DNA from: Candidatus Zixiibacteriota bacterium
Lineage (GTDB): Bacteria; Zixibacteria; MSB-5A5; UBA10806
DNA: 42,987 nt
Direction: 5' to 3'
Assembly: GCA_020344055.1 (NCBI GenBank)
Contig: CP070813.1
Location: 1,151,648 to 1,194,634 of the forward strand
Shown here: positions 1-42,987 of the stretch, one piece after another
How the letters are laid out: each line of letters opens with the position of its first letter
Numbering within the stretch: the first letter of the stretch is position 1
The notes under the pieces: model-generated
Databases searched by the model: none
What the model was told of the DNA's origin: nothing
Seen by the model: only the letters and a program-made list of their open reading frames with translations
Position numbers and translations under genes: made by a program

Positions 1-982
1 GTCATGCCACGGCGCGCACAGGATACTGCCGAGTTCCGATCCCACATCTTCCGTTCACAAGAATAATCTTCAAACCACCTGCGGCCACTGTCACCCCGGT
101 ATTTCCGAGGCCGTGGCAAAAACGCCGATACATGGCGATCCCGGGCTCGGCGGAACGCCCGTGGCCGGGATAGTGAGGCATATATATATAATCATTATAT
201 TCGTTGTCATCGGGGGCATGGTCCTGCACTGGCTTATCGATTTACGCAAGGAATTAAAGAACGTAATGGAGAAAAACCAGGTTCGAAGAATGAACCTCAA
301 CGAGGTATGGCAGCACGCGTTCCTTACGGTTACTTTTATTGTTCTTGTTATCACCGGATTTTCGCTTCGATTTTCGGATGCCTGGTGGGTAAAACTGCTA
401 TTCGCTCACGAGGGGGGGTTCCCATTGCGGGGCATTATCCACAGGGTGGCGGCGGTCTTGTTTATAATCACCGCGCTCTGGCACCTGTTTTACCTGAATT
501 CCAGAAGGGGACGTCAGTTCGTAAAAGATATGCTTCCCGCCAAAACCGACATCGATCACCTTAAATTGCTTGTTACCTATAACCTCGGCATCGGGAAAAC
601 AAAACCCATGTTCGGGCGTTTCAGTTATATTGAGAAGGCCGAATACTGGGCGCTGGTCTGGGGTACAATAATAATGGTTATTACCGGATTTTTTCTGTGG
701 TTCGATAACTACGCTGTAAGGCTGTTCCCTAAAGGAGTTCTCGACGTCATGCTGGTTATCCATTATTATGAGGCCTGGCTGGCCACCCTCGCAATCCTGA
801 TCTGGCATTTATATGCCGTGATATTCAATCCTTCGTCCTATCCCATGAATCCATCCTGGCTGACAGGGAAAATGCCCGTGGAGATGTACAGGCACGAACA
901 TCCCGGTGACGTGTCGGCATTCAACGATCCTGAATCAATTGTGAAAAAAGAGCCTGAAAAATCCAGGCAATATAAAGAATAG
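1..982 (+). CDS. Multiheme cytochrome c fused to membrane cytochrome b domain, 5' partial
   Basis: The frame is open from the first complete codon at base 2, so the gene begins upstream of the window; 326 residues are visible. The first residues (SCHGAH) are the tail of a CxxCH heme site, followed by a full CGHCH site at about residue 27. The region aligns with the last two heme sites of the next gene (CYDCHGAH ... CGQCH). After this come several hydrophobic helices with histidines (WQHAFLTVTF, GIIHRVAAVLF, ALWHLFYL, VIHYYEAWLA, LIWHLYAV), as expected for a b-type cytochrome of the cytochrome b561/Ni-hydrogenase b-subunit kind. The likely role is electron transfer between the membrane quinone pool and periplasmic carriers. 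An internal ATG at 113 would remove the heme site and is not the true start. It lies 17 bp upstream of the paralogue at 1000 and is probably co-transcribed with it. Confidence 0.85.
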   Translation, partial: SCHGAHRILPSSDPTSSVHKNNLQTTCGHCHPGISEAVAKTPIHGDPGLGGTPVAGIVRHIYIIIIFVVIGGMVLHWLIDLRKELKNVMEKNQVRRMNLNEVWQHAFLTVTFIVLVITGFSLRFSDAWWVKLLFAHEGGFPLRGIIHRVAAVLFIITALWHLFYLNSRRGRQFVKDMLPAKTDIDHLKLLVTYNLGIGKTKPMFGRFSYIEKAEYWALVWGTIIMVITGFFLWFDNYAVRLFPKGVLDVMLVIHYYEAWLATLAILIWHLYAVIFNPSSYPMNPSWLTGKMPVEMYRHEHPGDVSAFNDPESIVKKEPEKSRQYKE

Positions 983-999
983 GTCCTGGTTCGCGGGCA

Positions 1000-3804
1000 A
1001 TGTCTACGAAGGACGAAACCAGAATGAGCTTGCCGCGACTTATCGGGATATTCCTGCTATTGACGCTTTGTTCCGGATTCTCACACGCGCAATCGGTCGA
1101 CGATTGCATGATGTGCCATGAGGACGGTGAGCTCACCAAAAAGAGAAACGGGAAGACAATATCCTTATATGTGAACCTGGACAAATATACGAAATCCGCG
1201 CACGGCGACCTCGAATGCGTCGATTGCCACGCGGATCTGGCGAGCTTCGAGGATTATCCCCATGATGAAAACCTGGAAATCGTCGACTGCGGAATATGCC
1301 ATGAAGACATCGCCGAAACCTATAAAGGCAGCCTTCACGGAAAAGAGGCGGCCCGGGGAGTCGAGTTGGCCCCCGGATGCTGGGATTGCCACGGTAAACA
1401 TGATATAATACCTCACGATTCGCCCGATTCCCGAGTGACCAAGTTTAATATCCCCTATATGTGCGGCGAATGCCATAAAGAGGGCAGCGAGGTTACCCGA
1501 CGGTATAACATACCTCAAGATAGCATCTTAACGCATTATTCGCTAAGTATTCACGGCGAGGGACTGTTTCATAAGGGATTGACCGTGACCGCGGTCTGCA
1601 CCGATTGTCATACCGCCCATAATGTTCTCCCTCATACCGATAAGAATTCCTCGATTCACAAGGATAACGTTGCCAAAACCTGCCAGAAATGCCATGGCCA
1701 GATCGAGGCCGTGCACAAGAAGGTGATCAGGGGCGAGTTATGGGAAAAGGAACCGAACAAAATCCCCATATGCATAGACTGTCATGCCCCTCACACCATA
1801 CGAAAAATATTTTACGAGCTGGGGATGTCCGATCGAGATTGCCTGGATTGCCACGCCAAAAAAGAGCTGAAAACCGTCCGCGACGGCAGGGAGATATCTC
1901 TTTTTATAGACAGCATCGAGCTCAACAGTTCCGCTCATAGAGCCGAGGCCTGCGTGAGATGTCACACCGGGGTCAATCCCTTGATGAAGAGACCCTGCGC
2001 GCCTATCACGGGGGAGGTTGATTGTTCCATATGTCACGCCGAAGTCGTGTCGATGTATGACAGCGGAATTCACGGCCGTCTTGCTGCCAGGGGAGATCCC
2101 AACGCTCCCGTCTGTCTCGATTGTCATGGCAAACACGGCGTCAGGAAACATATCGATTCCAAATCTCCCACCTATCCCACCAACGTTCCGGATTTGTGCG
2201 GGCGGTGTCATAAGGAAGGAAGCAAGGCCGCCATCAGATACGACGGCAAGCAACACGATATTCTCAAAAATTACGTCATGAGCATTCACGGAAAGGGTCT
2301 GCTCGAGAGCGGTCTGGTGGTGACGGCCATGTGCACCGACTGCCATACGGCACACCACGTTCTTCCCGAAGATGACCCGGAATCGAGCGTTCATCGTGAA
2401 AATATCCCCCGTACATGCGCCACATGCCACAACGGAATTTACGAAACTTACATTACCAGCATTCATTTCAGCGACGAAGAATATGATCCGAAAAGATCCC
2501 TTCCCATGTGCGATGATTGTCACTCTTCCCACACCATCGCGAGAACCGACCAGGAGAATTTCAAATTAAACATAATTAACCAGTGCGGGCGCTGCCACGA
2601 GGAGGTAACGGGATCGTACTTCGAGACCTTTCACGGCAAGGTCTCCAAGCTGGGCTATACCGCCGCCGCCAAATGCTACGATTGCCATGGGGCCCACGAC
2701 GTTCTCCCGACGTGGAATCCCAGGTCCAGGCTTTCCCGCCAGAATATAGTGGAGACCTGCGGGCAGTGTCACAAGGGCTCGCACCGGCAGTTCGCGGGTT
2801 ATCTGACACATGCCACGCATCATGATCGGGATAAGTACCCGTTCCTTTTTTATACATTCTGGTTCATGACCATCTTGCTGCTTGTCACTTTCAGCATTTT
2901 CGGCGCGCATACCCTGCTCTGGCTCCCCAGATCCTTGAAAGAACGGAAAAAATACAAAAGATTGCCGCACAAACCCCGCGAAAAGGTATACCTGAGATTC
3001 GGACGAATACACCGCCGGCTTCATATACTGGTAATCGTCAGTTTCCTCGGTCTGGCCATTACCGGGATGACCCTGAAATTCTCCTATATCTGGTGGGCCC
3101 AGCTGATCTCCAACTTCCTGGGGGGATTCGAATCGGCGGGATATATCCACAGAATTTGCGCGGTCATTACATTTTTCTATTTCGGTACACATATTATCTT
3201 TCTTTTCAGGGATAAGAGGCAAAAAAAGGTCAGTTGGCGTCAATATCTATTCAATAAAAACTCCATGTTGCCCAACGGAAACGATCTCAAGGAAGCCTGG
3301 CAAACCCTTAAATGGTTCATAGGACTGGGCTCGAGACCGCATTACGGCAGATATACCTACTGGGAAAAGTTCGACTATTTCGCGGTATTCTGGGGAGTCG
3401 CCATTATCGGTTCCACCGGTTTGATCCTCTGGTTCCCCGAATTCTTCACGTACTTTTTGCCCGGCTGGTTCATCAACGTCGCCACCATTATTCACAGCGA
3501 CGAGGCTCTCCTGGCGGTCGGTTTTATATTCACGGTCCATTTCTTCAACACCCATTTCAGGCCCGACAGATTCCCCATGGACACGGTTATATTCACCGGA
3601 CGGATACCGGTTGAGGAATTGAAAATAGATCGTCCTCGCGAATACGACGAGATAATCAAATCCGGAAGCCTCCAGGACAAATTGGTGGAGCCCCTGCCGC
3701 CGGTTGTTGTTAAAGGATTGAGGATTTTCGGCGCGGCCGCCCTGACTATCGGAATAATCCTGATTTTGCTTATAATCTGGGCCGAGATTTTCGGATATCG
3801 TTAA
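1000..3804 (+). CDS. 19-heme cytochrome c / cytochrome b fusion protein
   Basis: The 934-aa protein has a signal peptide (hydrophobic run at 11-29, likely cleavage after SHAQ), then 19 CxxCH heme-binding motifs between residues 36 and 591, then a membrane domain from about residue 613 with about six helices and conserved histidines (IHRRLHIL, GYIHRI, GTHIIF, IIHSDEA, VHFFNTHF) typical of diheme cytochrome b. The heme part is an internal duplication. Motifs 1-8 (36-262) and 9-16 (281-508) match in order and spacing, and motifs 17-19 (529-591) form a third partial block like the end of the upstream gene. The likely role is quinol-linked periplasmic or extracellular electron transfer; the acceptor cannot be told from sequence. 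An alternative start is ATG 1024, which has AAGGA 10 bp upstream and gives a more usual signal peptide. Confidence 0.9.
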   Translation: MSTKDETRMSLPRLIGIFLLLTLCSGFSHAQSVDDCMMCHEDGELTKKRNGKTISLYVNLDKYTKSAHGDLECVDCHADLASFEDYPHDENLEIVDCGICHEDIAETYKGSLHGKEAARGVELAPGCWDCHGKHDIIPHDSPDSRVTKFNIPYMCGECHKEGSEVTRRYNIPQDSILTHYSLSIHGEGLFHKGLTVTAVCTDCHTAHNVLPHTDKNSSIHKDNVAKTCQKCHGQIEAVHKKVIRGELWEKEPNKIPICIDCHAPHTIRKIFYELGMSDRDCLDCHAKKELKTVRDGREISLFIDSIELNSSAHRAEACVRCHTGVNPLMKRPCAPITGEVDCSICHAEVVSMYDSGIHGRLAARGDPNAPVCLDCHGKHGVRKHIDSKSPTYPTNVPDLCGRCHKEGSKAAIRYDGKQHDILKNYVMSIHGKGLLESGLVVTAMCTDCHTAHHVLPEDDPESSVHRENIPRTCATCHNGIYETYITSIHFSDEEYDPKRSLPMCDDCHSSHTIARTDQENFKLNIINQCGRCHEEVTGSYFETFHGKVSKLGYTAAAKCYDCHGAHDVLPTWNPRSRLSRQNIVETCGQCHKGSHRQFAGYLTHATHHDRDKYPFLFYTFWFMTILLLVTFSIFGAHTLLWLPRSLKERKKYKRLPHKPREKVYLRFGRIHRRLHILVIVSFLGLAITGMTLKFSYIWWAQLISNFLGGFESAGYIHRICAVITFFYFGTHIIFLFRDKRQKKVSWRQYLFNKNSMLPNGNDLKEAWQTLKWFIGLGSRPHYGRYTYWEKFDYFAVFWGVAIIGSTGLILWFPEFFTYFLPGWFINVATIIHSDEALLAVGFIFTVHFFNTHFRPDRFPMDTVIFTGRIPVEELKIDRPREYDEIIKSGSLQDKLVEPLPPVVVKGLRIFGAAALTIGIILILLIIWAEIFGYR

Positions 3805-3900
3805 AAAATGTGGCGTTGATCAATCTGAGAGTTGATTTTTTCTTTTCTTTTTCGGTAGATTATATGTTTTAGGGACAACAACTTCTGCCGAATAGAATTG

Positions 3901-4725
3901 ATGATGGCGCGGAAAACGGAAACTCACATAAAGAATATATTGTCATTCGAGGTCGAGGATACTTTCCACGCGGACAATCCCGATTATGAGTTCGATAATG
4001 TCAGGTCGCGCATTATACCGAATCTCATTTATCTATTGAACATTCTCGATAACCAGAAAGCGAAAGCCACCTTTTTCGTACTGGGCTGGGTGGCCTCGAG
4101 ATTCCCGGAGATCGTTTCCCTGCTCGATTCGCGAGGTCACGAGGTCGCCTGCCACGGTTTTTCGCATAAGGACTTATTAAAAATCGAATCCGCGAGGGCG
4201 ACTTCGGAAATCAGCCTTTCGAAAGAGACAATCGAGAATATACTCAATAAACGCGTCCTCGGCTTCCGGGGCGCCTGTCATCCCCTGGATAAGAGACATC
4301 TCGGTATTCTGAGCGACATCGCGGGCGCGGGATATGCCTACGATTGCAGCACCAGGGCGGGAGCCATAGCAGGAAAGTCTTTCGGTCCCTTCGATATCGA
4401 ATTCAAAGACGGAGGATCTCTAAAAATTATACCCCACTCCGCTATCCGGAAATTTGGCGTGTGGCTGCGGTTCGGCGAAAAGCTGCGGCTATATCCATCC
4501 TGGTTTACCGTCAGGGCTATCGGTCGCCTGAACCGTATGGGATACCCGGCCATGATAAATATGAAACTCTGGGAACTGGACAAACATCAAGTTCGCGGGG
4601 TCAACGCTGACTACATACAGTATCGTCGGTACGGCAACCTGAACATCGCCGAACAAAAACTATCAATGATTCTGGATGCGTTCGAATTCACCACCTGCGC
4701 CGAAGTGCTGGGATTGAAATATTAA
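3901..4725 (+). CDS. NodB-like polysaccharide deacetylase family protein, altered active site
   Basis: The 274-aa protein matches the NodB fold of exopolysaccharide-linked deacetylases: an N-terminal LSFEVEDTF (usually SFDVEDWF), KATFFVLGWVA, a zinc-site HGFSH, GFRGACHPL (usually GFRAPSFSI), and a C-terminal tail of the type LWELD ... YRRYGNLN ... FTTCAEVL. Three catalytic places differ from the family. The first Asp of motif 1 is Glu, the arginine motif has lost its Pro, and the His before PWE(L/I)D is replaced (NMKLWELD). It may act on an unusual substrate or be inactive. No signal peptide is seen. The start could be either of two adjacent ATGs (3901, 3904); a TTG lies just before. No clear ribosome binding site is present. 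The next genes are on the opposite strand. Confidence 0.75.
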   Translation: MMARKTETHIKNILSFEVEDTFHADNPDYEFDNVRSRIIPNLIYLLNILDNQKAKATFFVLGWVASRFPEIVSLLDSRGHEVACHGFSHKDLLKIESARATSEISLSKETIENILNKRVLGFRGACHPLDKRHLGILSDIAGAGYAYDCSTRAGAIAGKSFGPFDIEFKDGGSLKIIPHSAIRKFGVWLRFGEKLRLYPSWFTVRAIGRLNRMGYPAMINMKLWELDKHQVRGVNADYIQYRRYGNLNIAEQKLSMILDAFEFTTCAEVLGLKY

Positions 4726-4783
4726 TAGACTCGAGGCAATCGTTGGAGGGGGGCCGAGATTTGCGGATTGTCGATTTATGAAA

Positions 4784-6115
4784 TCATAGCGTCGGCAGGT
4801 AGTTATTGATCTCGTAATCGGTGACCGCGGTGCTGAACCGTTGCCATTCGACGGTTTTGTTTTTTATCAGGGTCGTGAAAATATGCTCGCCGAGTATCTC
4901 TTTCATAAGAGTCGATTTTTTAAACTCCTGGAGCGCCTCAAACAACGATGACGGTAGAGTCTTGATTCTTTTTCTTCTCCTCTGACGTTCGTCCATCTCG
5001 AATATGTTTTCCTCGACAGGTTCGGGCAGAGGATACTTGTTTTTTATGCCCTCCAGTCCCGCCGACAGCATGGAGGCGAAGGCGAGGTAGGGATTACACG
5101 CCGGGTCGGGGCTCCTCAGCTCCACCCTGGTGGCTTTCTCTTTCCCCAGTTGATACATCGGCACCCTGACCAGCGAGGAGCGGTTGCGTCGTCCCCAGGA
5201 AATATAACAGGGAGCCTCGTACCCCGGAACCAAGCGCTTGTAAGAATTCACCCACTGATTGGTGACAAGACATAACTCCACGACATGAGTCAGGATACCG
5301 GCGATGTAATTCCGACCCAGCTCGGAAATGTGGTACTTTTCCTTGGGATCGTGAAAGGCGTTCTGGTCGCCCCTAAAAAGCGATTGGTGGGTATGCATGC
5401 CGGAGCCGTTAACGCCGAAAATCGGTTTGGGCATGAACGTGGCATAATAACCCGTCGATAACGCTTTCTCCTTCACCACGAAACGATATAGCATGGCGAA
5501 ATCGGCCATGCGAAGCGCCTCCTGGTACTTCAGGTCTATCTCGTGCTGGCTGGGGGCGACTTCGTGGTGCGAACATTCGACCGGGATTCCGATCATCTCC
5601 AGCGCCGCCACGGCGCCTTTTCTCAGGTTGGTAGTCTCCTCGACGGTGGAAAACTCGAAATATCCGCCGCGATCCATAATCTCAGGTTGCTTGGAGTTTT
5701 TGAAATAGAAGTATTCCATTTCCGGTCCAAGGTAGGGCGTATATCCCTCGGCCCTGGCCCTTTCAATAGCCCTTCTTAAAACATACCGCGGATCGCCCTC
5801 ATACGGCTCGCCATGAGGGGTTTTGATATCGCAGAACACCGAGGCTATGCGCTCGCCGTTGATAGCCCAGGGGAAGATGGTAAACGTTGAAAGATCGGGG
5901 TGAGCCATGAGATCCGATTCCTCGATTCGGACAAATCCCTCGATTGACGAACCGTCAAATCCCTGCCCGTTAGAAAAAACATCCTCGATTTCGCCCCGGG
6001 TGATCGTCATCCCCCTCAAGACCCCGAGAACATCGGTAAACCATAACCTTATATACCTGACCCCTTTTTCATCCAAAAGCTTTAAAGCCTCTTCGGTGCC
6101 GCCTACGCCTATCAT
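4784..6115 (-). CDS. glnA: Glutamine synthetase, type I (GSI-alpha-like)
   Basis: This 443-aa enzyme condenses glutamate and ammonia with ATP to make glutamine in the cytoplasm. Family motifs are clear: GQGFDGSSIEGF near residue 50, the glutamate-binding NGSGMHTHQS, RNRSSLVRVP and ELRSPDPACNPYLA. The length and the C-terminal region (ENIFEMDERQRRR ... LPSSL) fit the short GSI-alpha type found in Firmicutes and Thermotogae. The adenylylation tyrosine loop (NLYDLP) of the GSI-beta type is absent, so control by adenylyltransferase is unlikely. The start ATG has GAGGA about 7 bp upstream. The gene stands alone, convergent with the deacetylase gene, and has its own upstream region. Confidence 0.95.
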   Translation of the reverse strand: MIGVGGTEEALKLLDEKGVRYIRLWFTDVLGVLRGMTITRGEIEDVFSNGQGFDGSSIEGFVRIEESDLMAHPDLSTFTIFPWAINGERIASVFCDIKTPHGEPYEGDPRYVLRRAIERARAEGYTPYLGPEMEYFYFKNSKQPEIMDRGGYFEFSTVEETTNLRKGAVAALEMIGIPVECSHHEVAPSQHEIDLKYQEALRMADFAMLYRFVVKEKALSTGYYATFMPKPIFGVNGSGMHTHQSLFRGDQNAFHDPKEKYHISELGRNYIAGILTHVVELCLVTNQWVNSYKRLVPGYEAPCYISWGRRNRSSLVRVPMYQLGKEKATRVELRSPDPACNPYLAFASMLSAGLEGIKNKYPLPEPVEENIFEMDERQRRRKRIKTLPSSLFEALQEFKKSTLMKEILGEHIFTTLIKNKTVEWQRFSTAVTDYEINNYLPTL

Positions 6116-6159
6116 CTCAATTTCCTCAGACTTAAAGTTATTTTTCTAAGAAAAACACG

Positions 6160-6188
6160 CATTTAGCGGATTTGTTCCGGTCGGTCAA
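6160..6188 (-). promoter_or_regulatory. Possible promoter of glnA
   Basis: On the minus strand TTGACC (6188-6183) is followed after exactly 17 bp by TAAATG (6165-6160). The -35 box is good and the -10 box is weak. The leader to the glnA ATG would be about 40 nt. No NtrC or TnrA site could be recognised. Confidence 0.35.
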
Positions 6189-6333
6189 GAAAAAAATGGA
6201 GATATCTATAAAAAATATTCATTTTTATTTCTGTGTATAAATTACACGTTTGGCGGTGGTGCATATTGTTCTTGCTATCAGGCTCTCACGGCCTCCATTT
6301 TTATGAATATGACGAAATAGCAGGTACTGAAAA

Positions 6334-7287
6334 TCAGGTGGGGTTATTTCTATGCCATTCAATTGTTTTGGAAAGACCGTCGGTTAGTCTCATTCTCCAT
6401 TCATACCCCAGTATCCGTTTGGCTTTCGACAGATCCGGAATACGTCTTTTGACATCCTCGTAGCCGCCCCCGAAACTTTCGTAACGAATAAACTTAAATT
6501 TCGGCTCTTTGGATTTATCGATAATTCTACCTATCAGTTTCGCGAGATCGAGTATTGTTATTTCTTCATCGGAACCGAGGTTTATGATCTCCCCTTCGGC
6601 TTCTTTATTTTCTGACGCCGCAATTATGCCGGAGATAAGATCGTCTACATACGTGAATGATCTTGTCTGGCTGCCGTCGCCGTGAACGGTCACCTCTTCA
6701 TTGTTAAGTATTTGATCGATAAATACCGATTGCGGGCCTCCCCACCAGGAACGATGATGCCGGGGGCCGTAGGTGCCGAAAAATCTCAGTATCGCGGTCG
6801 GCACTTTTTTTTCGTCATGATATGCCAGCGCCAGATGTTCGTCGAAAACTTTGCTGGCCGCATAGCTCCAGCGGCGGATATCGGATCGTCCGAGCAGAAG
6901 GTCATCGCTTTCCTTAAAAGGAGGGTTGCCCTTTCCGTAAACGTCCGATGTGGAAGCCAGAAGGACTTTACATCTGTTGACGGCGGCCGCCTCGAAAACG
7001 TTCCTGGTGCCTTCGTTATTTACCTTCAGCGTGGTAAGCGCGTCTCCATAACGGGGAATCTTCCTCGCCGCCAGATGAAAGATTATCGACACATCCCGTG
7101 AAGCATCGTTCAACGTTGAAAAATCGCATACATCTTCCTGCAGAAACCGGAATCCGGCGTTCTGGATCAGGTGTTCGATATTGCGTATTGACCCGAATGA
7201 AAGATCATCGTAACAGCGAACCGTATAACCTTTTTCTACCAGCGAGTCGCAGAGATGCGAACCGATAAATCCGGCGCCGCCTGTCAC
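6334..7287 (-). CDS. NAD-dependent epimerase/dehydratase (extended SDR)
   Basis: The protein of about 317 aa is a nucleotide-sugar SDR enzyme: TGGAGFIGSHL dinucleotide-binding motif at the very N-terminus, STSDVYG serine region and YAASKVFDE (YxxxK) catalytic motif, FFGTYGPR and a C-terminal sugar-nucleotide domain. It resembles UDP-glucose 4-epimerases, UDP-glucuronate decarboxylases and dTDP-glucose dehydratases; the exact substrate cannot be fixed. The GTG at 7287 is the only ordinary start codon before the motif and cuts into the first beta strand. The frame stays open for 12 more codons upstream, into the end of wecB, where a GGAGG lies. Translation may begin at a rare codon (CTG 7317 or 7290) or be coupled to wecB. 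With wecB it likely makes an activated amino sugar for surface polysaccharide. Confidence 0.85.
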   Translation of the reverse strand: MTGGAGFIGSHLCDSLVEKGYTVRCYDDLSFGSIRNIEHLIQNAGFRFLQEDVCDFSTLNDASRDVSIIFHLAARKIPRYGDALTTLKVNNEGTRNVFEAAAVNRCKVLLASTSDVYGKGNPPFKESDDLLLGRSDIRRWSYAASKVFDEHLALAYHDEKKVPTAILRFFGTYGPRHHRSWWGGPQSVFIDQILNNEEVTVHGDGSQTRSFTYVDDLISGIIAASENKEAEGEIINLGSDEEITILDLAKLIGRIIDKSKEPKFKFIRYESFGGGYEDVKRRIPDLSKAKRILGYEWRMRLTDGLSKTIEWHRNNPT

Positions 7288-7306
7288 CAGGGCGACAGGT
7301 TTGAGA

Positions 7307-8503
7307 TTATCCTCCAGCGGTAACTATCTCCCTGACGGTTTTCATCTTTTTCGTTCCGTCTTTGATCGATTCCGGTTCGAAAAGGTTCTGCCTGATTTTG
7401 ATAAAAGTTTCGGCAATTCTTTTACCCGCCTCACCATCCCAGTATTTCGGTTTTGAACCTTCCTTGATATTGCCGCCCAAAATCCGTTCCGCTTCCGCGG
7501 CTATCCTCTCCGGAATCCGTCCGACCAGAATGTTGGTTCCTTCGATTGTTGTAACGGGTCGCTCCGTTATCTCTCTCAGGGTCAGGCAGGGGACATTTAA
7601 AAAGGTTGTCTCATCCTGCACCCCGCCGGAATCGGTCATGACAAATGCGGCTTCGGATTCCAACTTGAGGAAATCCAGGTAGCCTGTCGGGCCGATCAGC
7701 TTTATCCCGGCCCGCTCAAGATAAGGCGAGAGTTCGAATTTATCAATATTTAACTTGGTTCTGGGATGCGCGGGAAAGACAACCGGCATTTTATCGGAGA
7801 ACGAACCTACCGCGTTTATAATAGACCTGAATATTTTAAAGTCATCCACGTTTTCAGGTTTGTGCAAGGTCAAAAGGGCGTAACTCTTGGGTTTCAGATC
7901 GAGGTTTTCAGGGTAGGGCCTGGTTTGCGCCTCGGTAAAACGATCGGTGAGCGAATCTATCATGGTATTGCCAACATAGAATACGGAGCCGGCGTCAAAG
8001 CCCTCGTTCATCAGGTTCTGAAAGGCGGCGCTTTCGGAAGGAAAAAGAAAATCGGAGACCCGGTCGGTCAGTACGCGATTAATCTCCTCCGGAGCGGACA
8101 TGTCGAACGAACGCAGCCCTGCCTCTACGTGAGCGATAAGGATTTTACATTTTGCGGCCACCAGCGCGCAGGCAAGAGTTGAATTGACATCTTCAAACAC
8201 CGCCACCAGGTGCGGCGGATCGGCGATGAGGATCCTTTCGAACTCCAGCATGGTATTGGCGGTCTGTTCCGCATGGGTGCCCGATCCCACGCCCAGGTAG
8301 ATATCGGGCTGAGGCATGCCCAGTTCCGACATGATCTGTTCCGATAAAATATGATCATAATGCTGACCGGTATGGACTATTATCGGTTCCAGAAAATCAG
8401 CGAACCTGTGCATCTGTTTTATTATAGGCGCCGCTTTCATGTAATTGGGCCGGGCGCCTACCACCATCATTATTTTCATTCTCCGGGGTCGGTAATCGGT
8501 CAA
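7307..8503 (-). CDS. wecB: UDP-N-acetylglucosamine 2-epimerase (non-hydrolysing)
   Basis: The enzyme interconverts UDP-GlcNAc and UDP-ManNAc for surface polysaccharide. Family motifs are present: VGARPNYMKAAP, HTGQHYD, HVEAGLRSFD, PEEINR, LTLHKPENVD and TDSGGVQDE. The usual GDVNST motif reads EDVNST (Gly to Glu). I chose the TTG at 8503 because GGAGG sits 6 bp upstream, giving 398 aa beginning (M)TDYRPRR. An ATG at 8479 would give the more usual N-terminus MKIMMVVGARPN but has GGAGA almost touching it. The gene is followed by the sugar epimerase at 6334-7287, whose open frame overlaps its end, so the two form an operon. Confidence 0.9.
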   Translation of the reverse strand: MTDYRPRRMKIMMVVGARPNYMKAAPIIKQMHRFADFLEPIIVHTGQHYDHILSEQIMSELGMPQPDIYLGVGSGTHAEQTANTMLEFERILIADPPHLVAVFEDVNSTLACALVAAKCKILIAHVEAGLRSFDMSAPEEINRVLTDRVSDFLFPSESAAFQNLMNEGFDAGSVFYVGNTMIDSLTDRFTEAQTRPYPENLDLKPKSYALLTLHKPENVDDFKIFRSIINAVGSFSDKMPVVFPAHPRTKLNIDKFELSPYLERAGIKLIGPTGYLDFLKLESEAAFVMTDSGGVQDETTFLNVPCLTLREITERPVTTIEGTNILVGRIPERIAAEAERILGGNIKEGSKPKYWDGEAGKRIAETFIKIRQNLFEPESIKDGTKKMKTVREIVTAGG

Positions 8504-8742
8504 AATATACCTCCAGGCATAGTTCAATTATATTCAGGTCGTCTAAAATAGATATTCGGAAGATTGATCGCTAAATAAACCTGGATTATCAATAAAATCG
8601 TTAATGCAATTCCCGGCCATTTTATACGATTCTGCTTGATACGGGTGATCCGATCGAATATCTTACGTCGGATAATCAGCCGGGGAAGACATCTCTCAGT
8701 TGTGCAGATTAGAGACTGTATAAGATAAATGGGAGGTTCTGA

Positions 8743-9156
8743 ATGGCAGAAACTATCAAGAAGGCGGAGTATTACTACGCTATAGTGGAGGACAAGCCGG
8801 GAGAGGCTCGCAAACTTCTGGAATTTTGCAGCGCCCACGGGGTAAGTCTCACGAACATCACGGCCTTCCCCGCGGGCGAGGGCAAGGCCCAGATCGATTT
8901 CTTTCCCGAGGATGTCGATATGCTAAAAATTGCCGCGGAGGAGGCCGGCATTCCCCTGGTGGGGCCCAAGAAGGCGTTCCTGATCCAGGGAGACGACCGG
9001 ATAGGCGTCCTGATTGAATACCACTTAAGGCTTTCCGGCGCCGGTGTCAATGTTTACGCCGCCAACGGCACCAATGACGGACGGGGCGGGTTCGGGTATG
9101 TGCTCTGGGTAAGATCGGAGGACTACGATAAGGCGGCGAACGCATTAGGACTGTGA
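8743..9156 (+). CDS. ACT domain-containing protein
   Basis: This small cytoplasmic 137-aa protein appears to have two ACT-type repeats: YYYAIVEDKPGEARKLLEF ... NITAFPAG (about residues 10-60) and AFLIQGDDRIGVLIEYHLRL ... VNVYAANG (about 78-135). ACT domains bind amino acids or similar ligands and usually control a linked enzyme. Here there is no attached enzyme domain, so it may be a free regulatory subunit or sensor. A strong GGGAGG lies 6 bp before the ATG. TATAAG at 8719-8724 could be a -10 box. It faces away from wecB and no neighbour points to a target. Confidence 0.8.
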   Translation: MAETIKKAEYYYAIVEDKPGEARKLLEFCSAHGVSLTNITAFPAGEGKAQIDFFPEDVDMLKIAAEEAGIPLVGPKKAFLIQGDDRIGVLIEYHLRLSGAGVNVYAANGTNDGRGGFGYVLWVRSEDYDKAANALGL

Positions 9157-9659
9157 TAGAATATCAGACATAGATCATGCGGATGTATCGTCAAGGCCAT
9201 CTATTTATTTGCGGATACCGGGTTTTTCGCCGGTTTGACCTTTATCCAGATCTTAAATTCTTCGGGCAAGTCCGGGCGATTTCCTCCGCCAGAGCCGCGT
9301 ATACCGCGTCCGCCCCCCGGCTTCATTCCTCCAGGAAATCCTTTCCCATCCCCGCAAGGTGCCTTTCCCTACCATTCGTTTCCATCTTTCGCAGCCTATA
9401 TATCCTCTGTTTAAAATCCGATCGAGACTACAATCCTTACTTTATCATAGACCAGTTTCAACCGCCGGCGGTCCAGAGGAATCGGGTTCTGCCGAAATCG
9501 GCCATAAAAAGAGAAATTGCATCAATTATGATCCAGCCTTAAATAACCACGTTAATCCTGCCGATTATCTTAATACAGACGCCGTTATAACTACGTGTAT
9601 TTGCCATGTTTTCGTTAGATAAAATACATTTGCGGGTATTGCGGCTTGGAGAGCGCCAG
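9157..9659. other. Intergenic stretch of about 500 bp without a confident gene
   Basis: Neither strand carries a convincing full gene. A plus-strand frame from 9177 to 9542 has an unlikely composition and no ribosome site. The minus strand carries two suggestive pieces. One is a 41-aa frame at 9201-9326 (listed separately). The other is an open stretch at about 9411-9524 whose end reads LVYDKVRIVVSIGF before a stop, like the last strand of an outer-membrane barrel. The minus strand may hold the worn remains of a secreted or outer-membrane protein gene. Confidence 0.5.
9201..9326 (-). CDS. Possible small Gly-rich protein (41 aa), doubtful
   Basis: The frame begins MKPGGGRGIRGSGGG and continues RPDLPEEFKIWIKVKPAK to a TAG at 9201. 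Its open frame extends 14 codons further upstream without another start codon. A GGAGG lies only 1 bp from the ATG, too close for normal use. The glycine-rich part followed by a hydrophobic-basic tail resembles C-terminal ends of small secreted proteins in FCB bacteria, so this may be a gene fragment rather than a working gene. Confidence 0.25.
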   Translation of the reverse strand: MKPGGGRGIRGSGGGNRPDLPEEFKIWIKVKPAKNPVSANK

Positions 9660-10037
9660 ATGGTGGAAGAACGAAAATTAAGACGTTTTCAGGTAATGTC
9701 TTATCTAAAAATATGTTATAGCGATACAGGCATAGGGCTGGGGAGAGTCGTTGACATTACCCCCGAAGGTATGAGATTATCCTGTGAGGAACCGATTCAG
9801 ACCGATCGGACTTTGACCTTCAGTTTGTCACTTCCAGCAGTTTCCGTAGGAGACAGCGAAATCATTTTCGACGCCGATGTCATATGGTGCAAGAGATCTA
9901 AAAATCGGGAATTATATGATACCGGCATTAGATTAAAGAACCTGTCGCCGGAAAAGATCGGAATGATCGAGAATTTCATGGAGAGGTCATCGAACGAGGA
10001 CCGCTGGTTTTCCATTATTAAATCCATGAATACATAA
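9660..10037 (+). CDS. PilZ domain protein
   Basis: The 125-aa protein fits the single PilZ domain that binds cyclic di-GMP: an N-terminal basic ERKLRRFQV (RxxxR-type motif), then VDITPEGMRLSC (usually DxSxxG), and a beta-barrel ending near GIRLKNLSPEKIGMIENFM. The role would be a c-di-GMP-dependent adaptor in motility, adhesion or envelope control. ATG 9660 is chosen because GGAGA lies 7 bp upstream and the PilZ arginines follow at once; an upstream ATG at 9606 adds 18 residues without family support. In the DITPEG motif the usual Ser is Thr. The gene appears monocistronic. Confidence 0.8.
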   Translation: MVEERKLRRFQVMSYLKICYSDTGIGLGRVVDITPEGMRLSCEEPIQTDRTLTFSLSLPAVSVGDSEIIFDADVIWCKRSKNRELYDTGIRLKNLSPEKIGMIENFMERSSNEDRWFSIIKSMNT

Positions 10038-10088
10038 TTAAAGCGAATCCCGCCTTAATATAATAAGTATAGCTTATGTTTACTCTTT

Positions 10089-10117
10089 TTGACAAATAAT
10101 CTATATCATCTTATAAT
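10089..10117 (+). promoter_or_regulatory. Perfect consensus sigma-70 promoter for the M1 peptidase
   Basis: TTGACA (10089-10094) and TATAAT (10112-10117) are separated by exactly 17 bp, a perfect match to the sigma-70 consensus. An AT-rich stretch just upstream (10055-10088) could act as an UP element. The leader to the ATG at 10178 would be about 54 nt. Confidence 0.85.
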
Positions 10118-10177
10118 GGAACTGAATCAGGGAGTTTTTCGGTTCATCTAATAAAACAAAAAAACAAGGATCGAAGG

Positions 10178-12448
10178 ATGAGGATAAAGTTGATTGTGGT
10201 GATGTTTATAATTCTCGCTCTGGCGGCAAATACCTTTGCCCAGAAGATTGTAAGCAGGGAGGACTTTCGCAACTCCGAATGGCGGATGAAAAGCGAATAT
10301 TATAAGAAATTGCTGGAAAGAAACGGGGGTAGCGTAGCTCTGGATCAATCCGATTACGACGTAAAATACTGGGAACTCGATGTCGATGTCACCAATATCA
10401 TCGGTCAGATTATTTACGGCAAAGTAACCATGACCTCCGAAAGCATGGTAAACGGCCTTACTACAGTCGACTACGATTTTCATAGCAATATGACGGTCGA
10501 TTCGGCATTTATGGGCGGCAATACGGTATCATATACAAGACCGAACCATCTTATCAGGGTAACTCTCGATAGGGCGTATGATGAGGGCGAGCAATTCACC
10601 ACGGTTATTTATTATCACGGTCATCCCCCGGGCGGGAATTGGGGTTCGTTTACGTGGGGTCAGCATAACGGGCAACCGATTATCTCGACCCTGTCGGAGC
10701 CGGAAGGAGCCCGCGAATGGTGGCCCTGTAAAGATATGCCTCATGATAAATCCGATTCCTCCGACGTTTATATAACAGTACCGGATAACCTGGTGGCAAC
10801 ATCCAACGGCCGCCTGGTAAGCAATAATAATAACGGTAACGGCACCCGCACGTTTCACTGGCAAAATTCCTATCCCATCACGACTTATCTGATATCGCTG
10901 GCCATTTCCAACTACCAGAGTTTCACAGATTGGTATGTCAATACCGGCGGCGATTCCATGCCGATAGTGAATTATGTCTATCCCGAGCATTACAACCAGG
11001 CGGTCGAGGATTTGAACATCATCCCCCAGGCCATAGGCATATTTGCGGACATGTTCGGAGAGTATCCCTTTATCAATGAAAAATACGGGCATTCCATATT
11101 CGCCTGGGGCGGCGCCATGGAACACCAGTGCAACACCAGTTACGGCTCCATGCTAATAACGGGAGGCCATGACTACGATTGGATAGCGGTTCATGAGCTC
11201 GCCCATATGTGGTTCGGGGATCTGATAACCTGCGATACCTGGCCGAATATATGGACGAACGAGGGTTTCGCGTCATACCTCGAAGCCCTCTGGACGGAGG
11301 AACTCCTTGGACACGCGGCCTACCTGAATTATATGAGGATCAGCAATGGAGTACTATACCCCAGCGGCCCGATTTACGATCCCTGGCCCCTCTTCGATGG
11401 CAATACCGTTTACAACAAGGGTTCCTGGATTTTACATATGCTCCGGGGCGTTATGGGTGACGAGACGTTTTTTGACGCCATGTACGGCTACGCCAACCAT
11501 CCCGATCACATGTACGGAACAATCACCACCCAGCAGTTCCAGGCCATTATGGAGCAGTATTACGGCGCCTCTCTCACCTGGTATTTCCAGCAATGGCTGT
11601 GGGGAGTAAACCGCCCGACCTATCAATATTCCTGGATGGCGGAGAATATCGGCGGCGGTCAGTACGAGCTTTTCCTGCATATAGACCAGGTGCAGGTACC
11701 GCCGACTCCTACGGTTTTCACGATGCCGATCAAAATTTACCCGAGGATAGGCGGTGTCGACACCTTGGTTACTGTTTGGAACGACAGCCGCGAGGACGAT
11801 TTCCGAATCGTTTTAGACGGCAATCCTACTATGGTTCGATTCGATATTGACGATTGGGTGCTTAAATTCGCGAGTCAGACATCTTATACCATGAATATTG
11901 TGACTACGGAATTGCCTGACGGCGATCCCGGAGAACCCTATTCCGAGGTAATCGAGGCCCGCGGTGGAAACGGGCAGTATACATTCACGCTGTATAACGG
12001 CAGCCTTCCCGACGGTTTGACCCTCGATGAGAACACCGGCGTCATAAGCGGCACTCCCGTGGCTGAGGGAGTTTATGATTTCACCATCCGCTGCACCGAT
12101 ACGACCCCCTATACCGATGACCAGGAATATACTGTAATTATCGGCGTTATAGTCGATACCGAGGAGGATGAGCCCCCGCAACCATGGCAGTTCGCCCTGA
12201 TAGGGAACTATCCCAATCCCTTCAATAATTCGACAATATTAAAGTTCAGGCTGGCCGAGGAATTGCCGGTAAGACTCGATATCTACAATCTCCAGGGCCA
12301 GAAAGTCGAAAGCCTGGTTGACGGTGTTTTGGGCGCGGGCGCGCACGAGGTTATCTGGAAGGCCGGTTCCGTGGCATCGGGCGTATATTTCTACAGATTG
12401 GACGTTGGAAGCAGCAGCTCTGTCAAGAAAATGACTTTGATTAAATAA
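10178..12448 (+). CDS. Secreted M1 family metallo-aminopeptidase with T9SS-type sorting domain
   Basis: The 756-aa protein begins with a signal peptide (1-21, cleavage near TFAQ). The M1 domain spans about 50-480, with the substrate motif GGAMEHQ (311-317; usually GAMEN), the zinc motif HELAH (339-343), the third zinc ligand Glu362 in NEGFASY, and Tyr412 of the YxKG motif, so it should be active and remove N-terminal residues from peptides. An Ig/cadherin-like putative-Ig module (about 578-658, containing LPDGLTLDENTGVISGTP) follows. A C-terminal domain of about 80 aa starts at NYPNPFN and ends GVYFYRLDVG ... MTLIK, the type A sorting signal of the type IX secretion system. It is probably exported to the surface or medium. 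It has its own promoter and a strong terminator. Confidence 0.93.
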   Translation: MRIKLIVVMFIILALAANTFAQKIVSREDFRNSEWRMKSEYYKKLLERNGGSVALDQSDYDVKYWELDVDVTNIIGQIIYGKVTMTSESMVNGLTTVDYDFHSNMTVDSAFMGGNTVSYTRPNHLIRVTLDRAYDEGEQFTTVIYYHGHPPGGNWGSFTWGQHNGQPIISTLSEPEGAREWWPCKDMPHDKSDSSDVYITVPDNLVATSNGRLVSNNNNGNGTRTFHWQNSYPITTYLISLAISNYQSFTDWYVNTGGDSMPIVNYVYPEHYNQAVEDLNIIPQAIGIFADMFGEYPFINEKYGHSIFAWGGAMEHQCNTSYGSMLITGGHDYDWIAVHELAHMWFGDLITCDTWPNIWTNEGFASYLEALWTEELLGHAAYLNYMRISNGVLYPSGPIYDPWPLFDGNTVYNKGSWILHMLRGVMGDETFFDAMYGYANHPDHMYGTITTQQFQAIMEQYYGASLTWYFQQWLWGVNRPTYQYSWMAENIGGGQYELFLHIDQVQVPPTPTVFTMPIKIYPRIGGVDTLVTVWNDSREDDFRIVLDGNPTMVRFDIDDWVLKFASQTSYTMNIVTTELPDGDPGEPYSEVIEARGGNGQYTFTLYNGSLPDGLTLDENTGVISGTPVAEGVYDFTIRCTDTTPYTDDQEYTVIIGVIVDTEEDEPPQPWQFALIGNYPNPFNNSTILKFRLAEELPVRLDIYNLQGQKVESLVDGVLGAGAHEVIWKAGSVASGVYFYRLDVGSSSSVKKMTLIK

Positions 12449-12469
12449 TGGCCTCCAAAAGAGGTGGGG

Positions 12470-12496
12470 AAAAGCCGGGCATTAACCCGGCTTTTT
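12470..12496 (+). terminator. Rho-independent terminator after the M1 peptidase gene
   Basis: AAAAGCCGGG and CCCGGCTTTT form a 10-bp stem around a 6-nt loop, followed by a run of T. It starts 21 bp after the stop codon. Confidence 0.92.
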
Positions 12497-12508
12497 ATTT
12501 AAAATACC

Positions 12509-12537
12509 TTGAAAAGAAGATTCAAAAAATATAATTT
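12509..12537 (+). promoter_or_regulatory. Possible promoter of the tandem SET gene
   Basis: TTGAAA (12509-12514), 17 bp, then TAATTT (12532-12537). An overlapping TATAAT at 12530-12535 gives a 15-bp spacer. It lies just after the terminator and about 37 bp before the ATG. Confidence 0.4.
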
Positions 12538-12573
12538 CAAGATTTGTAAACTCGGAGACGCGATCAAGAAAAA

Positions 12574-13626
12574 ATGAGAAAGACCACTTCTCCCTTTGTC
12601 GAAAAAAGGAAATCGAAAATCCATGGTATGGGATTGTTCGCCAGTACCCTTATCCCTAAAGGCACCAGGATAATCGAATATGTCGGCGAAAAAATAACCA
12701 AGGCGGAGTCGGACCGGAGATACCAGAGGGCTCTGGAGAGGCGGCGTAACGGCAACGGCAAAAAGGGGACCGTCTATATTTTTACGTTAAACAAACGTTA
12801 CGATCTTGACGGCGATGTCCGCTGGAACACCGCCAGGTATATAAATCATTCCTGCGATCCCAACTGTGACACCGAGAACATCCATGGCCATATCTGGATA
12901 ACGGCTAACCGGAACATTAAAAAGGGCGAGGAGATATCATATAACTATGGCTATGATGTCGATTCCTGGTACGAGCATCCCTGCCGCTGCGGTTCCAGGC
13001 GATGCGTGGGCTATATCATGTCGGAGGATCGCTGGCCGGTGCTTAAACGTAAGCTGCTACAGATAGAAACCGCCGGAAGACTGGCGGGCAGGCCCGGCAG
13101 GCCCACAACCTCGCCCTATATCGACGTAAGGAGATCGAAAATACACGGTACCGGGGTTTTCGCCAGAAAAGATATCGCCCCCGACACCGTAATAATCGAG
13201 TACGTGGGCGAGAAGATAACCAAGAAGGAATCCGACCGCAGATACCAGGTCGCCTGGGATAAGGCACAAAAAGGCAACGGCGAAAAAGGGACCGTGTATA
13301 TCTTCACGCTTGACGATAAGTACGATATCGACGGCGACATGCCCTGGAATACCGCCGGGTTTATAAATCATTCCTGCGATCCCAATTGCGAGACCGACAT
13401 CATAGACGGCCATATTTATATCATATCCCTACGCAATATTCGGAAGGGCGAGGAGCTGTCGTATAATTACGGTTACGATTTTGAATCCTGGCAGGATCAC
13501 CCCTGTAACTGCGGCGCCGCCAACTGCGTCGGATATATCCTGGACGAGGAACACTGGCCGAAGCTGAAACGGAAGCTCAAGCAGCTCAAAAGCCGCGGCC
13601 GGCGGCAGGTGACGTTTAAGAGATAG
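12574..13626 (+). CDS. Tandem double SET-domain protein methyltransferase
   Basis: This 350-aa protein consists of two complete SET domains in a row (about 12-148 and 184-325) joined by a short Gly/Pro/Arg linker and ended by a basic tail. Each copy has the SET core: KSKIHG[MT]G, IIEYVGEKIT, INHSCDPNC (SAM-binding and zinc Cys; His92 and His266), the catalytic-site SYNYGYD, and a post-SET cluster CxCxxxxC (C137, C139, C144; C311, C313, C318). The four-Cys arrangement is that of eukaryotic histone lysine methyltransferases. It likely transfers methyl from S-adenosylmethionine to protein lysines; the target is unknown. The copies share blocks such as GTVYIFTL and RRYQ, so they arose by internal duplication. 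GGAGA lies about 18 bp before the ATG, which is weak. The gene is alone between two terminators. Confidence 0.9.
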   Translation: MRKTTSPFVEKRKSKIHGMGLFASTLIPKGTRIIEYVGEKITKAESDRRYQRALERRRNGNGKKGTVYIFTLNKRYDLDGDVRWNTARYINHSCDPNCDTENIHGHIWITANRNIKKGEEISYNYGYDVDSWYEHPCRCGSRRCVGYIMSEDRWPVLKRKLLQIETAGRLAGRPGRPTTSPYIDVRRSKIHGTGVFARKDIAPDTVIIEYVGEKITKKESDRRYQVAWDKAQKGNGEKGTVYIFTLDDKYDIDGDMPWNTAGFINHSCDPNCETDIIDGHIYIISLRNIRKGEELSYNYGYDFESWQDHPCNCGAANCVGYILDEEHWPKLKRKLKQLKSRGRRQVTFKR

Positions 13627-13668
13627 ATATCATTTTATCGACTGGGCGCATGACCCAAAATAAAGGAA

Positions 13669-13689
13669 GGGTCGATCTGAAATCGACCC
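13669..13689. terminator. Bidirectional terminator between convergent genes
   Basis: GGGTCGAT and ATCGACCC form an 8-bp stem with a 5-nt loop, centred between the convergent ends of the SET gene and the M48 gene. T-rich sequence follows on both strands (CTTTATT on plus; CCTTCCTTTATTTT on minus). Confidence 0.75.
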
Positions 13690-13717
13690 CTATGAAAGTC
13701 TTTATTCGGAATATACT

Positions 13718-14524
13718 CTACGGTTTATAATATTGCATGGCCTCCGGCAGAGCTTCTTTGATTTTCCTGATGCGGGTCTCGTCGGAGGGGTGGGTGCTGA
13801 GAAACTCCGGCGGCGCGCCCGATTTTCCGGCCGCCATCCGCTCCCAGAACGCCACCGCCTCGTTGGGGTTGTATCCGGCCATGGCCATGAAGATCAATCC
13901 CAGGTGGTCGGCCTCGGACTCGTGGGTGCGGCTGTAGGGAAGCAATACGCCGACGGTCGCGCCGACACCATATGCCGCCAGGAACAGGTTCTGGGTCTCC
14001 TCTTTTTTGGTTTCGAGGGCTTTGGCCAGCGCCATCCCGCCTAACTGCGTCACCAGCCCCTGGCTCATGCGCTCGTTGCCATGATTAGCTACCGCGTGGG
14101 CAATCTCGTGCCCCATCACCACCGCCAGGCCGGTTTCATCTTTAGTAACGGGCAGTATCCCGGTGTATACCACCACTTTTCCCCCCGGCATGCACCAGGC
14201 GTTGACGGCGGAGTCCTCCACCAGGTTGAATTCCCACTCATAACCTCTCAGACGACTGGACTTGCCCTGTTGAGCAAAATACTGCTCGACCGCCCTCTGG
14301 ATTCTTACACCGACTCTTTTTACCATAGCGGTTTGTAGCTTGTCGGTGCTCAACTTATTGCTGGAGATAAAGTCCGAGTATTGCTGAAAACTCATGGAGT
14401 TAAGCTCGGAATTGGGGATGAGCAGAAGCTGTTTCCGCCCGGTTATCGGGGCGGTGGCGCAGGTTAAGATCAAAAGCAGGACTAAAGGAACCGCTATTTT
14501 CTCGATTTTCACGTAAATTTTCAT
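13718..14524 (-). CDS. M48 family metalloprotease, probable lipoprotein or exported protein
   Basis: The 268-aa zinc protease of the periplasmic YggG/LoiP/BepA-like group helps degrade misfolded envelope proteins. The N-terminus is hydrophobic (10-22) and ends LILTCATAPITGRKQLL; the Cys and following TGR match lipoproteins of this family, although the lipobox has Thr at -1. The zinc motif HEIAH is at 139-143 and the third-ligand motif ESEAD at 202-206, with the usual LSTHPSDETRIRKI tail. ATG 14524 is chosen because AGGGG precedes it closely and the signal sequence follows directly. Longer upstream starts would add residues that overlap its own promoter. Confidence 0.9.
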   Translation of the reverse strand: MKIYVKIEKIAVPLVLLLILTCATAPITGRKQLLLIPNSELNSMSFQQYSDFISSNKLSTDKLQTAMVKRVGVRIQRAVEQYFAQQGKSSRLRGYEWEFNLVEDSAVNAWCMPGGKVVVYTGILPVTKDETGLAVVMGHEIAHAVANHGNERMSQGLVTQLGGMALAKALETKKEETQNLFLAAYGVGATVGVLLPYSRTHESEADHLGLIFMAMAGYNPNEAVAFWERMAAGKSGAPPEFLSTHPSDETRIRKIKEALPEAMQYYKP

Positions 14525-14561
14525 TTTTCCCCTCGATTTTAATCGATTTATTTTTATGTGA

Positions 14562-14590
14562 ATATTAGACGTTTGATCCCGTGATGTCAA
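14562..14590 (-). promoter_or_regulatory. Promoter of the M48 gene
   Basis: On the minus strand TTGACA (14590-14585), 17 bp, then TAATAT (14567-14562). The ATG lies about 37 bp further on. It is divergent from the promoter at 14612. Confidence 0.65.
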
Positions 14591-14611
14591 TTACATATCA
14601 ATTTCCCGATA

Positions 14612-14640
14612 TTGACACGCTCTTTTCAAATTACCATATT
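14612..14640 (+). promoter_or_regulatory. Promoter of the GNAT gene, predicted leaderless
   Basis: TTGACA (14612-14617), 17 bp, then CATATT (14635-14640), only 5 bp before the ATG at 14646. A start of transcription about 7 bp after the -10 box would fall on the start codon. No ribosome site is present. Confidence 0.55.
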
Positions 14641-14645
14641 ATATT

Positions 14646-15419
14646 ATGAATTATACTGCGGATAAAGAAGAGCTTTACCGTCATTTCCGGAAAGACCCGA
14701 TACTTTTCGGATATCATATCGGCGATCTGGACGACTTCTATTTTGGAAACTGCAAATGGGCCAAGCTCGGGGAAAATGAAATAGAAGAGGCGATTCTTAT
14801 ATACACCGGGCTGGAAACGCCCACTGTCTTGGCTTTCGGGATTAATGAAAATTTCAACAGTTTTCTCGAAGATCTGCTTCCCGAACTGCCGAATAGATTT
14901 TACAGCCATTACCAGAAAGACTGTCTGGATGTTTTCCGACAGGCTTATAATGACAAATCCCTGGGCACTCATCTGAAAATGAAACTTGTTTCAGACGATT
15001 TCAATGACCATCTCGACGACGGCCCGGAGATCAAGCGTTTGGATATGACGCATAAAAAGAGCCTGCTGGAGCTGTACAGGAGATCTTACCCGGCCAATTA
15101 CTTCGATGACCGTATGCTGGAAACCGGGAAATATTTCGGAGGTTTCATCAATGGAGAAATAGTCTGCGTGAGCGGCGTGCATGTGCATTCCGACGAATAT
15201 AAGATCTCGGTTCTGGGGAACATAACCACTCATCCGGATTATCGGGGAAAGGGGCTGGCTACGGCAGTTACGGCGAGACTTGTGAAGGAACTTCACGCCA
15301 ACGGCAATACGGTGGCCCTGAACGTTAAAAAAGACAATTTTGCGGCGATCAAATGTTACGAAAAGCTCGGTTTTAAGATATATTGCGAGTACGAGGAGTC
15401 GTATTTTACCAGGAAATGA
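14646..15419 (+). CDS. GNAT family N-acetyltransferase
   Basis: The 257-aa cytoplasmic protein has a C-terminal GNAT domain (about 125-257) with the acetyl-CoA loop DYRGKGLATAV and the late motif NFAAIKCYEKLGF. The N-terminal half (1-120) begins YRHFRKDPILFGYHIGDLDDFYF, like the GNAT subfamily that has a degenerate first GNAT copy. The substrate is unknown. There is no ribosome site before the ATG; the promoter lies so close that the mRNA should be leaderless. The M55 peptidase gene follows after 30 bp and is likely co-transcribed. Confidence 0.85.
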   Translation: MNYTADKEELYRHFRKDPILFGYHIGDLDDFYFGNCKWAKLGENEIEEAILIYTGLETPTVLAFGINENFNSFLEDLLPELPNRFYSHYQKDCLDVFRQAYNDKSLGTHLKMKLVSDDFNDHLDDGPEIKRLDMTHKKSLLELYRRSYPANYFDDRMLETGKYFGGFINGEIVCVSGVHVHSDEYKISVLGNITTHPDYRGKGLATAVTARLVKELHANGNTVALNVKKDNFAAIKCYEKLGFKIYCEYEESYFTRK

Positions 15420-15449
15420 AAATAGCAGCAATGAAGGAAGGGAAATAAA

Positions 15450-16247
15450 TTGAAGATCTTCATCAGCGCCGATATAGAGGGGACCACCGGCATAACGGTC
15501 TGGACCGAATGCGAGAAGGGAAAACCCGATTACGAGGAATTTCAAAAGCAGATGACCGCCGAGGTGGTGGCTGCCTGCGAGGGGGCTATGGAGGGCGGGG
15601 CAAGAGAGATCATAATTAAGGATGCGCACGACACCGCCAGGAATATTATCGTCTCGAAACTGCCCGAAAATGTCAAATTGATACGAGAGTGGAGCGGGCA
15701 CCCCTTCCAGATGGTGCAGGGGTTGGATGAATCGTTTGACGCGGCCATTTTTACCGGCTACCATTCCCGCGCGGGTTCCGATACCAATCCGCTGGCCCAT
15801 ACCTTTACCGATTCGGTGATGTATATCAAGGTTAATGGCCGCTTTGCGTCGGAGTTTTTGATCAATTCCTATTCGGCCGCGTACGTGGGAGTGCCGGTCG
15901 TGATGGTTACCGGCGATAAAGGAATATGCGAGGAGGCAAAAGGGGTCAATCCCGGCATACTTACGGTGCCGGTCAGCGAAGGTGAAGGGACTTCGAATAT
16001 CAGCATTCACCCCAATCTCGCGGTTAAAAAGATAAAAGAGACCGCGAAAAAAGCGGTAAGCGGCGATCTGAGTAAATGCAAAATAGAATTACCGGGCAAA
16101 TCTGAGGTGGAGATTTTATATAAAGACAACAGGTTGGCTTATAAAACGTCCTTCTATCCCGGCGCCCGGCTGGAAGGAACACATACCATAAAATTTGAAA
16201 GTAACGATTACTTCGACGTATTGAGGCTTTTATCTTTTATGAAATAA
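15450..16247 (+). CDS. M55 family D-aminopeptidase (DppA-like)
   Basis: The 265-aa zinc aminopeptidase belongs to the DppA group, which removes N-terminal D-amino acids such as D-Ala from peptides released from cell walls. The metal-site motifs are in the expected order: SADIEGTTG (6-14), KDAHDTARN (58-66), TGYHSRAG (about 102-109) and FASEF (about 132-136). Length is normal. The start codon is TTG, supported by GGAAGGG 7-8 bp upstream; the nearby ATG at 15431 is out of frame and stops at once. It is co-directional with the GNAT gene, so the pair may act in recycling or modifying amino-sugar or peptide material. Confidence 0.9.
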   Translation: MKIFISADIEGTTGITVWTECEKGKPDYEEFQKQMTAEVVAACEGAMEGGAREIIIKDAHDTARNIIVSKLPENVKLIREWSGHPFQMVQGLDESFDAAIFTGYHSRAGSDTNPLAHTFTDSVMYIKVNGRFASEFLINSYSAAYVGVPVVMVTGDKGICEEAKGVNPGILTVPVSEGEGTSNISIHPNLAVKKIKETAKKAVSGDLSKCKIELPGKSEVEILYKDNRLAYKTSFYPGARLEGTHTIKFESNDYFDVLRLLSFMK

Positions 16248-16252
16248 TAATT

Positions 16253-16729
16253 TCACTTCAGCGGAAGTCGCATTACTACTTCGGCACCGTCCATCTCGCC
16301 GGTTCGAGTGAATCCCAGCTTGTTATAAAAACCCTCGGGGCTACCATCCCCCGGCACGCAGCTGGTTAAGAATTCGGTAGCATGGGGTAAACCTTTTACG
16401 TATTCAATTATAAGTTTCATGGCCTTATAACCGAAGCCCATGCGCTGATATCGCTCGTCGATCATCAATCGCCACAGGAAATACTCCGGTTTTTCAGTGT
16501 CCTTATAGAGCATCAAGAATCCGACAGGGGTATCGTCGGCATAGACGGCCCTGAACCAGGCGGTTTCGTTGAAGAAAGCTTCCGCTATGGATACCGCGTT
16601 GGGCGCCACAAAACCCCTCTGTGATTCGGAAACCTTAAGGTTACAAATCGTTCTCACCGTATCCTTGTTGATTTCTTTTAGAGTTACACTCGATTCCGGC
16701 TTTACGGCCATCTCTTTTTCATCGCTCAT
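16253..16729 (-). CDS. GNAT family acetyltransferase, diamine/spermidine acetyltransferase-like
   Basis: The 158-aa protein resembles the small GNATs that acetylate spermidine or diamines (BltD/PaiA-like): QRGFVAPNAVSIAEAFF, YADDTPVGFLMLY, FLWRLMIDERYQRMGFGYKAM (the acetyl-CoA loop), and FYNKLGFTRTGE. The ATG at 16729 follows GAGGTG at a good distance and overlaps the stop of the upstream tag gene (ATGA), so the two are translationally coupled. The exact substrate is uncertain. It is convergent with the M55 gene with only 5 bp between. Confidence 0.88.
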   Translation of the reverse strand: MSDEKEMAVKPESSVTLKEINKDTVRTICNLKVSESQRGFVAPNAVSIAEAFFNETAWFRAVYADDTPVGFLMLYKDTEKPEYFLWRLMIDERYQRMGFGYKAMKLIIEYVKGLPHATEFLTSCVPGDGSPEGFYNKLGFTRTGEMDGAEVVMRLPLK

Positions 16730-17292
16730 TCCATCACCTCCCGGTACCTGAAACAGGATATTGTGTGATCGTTTACCATACCAGCGGCCTGCATGTAGGA
16801 GTAGCATATAGTTGAGCCGACGAATTTGAATCCGCGCTTTTTCAACTCCTCGCTCATGGCGTCGGATTCCGGCGATTTAGCGGGGATATCTTTCAGCTTT
16901 TTCCACCTGTTAACCTTCTGTTTTCCTCCGGTGAACCGCCAGATAAATTTATCGAAACTGCCGAACTCCTTTTGAATCTCCAGGAAAGCCCTGGCGTTGG
17001 TAACAGTTGACCTGATTTTCAGACTGTTTCGAATTATGCCGGGATCGCTCAGGAGTTTCCGAATTCTGGCTTCGCGGTAACGGGATATTTTTACCGGATC
17101 GAAATCATCGAAGGCTTTCGCGAAATTTCCGCGCTTCTTCAGAATTATGGACCAGCTCAGCCCCGCCTGGAACGCGTCCAGTACAAGGAACTCGAAATGC
17201 TTGCGGTCGTCGTGAACCGGAGCGCCCCATTCGGTGTCATGATACCTCAGCATCAATTCGTCATCGCTTGGCCACTCACATCGTTTTTTCAT
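16726..17292 (-). CDS. tag: DNA-3-methyladenine glycosylase I
   Basis: The 188-aa base-excision repair enzyme removes 3-methyladenine from alkylated DNA. The N-terminus RCEWP ... LRYHDTEWGAPVHDDRKHFEFLVLDAFQAGLSW carries the zinc Cys and His, and the C-terminus VNDHTISCFRY the second His and Cys, together the expected zinc site. The IILKKR and SRYREARIRKLL helix regions fit the family. ATG 17292 is preferred; an upstream in-frame ATG adds 11 residues without similarity. It is coupled by a 4-bp overlap to the acetyltransferase at 16253. Confidence 0.93.
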   Translation of the reverse strand: MKKRCEWPSDDELMLRYHDTEWGAPVHDDRKHFEFLVLDAFQAGLSWSIILKKRGNFAKAFDDFDPVKISRYREARIRKLLSDPGIIRNSLKIRSTVTNARAFLEIQKEFGSFDKFIWRFTGGKQKVNRWKKLKDIPAKSPESDAMSEELKKRGFKFVGSTICYSYMQAAGMVNDHTISCFRYREVME

Positions 17293-17381
17293 CGTTCGTC
17301 CCCGCTTAAGAAAAGATACGTTCATTGGTTGTTATTGTTGCGCTCCGCAAGACTTATGCAATGAGCCAGCTGGATATATAA

Positions 17382-17410
17382 TTGACAATTATGCTGATTC
17401 AGGCAATAAT
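17382..17410 (+). promoter_or_regulatory. Promoter of the symporter gene, predicted leaderless
   Basis: TTGACA (17382-17387), 17 bp, then AATAAT (17405-17410). The GTG start at 17417 is 6 bp after the -10 box, so transcription should begin at the start codon. No ribosome site is present. Confidence 0.7.
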
Positions 17411-17416
17411 AGCGTC

Positions 17417-18826
17417 GTGATTTATTTCTGGACCATCCTCCTTTACCTTTTCATCCTGATCATAGTCGGCGCCTGGCGCAGCAGGCAGGTCAAAAACCAG
17501 GACGATTTCATGGTGGCGGGACGGCGTCTTTCGGCCAAGGTGCTGGTGGGGACGCTGCTGGCCACCTGGATCGGCTCGGGTTCGATAATAGCCGGCGCGG
17601 GGCTGGCATATGATAAAGGGTTCCCGGCATTATGGTTCGATGCCGGCGTCTGGATCGCCATAATAATCCTGTACCTGATAGCAGGCAGGGTAAGAGCATT
17701 CGCCCAGTATACAGTCCCGGATATCCTGGAAACAAGGTACAATAAGTATGCCCGCATCCTGGGAACCATAGTAACCGTAATCGCCTATACCGCCATAGTC
17801 AGTTACCAGTTCCGGGCAGGCGGAATGGTGCTGAACCTTATCACGGGGATATCCGTCGATCAGGGTATAATCATAACCGCGGTTTTCGTGATCGGTTATA
17901 CCGTTCTTGCCGGCTTGATTTCGGTCGCCTATACCGACGTCGTAAACGGCGTTATTATGATTATAGGATTATTTATAACATTACCGTTTCTTTTGAAAAC
18001 CGGAGGGGGATGGAGTGAGATCGTTTCCCGGTTGCCGGAAACTCATTTTAAGCCCCTGGGTAACATGACTCTGCTTGAGGCCATCCGTTATTCACTTCCT
18101 CCGATGCTCCTGCTTCTGGGGGAATCGGGAATGTATCAGCGGTTCTTCTCCGCCAGGGACGAGCGCACGGCCAGACGGTCGGTCCTGGGATGGATCGCCG
18201 GGACCATAGTGATCGAAACCCTGATCGTGGTGCTGGCGATTGTGGGAAGCTCCATCTTCATGGATATCGATTCGGAGATGGTGATACTTCACTCGGTGAA
18301 ACACGGTCTGCCGGTCGCCGTCGGATGTATCTGCCTGGCGGCCATAGTGGCGGTAATAGTGTCCACCGCGGACTCATTCCTTCTGGTTCCGGCCACCAAT
18401 ATTATCAGGGATATATACCAGAGATTTATCAATCCCGATGCGTCTCAGAAAAGGATCGTCCTATATTCCAGGATAACGGTGGTTTTGCTGGGTATTTTCG
18501 CTTTCGTCCAGGTTCGCTTTTTCACCAGGGTGCTGGAGATGGCGCTATATGCCTATACCATGTACGGGGTGGGAATTACACCGGCGGTACTGGCGGCGTT
18601 TTTATGGAAAAGGGCCAATGCATACGGCGGAGTATCTTCCATTGCCGCGGGAATGTCTGTAACCATAGTCTGGGAGATTCTGGGAAGCCCGTTTAATATA
18701 CCCACGATTTACCCCGCGTTATTTTCATCTCTGCTTTGCCTGGTGGTAATAAGTTTGATAAAAGAAAGGCCGCCGGAGGAGAGATTGCGGCCCTTTTATA
18801 TAAAAACCTCAAAAGAGGCGTCATAA
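17417..18826 (+). CDS. Sodium:solute symporter (SSS family)
   Basis: The 469-aa inner-membrane protein has about 12-13 hydrophobic helices and SSS family signatures: DDFMVAGRRLSAKVLVGTLLATWIGSGS near the N-terminus, GLISVAYTDVVNGVIMI, and AAIVAVIVSTADSFLLVPATN, which holds the Ser/Asp of the sodium site. It imports a solute with sodium; the substrate (sugar, amino acid, carboxylate or urea) cannot be read from the sequence. The start codon is GTG and there is no ribosome site; the nearby promoter predicts a leaderless mRNA. It is convergent with the repeat protein at 18840. Confidence 0.92.
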   Translation: MIYFWTILLYLFILIIVGAWRSRQVKNQDDFMVAGRRLSAKVLVGTLLATWIGSGSIIAGAGLAYDKGFPALWFDAGVWIAIIILYLIAGRVRAFAQYTVPDILETRYNKYARILGTIVTVIAYTAIVSYQFRAGGMVLNLITGISVDQGIIITAVFVIGYTVLAGLISVAYTDVVNGVIMIIGLFITLPFLLKTGGGWSEIVSRLPETHFKPLGNMTLLEAIRYSLPPMLLLLGESGMYQRFFSARDERTARRSVLGWIAGTIVIETLIVVLAIVGSSIFMDIDSEMVILHSVKHGLPVAVGCICLAAIVAVIVSTADSFLLVPATNIIRDIYQRFINPDASQKRIVLYSRITVVLLGIFAFVQVRFFTRVLEMALYAYTMYGVGITPAVLAAFLWKRANAYGGVSSIAAGMSVTIVWEILGSPFNIPTIYPALFSSLLCLVVISLIKERPPEERLRPFYIKTSKEAS

Positions 18827-18839
18827 ATCAATTCGCGGT

Positions 18840-20030
18840 TTAGTTTTCTCCTTCTCTTATTGTTATATCCCCGTTAACGGTGTCAATCCTGATTTTATTT
18901 TTCCCGTCTTTATACTGTCCTGTACCGTAGATATATTTCCTTTTGGATCCCCAGCCCCCTTCCCACTTATCAGTTTTCCTCTTCTTTAGATCAAAGTCGC
19001 TGTAGATATCGTAATCCTCACGAGCATCCCTGGTAATGGCGAGTTCGATATCGAAATCCATTGACAGGCCCCGGGGCACTGTTAACTCTATATCACCGGC
19101 TTTGGAAGAAATATAGACGTCGCGGTTGCCTTTTTCGGGATCGCCCACCATCTGAACCTCGACGCTTCCACCCATGGTGCTGGCGTCAACCCAGCCGTCG
19201 ATTTCACGGATTTTAATACTGCCGCCCATGGTTTCGGCCTTGACATATTTGCCAGCCCTGTTGACCTCGATGCTTCCGCCCTTGGTGTCGAGCTCCGCGC
19301 CATAGGGCGCTTCGTCCACCTCGATGCTGCCTCCCATGGTAGTAACGTGAAGGGCCGCCGGTTCGGAGCTTGGAGATCTTCCGGTCACATTGCGATAGGT
19401 TACGCTTCCCCCCATGGTCGAGCCGTCAAGATCTCCGTCCACATCCTCAACGCGAATACTTCCTCCCATGGTTTTCACTTCGCCGTTGACTTTCGAATCC
19501 AGCACGGTAATGCTCCCGCCCATAGTATTGAGATCGAGATAACCGGTAATTTTCCTGGCGTCTATGGAACCGCCCATGGTCCGGAAATCAATGTCGCCTT
19601 CGATACAGCAAAAATCAAGGCTTCCCCCGGCCGTCTCGCCGCTAATATTTCCCTTTATATCCTCTATATTTACAGAACCGCCGGCCGTTCCAACTTCGAT
19701 ATTAAATTCATCCGGCACTATAATGGTAAAGTCTATTTCCCCGCTTTTGCGCTTTCGCCATCTGCCCTTTTTCTCGACATCGATTGTTAATCCGGACGAA
19801 GCGAGATCAAAGTCGATATCATAATCGTCATCATCGATGTCAAATACCTCGGCTTTGATCTCAATCTTATCCCCATCTGAGCCTTTTATATAGATATTCC
19901 CCCCGATCTCCGTCTCCAGTACGAGGTCCTTTCCTCTGGAGATCTCGAATTCGCGCTTTATTACAGCATCGGCGAAAACAAAGGAAGCCAAAAACGCAAG
20001 TAGCAGACAGACTAAAAAAGTTCTCTTCAT
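18840..20030 (-). CDS. Exported DUF4097-type beta-strand repeat protein with TMGGS repeats
   Basis: The 396-aa protein starts with a clear signal peptide (MKRTFLVCLLLAFLASFVFADA). From about residue 115 to 300 it carries ten short repeats of the form T[MAK]GGS[IV]xVxxxxGxVxxx, each about 15-20 residues, as in the DUF4097/polymer-forming beta-solenoid proteins. The repeats should stack as a right-handed beta helix in the periplasm or on the surface. The rest is beta-rich and charged. GGAG (TAGGAGC) precedes the ATG at a normal distance. The Omp85-like barrel gene lies just upstream on the same strand. Function is unknown. Confidence 0.85.
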   Translation of the reverse strand: MKRTFLVCLLLAFLASFVFADAVIKREFEISRGKDLVLETEIGGNIYIKGSDGDKIEIKAEVFDIDDDDYDIDFDLASSGLTIDVEKKGRWRKRKSGEIDFTIIVPDEFNIEVGTAGGSVNIEDIKGNISGETAGGSLDFCCIEGDIDFRTMGGSIDARKITGYLDLNTMGGSITVLDSKVNGEVKTMGGSIRVEDVDGDLDGSTMGGSVTYRNVTGRSPSSEPAALHVTTMGGSIEVDEAPYGAELDTKGGSIEVNRAGKYVKAETMGGSIKIREIDGWVDASTMGGSVEVQMVGDPEKGNRDVYISSKAGDIELTVPRGLSMDFDIELAITRDAREDYDIYSDFDLKKRKTDKWEGGWGSKRKYIYGTGQYKDGKNKIRIDTVNGDITIREGEN

Positions 20031-20163
20031 GATTTGCTCCTATCAACAATGCCGATCTTTAAATTTGTCCTGCACGGTTTTTCATCCTTTTTAAATACGT
20101 AATAACGGCCCGAAAGTTTTATAAAAGTGATGGCGGATAACCGGATAGGCCTGGATTCTAAAA

Positions 20164-21273
20164 TTAGAACGCTTCGCCCACGGCCAGATACAGCTCGGCG
20201 GAATCGTGCCCGATCCCGTAGTCGAGTCTGATATTGAATTTTTCAGACTCAACCAAGATATACCTGAAACCGAAGCCGGCGGCGAATTTGAACTTGCTCG
20301 ACCTGAAATCGGAGATGGTCCTCACCACCGACCCGGCTCCGGCGAAAAGAGTAAATCCGAATCTGCCCAGAAGGGGTACCCGCCGATATTCAAGCTGGGC
20401 GGCCACAAGCTTCTTTTCGATATATAGCATCGGAAGATAACCCCTGACGATCTGACCGACCCTGGAATAATTCCCGAACGGCGCGTCCCCGCTGATGAAA
20501 TCTCCATACAGCTGGAACGCCAGCACATTGTCGGAATAAAACGAATGGTATTTCCGCAGATCTATGGTCAGGCGTCTATAAGTATAGTCGCCCCCGATCG
20601 TCCTGCCGTAAAAGGAGGATTCCAACTCCAGGTATTCACCCTCTCCGGGGAAAAAGGTGTTATCCCGCCCTTCCCAGCTGATCGAAAACCCGGCTCCGCT
20701 GTTGGTTCCGTTTTCGGAGCCGGTTATGTCCCCTTGCGCAAGCGCCCCGTTTTCTTCGATCTCCAGGAATTTAACGTTTGTAAGCCCGTAAAGAAGACCT
20801 GCATACAATTCTTTGGCCACTCTGCGTTTAATACCTATAGCAAAACCTGTATTCCGGGTTGTGAACTCCTCTTCGTCTTCTTTTGAAACGCCGGTCCCGA
20901 AACCGAAAAAACCGTTCGGCCACTTTTCATAAAATACCGTTCCCGACAGAATGTATCTATTATCGCGAAAATAAAGGTTGGGATCGAAGCTTATGGAAAT
21001 CTGTTTTTTAACAGTGTAAAAGGCAAGAAAAGATAAATTTGACGGCCTGCAGTGCGGCGAAAAGCGGAAAATGTAGTTGGGATAAACGCCGAATCCCAGC
21101 TTCGTTTCCGGCATATAGAATACCGCCGGCAACACCGTCAGGCTGCTTTCAAGAGTATCAAAAACGGCAGCCGATGTCGAATCGCCGGCGGTGATATCCG
21201 AATCAGCCGTCACCGAGACAGGTGTTACAGATAAAAATAAAAAGATTGCGAAAAGTAATTTAAGAGAATTCAT
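20164..21273 (-). CDS. BamA/TamA family (Omp85) outer-membrane beta-barrel protein without POTRA domains
   Basis: The protein of about 369 aa starts with a signal peptide (LKLLFAIFLFLSVTPVSVTADS). The rest is alternating beta-strand sequence with the Omp85/surface antigen barrel pattern: SISWEGRDNTFFPGEGEYLELESSF, the VGQIVRGY region (VRGF-type loop motif of the family) and FAAGFGFRYILVESEKFNIRLDYGIG, ending in a terminal Phe (GEAF) as needed for BAM insertion. No POTRA repeats are present, so it is a short barrel-only member; its role in protein or lipid export is unknown. An ATG at 21300 would add 9 residues. The long open frame further upstream is only the antisense of the EamA gene. Confidence 0.85.
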   Translation of the reverse strand: MNSLKLLFAIFLFLSVTPVSVTADSDITAGDSTSAAVFDTLESSLTVLPAVFYMPETKLGFGVYPNYIFRFSPHCRPSNLSFLAFYTVKKQISISFDPNLYFRDNRYILSGTVFYEKWPNGFFGFGTGVSKEDEEEFTTRNTGFAIGIKRRVAKELYAGLLYGLTNVKFLEIEENGALAQGDITGSENGTNSGAGFSISWEGRDNTFFPGEGEYLELESSFYGRTIGGDYTYRRLTIDLRKYHSFYSDNVLAFQLYGDFISGDAPFGNYSRVGQIVRGYLPMLYIEKKLVAAQLEYRRVPLLGRFGFTLFAGAGSVVRTISDFRSSKFKFAAGFGFRYILVESEKFNIRLDYGIGHDSAELYLAVGEAF

Positions 21274-21323
21274 CCGGCCGACAAGATAGCGACTGTTCAT
21301 CGATTGGACAACAAAATTCACGG

Positions 21324-22214
21324 TTACCCGAAAGTTACTATAAAAGCCCCCGCCACTCCCAGGATTATCCCGATTACCCGGCGTCTGGTTATGGGTTCTT
21401 TTAAGAACAGCGCCGCGAATATAAAAATAAAGATGTTTGAGGTCTGGTTTAAGGCCGCCGCTATGGATGCCTGCGTGTATTTCATCCCGGCCAGCCACAA
21501 CAATAAGGCGCAGTACGCCCCGAGAAAAGAACTGGTCAAAAGGTAGGTCCAGCCCCGTCGAGTGAGATGCGGCGTGGCGATTTTCCGTCGCCGGGGATGA
21601 AAGATCAAAACGATAGCGAGAATTATCCCGCCTCCGAACAGACGGATCTCCGACAGCGGCAGAAGGGGAGAACGATTTAGAAGAGGCTTTATCATTACTA
21701 TCCCTACCGCCATGGCAAACATGGCCAGGGCGCCCCATAGGATTCCCAGAAGCAGGTTTCGTCTGCCGATGAATCCGCTTTTATCGGCACGGGTGATGGT
21801 AAGCACGGCCGAAATTATCATGGCTACACCTATGATCTGCAGAATCCCCAGCCTTTCCCCCACCCATAAAAACGCCAGGAATATAATCGAGGGGCTGTAG
21901 AGGCAATCGACGATGGCCGATAGTCCGGCACCGAGTAAATTAAGGCTTCTGAAGAACAAGGTGTCCGCGACCCCGATTCCCAGCGCCCCGCTTGCCAGAA
22001 GCAGTATTATTTCATCGGAGGTAAATCCCTCAAATATCCAGCCCTCGAAAAAATAGACCGTCGGCACCAGAAGCACCATGGCCAGCAGGTTCTTGAAAAA
22101 ATTAAGGGCGACGGGATGGACCGTCTCGCCGCTTTTTTTAAAGAGGATCACGGCGGAAGCCCAGACGATCGCCGTGACGAAAGCGAATATTTCTCCAATG
22201 TAAGGTATCTGCAT
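21324..22214 (-). CDS. EamA/DMT family transporter
   Basis: The 296-aa protein has ten hydrophobic helices arranged as two EamA repeats (about 5-140 and 150-290). Typical features include ATAIVWASAVILFKKSG at the start, ASGALGIGVADTLFF, FLWVGERLGILQIIGVAMI in the first half and LFLKEPITRRRVIGIILGVAGAF at the end of the second. It probably exports a small metabolite across the inner membrane; substrate unknown. It sits upstream of the Omp85 gene on the same strand with a 50-bp gap. Confidence 0.92.
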   Translation of the reverse strand: MQIPYIGEIFAFVTAIVWASAVILFKKSGETVHPVALNFFKNLLAMVLLVPTVYFFEGWIFEGFTSDEIILLLASGALGIGVADTLFFRSLNLLGAGLSAIVDCLYSPSIIFLAFLWVGERLGILQIIGVAMIISAVLTITRADKSGFIGRRNLLLGILWGALAMFAMAVGIVMIKPLLNRSPLLPLSEIRLFGGGIILAIVLIFHPRRRKIATPHLTRRGWTYLLTSSFLGAYCALLLWLAGMKYTQASIAAALNQTSNIFIFIFAALFLKEPITRRRVIGIILGVAGAFIVTFG

Positions 22215-22252
22215 CTGTTACTATTCGATTCCTCGGGCGAAAAGTTTCGCCG

Positions 22253-22281
22253 AATTTATGAAATCGCCCGAGTTTATTCAA
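22253..22281 (-). promoter_or_regulatory. Possible promoter of the EamA gene
   Basis: On the minus strand TTGAAT (22281-22276), 17 bp, then TAAATT (22258-22253). The ATG lies about 38 bp downstream. Confidence 0.4.
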
Positions 22282-22403
22282 CGGCGAATTTTCAATTGCC
22301 GGTTTTTTAAATTACTTTCTTGCATATTGGGCTCCCAATTCGTAGGATAGGTGCATATTTATCGCGATATGGTCCTGTTTTTGTCCGCTTAAAAGGAGTC
22401 AAG

Positions 22404-24395
22404 ATGAAAAAGAGAAATATGACCGCCGAAGATCTTTTGAAACTGAAGTTCATAAGATCGGTTTGTCTGTCGCCGGATGAAACCAGAATCATGTTCACGG
22501 CGGAGGTTGTCTCGGAGGATAAGAAAAAATACCACTCGCATATTTATATGGTTAATGTAGACGGCACTGATCTGCGTCAATTCACCTTCGGCAAGGTATC
22601 GGATTCCAATCCGGTATTCTCTCCCGACGGCGGCTGGATAGTATTCACATCCAAACGCAATGATAAAAAGGGCCTCTACAGGATGCCCACCTCCGGAGGA
22701 GAGGCCAAATTAATCGTGGAAAAGGATGGCTCCTATTCTGATGTTTCCGTCTCCCCGGACGGCCAAAAGGTCCTGTGCATTTTCAGAAAAGCCGACGACG
22801 TTCCCAAAGACAAAGACGGAAAGAAAGAAGCGCCGGTCTTCAGACATATCACCAGGATGTTTTACAAACTGGACAATACCGGATTCAATCCGATAGACCC
22901 CGGGCATATATATATTTACGATATCGAAACCGGTGAGGGCAAACAGATCACCAGGGGCAAAAACGGCGAACGATGTCCCGTTTGGCTGGGCAACGGGAGA
23001 TCCGTAGCCTATGTCGCCAACGTTCAACGCGAGCCCGATTTTCACACCCTGAAAGACGATATTTTCGTAGTGTCATCCGCCGGTGGAAAATCTCGAAAAC
23101 TGAAAAAGCCCGCGGGTCCGGTGGAGAATATCGCCTCTTCTCCCGATGGAAAGACGATAGCTTTCGCCGGTAATGACAATCCTTTCGACGAATGGGGAGT
23201 GGAACCGCTTCACATCTGGAAGGTACCGGTTCGCGGAGGAAACGCCGTCGACCTCACGCCGAAACTCGACAGGATGACTACCGATATTACCATATCCGAC
23301 GCCGCCGAGGTCCACGGAGGCATGAAACCGATCTGGTCCAAAAACGGCAGGGAGATTTATTTTCAGGTATCCGAAAACGGCTCCACTCGAATTTACAAAA
23401 TCCGATCCTCGGGCCGGGAATTAAGGAAGGTCATCGATGGTAAAATTCACGCGATCTCGGCTTCCCTGGCCGGCAAAAACATCGTTATCGCCTCGATAAT
23501 ATCAAATCCGACAATGCCGGCGGAGATTTTCGTATCTTCTCTAAAGCCCGGTTCAAAACCGAGGCAGATCACGAAACTTAATGAAGATCTATCGAAAAGC
23601 GTAAATATCCGCAAGCCGGAAGAGATGATAATCCGGGGTCATGACGGTTATCCGATACATACCTGGATCATAAAGCCGCCGAACTTCTCAGCCAAAAAGA
23701 GATACCCGGCAATTATGCAAATTCACGGGGGTCCGCGGGTGCAGTACGGGCATACGTTTTTCCATGAAATGCAGTTCCTGGCGGCCTGCGGCTATGTGGT
23801 TTACTACTGCAACCCACGGGGAGGGCAGGGCTACGGCAAAGAACATTCCGCGATCATCATTAACAACTGGGGAAGCTACGATTATCAAGACTGCATGTCG
23901 GTGACGAGGTATATGGCTTCCAGGAAATATATCAATAAAAGCAGGATGGGGGTAACGGGCGGCAGTTATGGCGGATATATGACCAACTGGATCGTTTCTC
24001 ACACCGATTTTTTCAAGGCCGCGGTCACTCAAAGGTCGGTCACCAATCTGGTTTCCTTCTATGGCTCATCCGATATCGGATTCGATCTCGATAGGGAGAT
24101 CAAGGGATCACCCTGGAAGAACCTGGATAGTTGGTGGGAGATGTCGCCCATAAAGCATGTGGCCAATATCAAGACGCCGCTTCTGATAATCCACTCCGAA
24201 CAGGATCTGAGATGCCCCATAGAACAGGGCGAGCAGCTATTTATTTCCCTAAAGAAACTCCGGCGAAAAGTGGAGATGGTTCGTTTTCCCGAAGAGCCTC
24301 ACGGTTTATCGAGGTGCGGCCGGCCGGACAGGCGCATGGCCCGGCTGGACTGGATTCGGAAATGGTTCGATAGATATCTGAAAGGGAAAAAATAA
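22404..24395 (+). CDS. S9 family prolyl oligopeptidase / acylaminoacyl peptidase
   Basis: This serine peptidase of 663 aa has an N-terminal TolB/WD40-like beta-propeller (about 15-390, with repeated SPDG and SPDGKTIAFAG motifs) that gates a C-terminal alpha/beta-hydrolase domain (about 400-660). The triad is visible as Ser521 in GGSYGGYM, Asp601 in SEQDLRCP and His633 in EEPHGLSR. MQIHGGPRVQYGH supplies the oxyanion site. No signal peptide is present, so it is cytoplasmic and likely trims oligopeptides for catabolism. ATG 22404 has AAGGAG 6 bp upstream; an upstream in-frame TTG-type start is not supported. It appears monocistronic. Confidence 0.95.
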   Translation: MKKRNMTAEDLLKLKFIRSVCLSPDETRIMFTAEVVSEDKKKYHSHIYMVNVDGTDLRQFTFGKVSDSNPVFSPDGGWIVFTSKRNDKKGLYRMPTSGGEAKLIVEKDGSYSDVSVSPDGQKVLCIFRKADDVPKDKDGKKEAPVFRHITRMFYKLDNTGFNPIDPGHIYIYDIETGEGKQITRGKNGERCPVWLGNGRSVAYVANVQREPDFHTLKDDIFVVSSAGGKSRKLKKPAGPVENIASSPDGKTIAFAGNDNPFDEWGVEPLHIWKVPVRGGNAVDLTPKLDRMTTDITISDAAEVHGGMKPIWSKNGREIYFQVSENGSTRIYKIRSSGRELRKVIDGKIHAISASLAGKNIVIASIISNPTMPAEIFVSSLKPGSKPRQITKLNEDLSKSVNIRKPEEMIIRGHDGYPIHTWIIKPPNFSAKKRYPAIMQIHGGPRVQYGHTFFHEMQFLAACGYVVYYCNPRGGQGYGKEHSAIIINNWGSYDYQDCMSVTRYMASRKYINKSRMGVTGGSYGGYMTNWIVSHTDFFKAAVTQRSVTNLVSFYGSSDIGFDLDREIKGSPWKNLDSWWEMSPIKHVANIKTPLLIIHSEQDLRCPIEQGEQLFISLKKLRRKVEMVRFPEEPHGLSRCGRPDRRMARLDWIRKWFDRYLKGKK

Positions 24396-24487
24396 GGCGA
24401 AATATCGAGATTATAAAATCGGATTTAAATTCGGCTATGGGGTAAGCCCGCAAATAAAATCGGTACGGTTATAAGGATTGTGGCGTC

Positions 24488-25384
24488 TTAGCCTTTTTCC
24501 CTGTCTTTTTCCAATTTTTTTCGATCGGTAATATCGATAAATATCGCCCCGAACTTACCTTTTTCCGGGCAGAACGCGACAACATCATAGTACCTGTTAA
24601 GATCCTGCGAATAGTTTTCAAACCTGATCGATCTGCCTGTCAGGGCGACTTTTCCGTAATTCTTAATCCAGTATGATTCGATATTTGGCAAAACCTGTTT
24701 CACGGTTTTCCCGATAACGCTCTTGCGCGGTAAACCGGTCATTTTTTCAAAAGAAGGATTGACCTCCAGGAAGCGATAATCAATCGGCTCGCCTTTGTCG
24801 TCGCAGATAATCTCGTGCAGTGCAAAACCGTCGATCATCTTATCGAAAAGCATCTGATATTCTTTTCTGCTCTTTTTCAAAGCCTCCGAGGTATAGAATT
24901 CTTCAGTGATATCCAGGCCCGAGCTCAAGGTGCCGGTTATATTTCCCGATGGATCTCTCAATATTACGTTGTGCCAGGCGATAAGTCTCTCTTCGCGATC
25001 TCTGGTGAGAACCGGATTCTCGAAAAACTCCTGCCCTTCAAAATTCCCCGCCATCAGTCCCTCAAATACATTTTTTACTTCAGGCCCGAAGTATTGAGGT
25101 AGAAATTTATCGAACCAGACTTCGCCTACAATCTCATGTTCATCATATCCTAAAATCTCGCATCCTCTTTTGTTTATCTGAACTACCTTACCGGAGGAAT
25201 CGAGTTCGACTATTATTGTATGCACTACATCAAGGTACTGTCGAGTCATTCTGTCCGACTTGATATCGCTTCTTTCAAGCAATTGAGAAAGCCTGTCCCT
25301 TTCGGATTCGAGCCTGGCAATCCTCCGGCGCAACGATTCGATCTCTTCAATAAGCATTTTTTTAGATTTTTTATTGTTCAACAT
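24488..25384 (-). CDS. Orphan two-PAS-domain protein without kinase or effector domain
   Basis: The 298-aa protein begins with a coiled coil (about 8-45, EEIESLRRRIARLESERDRLSQLLERS). PAS domain 1 (about 50-165) contains VVELDSSGKVVQINKRG-type sequence, NKRGCEILGYDEHEIVGE and the PAC tail GTLSSGLDITEE; PAS domain 2 (about 170-288) contains RFLEVNPSFEKMTGLPRKSVIGK and ends IFIDITDRKKLEKDREKG. The stop comes exactly where a histidine kinase dimerisation helix or GGDEF domain would follow, and nothing recognisable lies after it. It may be a free sensor that works by PAS dimerisation or a truncated kinase. ATG 25384 has GGGAG 8 bp upstream. Confidence 0.85.
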   Translation of the reverse strand: MLNNKKSKKMLIEEIESLRRRIARLESERDRLSQLLERSDIKSDRMTRQYLDVVHTIIVELDSSGKVVQINKRGCEILGYDEHEIVGEVWFDKFLPQYFGPEVKNVFEGLMAGNFEGQEFFENPVLTRDREERLIAWHNVILRDPSGNITGTLSSGLDITEEFYTSEALKKSRKEYQMLFDKMIDGFALHEIICDDKGEPIDYRFLEVNPSFEKMTGLPRKSVIGKTVKQVLPNIESYWIKNYGKVALTGRSIRFENYSQDLNRYYDVVAFCPEKGKFGAIFIDITDRKKLEKDREKG

Positions 25385-25447
25385 TCCTTTCACTCCCGAT
25401 ACTTCGATTTTTCGATGGCGCAATCCCTGAGATGCAAAACGATGGAT

Positions 25448-25476
25448 AATCTATCTAAATTGCCTGTCAAATTCAA
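25448..25476 (-). promoter_or_regulatory. Possible promoter of the PAS-PAS gene
   Basis: On the minus strand TTGAAT (25476-25471), 17 bp, then TAGATT (25453-25448). The leader would be about 60 nt. Confidence 0.4.
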
Positions 25477-25641
25477 GAGAAATAAAATGAAATGATAGCC
25501 AAAAATTCGCTCCTTAATGAATACATTGAAGTCCAGTTTAGCACTTTCTCCAGAAGCCCTGAATAATTGACATAAAATATTCGAAACGTCGAGCGATTCA
25601 GCAAAGAACGAATTCGGAGTCTAATCCTGAAAACTATCTTT

Positions 25642-25670
25642 TTGACTTTTAACAGAGTCGCTTTTATATT
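25642..25670 (+). promoter_or_regulatory. Promoter of the acpS-folate-pantothenate operon
   Basis: TTGACT (25642-25647), 17 bp, then TATATT (25665-25670). The short leader carries AGGTGAG about 5 bp before the ATG of acpS. Confidence 0.65.
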
Positions 25671-25685
25671 CGGTCAGGTGAGCTT

Positions 25686-26063
25686 ATGATTGAAGCTGTC
25701 GGCATTGATCTTGTTGAAATACAAAGGATTGAGGAGGCGGTAAATCGTTACGGAGAGCGATTCACGGATCGCGTATTCACCCCCTGGGAAATTCAGTACT
25801 GCCGCTCCAAAATCAATCCCATGCTTTCTTTTGCGGGAAGGTTTGCCGTAAAGGAGGCGGTATTTAAGGCGGTGGGCACAGGATTCTCGAAGGGGGTCAA
25901 GTGGAAATCGGTCGAAGTTGTTAACGATTCCAGGGGACAACCCCAGGTCAGGCTTGGCAAAGCGATTAAAGACCATATCGGCGACAAGAGAATACTGATA
26001 TCTCTTTCTCACACAAAAGATTATGCCATTGGGACGGCGATATTGATCGGCGACCGGGCATAA
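25686..26063 (+). CDS. acpS: Holo-[acyl-carrier-protein] synthase
   Basis: The 125-aa enzyme moves the 4'-phosphopantetheine group from coenzyme A to apo acyl carrier protein, activating fatty acid synthesis. Family motifs are complete: GIDLVEIQRI (magnesium Asp at residue 8), FTPWEIQYC, FAGRFAVKEAVFKAVGTG with the metal Glu, and the C-terminal ILISLSHTKDYAIGTAIL. It is the first gene of the operon that leads to pantothenate synthesis, so the CoA user and the CoA precursor maker share a transcript. AGGTGAG is the ribosome site. Confidence 0.96.
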   Translation: MIEAVGIDLVEIQRIEEAVNRYGERFTDRVFTPWEIQYCRSKINPMLSFAGRFAVKEAVFKAVGTGFSKGVKWKSVEVVNDSRGQPQVRLGKAIKDHIGDKRILISLSHTKDYAIGTAILIGDRA

Positions 26064-26110
26064 GAATGTATATCAAATGCTCGGTTGCCCTGTATTTGAC
26101 CAGCGAATGA

Positions 26111-26785
26111 ATGAACAATATTAACGGACAGACCCAAGAGCTCGCGGAATTTTGCAGACGGCTCTACAACAGGAAATATATCGCCGGGACCGAAGGAAAC
26201 CTTTCCTTAAGGCTTCCCGATGACAAGATCCTGATTACTCCTGGAGGATTTAACAAAGGCTTTATCAATCCGGAAGATATGGTTACCTGCAATTCAGATG
26301 GTGAAAAGCTCGAGGGTATCCACCAGCCGTCATCAGAGGTCAAGATTCACGTAACGGTTTATAAAAATCGTAAAGATGTCAACGCGTTATGTCACGCCCA
26401 TCCTGTTTTCGCCACCGCCATTTCGCTCGCGGGAAAACCCTTGAACGAGGCGATCCTGCCGGAGTTCGTTACCGCATTGGGCGTCGTGCCCGTGGTAAGA
26501 TACGCCACGCCGGGATCGCAAGAGCTGGCGTTAAACCTGCTTGAGGTTCTAGAAAAATATGACGCTTTTTTGCTTGAAAAACACGGGTCGCTGACGCTGG
26601 GTCGTACCATGATGGAGGCCTTTAACAGAACCGAGATCCTGGAGCGATATTCGAAATTGCTCTTTTATACAGGACAGGTGGAATCGCCGAAGTTGATTCC
26701 CCGCGAGGAAGCCGATCGTCTCCTGGATATCGGCGGGCGGTCAAATCTAAAGGGAGTTATTATCGCCGGGGAAAACAACCTATGA
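26111..26785 (+). CDS. Class II aldolase/adducin family protein
   Basis: The 224-aa protein has the class II aldolase fold of L-fuculose-phosphate and ribulose-phosphate enzymes: AGTEGNLSLRLPDDKILITPGG (phosphate site), PSSEVKIHVTVYKNRKDVNALCHAHPVFATA with the catalytic Glu (SSE) and zinc HxH, and the third zinc His in LLEKHGSLTLG. These point to an active zinc aldolase. The substrate is not clear, and its place between acpS and the nucleoside kinase in a cofactor operon suggests a role other than sugar catabolism. The ATG at 26111 has no strong ribosome site. Its stop overlaps the next start by 4 bp (ATGA). Confidence 0.88.
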   Translation: MNNINGQTQELAEFCRRLYNRKYIAGTEGNLSLRLPDDKILITPGGFNKGFINPEDMVTCNSDGEKLEGIHQPSSEVKIHVTVYKNRKDVNALCHAHPVFATAISLAGKPLNEAILPEFVTALGVVPVVRYATPGSQELALNLLEVLEKYDAFLLEKHGSLTLGRTMMEAFNRTEILERYSKLLFYTGQVESPKLIPREEADRLLDIGGRSNLKGVIIAGENNL

Positions 26786-27432
26786 ACATCAAAGGCCATA
26801 TCGCCGTCGAGGGGCCCATCGGTGTCGGCAAAACCACCCTGGCCGAACTGCTGGCCAGGAAGCTGGATGCCCGCCTGATCCTTGAAAATCCCGAGAGCAA
26901 TCCCTTCCTTCCGGATTTTTATAAAAACCGGGAGAGATTCGCTTTCCAGACCCAGATCTTCTTTTTAATGTCGCGATACGCGCAGCAGCAGCATTTCGCC
27001 CATGACGATCTTTTTTCGCAATGCACGGTGAGCGATTATATCTTCGCAAAAGACGCCCTGTTCGCCAGGATAAATCTCTCCGACGACGAATTAATCTTAT
27101 ATGAGAAAGTGGCCTCTGTTCTCGAAAAAAACGTGGCGATTCCGGACATGGTTATATACCTTACCGCGTCGGTTGACACTTTGTTACAGCGGATTAAAAA
27201 AAGACAGCGTTCTTTTGAAAAGGGTATCGATAAATCATACCTGGAAGATCTATGTGAGATTTACAGCGATTTCTTCTTTAGCTACAACGACAGGCCCCTT
27301 CTCGTGGTGAAAACGGATAATGTCGATTTTTCCGCCGACGGGGAAAAGTTGTCTTATATTATTGAAAAGATAGCGGGTAAAAAAGAGGGAACGGAGTATA
27401 TTTCCTTCGACAGCGTGTTAACGGACAATTGA
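26782..27432 (+). CDS. Deoxynucleoside kinase
   Basis: The 216-aa kinase phosphorylates deoxynucleosides for nucleotide salvage, of the dGK/dAK family. It shows a P-loop GPIGVGKTT (11-19), LENPESNPFLPDFY (LExxxxNPFL substrate region), FQTQIFFLMSRY, the DRS-like TVSDYIFAKDALFA, and the LID arginines in QRIKKRQRSFE. It overlaps the aldolase stop by 4 bp. In many bacteria a kinase of this type sits beside folK and panB/panC, as here. Base preference (purine or dCyd) is not resolved. Confidence 0.92.
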   Translation: MNIKGHIAVEGPIGVGKTTLAELLARKLDARLILENPESNPFLPDFYKNRERFAFQTQIFFLMSRYAQQQHFAHDDLFSQCTVSDYIFAKDALFARINLSDDELILYEKVASVLEKNVAIPDMVIYLTASVDTLLQRIKKRQRSFEKGIDKSYLEDLCEIYSDFFFSYNDRPLLVVKTDNVDFSADGEKLSYIIEKIAGKKEGTEYISFDSVLTDN

Positions 27433-27447
27433 AAGGGGTATCGGGCC

Positions 27448-27798
27448 ATGGCGGTCCTCAGAATGTCAAAAATGAAATTCTACGGTCATCATGGGGTTAC
27501 CGATGATGAAAAGGAAAAGGGCGCGAATTACGAGGTCGATTGCGAGATAGAAACCGACATAGCCGGATGCGCGTTTACCGATAATATCGAGGATGCCGTT
27601 GATTACGACGTCGTCTACCTGATAATACGCAAGCATATGGAAAATCACCGGTATAACCTAATGGAGACCCTGGCTGAAAAGATTAAAGACGAAATTAAGA
27701 AAAGGAGCAGGAGACAAAAGATTACATTGAGGGTTCGTAAAATGAATCCTCCCAGCGAGGGATCTATGGATTATTTTGAGGTGGAAACGTCCGGGTGA
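27448..27798 (+). CDS. folB: Dihydroneopterin aldolase
   Basis: The 116-aa folate enzyme converts 7,8-dihydroneopterin to 6-hydroxymethyl-dihydropterin plus glycolaldehyde. The signature FYGHHGVTDDEKEKGANYEVD with the active-site Glu is near the N-terminus, DAVDYDVVYLIIRKHM in the middle, NLMETLAEKI binds pterin, and the catalytic Lys is in RVRKMNPP. Length is normal. AAAGGGG is the ribosome site. It lies directly before folK, its pathway successor. Confidence 0.94.
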   Translation: MAVLRMSKMKFYGHHGVTDDEKEKGANYEVDCEIETDIAGCAFTDNIEDAVDYDVVYLIIRKHMENHRYNLMETLAEKIKDEIKKRSRRQKITLRVRKMNPPSEGSMDYFEVETSG

Positions 27799-27815
27799 TA
27801 TACGGAGGATTTTAG

Positions 27816-28328
27816 ATGGCCGATGTTTTTCTGGGACTGGGTTCCAACGAGGGGGATCGTGAAGAAAATATAAAGCAGGCGCTGGTTCTTCTGGATTACG
27901 ATAAAGGGATCACGATAAAGGCGGTGTCGTCACTATATGAGTCCAGAGCGCTGGGGGATTCGCCGCAACCTGATTTTATCAACGGCGTGGTCAGGATCGA
28001 AACCGAATATGCCCCGCCGGAGTTGCTTGAAATCGCAAAATCTATCGAAGAGACGCTGGGCCGCCGGCCGCACACCCATATACTGCCGCGGCCCATCGAT
28101 ATAGATCTGCTTCTTTACGATAACCTGGACTACGATTCCCTGGAACTCCGGATCCCGCATTCCCGCCTGTGCAGCAGACGGTTCGTCCTCGAACCGCTGC
28201 TGGAGATCGATAACAATGTGAGACACCCGGTAACCGACGAGCCGTTGAGCGATTTCCTTGAAAAGGTAAAATCCCAAAAGATGATCAAGAGAATGGATTC
28301 TTCCGAGGTCTGGAATGAGCCGCAGTAA
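27816..28328 (+). CDS. folK: 6-hydroxymethyl-7,8-dihydropterin pyrophosphokinase (HPPK)
   Basis: The 170-aa enzyme transfers pyrophosphate from ATP to 6-hydroxymethyl-dihydropterin, just after FolB. Motifs: FLGLGSNEGDREENI at the start, VSSLYESRALGDSPQPDFINGVV, the metal-binding HTHILPRPIDIDLLLY, and IPHSRLCSRRFVLEPL. GGAGG lies at a good distance before ATG. The 3' end overlaps panB by 14 bp, so translation is coupled. A C-terminal tail of about 15 residues beyond the core is not conserved in my memory of the family. Confidence 0.95.
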   Translation: MADVFLGLGSNEGDREENIKQALVLLDYDKGITIKAVSSLYESRALGDSPQPDFINGVVRIETEYAPPELLEIAKSIEETLGRRPHTHILPRPIDIDLLLYDNLDYDSLELRIPHSRLCSRRFVLEPLLEIDNNVRHPVTDEPLSDFLEKVKSQKMIKRMDSSEVWNEPQ

Positions 28329-29139
28329 ACCCGAAAACGCCAACGATAAAATTACCACCCGGCGCCTGAAGAGATTCAAGAAAGACGGCAAGAAAATCAC
28401 CATGCTGACGGCCTACGATTACCCCACGGCCAAAATACTCGATTCGGCCGGTATCGACTGCATACTGGTGGGCGATACGGCAGGCGTTGTCGTGGCCGGG
28501 CATGAAAACACCCTGCCCGTCACCATGGAGGAGATGATATTCCTGACGAAAGCGGTAACCCGTGGAGCCAGAAGGGCGCTGGTGGTCGGGGACATGCCGT
28601 TTTTGAGTTTCCAGGTATCGAAATCGGAGGCCATCCGCAACGCCGGGCGCTTCCTGAAAGAGGGCGGGGCCGCCGCCGTCAAGCTCGAGGGCGGATCGGA
28701 GATCGCACCATTGATATTAAGGATGGTCGATTTCGGCATTCCCGTAATGGGGCATATCGGGCTGACTCCTCAATCCATAAATAAATTCGGCGCGCACCTG
28801 ATTTTCGGCAAGACCGAAAAACAGAAAAACTACCTGCTTCAGTCCGCCCGGGCGCTTCAGGACGCCGGGTGTTTCGCCATGGTGCTGGAATCGGTGTTGC
28901 CCGACGTCGCCGGGGAGATCACCGAATCGGTTAGCATCCCCACCATCGGCATCGGGGCGGGGCCGCGTTGCGACGGCCAGGTGCTGGTGATCTCCGATAT
29001 GATCGGGTTTTTCGAGGATTTCAAACCGAAATTCGTGCGCACCTACGCCGACGTCGCCGGGATCATCCGAAAGGCCGTCACCGAATATATCAGGGACGTC
29101 GAAAGCGGGGACTTTCCGGGGGACGAGGAAAGCTATTAG
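28315..29139 (+). CDS. panB: 3-methyl-2-oxobutanoate hydroxymethyltransferase
   Basis: The 274-aa first enzyme of pantothenate synthesis adds a hydroxymethyl group from 5,10-methylene-tetrahydrofolate to alpha-ketoisovalerate, giving ketopantoate. Motifs: KITMLTAYDYPTAKI, DCILVGDTAGVVVAGHENTLPV (metal Asp), VVGDMPFLSFQVS (second metal Asp), GAAAVKLEGG, GHIGLTPQS and catalytic Glu in MVLESVLPD, then IPTIGIGAGPRCDGQVLVISDM. It overlaps folK by 14 bp. The folate genes before it make the precursor of its cofactor, so the order makes pathway sense. Confidence 0.96.
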   Translation: MSRSKPENANDKITTRRLKRFKKDGKKITMLTAYDYPTAKILDSAGIDCILVGDTAGVVVAGHENTLPVTMEEMIFLTKAVTRGARRALVVGDMPFLSFQVSKSEAIRNAGRFLKEGGAAAVKLEGGSEIAPLILRMVDFGIPVMGHIGLTPQSINKFGAHLIFGKTEKQKNYLLQSARALQDAGCFAMVLESVLPDVAGEITESVSIPTIGIGAGPRCDGQVLVISDMIGFFEDFKPKFVRTYADVAGIIRKAVTEYIRDVESGDFPGDEESY

Positions 29140-29171
29140 GTTCTAATATTTATTAATTCCAAGATCTTGCA

Positions 29172-30026
29172 ATGCCCCTCCAGATCATAAAATCCCCATC
29201 GAAAATGCAGGCGCTGGCCGAGTCGTTAAGGCGCAAAGGCAAAATCATCGGTCTGGTTCCCACCATGGGGGCGATACACGAGGGTCATCTCAGGCTGGTC
29301 GATATCGCCGTAAGAAAATCGGATTTCGTGATCGCCTCGATTTTCGTCAACCCCACCCAGTTCGGGCCGCGCGAAGACTTTTCAAAATATCCCCGCGCCT
29401 TCAAATCCGATTGCCAAAAACTGGAAAAAGCGGGGGTTAATGTGATATTCCATCCCTCGGTAGGCGATATATATCCTGAAAATTACTCGACCTTTGTCGA
29501 CGTCGGCGAGATGACAACCATCCTGGAGGGAACCAGACGGCCGGGGCATTTTCGCGGCGTGGCCACCGTCTGCGCCAAGCTTTTCAATATCACCAAGCCG
29601 CATATCGCCGTATTCGGTCAGAAGGACGGGCAGCAACTGGCGGTGCTAAAGCGGATGGTCCGCGACCTGAATTTCGACCTGAAGATAATCAAAGGCCCTA
29701 TCGTCCGCACTTCCACGGGGGTTGCGGTATCATCGCGGCATTCGTACCTGTCGGCGGAGGGACTTGAGAAGGCGAAGGTGATCTACGGATCTCTGAAACT
29801 CGCCGAGAAACTGATCAGAAACGGCATACGAAATTCCCGGAACATAGAAGCTCATATGAGAAACCTGATTAAATCCGTCCCCGGCGCTAAGATTGATTAT
29901 ATATCATTCAATCGCTGGGATGATCTCCAGCCGGTCAGGAAGCTCTCCGGCCGGGTGATGATTTCGCTGGTTGTTATTATAAAAAACGTCAGGCTTCTGG
30001 ATAACATTATTATCAATGCAAAATAA
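29172..30026 (+). CDS. panC: Pantothenate synthetase
   Basis: The 284-aa enzyme joins pantoate and beta-alanine with ATP to give pantothenate. Motifs: LVPTMGAIHEGHLRLVD (ATP site), SIFVNPTQFGPREDFSKYPR, TRRPGHFRGVATVCAKLFNI and FGQKDGQQLAVLKRM with the Lys/Asp/Gln contacts. The usual READGLAMSSRN reads RTSTGVAVSSRH, a notable change in the strongly conserved ATP/active-site stretch; the SSR core is kept. No strong ribosome site is visible. It is the last operon gene; panD and panE are not in the window. Confidence 0.93.
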   Translation: MPLQIIKSPSKMQALAESLRRKGKIIGLVPTMGAIHEGHLRLVDIAVRKSDFVIASIFVNPTQFGPREDFSKYPRAFKSDCQKLEKAGVNVIFHPSVGDIYPENYSTFVDVGEMTTILEGTRRPGHFRGVATVCAKLFNITKPHIAVFGQKDGQQLAVLKRMVRDLNFDLKIIKGPIVRTSTGVAVSSRHSYLSAEGLEKAKVIYGSLKLAEKLIRNGIRNSRNIEAHMRNLIKSVPGAKIDYISFNRWDDLQPVRKLSGRVMISLVVIIKNVRLLDNIIINAK

Positions 30027-30077
30027 TAACGTTACATATTAGCGAGGGTATCATTTTTATTCCGGCCGCCGGTAATT

Positions 30078-31526
30078 TCATATCAAGGGCAACAGCATCT
30101 CCACTACCGCGCCGTTATCGTTATAAAGCTTCAATTCCCCGTTGTGTTCGTCGATAATTTTTTTGATGATGGCGAGCCCCAGACCGGTACCGCTTTTCTT
30201 AGTAGTGATATAAGGGGTATCGATATTCTCCAGTTTCTCAGGCGGGAAGCCGGGGCCGCTGTCCTTTATAACAATTTTGATAATATCATCTTCCTTCTCG
30301 ACCCTGATATCGACCCTTACCGATTCCGGCGAGGCCTCCATGGAGTTCTTTATGATATTTCCGAAAACCCGGCCCATCATCTGCGGATCCATTTCTATCA
30401 TCGGCAGATCTTCGGGAATTGAACCTGTAATTGATACATTATCAAGATTGTCGTGCAGCCTGATAGTCTCGTCAAGAATATCCTTAACCGAGCATTTTCG
30501 TTTCCGGAGTTCCGGCTCTTTGGCGAACGTGGAGAAATGGCCCGCCAGTTCCTGTAGCTCTTTTATCTGGGTATTTATGGAGTCCAGCGCTTTTGTTATA
30601 TCGCTCGGGCCTCCGCCGCTCTCCGCCAGCATCCCTTTCAAACGATACAACTCCACCGTTATGGGAGTCAGGGGGTTTTTTATCTCATGAGCGATACGCC
30701 GGGCCACCTCCCGCCAGGCGGCGAGCCTCTCGGTCTGAATCAGCTTTTTCTGATTTTCGGAGATTTCAAAGGCCATCTCGTTGAACGAACGGGCCAGATT
30801 GGCGAATTCGTCATTTCCCGATACATCTATCCGATAATCGAGATCGCCGGCTCCCAGTCTTCTCGATCCTTCGGTTAACATTAGCAACGGCTTAATCAAC
30901 CGGCCGCTTATCATTCTTGAGATGAAAAAACCGGCAGTCAGTATGAAAATCAAACTTACGCCGGTGACCGCAGATAACAGCTGAATGGAAAAATCCTTAT
31001 ATATTGAAAGGCTGGCAGTTGCCGAGACGGCATTTGATAACTGCCTTCCCCTGCGGGCGTATCCCTCCGGCATCAATATGCCACAACCTTCAACAATGCC
31101 GGAATCAGCCCGCGACATTATCAGAAGAGGATTCCCATCAACTTCCAGATGCTGGAGGCCGGAGACGGAAGGCAGGTCCCCGATAAATTGCGCGTTTATT
31201 CTCAGGGAATCTGACATAGACCAAGTTAAAGAGCCGTTTGATTTTCTATAAACCAAATCCAGTTTTTTTGAATCGCGCCAGCCATCAAACTCTTTTCCCT
31301 TGCTCCAGGGAATTTCACCGGATAGGCATTGTGTGAACATCTCCCCGATTACTGATTCGGAGTCATCGACCATCGATCGGGCCGCCTCAACGCTGGATTC
31401 CAGACCCGAGGCTCCCACTCTATCCAGCGTGGAATTAAGAAGATAGGCCGAGACCAGAAGCAGTATCACCGCCGGGAGCGAGCCGACAGTGAATATGACC
31501 ACGAATATCCTGGTTCTAAACAGCAT
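30078..31526 (-). CDS. HAMP-domain sensor histidine kinase, NtrY-like
   Basis: The 482-aa inner-membrane kinase has a first helix (about 9-30), a periplasmic sensor part (30-180), a second helix (about 180-202, GVSLIFILTAGFFISRMI), a HAMP domain (about 205-255), the phosphorylation helix ARRIAHEIKNPLTPITVELYRL with the H-box His, an N box (GNIIKNSMEASP), G1 (DSGPGFPPEKL) and G2 (GTGLGLAIIKK). The HEIKNPLTPI motif is typical of NtrY-like kinases. No response regulator gene is adjacent, so it signals to a distant partner. The ATG lies 7 bp after a -10 box, suggesting a leaderless mRNA; a GGAGG 15 bp upstream is too far for usual initiation. Confidence 0.93.
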   Translation of the reverse strand: MLFRTRIFVVIFTVGSLPAVILLLVSAYLLNSTLDRVGASGLESSVEAARSMVDDSESVIGEMFTQCLSGEIPWSKGKEFDGWRDSKKLDLVYRKSNGSLTWSMSDSLRINAQFIGDLPSVSGLQHLEVDGNPLLIMSRADSGIVEGCGILMPEGYARRGRQLSNAVSATASLSIYKDFSIQLLSAVTGVSLIFILTAGFFISRMISGRLIKPLLMLTEGSRRLGAGDLDYRIDVSGNDEFANLARSFNEMAFEISENQKKLIQTERLAAWREVARRIAHEIKNPLTPITVELYRLKGMLAESGGGPSDITKALDSINTQIKELQELAGHFSTFAKEPELRKRKCSVKDILDETIRLHDNLDNVSITGSIPEDLPMIEMDPQMMGRVFGNIIKNSMEASPESVRVDIRVEKEDDIIKIVIKDSGPGFPPEKLENIDTPYITTKKSGTGLGLAIIKKIIDEHNGELKLYNDNGAVVEMLLPLI

Positions 31527-31533
31527 CCGCGGA

Positions 31534-31562
31534 ATTTTAATCCTCCAGGGGTATTATGTCAA
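31534..31562 (-). promoter_or_regulatory. Promoter of the NtrY-like kinase gene, predicted leaderless
   Basis: On the minus strand TTGACA (31562-31557), 17 bp, then TAAAAT (31539-31534), with the ATG 7 bp later at 31526. It is divergent from the promoter of the creatininase-like gene at 31597. Confidence 0.65.
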
Positions 31563-31596
31563 TTATGATTTGGGGTGTGGCCAATGATTTAAGTTC

Positions 31597-31625
31597 TTGA
31601 CTGAAGGAGCCCGATTTTTTAGTCT
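31597..31625 (+). promoter_or_regulatory. Possible promoter of the creatininase-like gene, predicted leaderless
   Basis: TTGACT (31597-31602), 17 bp, then TAGTCT (31620-31625), which fits the TANNNT box of leaderless genes, 6 bp before ATG 31632. An AAGGAG lies inside the spacer, 20 bp from the ATG, too far to serve as a ribosome site. Confidence 0.45.
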
Positions 31626-31631
31626 TGGCGC

Positions 31632-32552
31632 ATGTCCGGGAGGATCTTAAGATTTGAGGAGCTAAACTCTCCGGCAATAGCGGAATTGGATAAAGATAAG
31701 ACCGCGGTATTTCTGCCGGTTTCGCCCATCGAGGGCCACGGGCCTCATCTGCCGCTGGGGGTCGATTATTTCGACGCTCTCTTCTTCGCGGATAAGGCCG
31801 CTGAATTAACCGTTCAAAAAAGGCCCGACTTTGACGCGCTATTATACCCCGGAATTCCCGTGGGAATCCAACTCTACAAACAGCCGGGATCTCTCAGGGT
31901 TGAGGGGGGAGTATTATACGACATGATTGTCGGATTAGGGACTTCCCTCGCTCTCTGGGGATTCAAATATATCTTTATATTGTCCGGGCATGGATCTCCG
32001 AAAGATATCGTGGCGCTGGAATCGGCATGCGTAAAGGTATCCAAAAAACGGAAAATTCAGATGCATAATATATCGGGATCGTTAGCTATCAGGTTTTTGA
32101 AGGGCGAATTTATAGAAAAGATATCAAACAGGCTTAGCGAACCTCTAAAAGAGCGCGAAAAAGAGTTGTTGCGTAAAGATATCCACGGCGGCTGGTGGGA
32201 AACCTCAATGATGCTCAAGCTGAAGCCCGATCTCGTGGGCGACGGTTATAAGTCATTGCAAGATAACGAGAAGGAGAGGGGGTCGTCGGGTACCTTTCCG
32301 GGTTATTTCGGTTCGCCCGCGATGGCCAGCGCCGAGTTTGCCGAAGCTTCCGTGGAGGTTTTGATCGATGAAGTGGGTTCTGTAATTGAAAAATGCCTCT
32401 CCGGAAAGGATGTCAGCCGGGAAACGATATCGCCGATATATAACATGCTTATTCTCAAACCGAAATTCAGGCGGCACCTGCTAATGGGGATACTGATCAC
32501 CATCAAAAGCTTGGTTATTCTCTGGTTAATATACAGGTTTCTAATTCGCTGA
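31632..32552 (+). CDS. Creatininase family protein with C-terminal membrane helix
   Basis: The 306-aa protein shows the creatininase amidohydrolase fold: LPVSPIEGHGPHLPLGVDYFDA carries the metal Glu, His and Asp; SGHGSP corresponds to the NGHGGN/NGHYEN metal motif, and HGGWWETSMML to the HAGExETS motif. The last two motifs are altered (Asn to Ser, Glu to Trp), so activity may differ from creatininase, ArfB or MftE types. An extra C-terminal hydrophobic helix (about 283-303, ILITIKSLVILWLIYRFLIR) should anchor it in the membrane, which is unusual for the family. It stands alone, divergent from the kinase gene. Confidence 0.85.
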   Translation: MSGRILRFEELNSPAIAELDKDKTAVFLPVSPIEGHGPHLPLGVDYFDALFFADKAAELTVQKRPDFDALLYPGIPVGIQLYKQPGSLRVEGGVLYDMIVGLGTSLALWGFKYIFILSGHGSPKDIVALESACVKVSKKRKIQMHNISGSLAIRFLKGEFIEKISNRLSEPLKEREKELLRKDIHGGWWETSMMLKLKPDLVGDGYKSLQDNEKERGSSGTFPGYFGSPAMASAEFAEASVEVLIDEVGSVIEKCLSGKDVSRETISPIYNMLILKPKFRRHLLMGILITIKSLVILWLIYRFLIR

Positions 32553-32659
32553 ACCTCCAAAAAAAGCTGTCCTTAATTGTAATCTATATTTAACTTTTAC
32601 CCTACTCGACGCTAATTCTCCGGGGAGTTTATACCGATATAAACGGTGGGAGGAATACG

Positions 32660-33232
32660 ATGACTGGTTTACCGCCCGGAAGGACGTCGTCTGTAAAAGC
32701 GCAGGATAGGACGTTTATTTTACAGACCGAATTTAAAACCAAACCCAAACGGGCTATAGTTACGTCCGTTTCGCTAGAGGGCCAGGTTATTCATAAGGTC
32801 GAGCGTTCGTATCTTCTGGAGATCGAGAATGACGATGATCTCAGGGAGGCGGAGGCGTCAATCGTATCGCAGCATGAATCCATTGCCAGGAAAATTATCT
32901 CCGATACTGCCGACTTTATAAGGCAGACTAAATCGATTAGAATATCGAGGGCCGACAGACTGGGAATTATTCCCGGTATCGCCTATGTAGCCAACATCGA
33001 GGATAAATTAAGCGGCGATAATCCTCCCATGATCTATAATCAAGCGAAATTAATAACGCAGATCGGCGACGCCATTGCCGCCACATCACGCGTGGGAGCG
33101 TTAAAGCTGGCCGCCATAATAAGCGACCAGGGAAAATTCGTGCTGGACAGGATGGAGGAGGCCGGTCATCTCGTAACTCTAAAAAGCGAAGCCGAAATCG
33201 GTTCGATCATTTCGGAAATAGAAGGCTCATGA
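32660..33232 (+). CDS. Conserved-looking unknown protein, roadblock-like C-terminal half
   Basis: I do not recognise this 190-aa cytoplasmic protein. The first half (about 15-70) contains ILQTEFKTKPKRAIVTSV and QVIHKVERSY, then QHESIARKI. The second half (about 105-190), PGIAYVANIED ... AKLITQIGDAIA ... LKLAAIISDQGKFVLDRM ... HLVTL, has the alternating helix-strand order of roadblock/LC7 domains. There is no signal peptide or membrane helix. GGGAGG gives a strong ribosome site before the ATG. It overlaps the next gene by 4 bp (ATGA), so the two products are made together and may form one complex. Confidence 0.7.
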   Translation: MTGLPPGRTSSVKAQDRTFILQTEFKTKPKRAIVTSVSLEGQVIHKVERSYLLEIENDDDLREAEASIVSQHESIARKIISDTADFIRQTKSIRISRADRLGIIPGIAYVANIEDKLSGDNPPMIYNQAKLITQIGDAIAATSRVGALKLAAIISDQGKFVLDRMEEAGHLVTLKSEAEIGSIISEIEGS

Positions 33233-33966
33233 ACAAAATCCTGGCAAATATCAGGTCGGTTACCGGCGTCTGGGGTACTATAGTCATAGATAAAAAAAGA
33301 GCGTTAACCTACCAGATGCTGCCGGCCAACTTTGAGGCCGAGGCCGTAAAGTTTATCGCGATCCCTACACTCAATCTGGCGCAGACTTGCGATCGGGTAA
33401 TGATCATCGACATGTTTTTCGAGAACGGAAAAGCCAGGCTGTACAACAGGGCCGAGGCGGTGGTGCTGATACTGGGCCGCCTGGATATGAGTTTTGATGC
33501 CCTGGGGGCCATATGCAAGGAGGCCGTTCCCGCGCTGTGCCGACGATTTTCCAGAGGCGAGCTCGCCGATAATACTAATTTAAGAAGCGATCCCAGAGAA
33601 GCCGGTTTCGAACTCCTTTTGAAGGCCATAAATATTATCGCATATAACGCCCAGAGAAAGATAGGCGCCTATCTAGTGACTAAACATCTGAGAAACGCAA
33701 AAGACGAGCTGGTGGAAGATTATCAATTTATGTCGACCATTTCCGTCGATAACAACGGGGTAGCAGGTCTGATTAAGGGATACCTTCCCCACAAAGGAGA
33801 CGATCTTCTCAAAGGCTTCGCCCACTGGGCGAATCTTTTCGTATCTAAATGCGCCTCGTCGTCTGATAAACTCCAACCCGGCGATATCCTCGAACTTACC
33901 CTCGATATAAAGGGTAAGCTGGAATTGACCGGCTTTTATCAGCTTTACGCCGGTATCGGAGCGTGA
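33229..33966 (+). CDS. Unknown protein with N-terminal roadblock/LC7-like domain
   Basis: The 245-aa cytoplasmic protein opens with a stretch (about 5-110) like a roadblock/LC7 domain: VTGVWGTIVIDKKRALTY, AEAVKFIAIPTLNLAQ, RVMIIDMFFENGKARLYN, AVVLILGRLDMS. The rest (about 125-245) is an unrecognised module beginning EAGFELLLKAINIIAYNAQRKIG and ending PGDILELTLDIKGKLELTG. Roadblock proteins in bacteria normally pair with MglA-type GTPases; no GTPase gene lies nearby. It is coupled to the preceding gene by a 4-bp overlap. Function is not known. Confidence 0.65.
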   Translation: MNKILANIRSVTGVWGTIVIDKKRALTYQMLPANFEAEAVKFIAIPTLNLAQTCDRVMIIDMFFENGKARLYNRAEAVVLILGRLDMSFDALGAICKEAVPALCRRFSRGELADNTNLRSDPREAGFELLLKAINIIAYNAQRKIGAYLVTKHLRNAKDELVEDYQFMSTISVDNNGVAGLIKGYLPHKGDDLLKGFAHWANLFVSKCASSSDKLQPGDILELTLDIKGKLELTGFYQLYAGIGA

Positions 33967-34089
33967 TCCTCCTTCTATATTCGATTTCAATATCCAATTT
34001 TAAAAATAAATTCAAAAATATTATCTTGATTATATAATCCTGAAGCAACATCTTTCGCGGCATTAAACCTAATATAACAGGAGGGTCAA

Positions 34090-34593
34090 ATGATAACGAC
34101 GATCGATCAATTTAAAGAAAGCTGGCGGAAAGAATCGGACAGCACCAGGAAGATGCTGGCGGAATTAACCGACGAATCGATAAAAAAAGAACTGGTGAGC
34201 GATCACCGCACTCTGGGGCGCATAGCCTGGCATATCGCTCAGACCATCCCTGAGATGCTCGGTAAGACCGGGTTGAAGCCCGAAGGCCCGAAAGAAGACG
34301 AACCTGTTCCCGATACGGCGGAGAAAATAAGAAACGCCTACGATGTCGCGGCCGGGTCATTACTTAATCAGGTCGGGGAACATTGGAGCGACGAAACGTT
34401 GCAGGTGGAAGACGACCTGTACGGCGAGAAATGGAAACGAGGAATGACTCTCAGGATATTAATCGATCACGAGATTCATCATCGCGGGCAGATGACGGTT
34501 CTGATGCGGCTGGCGGGACTGAAAGTGCCGGGCCTCTACGGGCCGTCCAAGGAGGAATGGTCGCAGTACGGAATGAAGGAACCGGAAATCTAA
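34090..34593 (+). CDS. DinB family protein
   Basis: The 167-aa four-helix protein belongs to the DinB/YfiT-like group of metal-binding proteins, often thiol-dependent transferases or hydrolases. The metal histidines appear in LGRIAWHIAQTIPEM and LIDHEIHHRGQMTVLMRLAG, the typical helix-4 motif. Length is normal. AGGAGG lies before the ATG at a good distance; TATAAT at 34033-34038 could be its -10 box. The aldo/keto-reductase-like gene follows after 12 bp and is likely in the same operon. Confidence 0.88.
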   Translation: MITTIDQFKESWRKESDSTRKMLAELTDESIKKELVSDHRTLGRIAWHIAQTIPEMLGKTGLKPEGPKEDEPVPDTAEKIRNAYDVAAGSLLNQVGEHWSDETLQVEDDLYGEKWKRGMTLRILIDHEIHHRGQMTVLMRLAGLKVPGLYGPSKEEWSQYGMKEPEI

Positions 34594-34605
34594 AAGAAAC
34601 TGACA

Positions 34606-35475
34606 ATGGTAAATAATTTAAGATCAGCTCCTGCCGGCTTCGACATGCGGCCTCTCGGACGGGCGAAGACGATGGTCTATCCCGTGGGACTTGCCGGTTC
34701 CACTTTCGGCAGAAACGAACCCCCTATCGAGGCTTACCGAAGGGGGATCGAGCTCGGTATGAACCTGATTTTCTGGGACCCCATGTTCAAGAATATGACA
34801 AAGGCGCTTCTGGAATTACCGGACGAGGAGCGCTCCCGGCTCTTCATTTACGGCACCTGCGGCTTTGGAGGACCCAGGCAAATTCGCAAGGCGCTGTTTA
34901 AAAGACTGAAAATCCTGAAGCTTGAAAAAATATCCGGGTTCACTCTCGGCTGGGTCCGGAGCGAGTTCCGCGTCAGGCAGTCTATTATTGATGAAATGAC
35001 AGCCTGGAAAGAGAAGGGCTATTGCGATAATATCGGTCTTTCGGCTCATCGCCGGAGACTGGCTTATAAGATTTACGAGAAAAATGCGTTTGACCTGTTC
35101 ATGCTTCGGTATAACGCCGCCCACAGGGGTCTGGAAGGGGATTTTTTAGACAGGCTCGACCCCGATAGTCTTCCCGTTGTCATAACTTACACGACTACAA
35201 GATGGGGCAAGCTTCTCCAGAAACCCGACGGCTGGGAGGGTGATATCCCTCGGCCGGGAGATTTATACCGCTTTTCCCTGAGCCATCCGAGGGTAAGCGC
35301 GGTTTTGATGTCAGCGGGAAGTACCGAACAACTCGAATCGAATATAAAGGTTTTATCCGAAGGCCCGCTCAATCCCGACGAGATGGAATTAGTCAGGCGG
35401 TTCGGTGACGCCGTTTACGGCCACATGAAAAAATCTATCCTGGGCGAATTGTTCGAGCGAAGCGGCAGACTATAA
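34606..35475 (+). CDS. Aldo/keto reductase-like protein lacking the catalytic tyrosine
   Basis: The 289-aa protein has a TIM-barrel pattern of the aldo/keto reductase family: PLGRAKTMVYPVGLAGSTFG, a strand-3 GMNLIFWDPMFKNMTKAL, SAHRRRLAYKIYEKNAFDLFMLRYN and the C-terminal SAVLMSAGSTEQLESNIKVL. The usual NFFDTADVYG motif reads NLIFWDPMFKNM: the Asp is kept, but the catalytic Tyr is absent. It may therefore be a non-reducing or differently acting member. It follows DinB closely, with no ribosome site of its own strong enough to mention, and converges on the M3 peptidase gene with an 11-bp gap. Confidence 0.75.
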   Translation: MVNNLRSAPAGFDMRPLGRAKTMVYPVGLAGSTFGRNEPPIEAYRRGIELGMNLIFWDPMFKNMTKALLELPDEERSRLFIYGTCGFGGPRQIRKALFKRLKILKLEKISGFTLGWVRSEFRVRQSIIDEMTAWKEKGYCDNIGLSAHRRRLAYKIYEKNAFDLFMLRYNAAHRGLEGDFLDRLDPDSLPVVITYTTTRWGKLLQKPDGWEGDIPRPGDLYRFSLSHPRVSAVLMSAGSTEQLESNIKVLSEGPLNPDEMELVRRFGDAVYGHMKKSILGELFERSGRL

Positions 35476-35486
35476 TCGTTTGTAAA

Positions 35487-37298
35487 TCATTTCGCTGCCA
35501 GTTCTACGAATTTATCAACATCCAGTAGCGATCTTTTTACCGCATCCGCCCAGAAATCCTCTTTGGTCAGATCGACACCGAGATGTTTTTGGGCCACATC
35601 CTCGGTTTTCATCTTTCCCGTATCGGCCAGCAGGGCGCGGTAGTCTCTGGCGAATGCCGGGCCTTCCCTCACCGCCCGATCATAGACGCCGCTGGCGAAA
35701 AGATATCCAAAAGTGTAGGGGAAATTATAAAACGGCTGACCGGTAAGGAAGAAATGCAGTTTCGACGCCCAGAACAGGGGATGATATCCTTCTTTCTCAT
35801 CCAGAATGCCGAAAAACGCTTCCTTTTGAGCATCCAGCATTATTTCATTTAATTTTTCTTTACCGACCATTCCGCTTTTTCTTTCCTCGTAGAATTTTCT
35901 ATCGAAAAGATAGCGGGCGTAGATATTGCAGTAAAAGGTGAAAACGTTCTGAAGATTTTGATCGACAAGCATCAGTTTTTCATCCCGGTCATTGGATTCC
36001 TCGAGTGCGGCGTCGGTAACCCGGAGTTCGTTAAATATCGACGCCGTTTCCGCCAGGGTCATGGGATAGCTTTGAGCGAACGCAGGTTCGTCCTTGAGCA
36101 CGAAACCGTGATAGGCGTGCCCCAGCTCGTGTGCCAGGGTACCGAGATCGTTGAAGGTGCCGGTGTATGTCATGAATATCCGCGATTCCTTTCGGATCGG
36201 TATCCGGGAACACCAGCCGCCGGCCGCCTTGCCGCTTCTATCCTCGGCCTCGATCCATTTTTTATCGATGGCTTTTCTGCTGAAATCGCTCATCTCCTTG
36301 GAAAATCCTGAAAGATGTTTGACGATAAAATCGGCCGCTTCATCGTAAGGTATTTTTCTGTCGGATTTCCCGACCGGCGCGGCTTGATCGTACCAGCAGA
36401 ACTTCTCTATTCCCATGAGTTTCTTTTTGGCATTTATATAATCCTTCAGTTTATCTCTGCCCTTTACGACGGCAGACCACATGGAATCGAGGGTCTCCTG
36501 CTTCATACGAGCGTTTAGTAAAGCCTCGAAAAGAGGCGAATCCCAGTTGCGGTTTTTGTATAACGCGAGCCTGAAACCGGCCTGGAAATCGAGCGCCATG
36601 GAGGCCAGGTTGGCCATCTGATCCCACCCTTTCTCCATCTTTGCAAAGGCGTCCTTGCGAACCGCCCTGTCCGGACTCGACAATCTGGCGGAATTCTGAC
36701 CCAGCGATATGGTTTTTTTCTCGCCGTCCTCCTCGATTTCCACGCGATAGTCGCCGGCCATCTTGTCGTAGAGCTTATTCCAGCCGTGGTAACCATTGAC
36801 TCCCAATTCTAAAGCGAGTTTCTCCAGATCCTCCGGCATTTTCAGGCGGGCGTGCTCGCGGGTCTCGTTTAACGGGAAACCGATCGGTTTCATATCTTTT
36901 CGCGCGAGGAATTTTTTCCAGTCTCCGGTAGATCTTTTTTTTGCGAACGACTCCAGCGAGGTCCACATCATGCCCCATTTCGACGCCATCTCATCCACCT
37001 CAACGTCGATCTTCTGCGCCAGGCTGTCGTTGACATCCTGACATACCAGGCATCCCGCGAGGGCGCCCGAAAGGTGAATGCTCTCGTATATCCTTTGCAT
37101 CTCCAGTATCCAGGCCGCCCATTTTTTTGCACCGTCCCCTTTTAAATTGCCCGGAAGTTTCTCCAGAACCTTTTTCGCCTTTTCCAGGTCCTTCGCGATC
37201 TTTTTTCTGAAATCGGCGTATTCCTCCGATTTCGAGCCGCCGGGAAAGATCGATTCCAGATCCCAGGCCGGGGCTTTCATAGTTTCCTGCTCAGACAT
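35487..37298 (-). CDS. M3 family oligoendopeptidase (PepF-like)
   Basis: The 603-aa cytoplasmic zinc peptidase hydrolyses medium-size oligopeptides. The N-terminal helical region (1-180) leads to the catalytic M3 domain, where the motif LAHELGHAYHG holds the HExxH site, and the downstream SYPMTLAETASIFNE supplies the third zinc Glu. The region FYCNIYARYLFDRKFYE and the YTFGYLFASGVYDRA tail are typical of the PepF group. ATG 37298 has AGGGTAGGA just before it; an upstream TTG at 37316 adds six residues. No signal peptide is present. With the S9 peptidase it suggests active peptide use. Confidence 0.94.
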   Translation of the reverse strand: MSEQETMKAPAWDLESIFPGGSKSEEYADFRKKIAKDLEKAKKVLEKLPGNLKGDGAKKWAAWILEMQRIYESIHLSGALAGCLVCQDVNDSLAQKIDVEVDEMASKWGMMWTSLESFAKKRSTGDWKKFLARKDMKPIGFPLNETREHARLKMPEDLEKLALELGVNGYHGWNKLYDKMAGDYRVEIEEDGEKKTISLGQNSARLSSPDRAVRKDAFAKMEKGWDQMANLASMALDFQAGFRLALYKNRNWDSPLFEALLNARMKQETLDSMWSAVVKGRDKLKDYINAKKKLMGIEKFCWYDQAAPVGKSDRKIPYDEAADFIVKHLSGFSKEMSDFSRKAIDKKWIEAEDRSGKAAGGWCSRIPIRKESRIFMTYTGTFNDLGTLAHELGHAYHGFVLKDEPAFAQSYPMTLAETASIFNELRVTDAALEESNDRDEKLMLVDQNLQNVFTFYCNIYARYLFDRKFYEERKSGMVGKEKLNEIMLDAQKEAFFGILDEKEGYHPLFWASKLHFFLTGQPFYNFPYTFGYLFASGVYDRAVREGPAFARDYRALLADTGKMKTEDVAQKHLGVDLTKEDFWADAVKRSLLDVDKFVELAAK

Positions 37299-37554
37299 TC
37301 CTACCCTTTCGCTCAATTCGGTTAATAAAGATATTGACAGTAGATAATAATCGGAGGTTTTCAGATCAAGGGTTATGTTGATTTTGTTAATGATTATTTA
37401 CATATTGTCTTGATCAAAATCACCTTGACAAATTGCCATGTTGAAGGTTTTTTTATATCACAACATTGCTTTGCAGCATTCGGATATTAACAAAATAAAA
37501 TCAGGCCCGGATTGAAACGCGGGGAATGATCGAATAAAAGGATTGCTGCATACT
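37299..37554. promoter_or_regulatory. Divergent intergenic region with 41-bp element and TTGACA box
   Basis: The 256-bp gap has no gene. It contains the first copy of a repeated 41-bp element (37363-37403) and TTGACA at 37425-37430, but no convincing -10 box at 16-18 bp. The second copy of the element lies at the same relative place before the next modular gene. Confidence 0.4.
37363..37403 (+). repeat. Shared 41-bp upstream element, copy 1
   Basis: It starts AGATCAAGGGTTATGTTG and matches 40235-40275 at 36 of 41 positions, with the first 18 identical. It is followed 21 bp later by TTGACA. It lies about 150 bp before the start of the modular secreted protein gene at 37555. Confidence 0.7.
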
Positions 37555-40206
37555 ATGAAGAAACTGCTTTTGCTTATTATTCTATTATTAATATTCAATT
37601 TTGCAGGATATTCTTATGGTCAAAATATATCGTTGATTAGCATATTCGATACCCCGGGAGAGGCGCACGATGTCAGGCTGCTTGGCAACTACGCGTTTAT
37701 CGCCGATAGCGGCAACGGGTTATCAATAGTCGATGTATCCGATCCCCTGAATCCCACGCTTGCCGGCAATTGCCCCACATGGGGACAACACTTGAGCGTT
37801 GCCGTCGAAAGCGGATACGCCTACATAGCTGCCACCCACAACCTGCAGATCTTTGATATATCCGATTATTCTAACCCAATTCCGGTCGGCTCGTTAACCA
37901 CACCCGAAGACGCCATTGATGTTTTTGTAGAGCGCGATTATGCTTATGTATGTGATAGAGGAAATCCCTTCACGAGCGGTTTAATTATAATCGATATTTC
38001 GGATAAAACCAATCCGGTAATATCAGGTTCATGTGGCACCAATTTTATCGGCGGAATATATGTCAGGGGTGACTACGCCTACATTGCTGCTGATGAGAGG
38101 GGTTTGGATGAGGAGGGTTTTAAGGTTATTGACGTGTTAGATCGATCCAATCCTTTTATTGCCTGCGAAATCACTATCCCGTCGCCTATACCGTACGGAA
38201 GAAACAATACTTACGAGGTCTTTATAAAGGACAATTACGCCTACCTGGCTACAAGGATCGGGGGATTGCGAATTATCGATATTTCCGATCCATATAATGC
38301 CTTCCATGTAGAAACGCATTATTACCGTCGTAACACCCACGATGTTTACGTATCCGGCGACTATGCCTACATCTCCAGTCAATATGATGACGGTCTGGCG
38401 ATATTCGATATCAGTTCTCCGGTAAATCCTCATTGGGCGGGAATATACGATGCCTATCTCGGCATAACCGGGCTCTGTGCCCGTGATAGTCTGATTTTTG
38501 TTGCCGCAGACAGCTTTTATATTTTCGAATTTGCGCCTGCTCTGGGAAGTGTTTCAGGTACGGTTCTGGATGCCGATAACAATATGCCGATCGGCGGTGC
38601 AACGATATTGGCTTTTCCAAGCGCGGTTTCAGGCGTGTCGGGGTCGGCCGGGGAATATATAATCGAAAATCTTCACAATTTTACTTATGATTTAATATTC
38701 TCCCATCCCAATTATTTCGATACCACCGTAAGCGACGTTCATATATTGGAAGATGATACTATAGAGGTCTCTGTCGGAATGATTCATCGACCTGTCGTTG
38801 ACGCGGGAGTTTCAGGCATCTTGGATATCCCCTATCCCTTTGTGCAGGGAAGAGAATACGCTTTGAAGTCGGAGGTGAATAATTACGGTTATACTGCTCA
38901 ATCGATATATTTTGTCTATGAAGTCTACTACTCAGGATCAATATACCCGGAGATAGCCGACACCATTTATATTTCAAACATGCCCGGAGGAAGCAGGGAC
39001 ACACTATTGTTCCCCACCACCTTTATACCGCTGCCGGAAACCACGTGCATCCTAATTTCATACTCTGTTCTGGCAGGGGATGAGGATCCCACAAACGATA
39101 CCACGGTAATGCAGGTGGAGAGTATATACGATTATTATATATTTTTCGGGGATCCCCATGGCGCTCCATTAGAAGCGAATATCGGCTCAATTCTTGAAAT
39201 GACGGTATGGGGAGCGACCCCATTGAATTTAGATCAAAACGGGGACGGCATCGTCGATTCGGTCCTTTTTATGTTTATCCCTCTGGCCTCCCCGGATTCA
39301 ATTATATCCTATCGGTACCCATCATGGGATCCGCAGGACACGCTGCCCGCTCATTCATATTTCCCTTTTTATCCCCTAAATGAATGGGACGCTGTTACCG
39401 TGGAGCCGGAAGTGATAGGTTCACCGGAACCGGGCTGGACTACTCAGCCTATGATTGGCTGGGCGGAAGTTCATGGGCCATATGGCGATACTCCTTTTTT
39501 TAATTCAATGGCCGATACTATGCCGCTATTCATATTTGCGATGCAGACTGCGATGGATACAACTCTGCTGGGCCAACAACTCGATCCTTTTCAGGAGGGT
39601 TATTACCCGGGGATCGGCGAGACCTTTTGGGGTATACAGGACGGGATCACGACTATTTATCCGGCAGGGTATTACAGCGGTTTGAGGTTTTATTCGGAAT
39701 CCGAGCTCGGCTATGTTATGGGCACCGTCACCGATACCGGCGGCTCGCCTGCGGACGATGCGGTCGTCAGCCTTTTGGACGCTTTCCGGGAGGACACCAC
39801 TGATCTTTCGGGAGATTATTATCTCCCGTGGATTACTCCCGGAATCTACTCATTAGAATTTTATCATCCGGATTACGGATCTGCTTTCGTAAACGATGTT
39901 GAAGTCTGGGCCGGAGACACAACGGTTGTCGATTTCCAGCTTATCGGGGGATGCGAATATCTGCCCGGCGACGCCAACGGCGATGATAATAAAAATGGCG
40001 TAGATGTTACCTATTTGGTCGCTTATTTTAAAGGCGGTCCTCGCCCGCCGGATCAATGCGACTGCCCGCCACATGGCATAATCTATACTGCGGCAGACGC
40101 CGACGGGAGCTGCGCCACGAACGGCCTGGACGTCACCTACATGGTCTCATACTTCAAGGGCGGCCCGCGGATACTATATTGCGCCGATTGCCCGCCGTAT
40201 GAATAA
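37555..40206 (+). CDS. Giant modular secreted protein: LVIVD beta-propeller, CARDB, cohesin-like, dockerin-like
   Basis: The 883-aa protein has a signal peptide (1-23, cleavage near SYGQ). Residues 26-330 form seven blades of LVIVD type, each with an AYIA and (I/V)FDISDxxNP motif. Residues 331-410 are a carboxypeptidase regulatory-like fold (GSVSGTVLDADNNMPIGGA), 412-522 CARDB-like, 528-712 a beta-rich module that begins IFFGDPHG and resembles a cohesin, 718-795 a second regulatory-like fold (ELGYVMGTVTDTGG), and 804-883 a pair of dockerin-like calcium loops (DANGDDNKNGVD and DADGSCATNGLD) with six cysteines. It should be exported and bind surfaces or partner proteins. ATG 37555 is chosen over TTG 37543 because it leads directly into the signal peptide. 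Confidence 0.88.
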   Translation: MKKLLLLIILLLIFNFAGYSYGQNISLISIFDTPGEAHDVRLLGNYAFIADSGNGLSIVDVSDPLNPTLAGNCPTWGQHLSVAVESGYAYIAATHNLQIFDISDYSNPIPVGSLTTPEDAIDVFVERDYAYVCDRGNPFTSGLIIIDISDKTNPVISGSCGTNFIGGIYVRGDYAYIAADERGLDEEGFKVIDVLDRSNPFIACEITIPSPIPYGRNNTYEVFIKDNYAYLATRIGGLRIIDISDPYNAFHVETHYYRRNTHDVYVSGDYAYISSQYDDGLAIFDISSPVNPHWAGIYDAYLGITGLCARDSLIFVAADSFYIFEFAPALGSVSGTVLDADNNMPIGGATILAFPSAVSGVSGSAGEYIIENLHNFTYDLIFSHPNYFDTTVSDVHILEDDTIEVSVGMIHRPVVDAGVSGILDIPYPFVQGREYALKSEVNNYGYTAQSIYFVYEVYYSGSIYPEIADTIYISNMPGGSRDTLLFPTTFIPLPETTCILISYSVLAGDEDPTNDTTVMQVESIYDYYIFFGDPHGAPLEANIGSILEMTVWGATPLNLDQNGDGIVDSVLFMFIPLASPDSIISYRYPSWDPQDTLPAHSYFPFYPLNEWDAVTVEPEVIGSPEPGWTTQPMIGWAEVHGPYGDTPFFNSMADTMPLFIFAMQTAMDTTLLGQQLDPFQEGYYPGIGETFWGIQDGITTIYPAGYYSGLRFYSESELGYVMGTVTDTGGSPADDAVVSLLDAFREDTTDLSGDYYLPWITPGIYSLEFYHPDYGSAFVNDVEVWAGDTTVVDFQLIGGCEYLPGDANGDDNKNGVDVTYLVAYFKGGPRPPDQCDCPPHGIIYTAADADGSCATNGLDVTYMVSYFKGGPRILYCADCPPYE

Positions 40207-40234
40207 TGGTGTCAGATTATAATCAGGGATCGAT

Positions 40235-40275
40235 AGATCAAGGGTTATGTTGTTTTTGTAAATGACAATTAACAT
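40235..40275 (+). repeat. Shared 41-bp upstream element, copy 2
   Basis: It matches copy 1 at 37363-37403 in 36 of 41 positions and is followed 15 bp later by TTGACA (40291-40296). It lies 113 bp before the ATG of the second modular gene. Confidence 0.7.
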
Positions 40276-40356
40276 CTAACGAGGTTACTATTGACAAGAG
40301 ACATCATAATTATTTTATTCTTGATGCACAACTGAATGGCATCTTCGTATTGAAAA

Positions 40357-40362
40357 TATAAT
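40357..40362 (+). promoter_or_regulatory. Possible -10 box of the second modular gene
   Basis: A perfect TATAAT lies 26 bp before the ATG, but no good -35 box is at 16-18 bp; the upstream TTGACA (40291) is too far. GGAGG at 40380-40384 is the ribosome site. Confidence 0.4.
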
Positions 40363-40388
40363 AGGGTTGTTATTAACCTGGAGGAATC

Positions 40389-42987
40389 ATGAAAAGCGTT
40401 TATATTTTAGTTCTGATATTCGCGTTAAGCCCGGTGGTATCGGCCCAACTCGACCATGACGTCGGCGTATCGGCCATCATCAGCCCGCCCGAAACGACGA
40501 ATATCTTTTTGAATCATCCCGTTAGTATCGAAATAACGAACTTTGGCCAAAATTCCGAATCATTTAATGTATATTGCGAGATATATTTTGCCGATTCCAC
40601 GGCCATTACATTCTATGATATTCTTGCAGTAAATAATCTTGCCCCCGGCGAGGTCGACACCGTTACAAGTTGGGCTGAATTTTCAATCAGGAGTATTTAT
40701 GGACCTGAATGGATCAAGAATTTTTACGAATATGATATTTTTTCTTATTCTGACCTGGCAGGTGACCAAAATCCACAAAACGATACCACATACCAAAGAA
40801 TGGTATTTGTCAATGAATCATTTTTAATATTTGGAGATAAGGATGGCCTGCCCGTCCAAGTAAACATCGGATCCATAATCGAAATCCCGGTTTGGGGAGG
40901 AACCCCCTCGGAAAATAACATTGATTCCATTTGTTTCGTTCACATTCCCGTGGCTTCAGATGATTCTATAATTGCCTTAAGATACCCAAGCATAGAAATG
41001 GATCCGCTGGATACATTGCCAGTACATTCTTATTTCCCCGATACGTTGATCGGACTCTGGGATGCCAGGTTTTTCTATGATCCCGCTCCTGATACTCATT
41101 TCGTCGATTGGACAGTTCAGGGTATCCTCGGATTCGCGTATCTGGGCGGCGATCCCAACGAACCGTTACTGACCAATGGTGATACTGTTTTGATTGGCAC
41201 TTATGTTATGAAAACCATTTTTGATTCAACCTTGATGGGGCAAACTATATTTCCATTGCAAAACGGTTTTTCAATATTGGATGGTGGGTTGCTCTGGGGT
41301 TTTTGGGACGGTATCACCTGCGTTATTCCGAATGCCTCCTATAACCCATTAAGATTTCTTTCGTACGACGAACTCGGCTATGTAATGGGAACCGTCACCG
41401 ATACCAGCGGCTCGCCTGTGGACGAGGCGGTCGTCAGCCTTGTGGACGCTTTCAGAGTGGACACCACCGATCTTTCAGGAGAATATTATCTTTCATGGAT
41501 CACTCCCGGTATATATACGATGGAATTTTACCATCCCGATTACGGCTCAGCCTTCGTAAACGATGTTGAGATAACCGCGGGGGATACGACAGTAATTGAC
41601 TATGTTATTACCGATCACGACGTCGGCGTATCGGCCATTATCAGCCCGCCGGATACAACCAATATCTTCAAACATCACCCGATCACGTTCGAGGTAAATA
41701 ATTACGGTACGTCCGTCGAATCATTTGACGTGATCTTCGAAATCTATATAGCTGATTCTACGGGTATATCCTTTGCGGATACGGTGGAAGTTATTAACCT
41801 GGGGGCTGGCGCCGCAGATACTCTGAGCGGTTCAAAAAAGTTTTCAATTATTACCCTATACCCGGCGTTGTTTAACTTTTATGAATACGACGTTATCGCT
41901 TACTCTACTCTATCCAGCGATGAAAATTCCCAGAATGACACCGCCTATGGAGAAATTGTTTTCCTAACGGAATCATTTTTTATTGTGGGAGGCCACGATG
42001 GCTTTCCTTTTGACGTTAATATAGGATCTATAATTGAGATTCCGATTTGGGGTGGAACGCCGCCGGGCAATGATAGAGATACAGTAGATTTTATGCATAT
42101 TCCCATGTCTTCCAGTGATTCGCTGATTGACTTCAGATATCCGAGTATAGAGATGGATCCGCTGGATACATTATTGGCGCATTCATATTTTGCAGATTTG
42201 ACTTTAGGGCCCTGGGATGAACATTACTTCGATTATTCCAGACCGGATACATCACCTTACTGGACAGTCCAAAGTATAATCGCGTACCGCGATCTTGCCG
42301 GCGGACCAAATCCGCCAATTTTTACAATGGGCGATACGGTTTTATTCGCAACTTGTGTTATAAAAACAATATTTGATTCTACACTCATGGGTAATATACA
42401 TTATGCTTTTCAAAATGGTCTTGATCCCGTATATGGATTTTTACATTGGGGCTTAATTGATGGCGTGACGCCGATATACCCCAATTCATCATATGGCCCC
42501 ATCCGCTTCATGACGGCGGACGAACTTGGCTATGTCATGGGAATTGTCACAGATACCAGCGGCTTGCCCACGGACGAGGCGATCGTCAGCCTCATCGACG
42601 CTTTCAGGGAGGATACCACCGATATTTCGGGCGAATATTATCTCCCGTGGATTACGCCCGGCACCTATTCCATGGAATTTTATCATCCGGATTACGGATC
42701 GGCCTTTGTAAACGACGTTGAAGTTTTGGCTGGAGACACGACCATCGTCGATTTCCAGCTGGGCGGGGGATGCGACTATCTGCCCGGCGACGCCAACGGC
42801 GATGATAATACCAATGGCCTCGATGTTACCTATTTGGTTGCCTATTTTAAAGGCGGTTCTCCCCCGCCGGATCAATGCGATTGCCCACCGCATGGCATAA
42901 TCTATGCTGCGGCAGATGCTAACGGTAGCTGCGCCACGAACGGCCTGGACGTCACCTACATGGTCTCATACTTCAAGGGCGGCCCGC
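40389..42987 (+). CDS. Giant modular secreted protein with twin CARDB/cohesin-like modules and dockerin-like end, 3' partial
   Basis: An uninterrupted frame runs from ATG 40389 (GGAGG 4 bp upstream) to the window end: 866 codons without a stop. The protein starts with a signal peptide (MKSVYILVLIFALSPVVSAQ). Two tandem modules follow (40452-41612 and 41613-42758, about 385 aa each). Each has a CARDB-like part starting DHDVGVSAIISPP, a cohesin-like part (FGDKDGLPVQVNIGSIIEIP and GGHDGFPFDVNIGSIIEIP) and a regulatory-like fold (ELGYVMGTVTDTSG). The visible end is a pair of dockerin-like loops (DANGDDNTNGLD, DANGSCATNGLD). Its last modules closely match those of the previous gene. The stop codon is expected soon after the window edge. 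Confidence 0.92.
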   Translation, partial: MKSVYILVLIFALSPVVSAQLDHDVGVSAIISPPETTNIFLNHPVSIEITNFGQNSESFNVYCEIYFADSTAITFYDILAVNNLAPGEVDTVTSWAEFSIRSIYGPEWIKNFYEYDIFSYSDLAGDQNPQNDTTYQRMVFVNESFLIFGDKDGLPVQVNIGSIIEIPVWGGTPSENNIDSICFVHIPVASDDSIIALRYPSIEMDPLDTLPVHSYFPDTLIGLWDARFFYDPAPDTHFVDWTVQGILGFAYLGGDPNEPLLTNGDTVLIGTYVMKTIFDSTLMGQTIFPLQNGFSILDGGLLWGFWDGITCVIPNASYNPLRFLSYDELGYVMGTVTDTSGSPVDEAVVSLVDAFRVDTTDLSGEYYLSWITPGIYTMEFYHPDYGSAFVNDVEITAGDTTVIDYVITDHDVGVSAIISPPDTTNIFKHHPITFEVNNYGTSVESFDVIFEIYIADSTGISFADTVEVINLGAGAADTLSGSKKFSIITLYPALFNFYEYDVIAYSTLSSDENSQNDTAYGEIVFLTESFFIVGGHDGFPFDVNIGSIIEIPIWGGTPPGNDRDTVDFMHIPMSSSDSLIDFRYPSIEMDPLDTLLAHSYFADLTLGPWDEHYFDYSRPDTSPYWTVQSIIAYRDLAGGPNPPIFTMGDTVLFATCVIKTIFDSTLMGNIHYAFQNGLDPVYGFLHWGLIDGVTPIYPNSSYGPIRFMTADELGYVMGIVTDTSGLPTDEAIVSLIDAFREDTTDISGEYYLPWITPGTYSMEFYHPDYGSAFVNDVEVLAGDTTIVDFQLGGGCDYLPGDANGDDNTNGLDVTYLVAYFKGGSPPPDQCDCPPHGIIYAAADANGSCATNGLDVTYMVSYFKGGP
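40452..42758 (+). repeat. Two tandem protein-coding module repeats of about 1.15 kb
   Basis: 40452-41612 and 41613-42758 encode the same order of CARDB-like, cohesin-like and regulatory-like modules. The segments SIEMDPLDTL, TIFDSTLMG and FYHPDYGSAFVNDVE recur in both copies and, in part, in the preceding gene. Confidence 0.85.

Follow-up and report, generated by a model that had tools for sequence, protein, structure and literature searches.

RomY, described in 2022 as a partner that stimulates the GAP responsible for front-rear polarity in Myxococcus, is among the published proteins closest to the locus analysed here (PMC9481161). The sections of that report drawn on here describe an M. xanthus protein of 188 aa, with a conserved globular domain at residues 8-89 and a C-terminal part for which they give a partly conserved motif and no domain that has been characterised. 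According to the same sections, RomY is a low-affinity binder of MglA-GTP and MglB, the GTP turnover that depends on MglB rises about two-fold in its presence, and the N-terminal domain alone retains part of this activity (PMC9481161). In the portion of the literature used for the family, an MglB-family protein is called an orphan when no MglA is encoded within four genes of it (PMC4316618). On the strength of that portion, orphan MglB-family protein is the nearest published label for the two proteins described below, neither of which is encoded within four genes of mglA. In the literature searched, no report of a fusion between a RomY N-terminal domain and a roadblock domain was found, nor any paper naming Zixibacteria (in this spelling) together with RomY, MglA or roadblock.

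The window, meaning the whole analysed stretch of 42,987 nucleotides, comes from a genome of Zixibacteria, a little-studied bacterial phylum. The genome is a single contig of 3.83 Mb. Two overlapping genes, here called A and B, are found in the window with the following features:

32648..32653, plus strand: Shine-Dalgarno-like GGGAGG 5' of gene A, read by eye and unscored
32660..33232, plus strand: gene A, 190 aa, RomY_N-like domain and roadblock domain
32690..32905, plus strand: RomY N-terminal-like domain of A, residues 11-82 (NCBIfam NF053858)
32939..33229, plus strand: roadblock domain of A, residues 94-190 (structure match, profile match, hhalign)
33229..33232, plus strand: ATGA overlap of the A stop and the B start (open reading frame positions)
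33229..33966, plus strand: gene B, 245 aa, roadblock domain and helical module without a family
33229..33555, plus strand: roadblock domain of B, residues 1-109 (AlphaFold2 model, structure match, profile match)
33607..33963, plus strand: mostly helical C-terminal module of B, residues 127-245 (AlphaFold2 model)

An earlier note made from the sequence of this DNA had described the two reading frames with a 4-bp overlap, and both are confirmed. A Shine-Dalgarno-like stretch precedes the start codons of both genes, as read by eye and without scoring. In comparison with a genome of the same genus (G115), A has a dN/dS of about 0.13 and B one of about 0.08; both are conserved proteins under purifying selection.

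The N-terminal module of A had been taken as unknown, a view that no longer holds. RomY_Nterm (NF053858) matches A with an E of 1.9e-6, residues 11-82 falling on positions 8-79 of the 83 in the profile, and with 3.3e-7 when residues 1-87 are searched alone. The family is found in 36 of 37 A homologues and in none of 14 control genomes. Window A scores 28.2 bits, below the curated cut-off of 50, which is reached in none of the 132 genomes of the phylum. Since no match attains that cut-off, A is not filed as RomY; profile comparison identifies its module as a divergent form of the RomY N-terminal domain. Across the phylum, RomY_Nterm gives 121 matches in 114 genomes (E<=0.01), 113 of which are gene A by their coordinates, and A is the only match in the window's genome. 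Like RomY, A carries a domain of about 80 residues at the start of the protein with a predicted compact fold (four beta strands and a long helix at residues 8-81 of the AlphaFold2 model), and the two proteins are of similar length (190 and 188 aa). A differs from RomY in its score below the curated cut-off, in having a C-terminal roadblock domain and in being coupled to a second roadblock gene, B.

The roadblock domains became apparent through families and models rather than through the single proteins. Robl_LC7 of Pfam does not match window A or B alone, even at E<=10, and single-protein searches of Pfam and the PDB returned nothing useful, the best Pfam hit being DUF503 with an E of 0.62. 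When the homologues are searched at E<=1, no Pfam family turns up more often than Robl_LC7, with 11 of 37 for A (best 2.1e-6) and 5 of 31 for B (best 0.044). The profile search proposed in the earlier note takes both proteins to solved roadblocks: the C-terminal half of A matches 7f8m (E 6.2e-6) and 7yh1 (E 3.3e-5), and the N-terminal part of B matches 7yh1 (E 6.2e-6). The AlphaFold2 models have a mean pLDDT of 91.6 for A and 86.1 for B, with a pTM of only 0.52 and 0.50, respectively, and their structure matches cover mainly residues 91-190 of A and 1-113 of B. Residues 94-190 of A align with the Asgard roadblock 7yh1_A (Z 11.3, rmsd 2.9, 94 aligned, VIA-align). In residues 1-109 of B, the model follows the alpha-beta-beta-alpha-beta-beta-beta-alpha order of the roadblock fold; in window A the second beta strand is absent from the model and a short helix is predicted there. 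Going by profiles and predicted structures, each protein holds a roadblock domain, C-terminal in A and N-terminal in B, so the earlier observation of roadblock-like stretches in both is borne out despite the missing Pfam match to either protein alone.

Roadblocks of the MglC and MP1-p14 kinds are both among the fold matches of the A and B models. To our knowledge, neither a RomY_N-like domain nor a B-type helical tail is part of these scaffolds. The locus shares with MP1-p14 (Ragulator) a pair of different roadblock proteins, the A-B heterodimer being putative. An hhalign comparison relates the roadblock domain of A to that of B (81 per cent, 1.2e-5), and both domains are related to a TPR-roadblock protein of the mgl cluster encoded elsewhere in the genome, A with 95.9 per cent (6.2e-9) and B with 95.2 per cent. 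Against the MglB family, hhalign gives 0.5 per cent for A and 1.3 per cent for B. By these alignments, both domains have their closest relatives among the accessory roadblocks of the mgl cluster rather than in MglB. B might nevertheless be a second MglB and itself the GAP that A stimulates, as its predicted fold is effectively tied between M. xanthus MglB (6h5b_C, Z 13.5, rmsd 2.1, 106 aligned) and the best solved roadblock (Z 14.1), both for residues 1-109. We consider this improbable. Besides the low hhalign value, a search with the MglB model NF052242 at E<=1 leaves all 31 B homologues unmatched, and 42 of the 44 genomes with B contain an MglB match distinct from B. The identification of B as MglB was rejected on the hhalign value and the NF052242 search, which at E<=0.1 also gave nothing for window B.

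The absence of a GTPase near the pair, as claimed in the earlier note, stands for the window itself. No GTPase family was detected by Pfam in 30 other open reading frames of the window and three near neighbours (29172-30026 left out), and an MglA query has no match within the window. The claim does not extend to the genome, where the proposed search for MglA-like GTPases gave a single match (G000:C1:3151848, MglA query), about 1.9 Mb from the pair at 1184307-1185613 and within a cluster of roadblock, MglA and MglB genes:

L065 6591-11597: mgl cluster of the window's own genome

The cluster runs in the order DUF4388, TPR-roadblock, roadblock, roadblock, MglA and MglB, followed by a gene that reads as PilB-like. 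The MglA-type protein matches Arf, Ras and Gtr1_RagA above their Pfam cut-offs and has a long C-terminal extension, seen in this genome (L065) and in L223-L242. Next to it is an MglB relative (NF052242, E 1.9e-28, 99.5 bits, below the model cut-off of 200). The genome of A resembles that of a RomY producer in also holding MglA and MglB, the latter as a match below its curated cut-off. Compared with the MglA/MglB pair itself, A and B share the roadblock fold and a genome with MglA, but they are encoded about 1.9 Mb away from mglA, contain additional modules and resemble the accessory roadblocks in alignments. The order from DUF4388 to MglB is kept in 18 of 20 further genomes, and no second roadblock could be detected in the remaining two. 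This second roadblock varies in length, with 297-331 aa in 13 genomes outside the order to which the window belongs and 133-160 aa in five inside it. The long form in the 13 genomes begins with hydrophobic stretches, as if membrane-bound, as judged by eye.

Gene A is nearly universal in the phylum. Among 132 genomes, A was found in 121, MglA in 120 and MglB in 122, counting a few matches that are short pieces at contig ends. A polarity-type GTPase module consisting of DUF4388, TPR-roadblock, two roadblocks, MglA and MglB is suggested as a core trait of Zixibacteria. Both A and MglA are absent from five genomes where 1.0 would be expected (Fisher p 0.0009, which ignores phylogeny and incomplete assemblies). 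A without detected MglA occurs in seven genomes and MglA without detected A in six, two of which (G110 and G125) are 98 and 100 per cent complete. As the genomes are related and some are incomplete, the co-occurrence of A and MglA is only supportive.

Gene B is less widespread and was found only behind A. The B profile matches 54 of the 132 genomes, 10 of them only by an N-terminal match to the gene beside mglA, which leaves 44 with B. Secondary matches of the B profile number 14, of which 13 lie in the mgl cluster (12 directly beside mglA, one being the TPR-roadblock of the own cluster) and the remaining one, in G114, is short with two stops. In all 44 genomes, B stands directly behind A on the same strand, including one in which A is cut by a contig end (G001) and one in which B runs over a contig end (G098). 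The finding that the earlier note had named as speaking against the module, genomes in which the two genes are always separate, was not encountered. In 39 of 40 distinct pairs, the distance from the A stop to the B start is between -20 and +23 nt, taking as B start the start codon nearest to the profile start; the exact spacing of -4 nt recurs in 10 of the 40, and the exception is G104, whose A spans two frames. One genome (G111:C47, L016 1244-1788) has B split into two open reading frames, roadblock and helical tail, through either fission or an assembly error. The earlier step from the 4-bp overlap to a complex of the two proteins gains from this tight coupling and from the occurrence of B only behind A. 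As a general rule for A it fails, because 77 of the 121 genomes with A gave no detectable B; in at least three of these 77 (G070, G086 and G100), A reaches the end of its contig.

We suggest that A is a co-GAP of MglA/MglB in which a RomY domain has been joined to a roadblock domain, that B is its partner, and that the pair belongs to the MglA/MglB system of Zixibacteria. Resting on sequence comparison, this reading has a probability of about 0.57. The earlier note had proposed an unrecognised switch. The front domain of A is a divergent copy of a domain that helps to switch off MglA elsewhere, RomY being a known co-activator of MglB in the sections consulted (PMC9481161), and we therefore take the pair as probably a distant component of a switch already known rather than a switch of a new kind. 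Most likely, the RomY domain of A would contact MglA-GTP and a roadblock dimer and speed GTP hydrolysis, and the roadblock domain of A would tether it to its partner. In genomes with B, this partner would most likely be B, produced by coupled translation, and the helical tail of B may position the complex or tune it. Where B is absent, the partner of A might be an accessory roadblock protein encoded beside mglA. We infer a physical A-B complex, its co-GAP activity, its location, the role of the B tail and a link to polarity or type IV pili. The co-GAP reading has to contend with the lack of chromosomal linkage between A/B and mglA, with the RomY_N score below its cut-off and with the genomes in which only one of MglA and A was detected. 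A phylum-wide relative of RomY fused to a roadblock offers a natural test of how RomY and a roadblock dimer are seated on MglA.

Set beside M. xanthus, the pair suggests that RomY has changed from a separate protein of low affinity to a tethered one. Zixibacteria might have rebuilt the low-affinity, concentration-gated MglB/RomY GAP complex as a dedicated A-B roadblock heterodimer, in which the RomY domain joined to one roadblock would be produced together with a second roadblock bearing a new helical module. An anchored unit, and not the concentration of MglB, would then determine where the GTPase is inactivated. We put this forward tentatively, as a possible but doubtful extension.

A and B could instead form a heterodimeric roadblock scaffold for another NTPase or for a membrane process without MglA, with the RomY-like fold no more than a small shared domain reused as an adaptor. 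Such a role would be in keeping with the match of A below the curated cut-off and with RomY_N-like modules in other settings, namely the eight RomY_Nterm matches outside gene A and a response-regulator protein of Schekmanbacteria. We regard the scaffold as unlikely, given that the genome holds a single MglA-type GTPase, that A and MglA are both near-universal in the phylum and that the nearest roadblocks are those of the mgl cluster. The eight matches are Zixibacteria frames of 373-389 aa and are weak (3.2e-4 to 7.4e-3). Three were read and appear as RomY_N followed by TPR in about 375 aa, with TPR confirmed by Pfam in one:

L213 325-1449, minus strand: RomY_N-TPR-like protein
L214 1075-2193: RomY_N-TPR-like protein
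L216 906-2036: RomY_N-TPR-like protein

The gene in L216 has an SLBB protein as neighbour, the one in L213 a neighbour with a weak GNVR match below the cut-off, and the one in L214 a neighbour that has no Pfam match and reads as chain-length-determinant-like. The Schekmanbacteria protein (L154 2146-3516) combines a receiver domain, DUF4388 and TPR matches below their cut-offs and a weak RomY_N-like stretch (0.0027).

A pattern scan with the N-terminal profile of A, which is biased to this lineage, yielded 62 loci in named records. The records comprise 52 of Zixiibacteriota, Zixibacteria or GN15, five named only 'bacterium', four of Calditrichota, Calditrichaeota, Ignavibacterium or the FCB group, and the single Schekmanbacteria record with its other architecture. 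Of these 62 loci, 46 show a forward hit to nrdJ, 38 one to acpS and 32 one to pyrE, the names being a reading of open reading frames and many contigs ending nearby. A position of A between nrdJ and acpS-pyrE is common in Zixibacteria (L093-L153) and is not found in the window's genome. This linkage would be the basis for tying A to its neighbours (the ribonucleotide reductase gene nrdJ upstream, acpS and pyrE downstream), for example in regulating nucleotide or lipid supply, which we hold to be highly improbable. In the window, the pair follows a creatininase-family gene and precedes a DinB gene, five B loci (L145, L146, L147, L149 and L150) have nrdJ on the other strand at a distance of 1.9-3.2 kb, and neither domain suggests such a pathway. 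As the window locus differs and these five loci have a distant nrdJ on the opposite strand, the linkage is not needed for A.

The C-terminal module of B remains without a known family, as the earlier note had stated, with no match in Pfam, among the B homologues or for the B profile. Compared with the roadblocks of the mgl cluster and MglB, the tail reaches at most 2.9 per cent in hhalign. Kinship with the tail of the DUF4388 protein encoded in that cluster was rejected, as a local hhalign score of 14.9 stands against column-shuffled controls of up to 16.5 (n=100).

Elsewhere in the window, a HAMP-histidine kinase is encoded at 30078-31526 on the minus strand. The SET domain is better known from eukaryotic methyltransferases; a strong match to it, in two stretches with 180.5 bits, is found at 12574-13626.

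Follow-up and report, generated by a model that had tools for sequence, protein, structure and literature searches.

Cohesin-dockerin pairs are among the strongest protein plugs known and have become a tool of biotechnology. In one described arrangement, the C-terminus of CipA from Clostridium (Acetivibrio) thermocellum (PDB 4fl4, 3kcp), a cohesin fold, an Ig-like module and a dockerin follow one another on a single chain. Cohesin and dockerin modules also occur outside cellulose degradation (Peer et al. 2009, as cited in PMC9012536), and the portion of PMC9012536 drawn on here describes chains of ANME archaea that carry a dockerin together with up to five cohesins. Candidatus Stygibacter (Cloacimonadota) has been reported to encode dockerin-tailed peptidases, among them C25 peptidases, and a scaffoldin that ends in a sorting domain (PMC8542988), and a non-cellulosomal cohesin of Archaeoglobus fulgidus is represented by a PDB entry titled cohesin (2xdh). 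Among the papers searched, none connects Zixibacteria with dockerins.

The stretch of DNA analysed here (the window) comprises 42,987 nt of Candidatus Zixiibacteriota (GCA_020344055.1, CP070813.1 positions 1,151,648-1,194,634, forward strand), and it ends with two plus-strand genes whose products are probably secreted adaptor- or scaffoldin-like parts of a non-cellulosomal cohesin-dockerin surface network. Gene 1 (37555..40206, best start ATG 37555, stop 40206; 883 aa, from the ORF and Pfam matches) begins with the signal peptide MKKLLLLIILLLIFNFAGYSYG, the hydrophobic character of which is directly visible at the N-terminus, followed by six LVIVD beta-propeller repeats (37654..38532; PF08309, 2.8e-53), a first CarboxypepD_reg domain (38551..38775; PF13715/PF13620), a CARDB-like beta-sandwich (38788..39117) that was recognized from its sequence pattern only and lacks a Pfam match, a predicted cohesin-fold module of about 185 residues that we label X (residues ~523-719; 39121..39711), homologous to the aligned X family (A3) and modelled within its natural chain, a second, Ig-like CarboxypepD_reg domain between X and dockerin (39712..39945; PF13620), and a predicted six-cysteine (6-Cys) dockerin (39949..40203).

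Gene 2 (40389..42987; ATG 40389, 866 aa seen, from the ORF and Pfam matches) is open at the end of the window and encodes a signal peptide, two successive blocks of CARDB-like domain, X and CarboxypepD_reg domain, and a 6-Cys dockerin (42765..42987). Its first X (X1, residues ~141-326; 40809..41366) was assigned by the genome search and the X-family alignment, and the second (X2, residues ~527-710; 41967..42518) was modelled alone; every X copy of both genes is flanked by CARDB-like and CarboxypepD_reg domains. The 3' end of gene 2 is lost in a 100-N assembly gap (G000:C1:1194635-1194734) that starts straight after position 42987, inside the gene, so that the last 11 or so dockerin residues fall into the gap and four dockerin cysteines are visible ahead of it. 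Assembly gaps also interrupt several other dockerin genes of this genome (L152, L165, L166). At the opposite end of the window lies a gene for a 934-aa multihaem cytochrome c (1000-3804, plus strand; CXXCH motifs, cytochrome c3/c7 matches), the C-terminal part of which gave a weak match of cytochrome b561 type.

An earlier note, made from the sequence of the window, had proposed a cohesin-like module in both proteins, and the predicted structure and its matches in the PDB bear this out, with one copy in gene 1 and two in gene 2, where the note had missed a second copy as well as the domains on either side of each. The AlphaFold2 model of X2, built from an alignment of 42 X members (pLDDT 87.6, pTM 0.82), predicts a cohesin jelly-roll fold rather than an unrelated one: in a Foldseek comparison with the PDB, ranks 1-37 are all cohesins (best E 3.6e-5; TM up to 0.70, target-normalised). 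Carbohydrate-binding modules were considered as the nearest fold, and none is present among the 50 PDB matches listed. The X copies of both genes are 36-56% identical to the query module, and profile searches detected 11 matches in this genome and between 5 and 21 in each of eight other genomes of the order.

At the sequence level, X is far removed from described cohesins. Pfam and NCBIfam gave no meaningful family match among the 42 aligned members, 0/42 match PF00963 at E <= 1, and a search of PDB sequences with X gave no meaningful match either. In a profile-profile comparison with the Pfam cohesins of the same genome, X aligned collinearly across 130 columns, with a probability of 6% and an E-value of 0.006. 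Because this evidence for homology is weak, the cohesin call rests on the predicted structure, by which X is a cohesin-fold relative outside PF00963 as presently defined. Iterated searches from cohesin seeds recruit X only after a borderline inclusion (E 0.002 in round 1), and for this reason they were not used as proof of homology. The conservation of X peaks on the strands that match cohesin strands 6 and 3, with means of 0.58 and 0.53 compared with 0.42 overall, the topology having been matched by eye. In known cohesins, these strands belong to the dockerin-binding sheet.

The C-terminal module is, by profile matches and predicted fold, a dockerin. Relative to the curated PF00404 cut-off of 22.9 bits, gene 1 scores below, at 17.4-19.2 bits, and gene 2 scores 19.2 bits when scanned alone and 23.3 bits, above the cut-off, in the genome search. 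Across the family, PF00404 matches 27/30 members at E <= 1 (best 9.3e-7), and a PDB search with the family profile found dockerin chains. When the X-CarboxypepD_reg-dockerin chain of gene 1 was modelled as one piece (pLDDT 90.8), the C-terminus was predicted to form two loop-helix units, with helices at 293-303 and 335-345 of the model, each following a calcium loop. Two such loops at both C-termini had been claimed beforehand, and they are indeed present, as DANGDDNKNGVD (residues 806-817) and DADGSCATNGLD (848-859) in gene 1 and as DANGDDNTNGLD and DANGSCATNGLD in gene 2; shuffled sequences contained two loops in 0/2000 cases for gene 1 and 3/2000 for gene 2.

The claim that six cysteines surround the loops is right in number for gene 1 (residues 800, 835, 837, 853, 876 and 879); however, the wording is not quite exact, because C853 sits within loop 2, at position 6. 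The same pattern recurs throughout the genome. Among 82 full-length copies, D occupies positions 1 and 12 of both loops without exception, N occupies position 3 in 79/82 and 81/82 copies in the two loops, nearly all copies have N or D at positions 3 and 9, and C is found at position 6 of loop 2 in 82/82. Six cysteines are present in 43 copies and eight in 29, which bears out the earlier description of these modules as unlike classic dockerins (72/82 with six or eight); classic type I dockerins are without conserved cysteines. The even number of cysteines suggests disulfide pairing, and the loops would be expected to bind calcium. Thus, the module is a cysteine-rich dockerin subtype.

How, then, does this locus compare with the described systems? 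When the gene 1 chain was compared with the PDB by Foldseek, the top four matches were all CipA Coh9-X-DocII (E 8.4e-12 to 5e-11), and in the alignment, the second CarboxypepD_reg domain of gene 1 occupies the place of CipA's own X module; cohesin fold, Ig-like module and dockerin thus stand in a common order. The two differ in sequence (about 12% identity), in the cysteine-rich dockerin found here, in its occurrence in a T9SS-bearing bacterium, and in the proteins that carry dockerins, which are peptidases and propellers, with no glycoside hydrolase seen. The A. fulgidus cohesin shares the fold (rank 47 for the gene 1 chain) and belongs to other proteins of another lineage. The likeness to Stygibacter lies in a non-clostridial candidate phylum, a T9SS-anchored cohesin scaffold and dockerin-tailed peptidases; there, the cohesins and dockerins are standard annotated ones, whereas here a new cohesin-fold family is predicted and cysteine-rich dockerins are found on about 97 carriers. 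The ANME proteins are alike in combining up to five cohesins with a dockerin outside cellulose degradation, but they are archaeal, and the portion of PMC9012536 drawn on here does not describe a cysteine-rich dockerin or an undetected cohesin family.

The genome-wide search for further copies yielded 102 dockerin-type matches in addition to the 11 X matches, numbers too high within one genome for either module to be a chance finding. The dockerins are distributed over 97 ORFs, which were read as separate genome stretches, and 82 of the modules are full length. They are nearly always terminal (the tail beyond the module is at most 37 residues long in 78/82) and very uniform in sequence across otherwise unrelated proteins, which include M14, C25, M1 and S41 peptidases, an esterase, a peptidyl-arginine deiminase, serine hydrolases of beta-lactamase fold, propellers, FG-GAP proteins and beta-helix proteins. 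Glycoside hydrolases were found neither among the 25 most frequent Pfam families in 57 dockerin proteins, a list that stops short of 34 rarer ones, nor in 40 proteins read singly, and Zixibacteria are not known as cellulosome builders. The placement of these proteins in a non-cellulosomal lineage by the earlier note is thus upheld, and a cellulosome reading was set aside because no glycoside hydrolase was seen among the dockerin proteins examined.

The same genome encodes the SprA translocon, at least 150 T9SS C-terminal tails and 13 Pfam cohesin matches. Among the C-termini of 20 cohesin carriers are 13 T9SS tails and four dockerins, with three carriers having neither, and some X carriers bear a T9SS tail together with both X and a Pfam-type cohesin. 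The T9SS C-terminal domain was found in 0/97 dockerin carriers, a lone regular-expression match (L120) falling on the letters PNPF within the linker of its dockerin, and Por_Secre_tail and TIGR04183 gave no match in the two window proteins, of which gene 1 ends in the dockerin and gene 2 in the dockerin followed by the gap.

It should be noted that one cluster of cohesin genes (G000:C1:2692500-2700200; L094 4506-12780) is possibly a receptor locus. It encodes three proteins of about 280 aa with a single cohesin and a T9SS tail, a 707-aa protein with three cohesins, an internal plain dockerin and a T9SS tail, a 737-aa protein combining X, a cohesin and a T9SS tail, and a 265-aa protein with a cohesin and a dockerin. 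Elsewhere, a 177-aa cohesin (L096 5517-6047, minus strand) has a lipobox-like N-terminus (LIFGC) and is possibly anchored as a lipoprotein. In addition, an X carrier (ORF L102_-_4875, L102) and two dockerin-like proteins (L149 230-1351 and 2909-3994, minus strand) end in PTLNEWG followed by a hydrophobic helix, and this IPTL-CTERM-like end may mark a third route by which the genome sorts proteins through their C-termini.

The comparison of related enzymes has revealed that dockerins and T9SS tails replace each other as C-terminal ends. In this genus, the M14 carboxypeptidase carries a 6-Cys dockerin at its end, while its orthologues in other families of the class, at 52-63% identity, terminate in a T9SS tail; more distant relatives have T9SS tails in other members of this order and plain, mostly cysteine-free dockerins in other families. 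Similarly, of four related C25 peptidases within this genome, one has a T9SS tail (match at 3095279) and three have a dockerin. Since the ends of both enzymes differ between relatives, dockerin and T9SS tail are interchangeable on the same enzymes. The window itself encodes an M1 peptidase with an Ig domain and a T9SS C-terminal domain (10178-12448, plus strand), and an M1-family match also exists among the dockerin-tailed proteins, another possible tail exchange. T9SS tails fix proteins at the cell surface, as established for Bacteroidetes, and the simplest reading is therefore that the dockerin does so as well, via a cohesin that is itself T9SS-anchored.

In a survey of 132 Zixibacteria genomes, X and a strong 6-Cys dockerin (best E < 1e-25) were found together in 9/9 genomes of one order and in 0/123 others, one of which has a marginal X match. 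Because this co-occurrence is clade-wide, it counts as one event and may reflect shared descent; X number correlates with dockerin number over the nine genomes (rho 0.72), with genome size as a confounder. Pfam cohesins, in contrast, are phylum-wide (105/132). In a contig search with strict patterns, all 77 loci with named relatives of the 6-Cys dockerin belonged to Zixibacteria, and the contig search gave no match to X in a wider range of hosts. In a sister genome of the same genus (G115, L093 1388-6064), five tandem X modules are followed by a cysteine-rich dockerin in a protein that also bears FG-GAP repeats and CarboxypepD_reg domains, and a scaffoldin analogue is the easiest reading of this protein. 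Several cohesins, as judged by predicted fold, on one secreted chain with a dockerin or an anchor, the mark of a scaffoldin, are thus found in gene 2 (two X) and in the sister protein (five X).

These observations can be arranged into a mechanism, the steps of which remain conditional. Once exported by Sec, the dockerin would become a stable plug through disulfide bonding and the uptake of calcium, the crossing of the outer membrane by proteins without a T9SS tail being a presumed step. The plug would then dock on a surface-exposed cohesin, for which candidate receptors exist, mostly on T9SS-anchored proteins, and the dockerin would be a C-terminal address used in place of the T9SS sorting domain, so that dockerin-tailed proteins would be located at the surface. 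The X modules of a docked chain, judging from their fold, could offer sites to other dockerin-tailed proteins, with peptidases, propellers, beta-helix proteins and FG-GAP proteins as candidate clients. X or the Pfam-type cohesins would have to bind 6-Cys dockerins, and as X is rare (11 matches) relative to about 97 dockerin carriers, most of the binding may fall to Pfam-type cohesins or to other receptors.

An alternative, which we regard as rather unlikely yet worth serious attention, assigns all binding of the 6-Cys dockerin to Pfam-type, T9SS-anchored cohesins and makes X a carbohydrate or peptide binder or a rigid spacer. The far wider spread of cohesins than of X in the phylum, the many X modules that stand beside a Pfam-type cohesin in T9SS proteins and the divergence of X beyond any profile match are in line with this, and the cohesin-fold superfamily also includes carbohydrate-binding modules. 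Against it speak the occurrence of X exactly where the 6-Cys dockerin occurs, the peak of conservation on the presumptive dockerin-binding sheet and the lack of carbohydrate-binding modules among the 50 PDB matches listed. An improbable reading, albeit one that accounts for a single C-terminal copy that is never combined with a T9SS tail, is swapped for such tails in orthologues and is very uniform on unrelated proteins, is that the dockerin is no cohesin ligand at all and acts, like the T9SS C-terminal domain, as the sorting signal of an unknown export or anchoring machine; against this, both the profile matches and the predicted fold mark the module as a dockerin, the genome encodes many cohesins, and plain dockerins occupy the equivalent position in sister lineages.

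The least probable of the alternatives is the head-to-tail fibre proposed in the earlier note, in which each molecule would hold, through its X, the dockerin of its neighbour. The two window proteins, and 18/45 X carriers seen, do have X and dockerin on a single chain, but about 97 similar dockerins would compete for one site, and in CipA and other adaptor scaffoldins, the cohesins and the dockerin of one chain differ in specificity, which avoids self-binding. Capture on T9SS-anchored cohesins fits the genome-wide distribution better than a self-binding fibre. An extension of this preferred reading, which is put forward tentatively and is less likely than not to hold, is an order-wide plug-in display of as many as some 100 kinds of secreted proteins per genome, in which disulfide-stapled dockerins replace T9SS domains, T9SS-anchored receptors include the new cohesin family, and multi-X proteins serve as hubs.

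New here are a predicted family of cohesin-fold modules beyond PF00963, a dockerin subtype rich in cysteine and present on about 97 proteins, and dockerins that replace T9SS tails. Current domain libraries do not detect the cohesin-fold family, which, with the cysteine-rich dockerin as its candidate partner, would yield a novel orthogonal pair. Because the same enzymes can end in either a dockerin or a T9SS tail, the role of non-cellulosomal dockerins becomes directly testable, and these dockerins may be surface addresses rather than couplers of cellulases. If the order-wide plug-in display exists, it would represent an unusually large cohesin-dockerin surface network that serves purposes other than plant fibre, and would give a surface built by the T9SS a second means of decoration.
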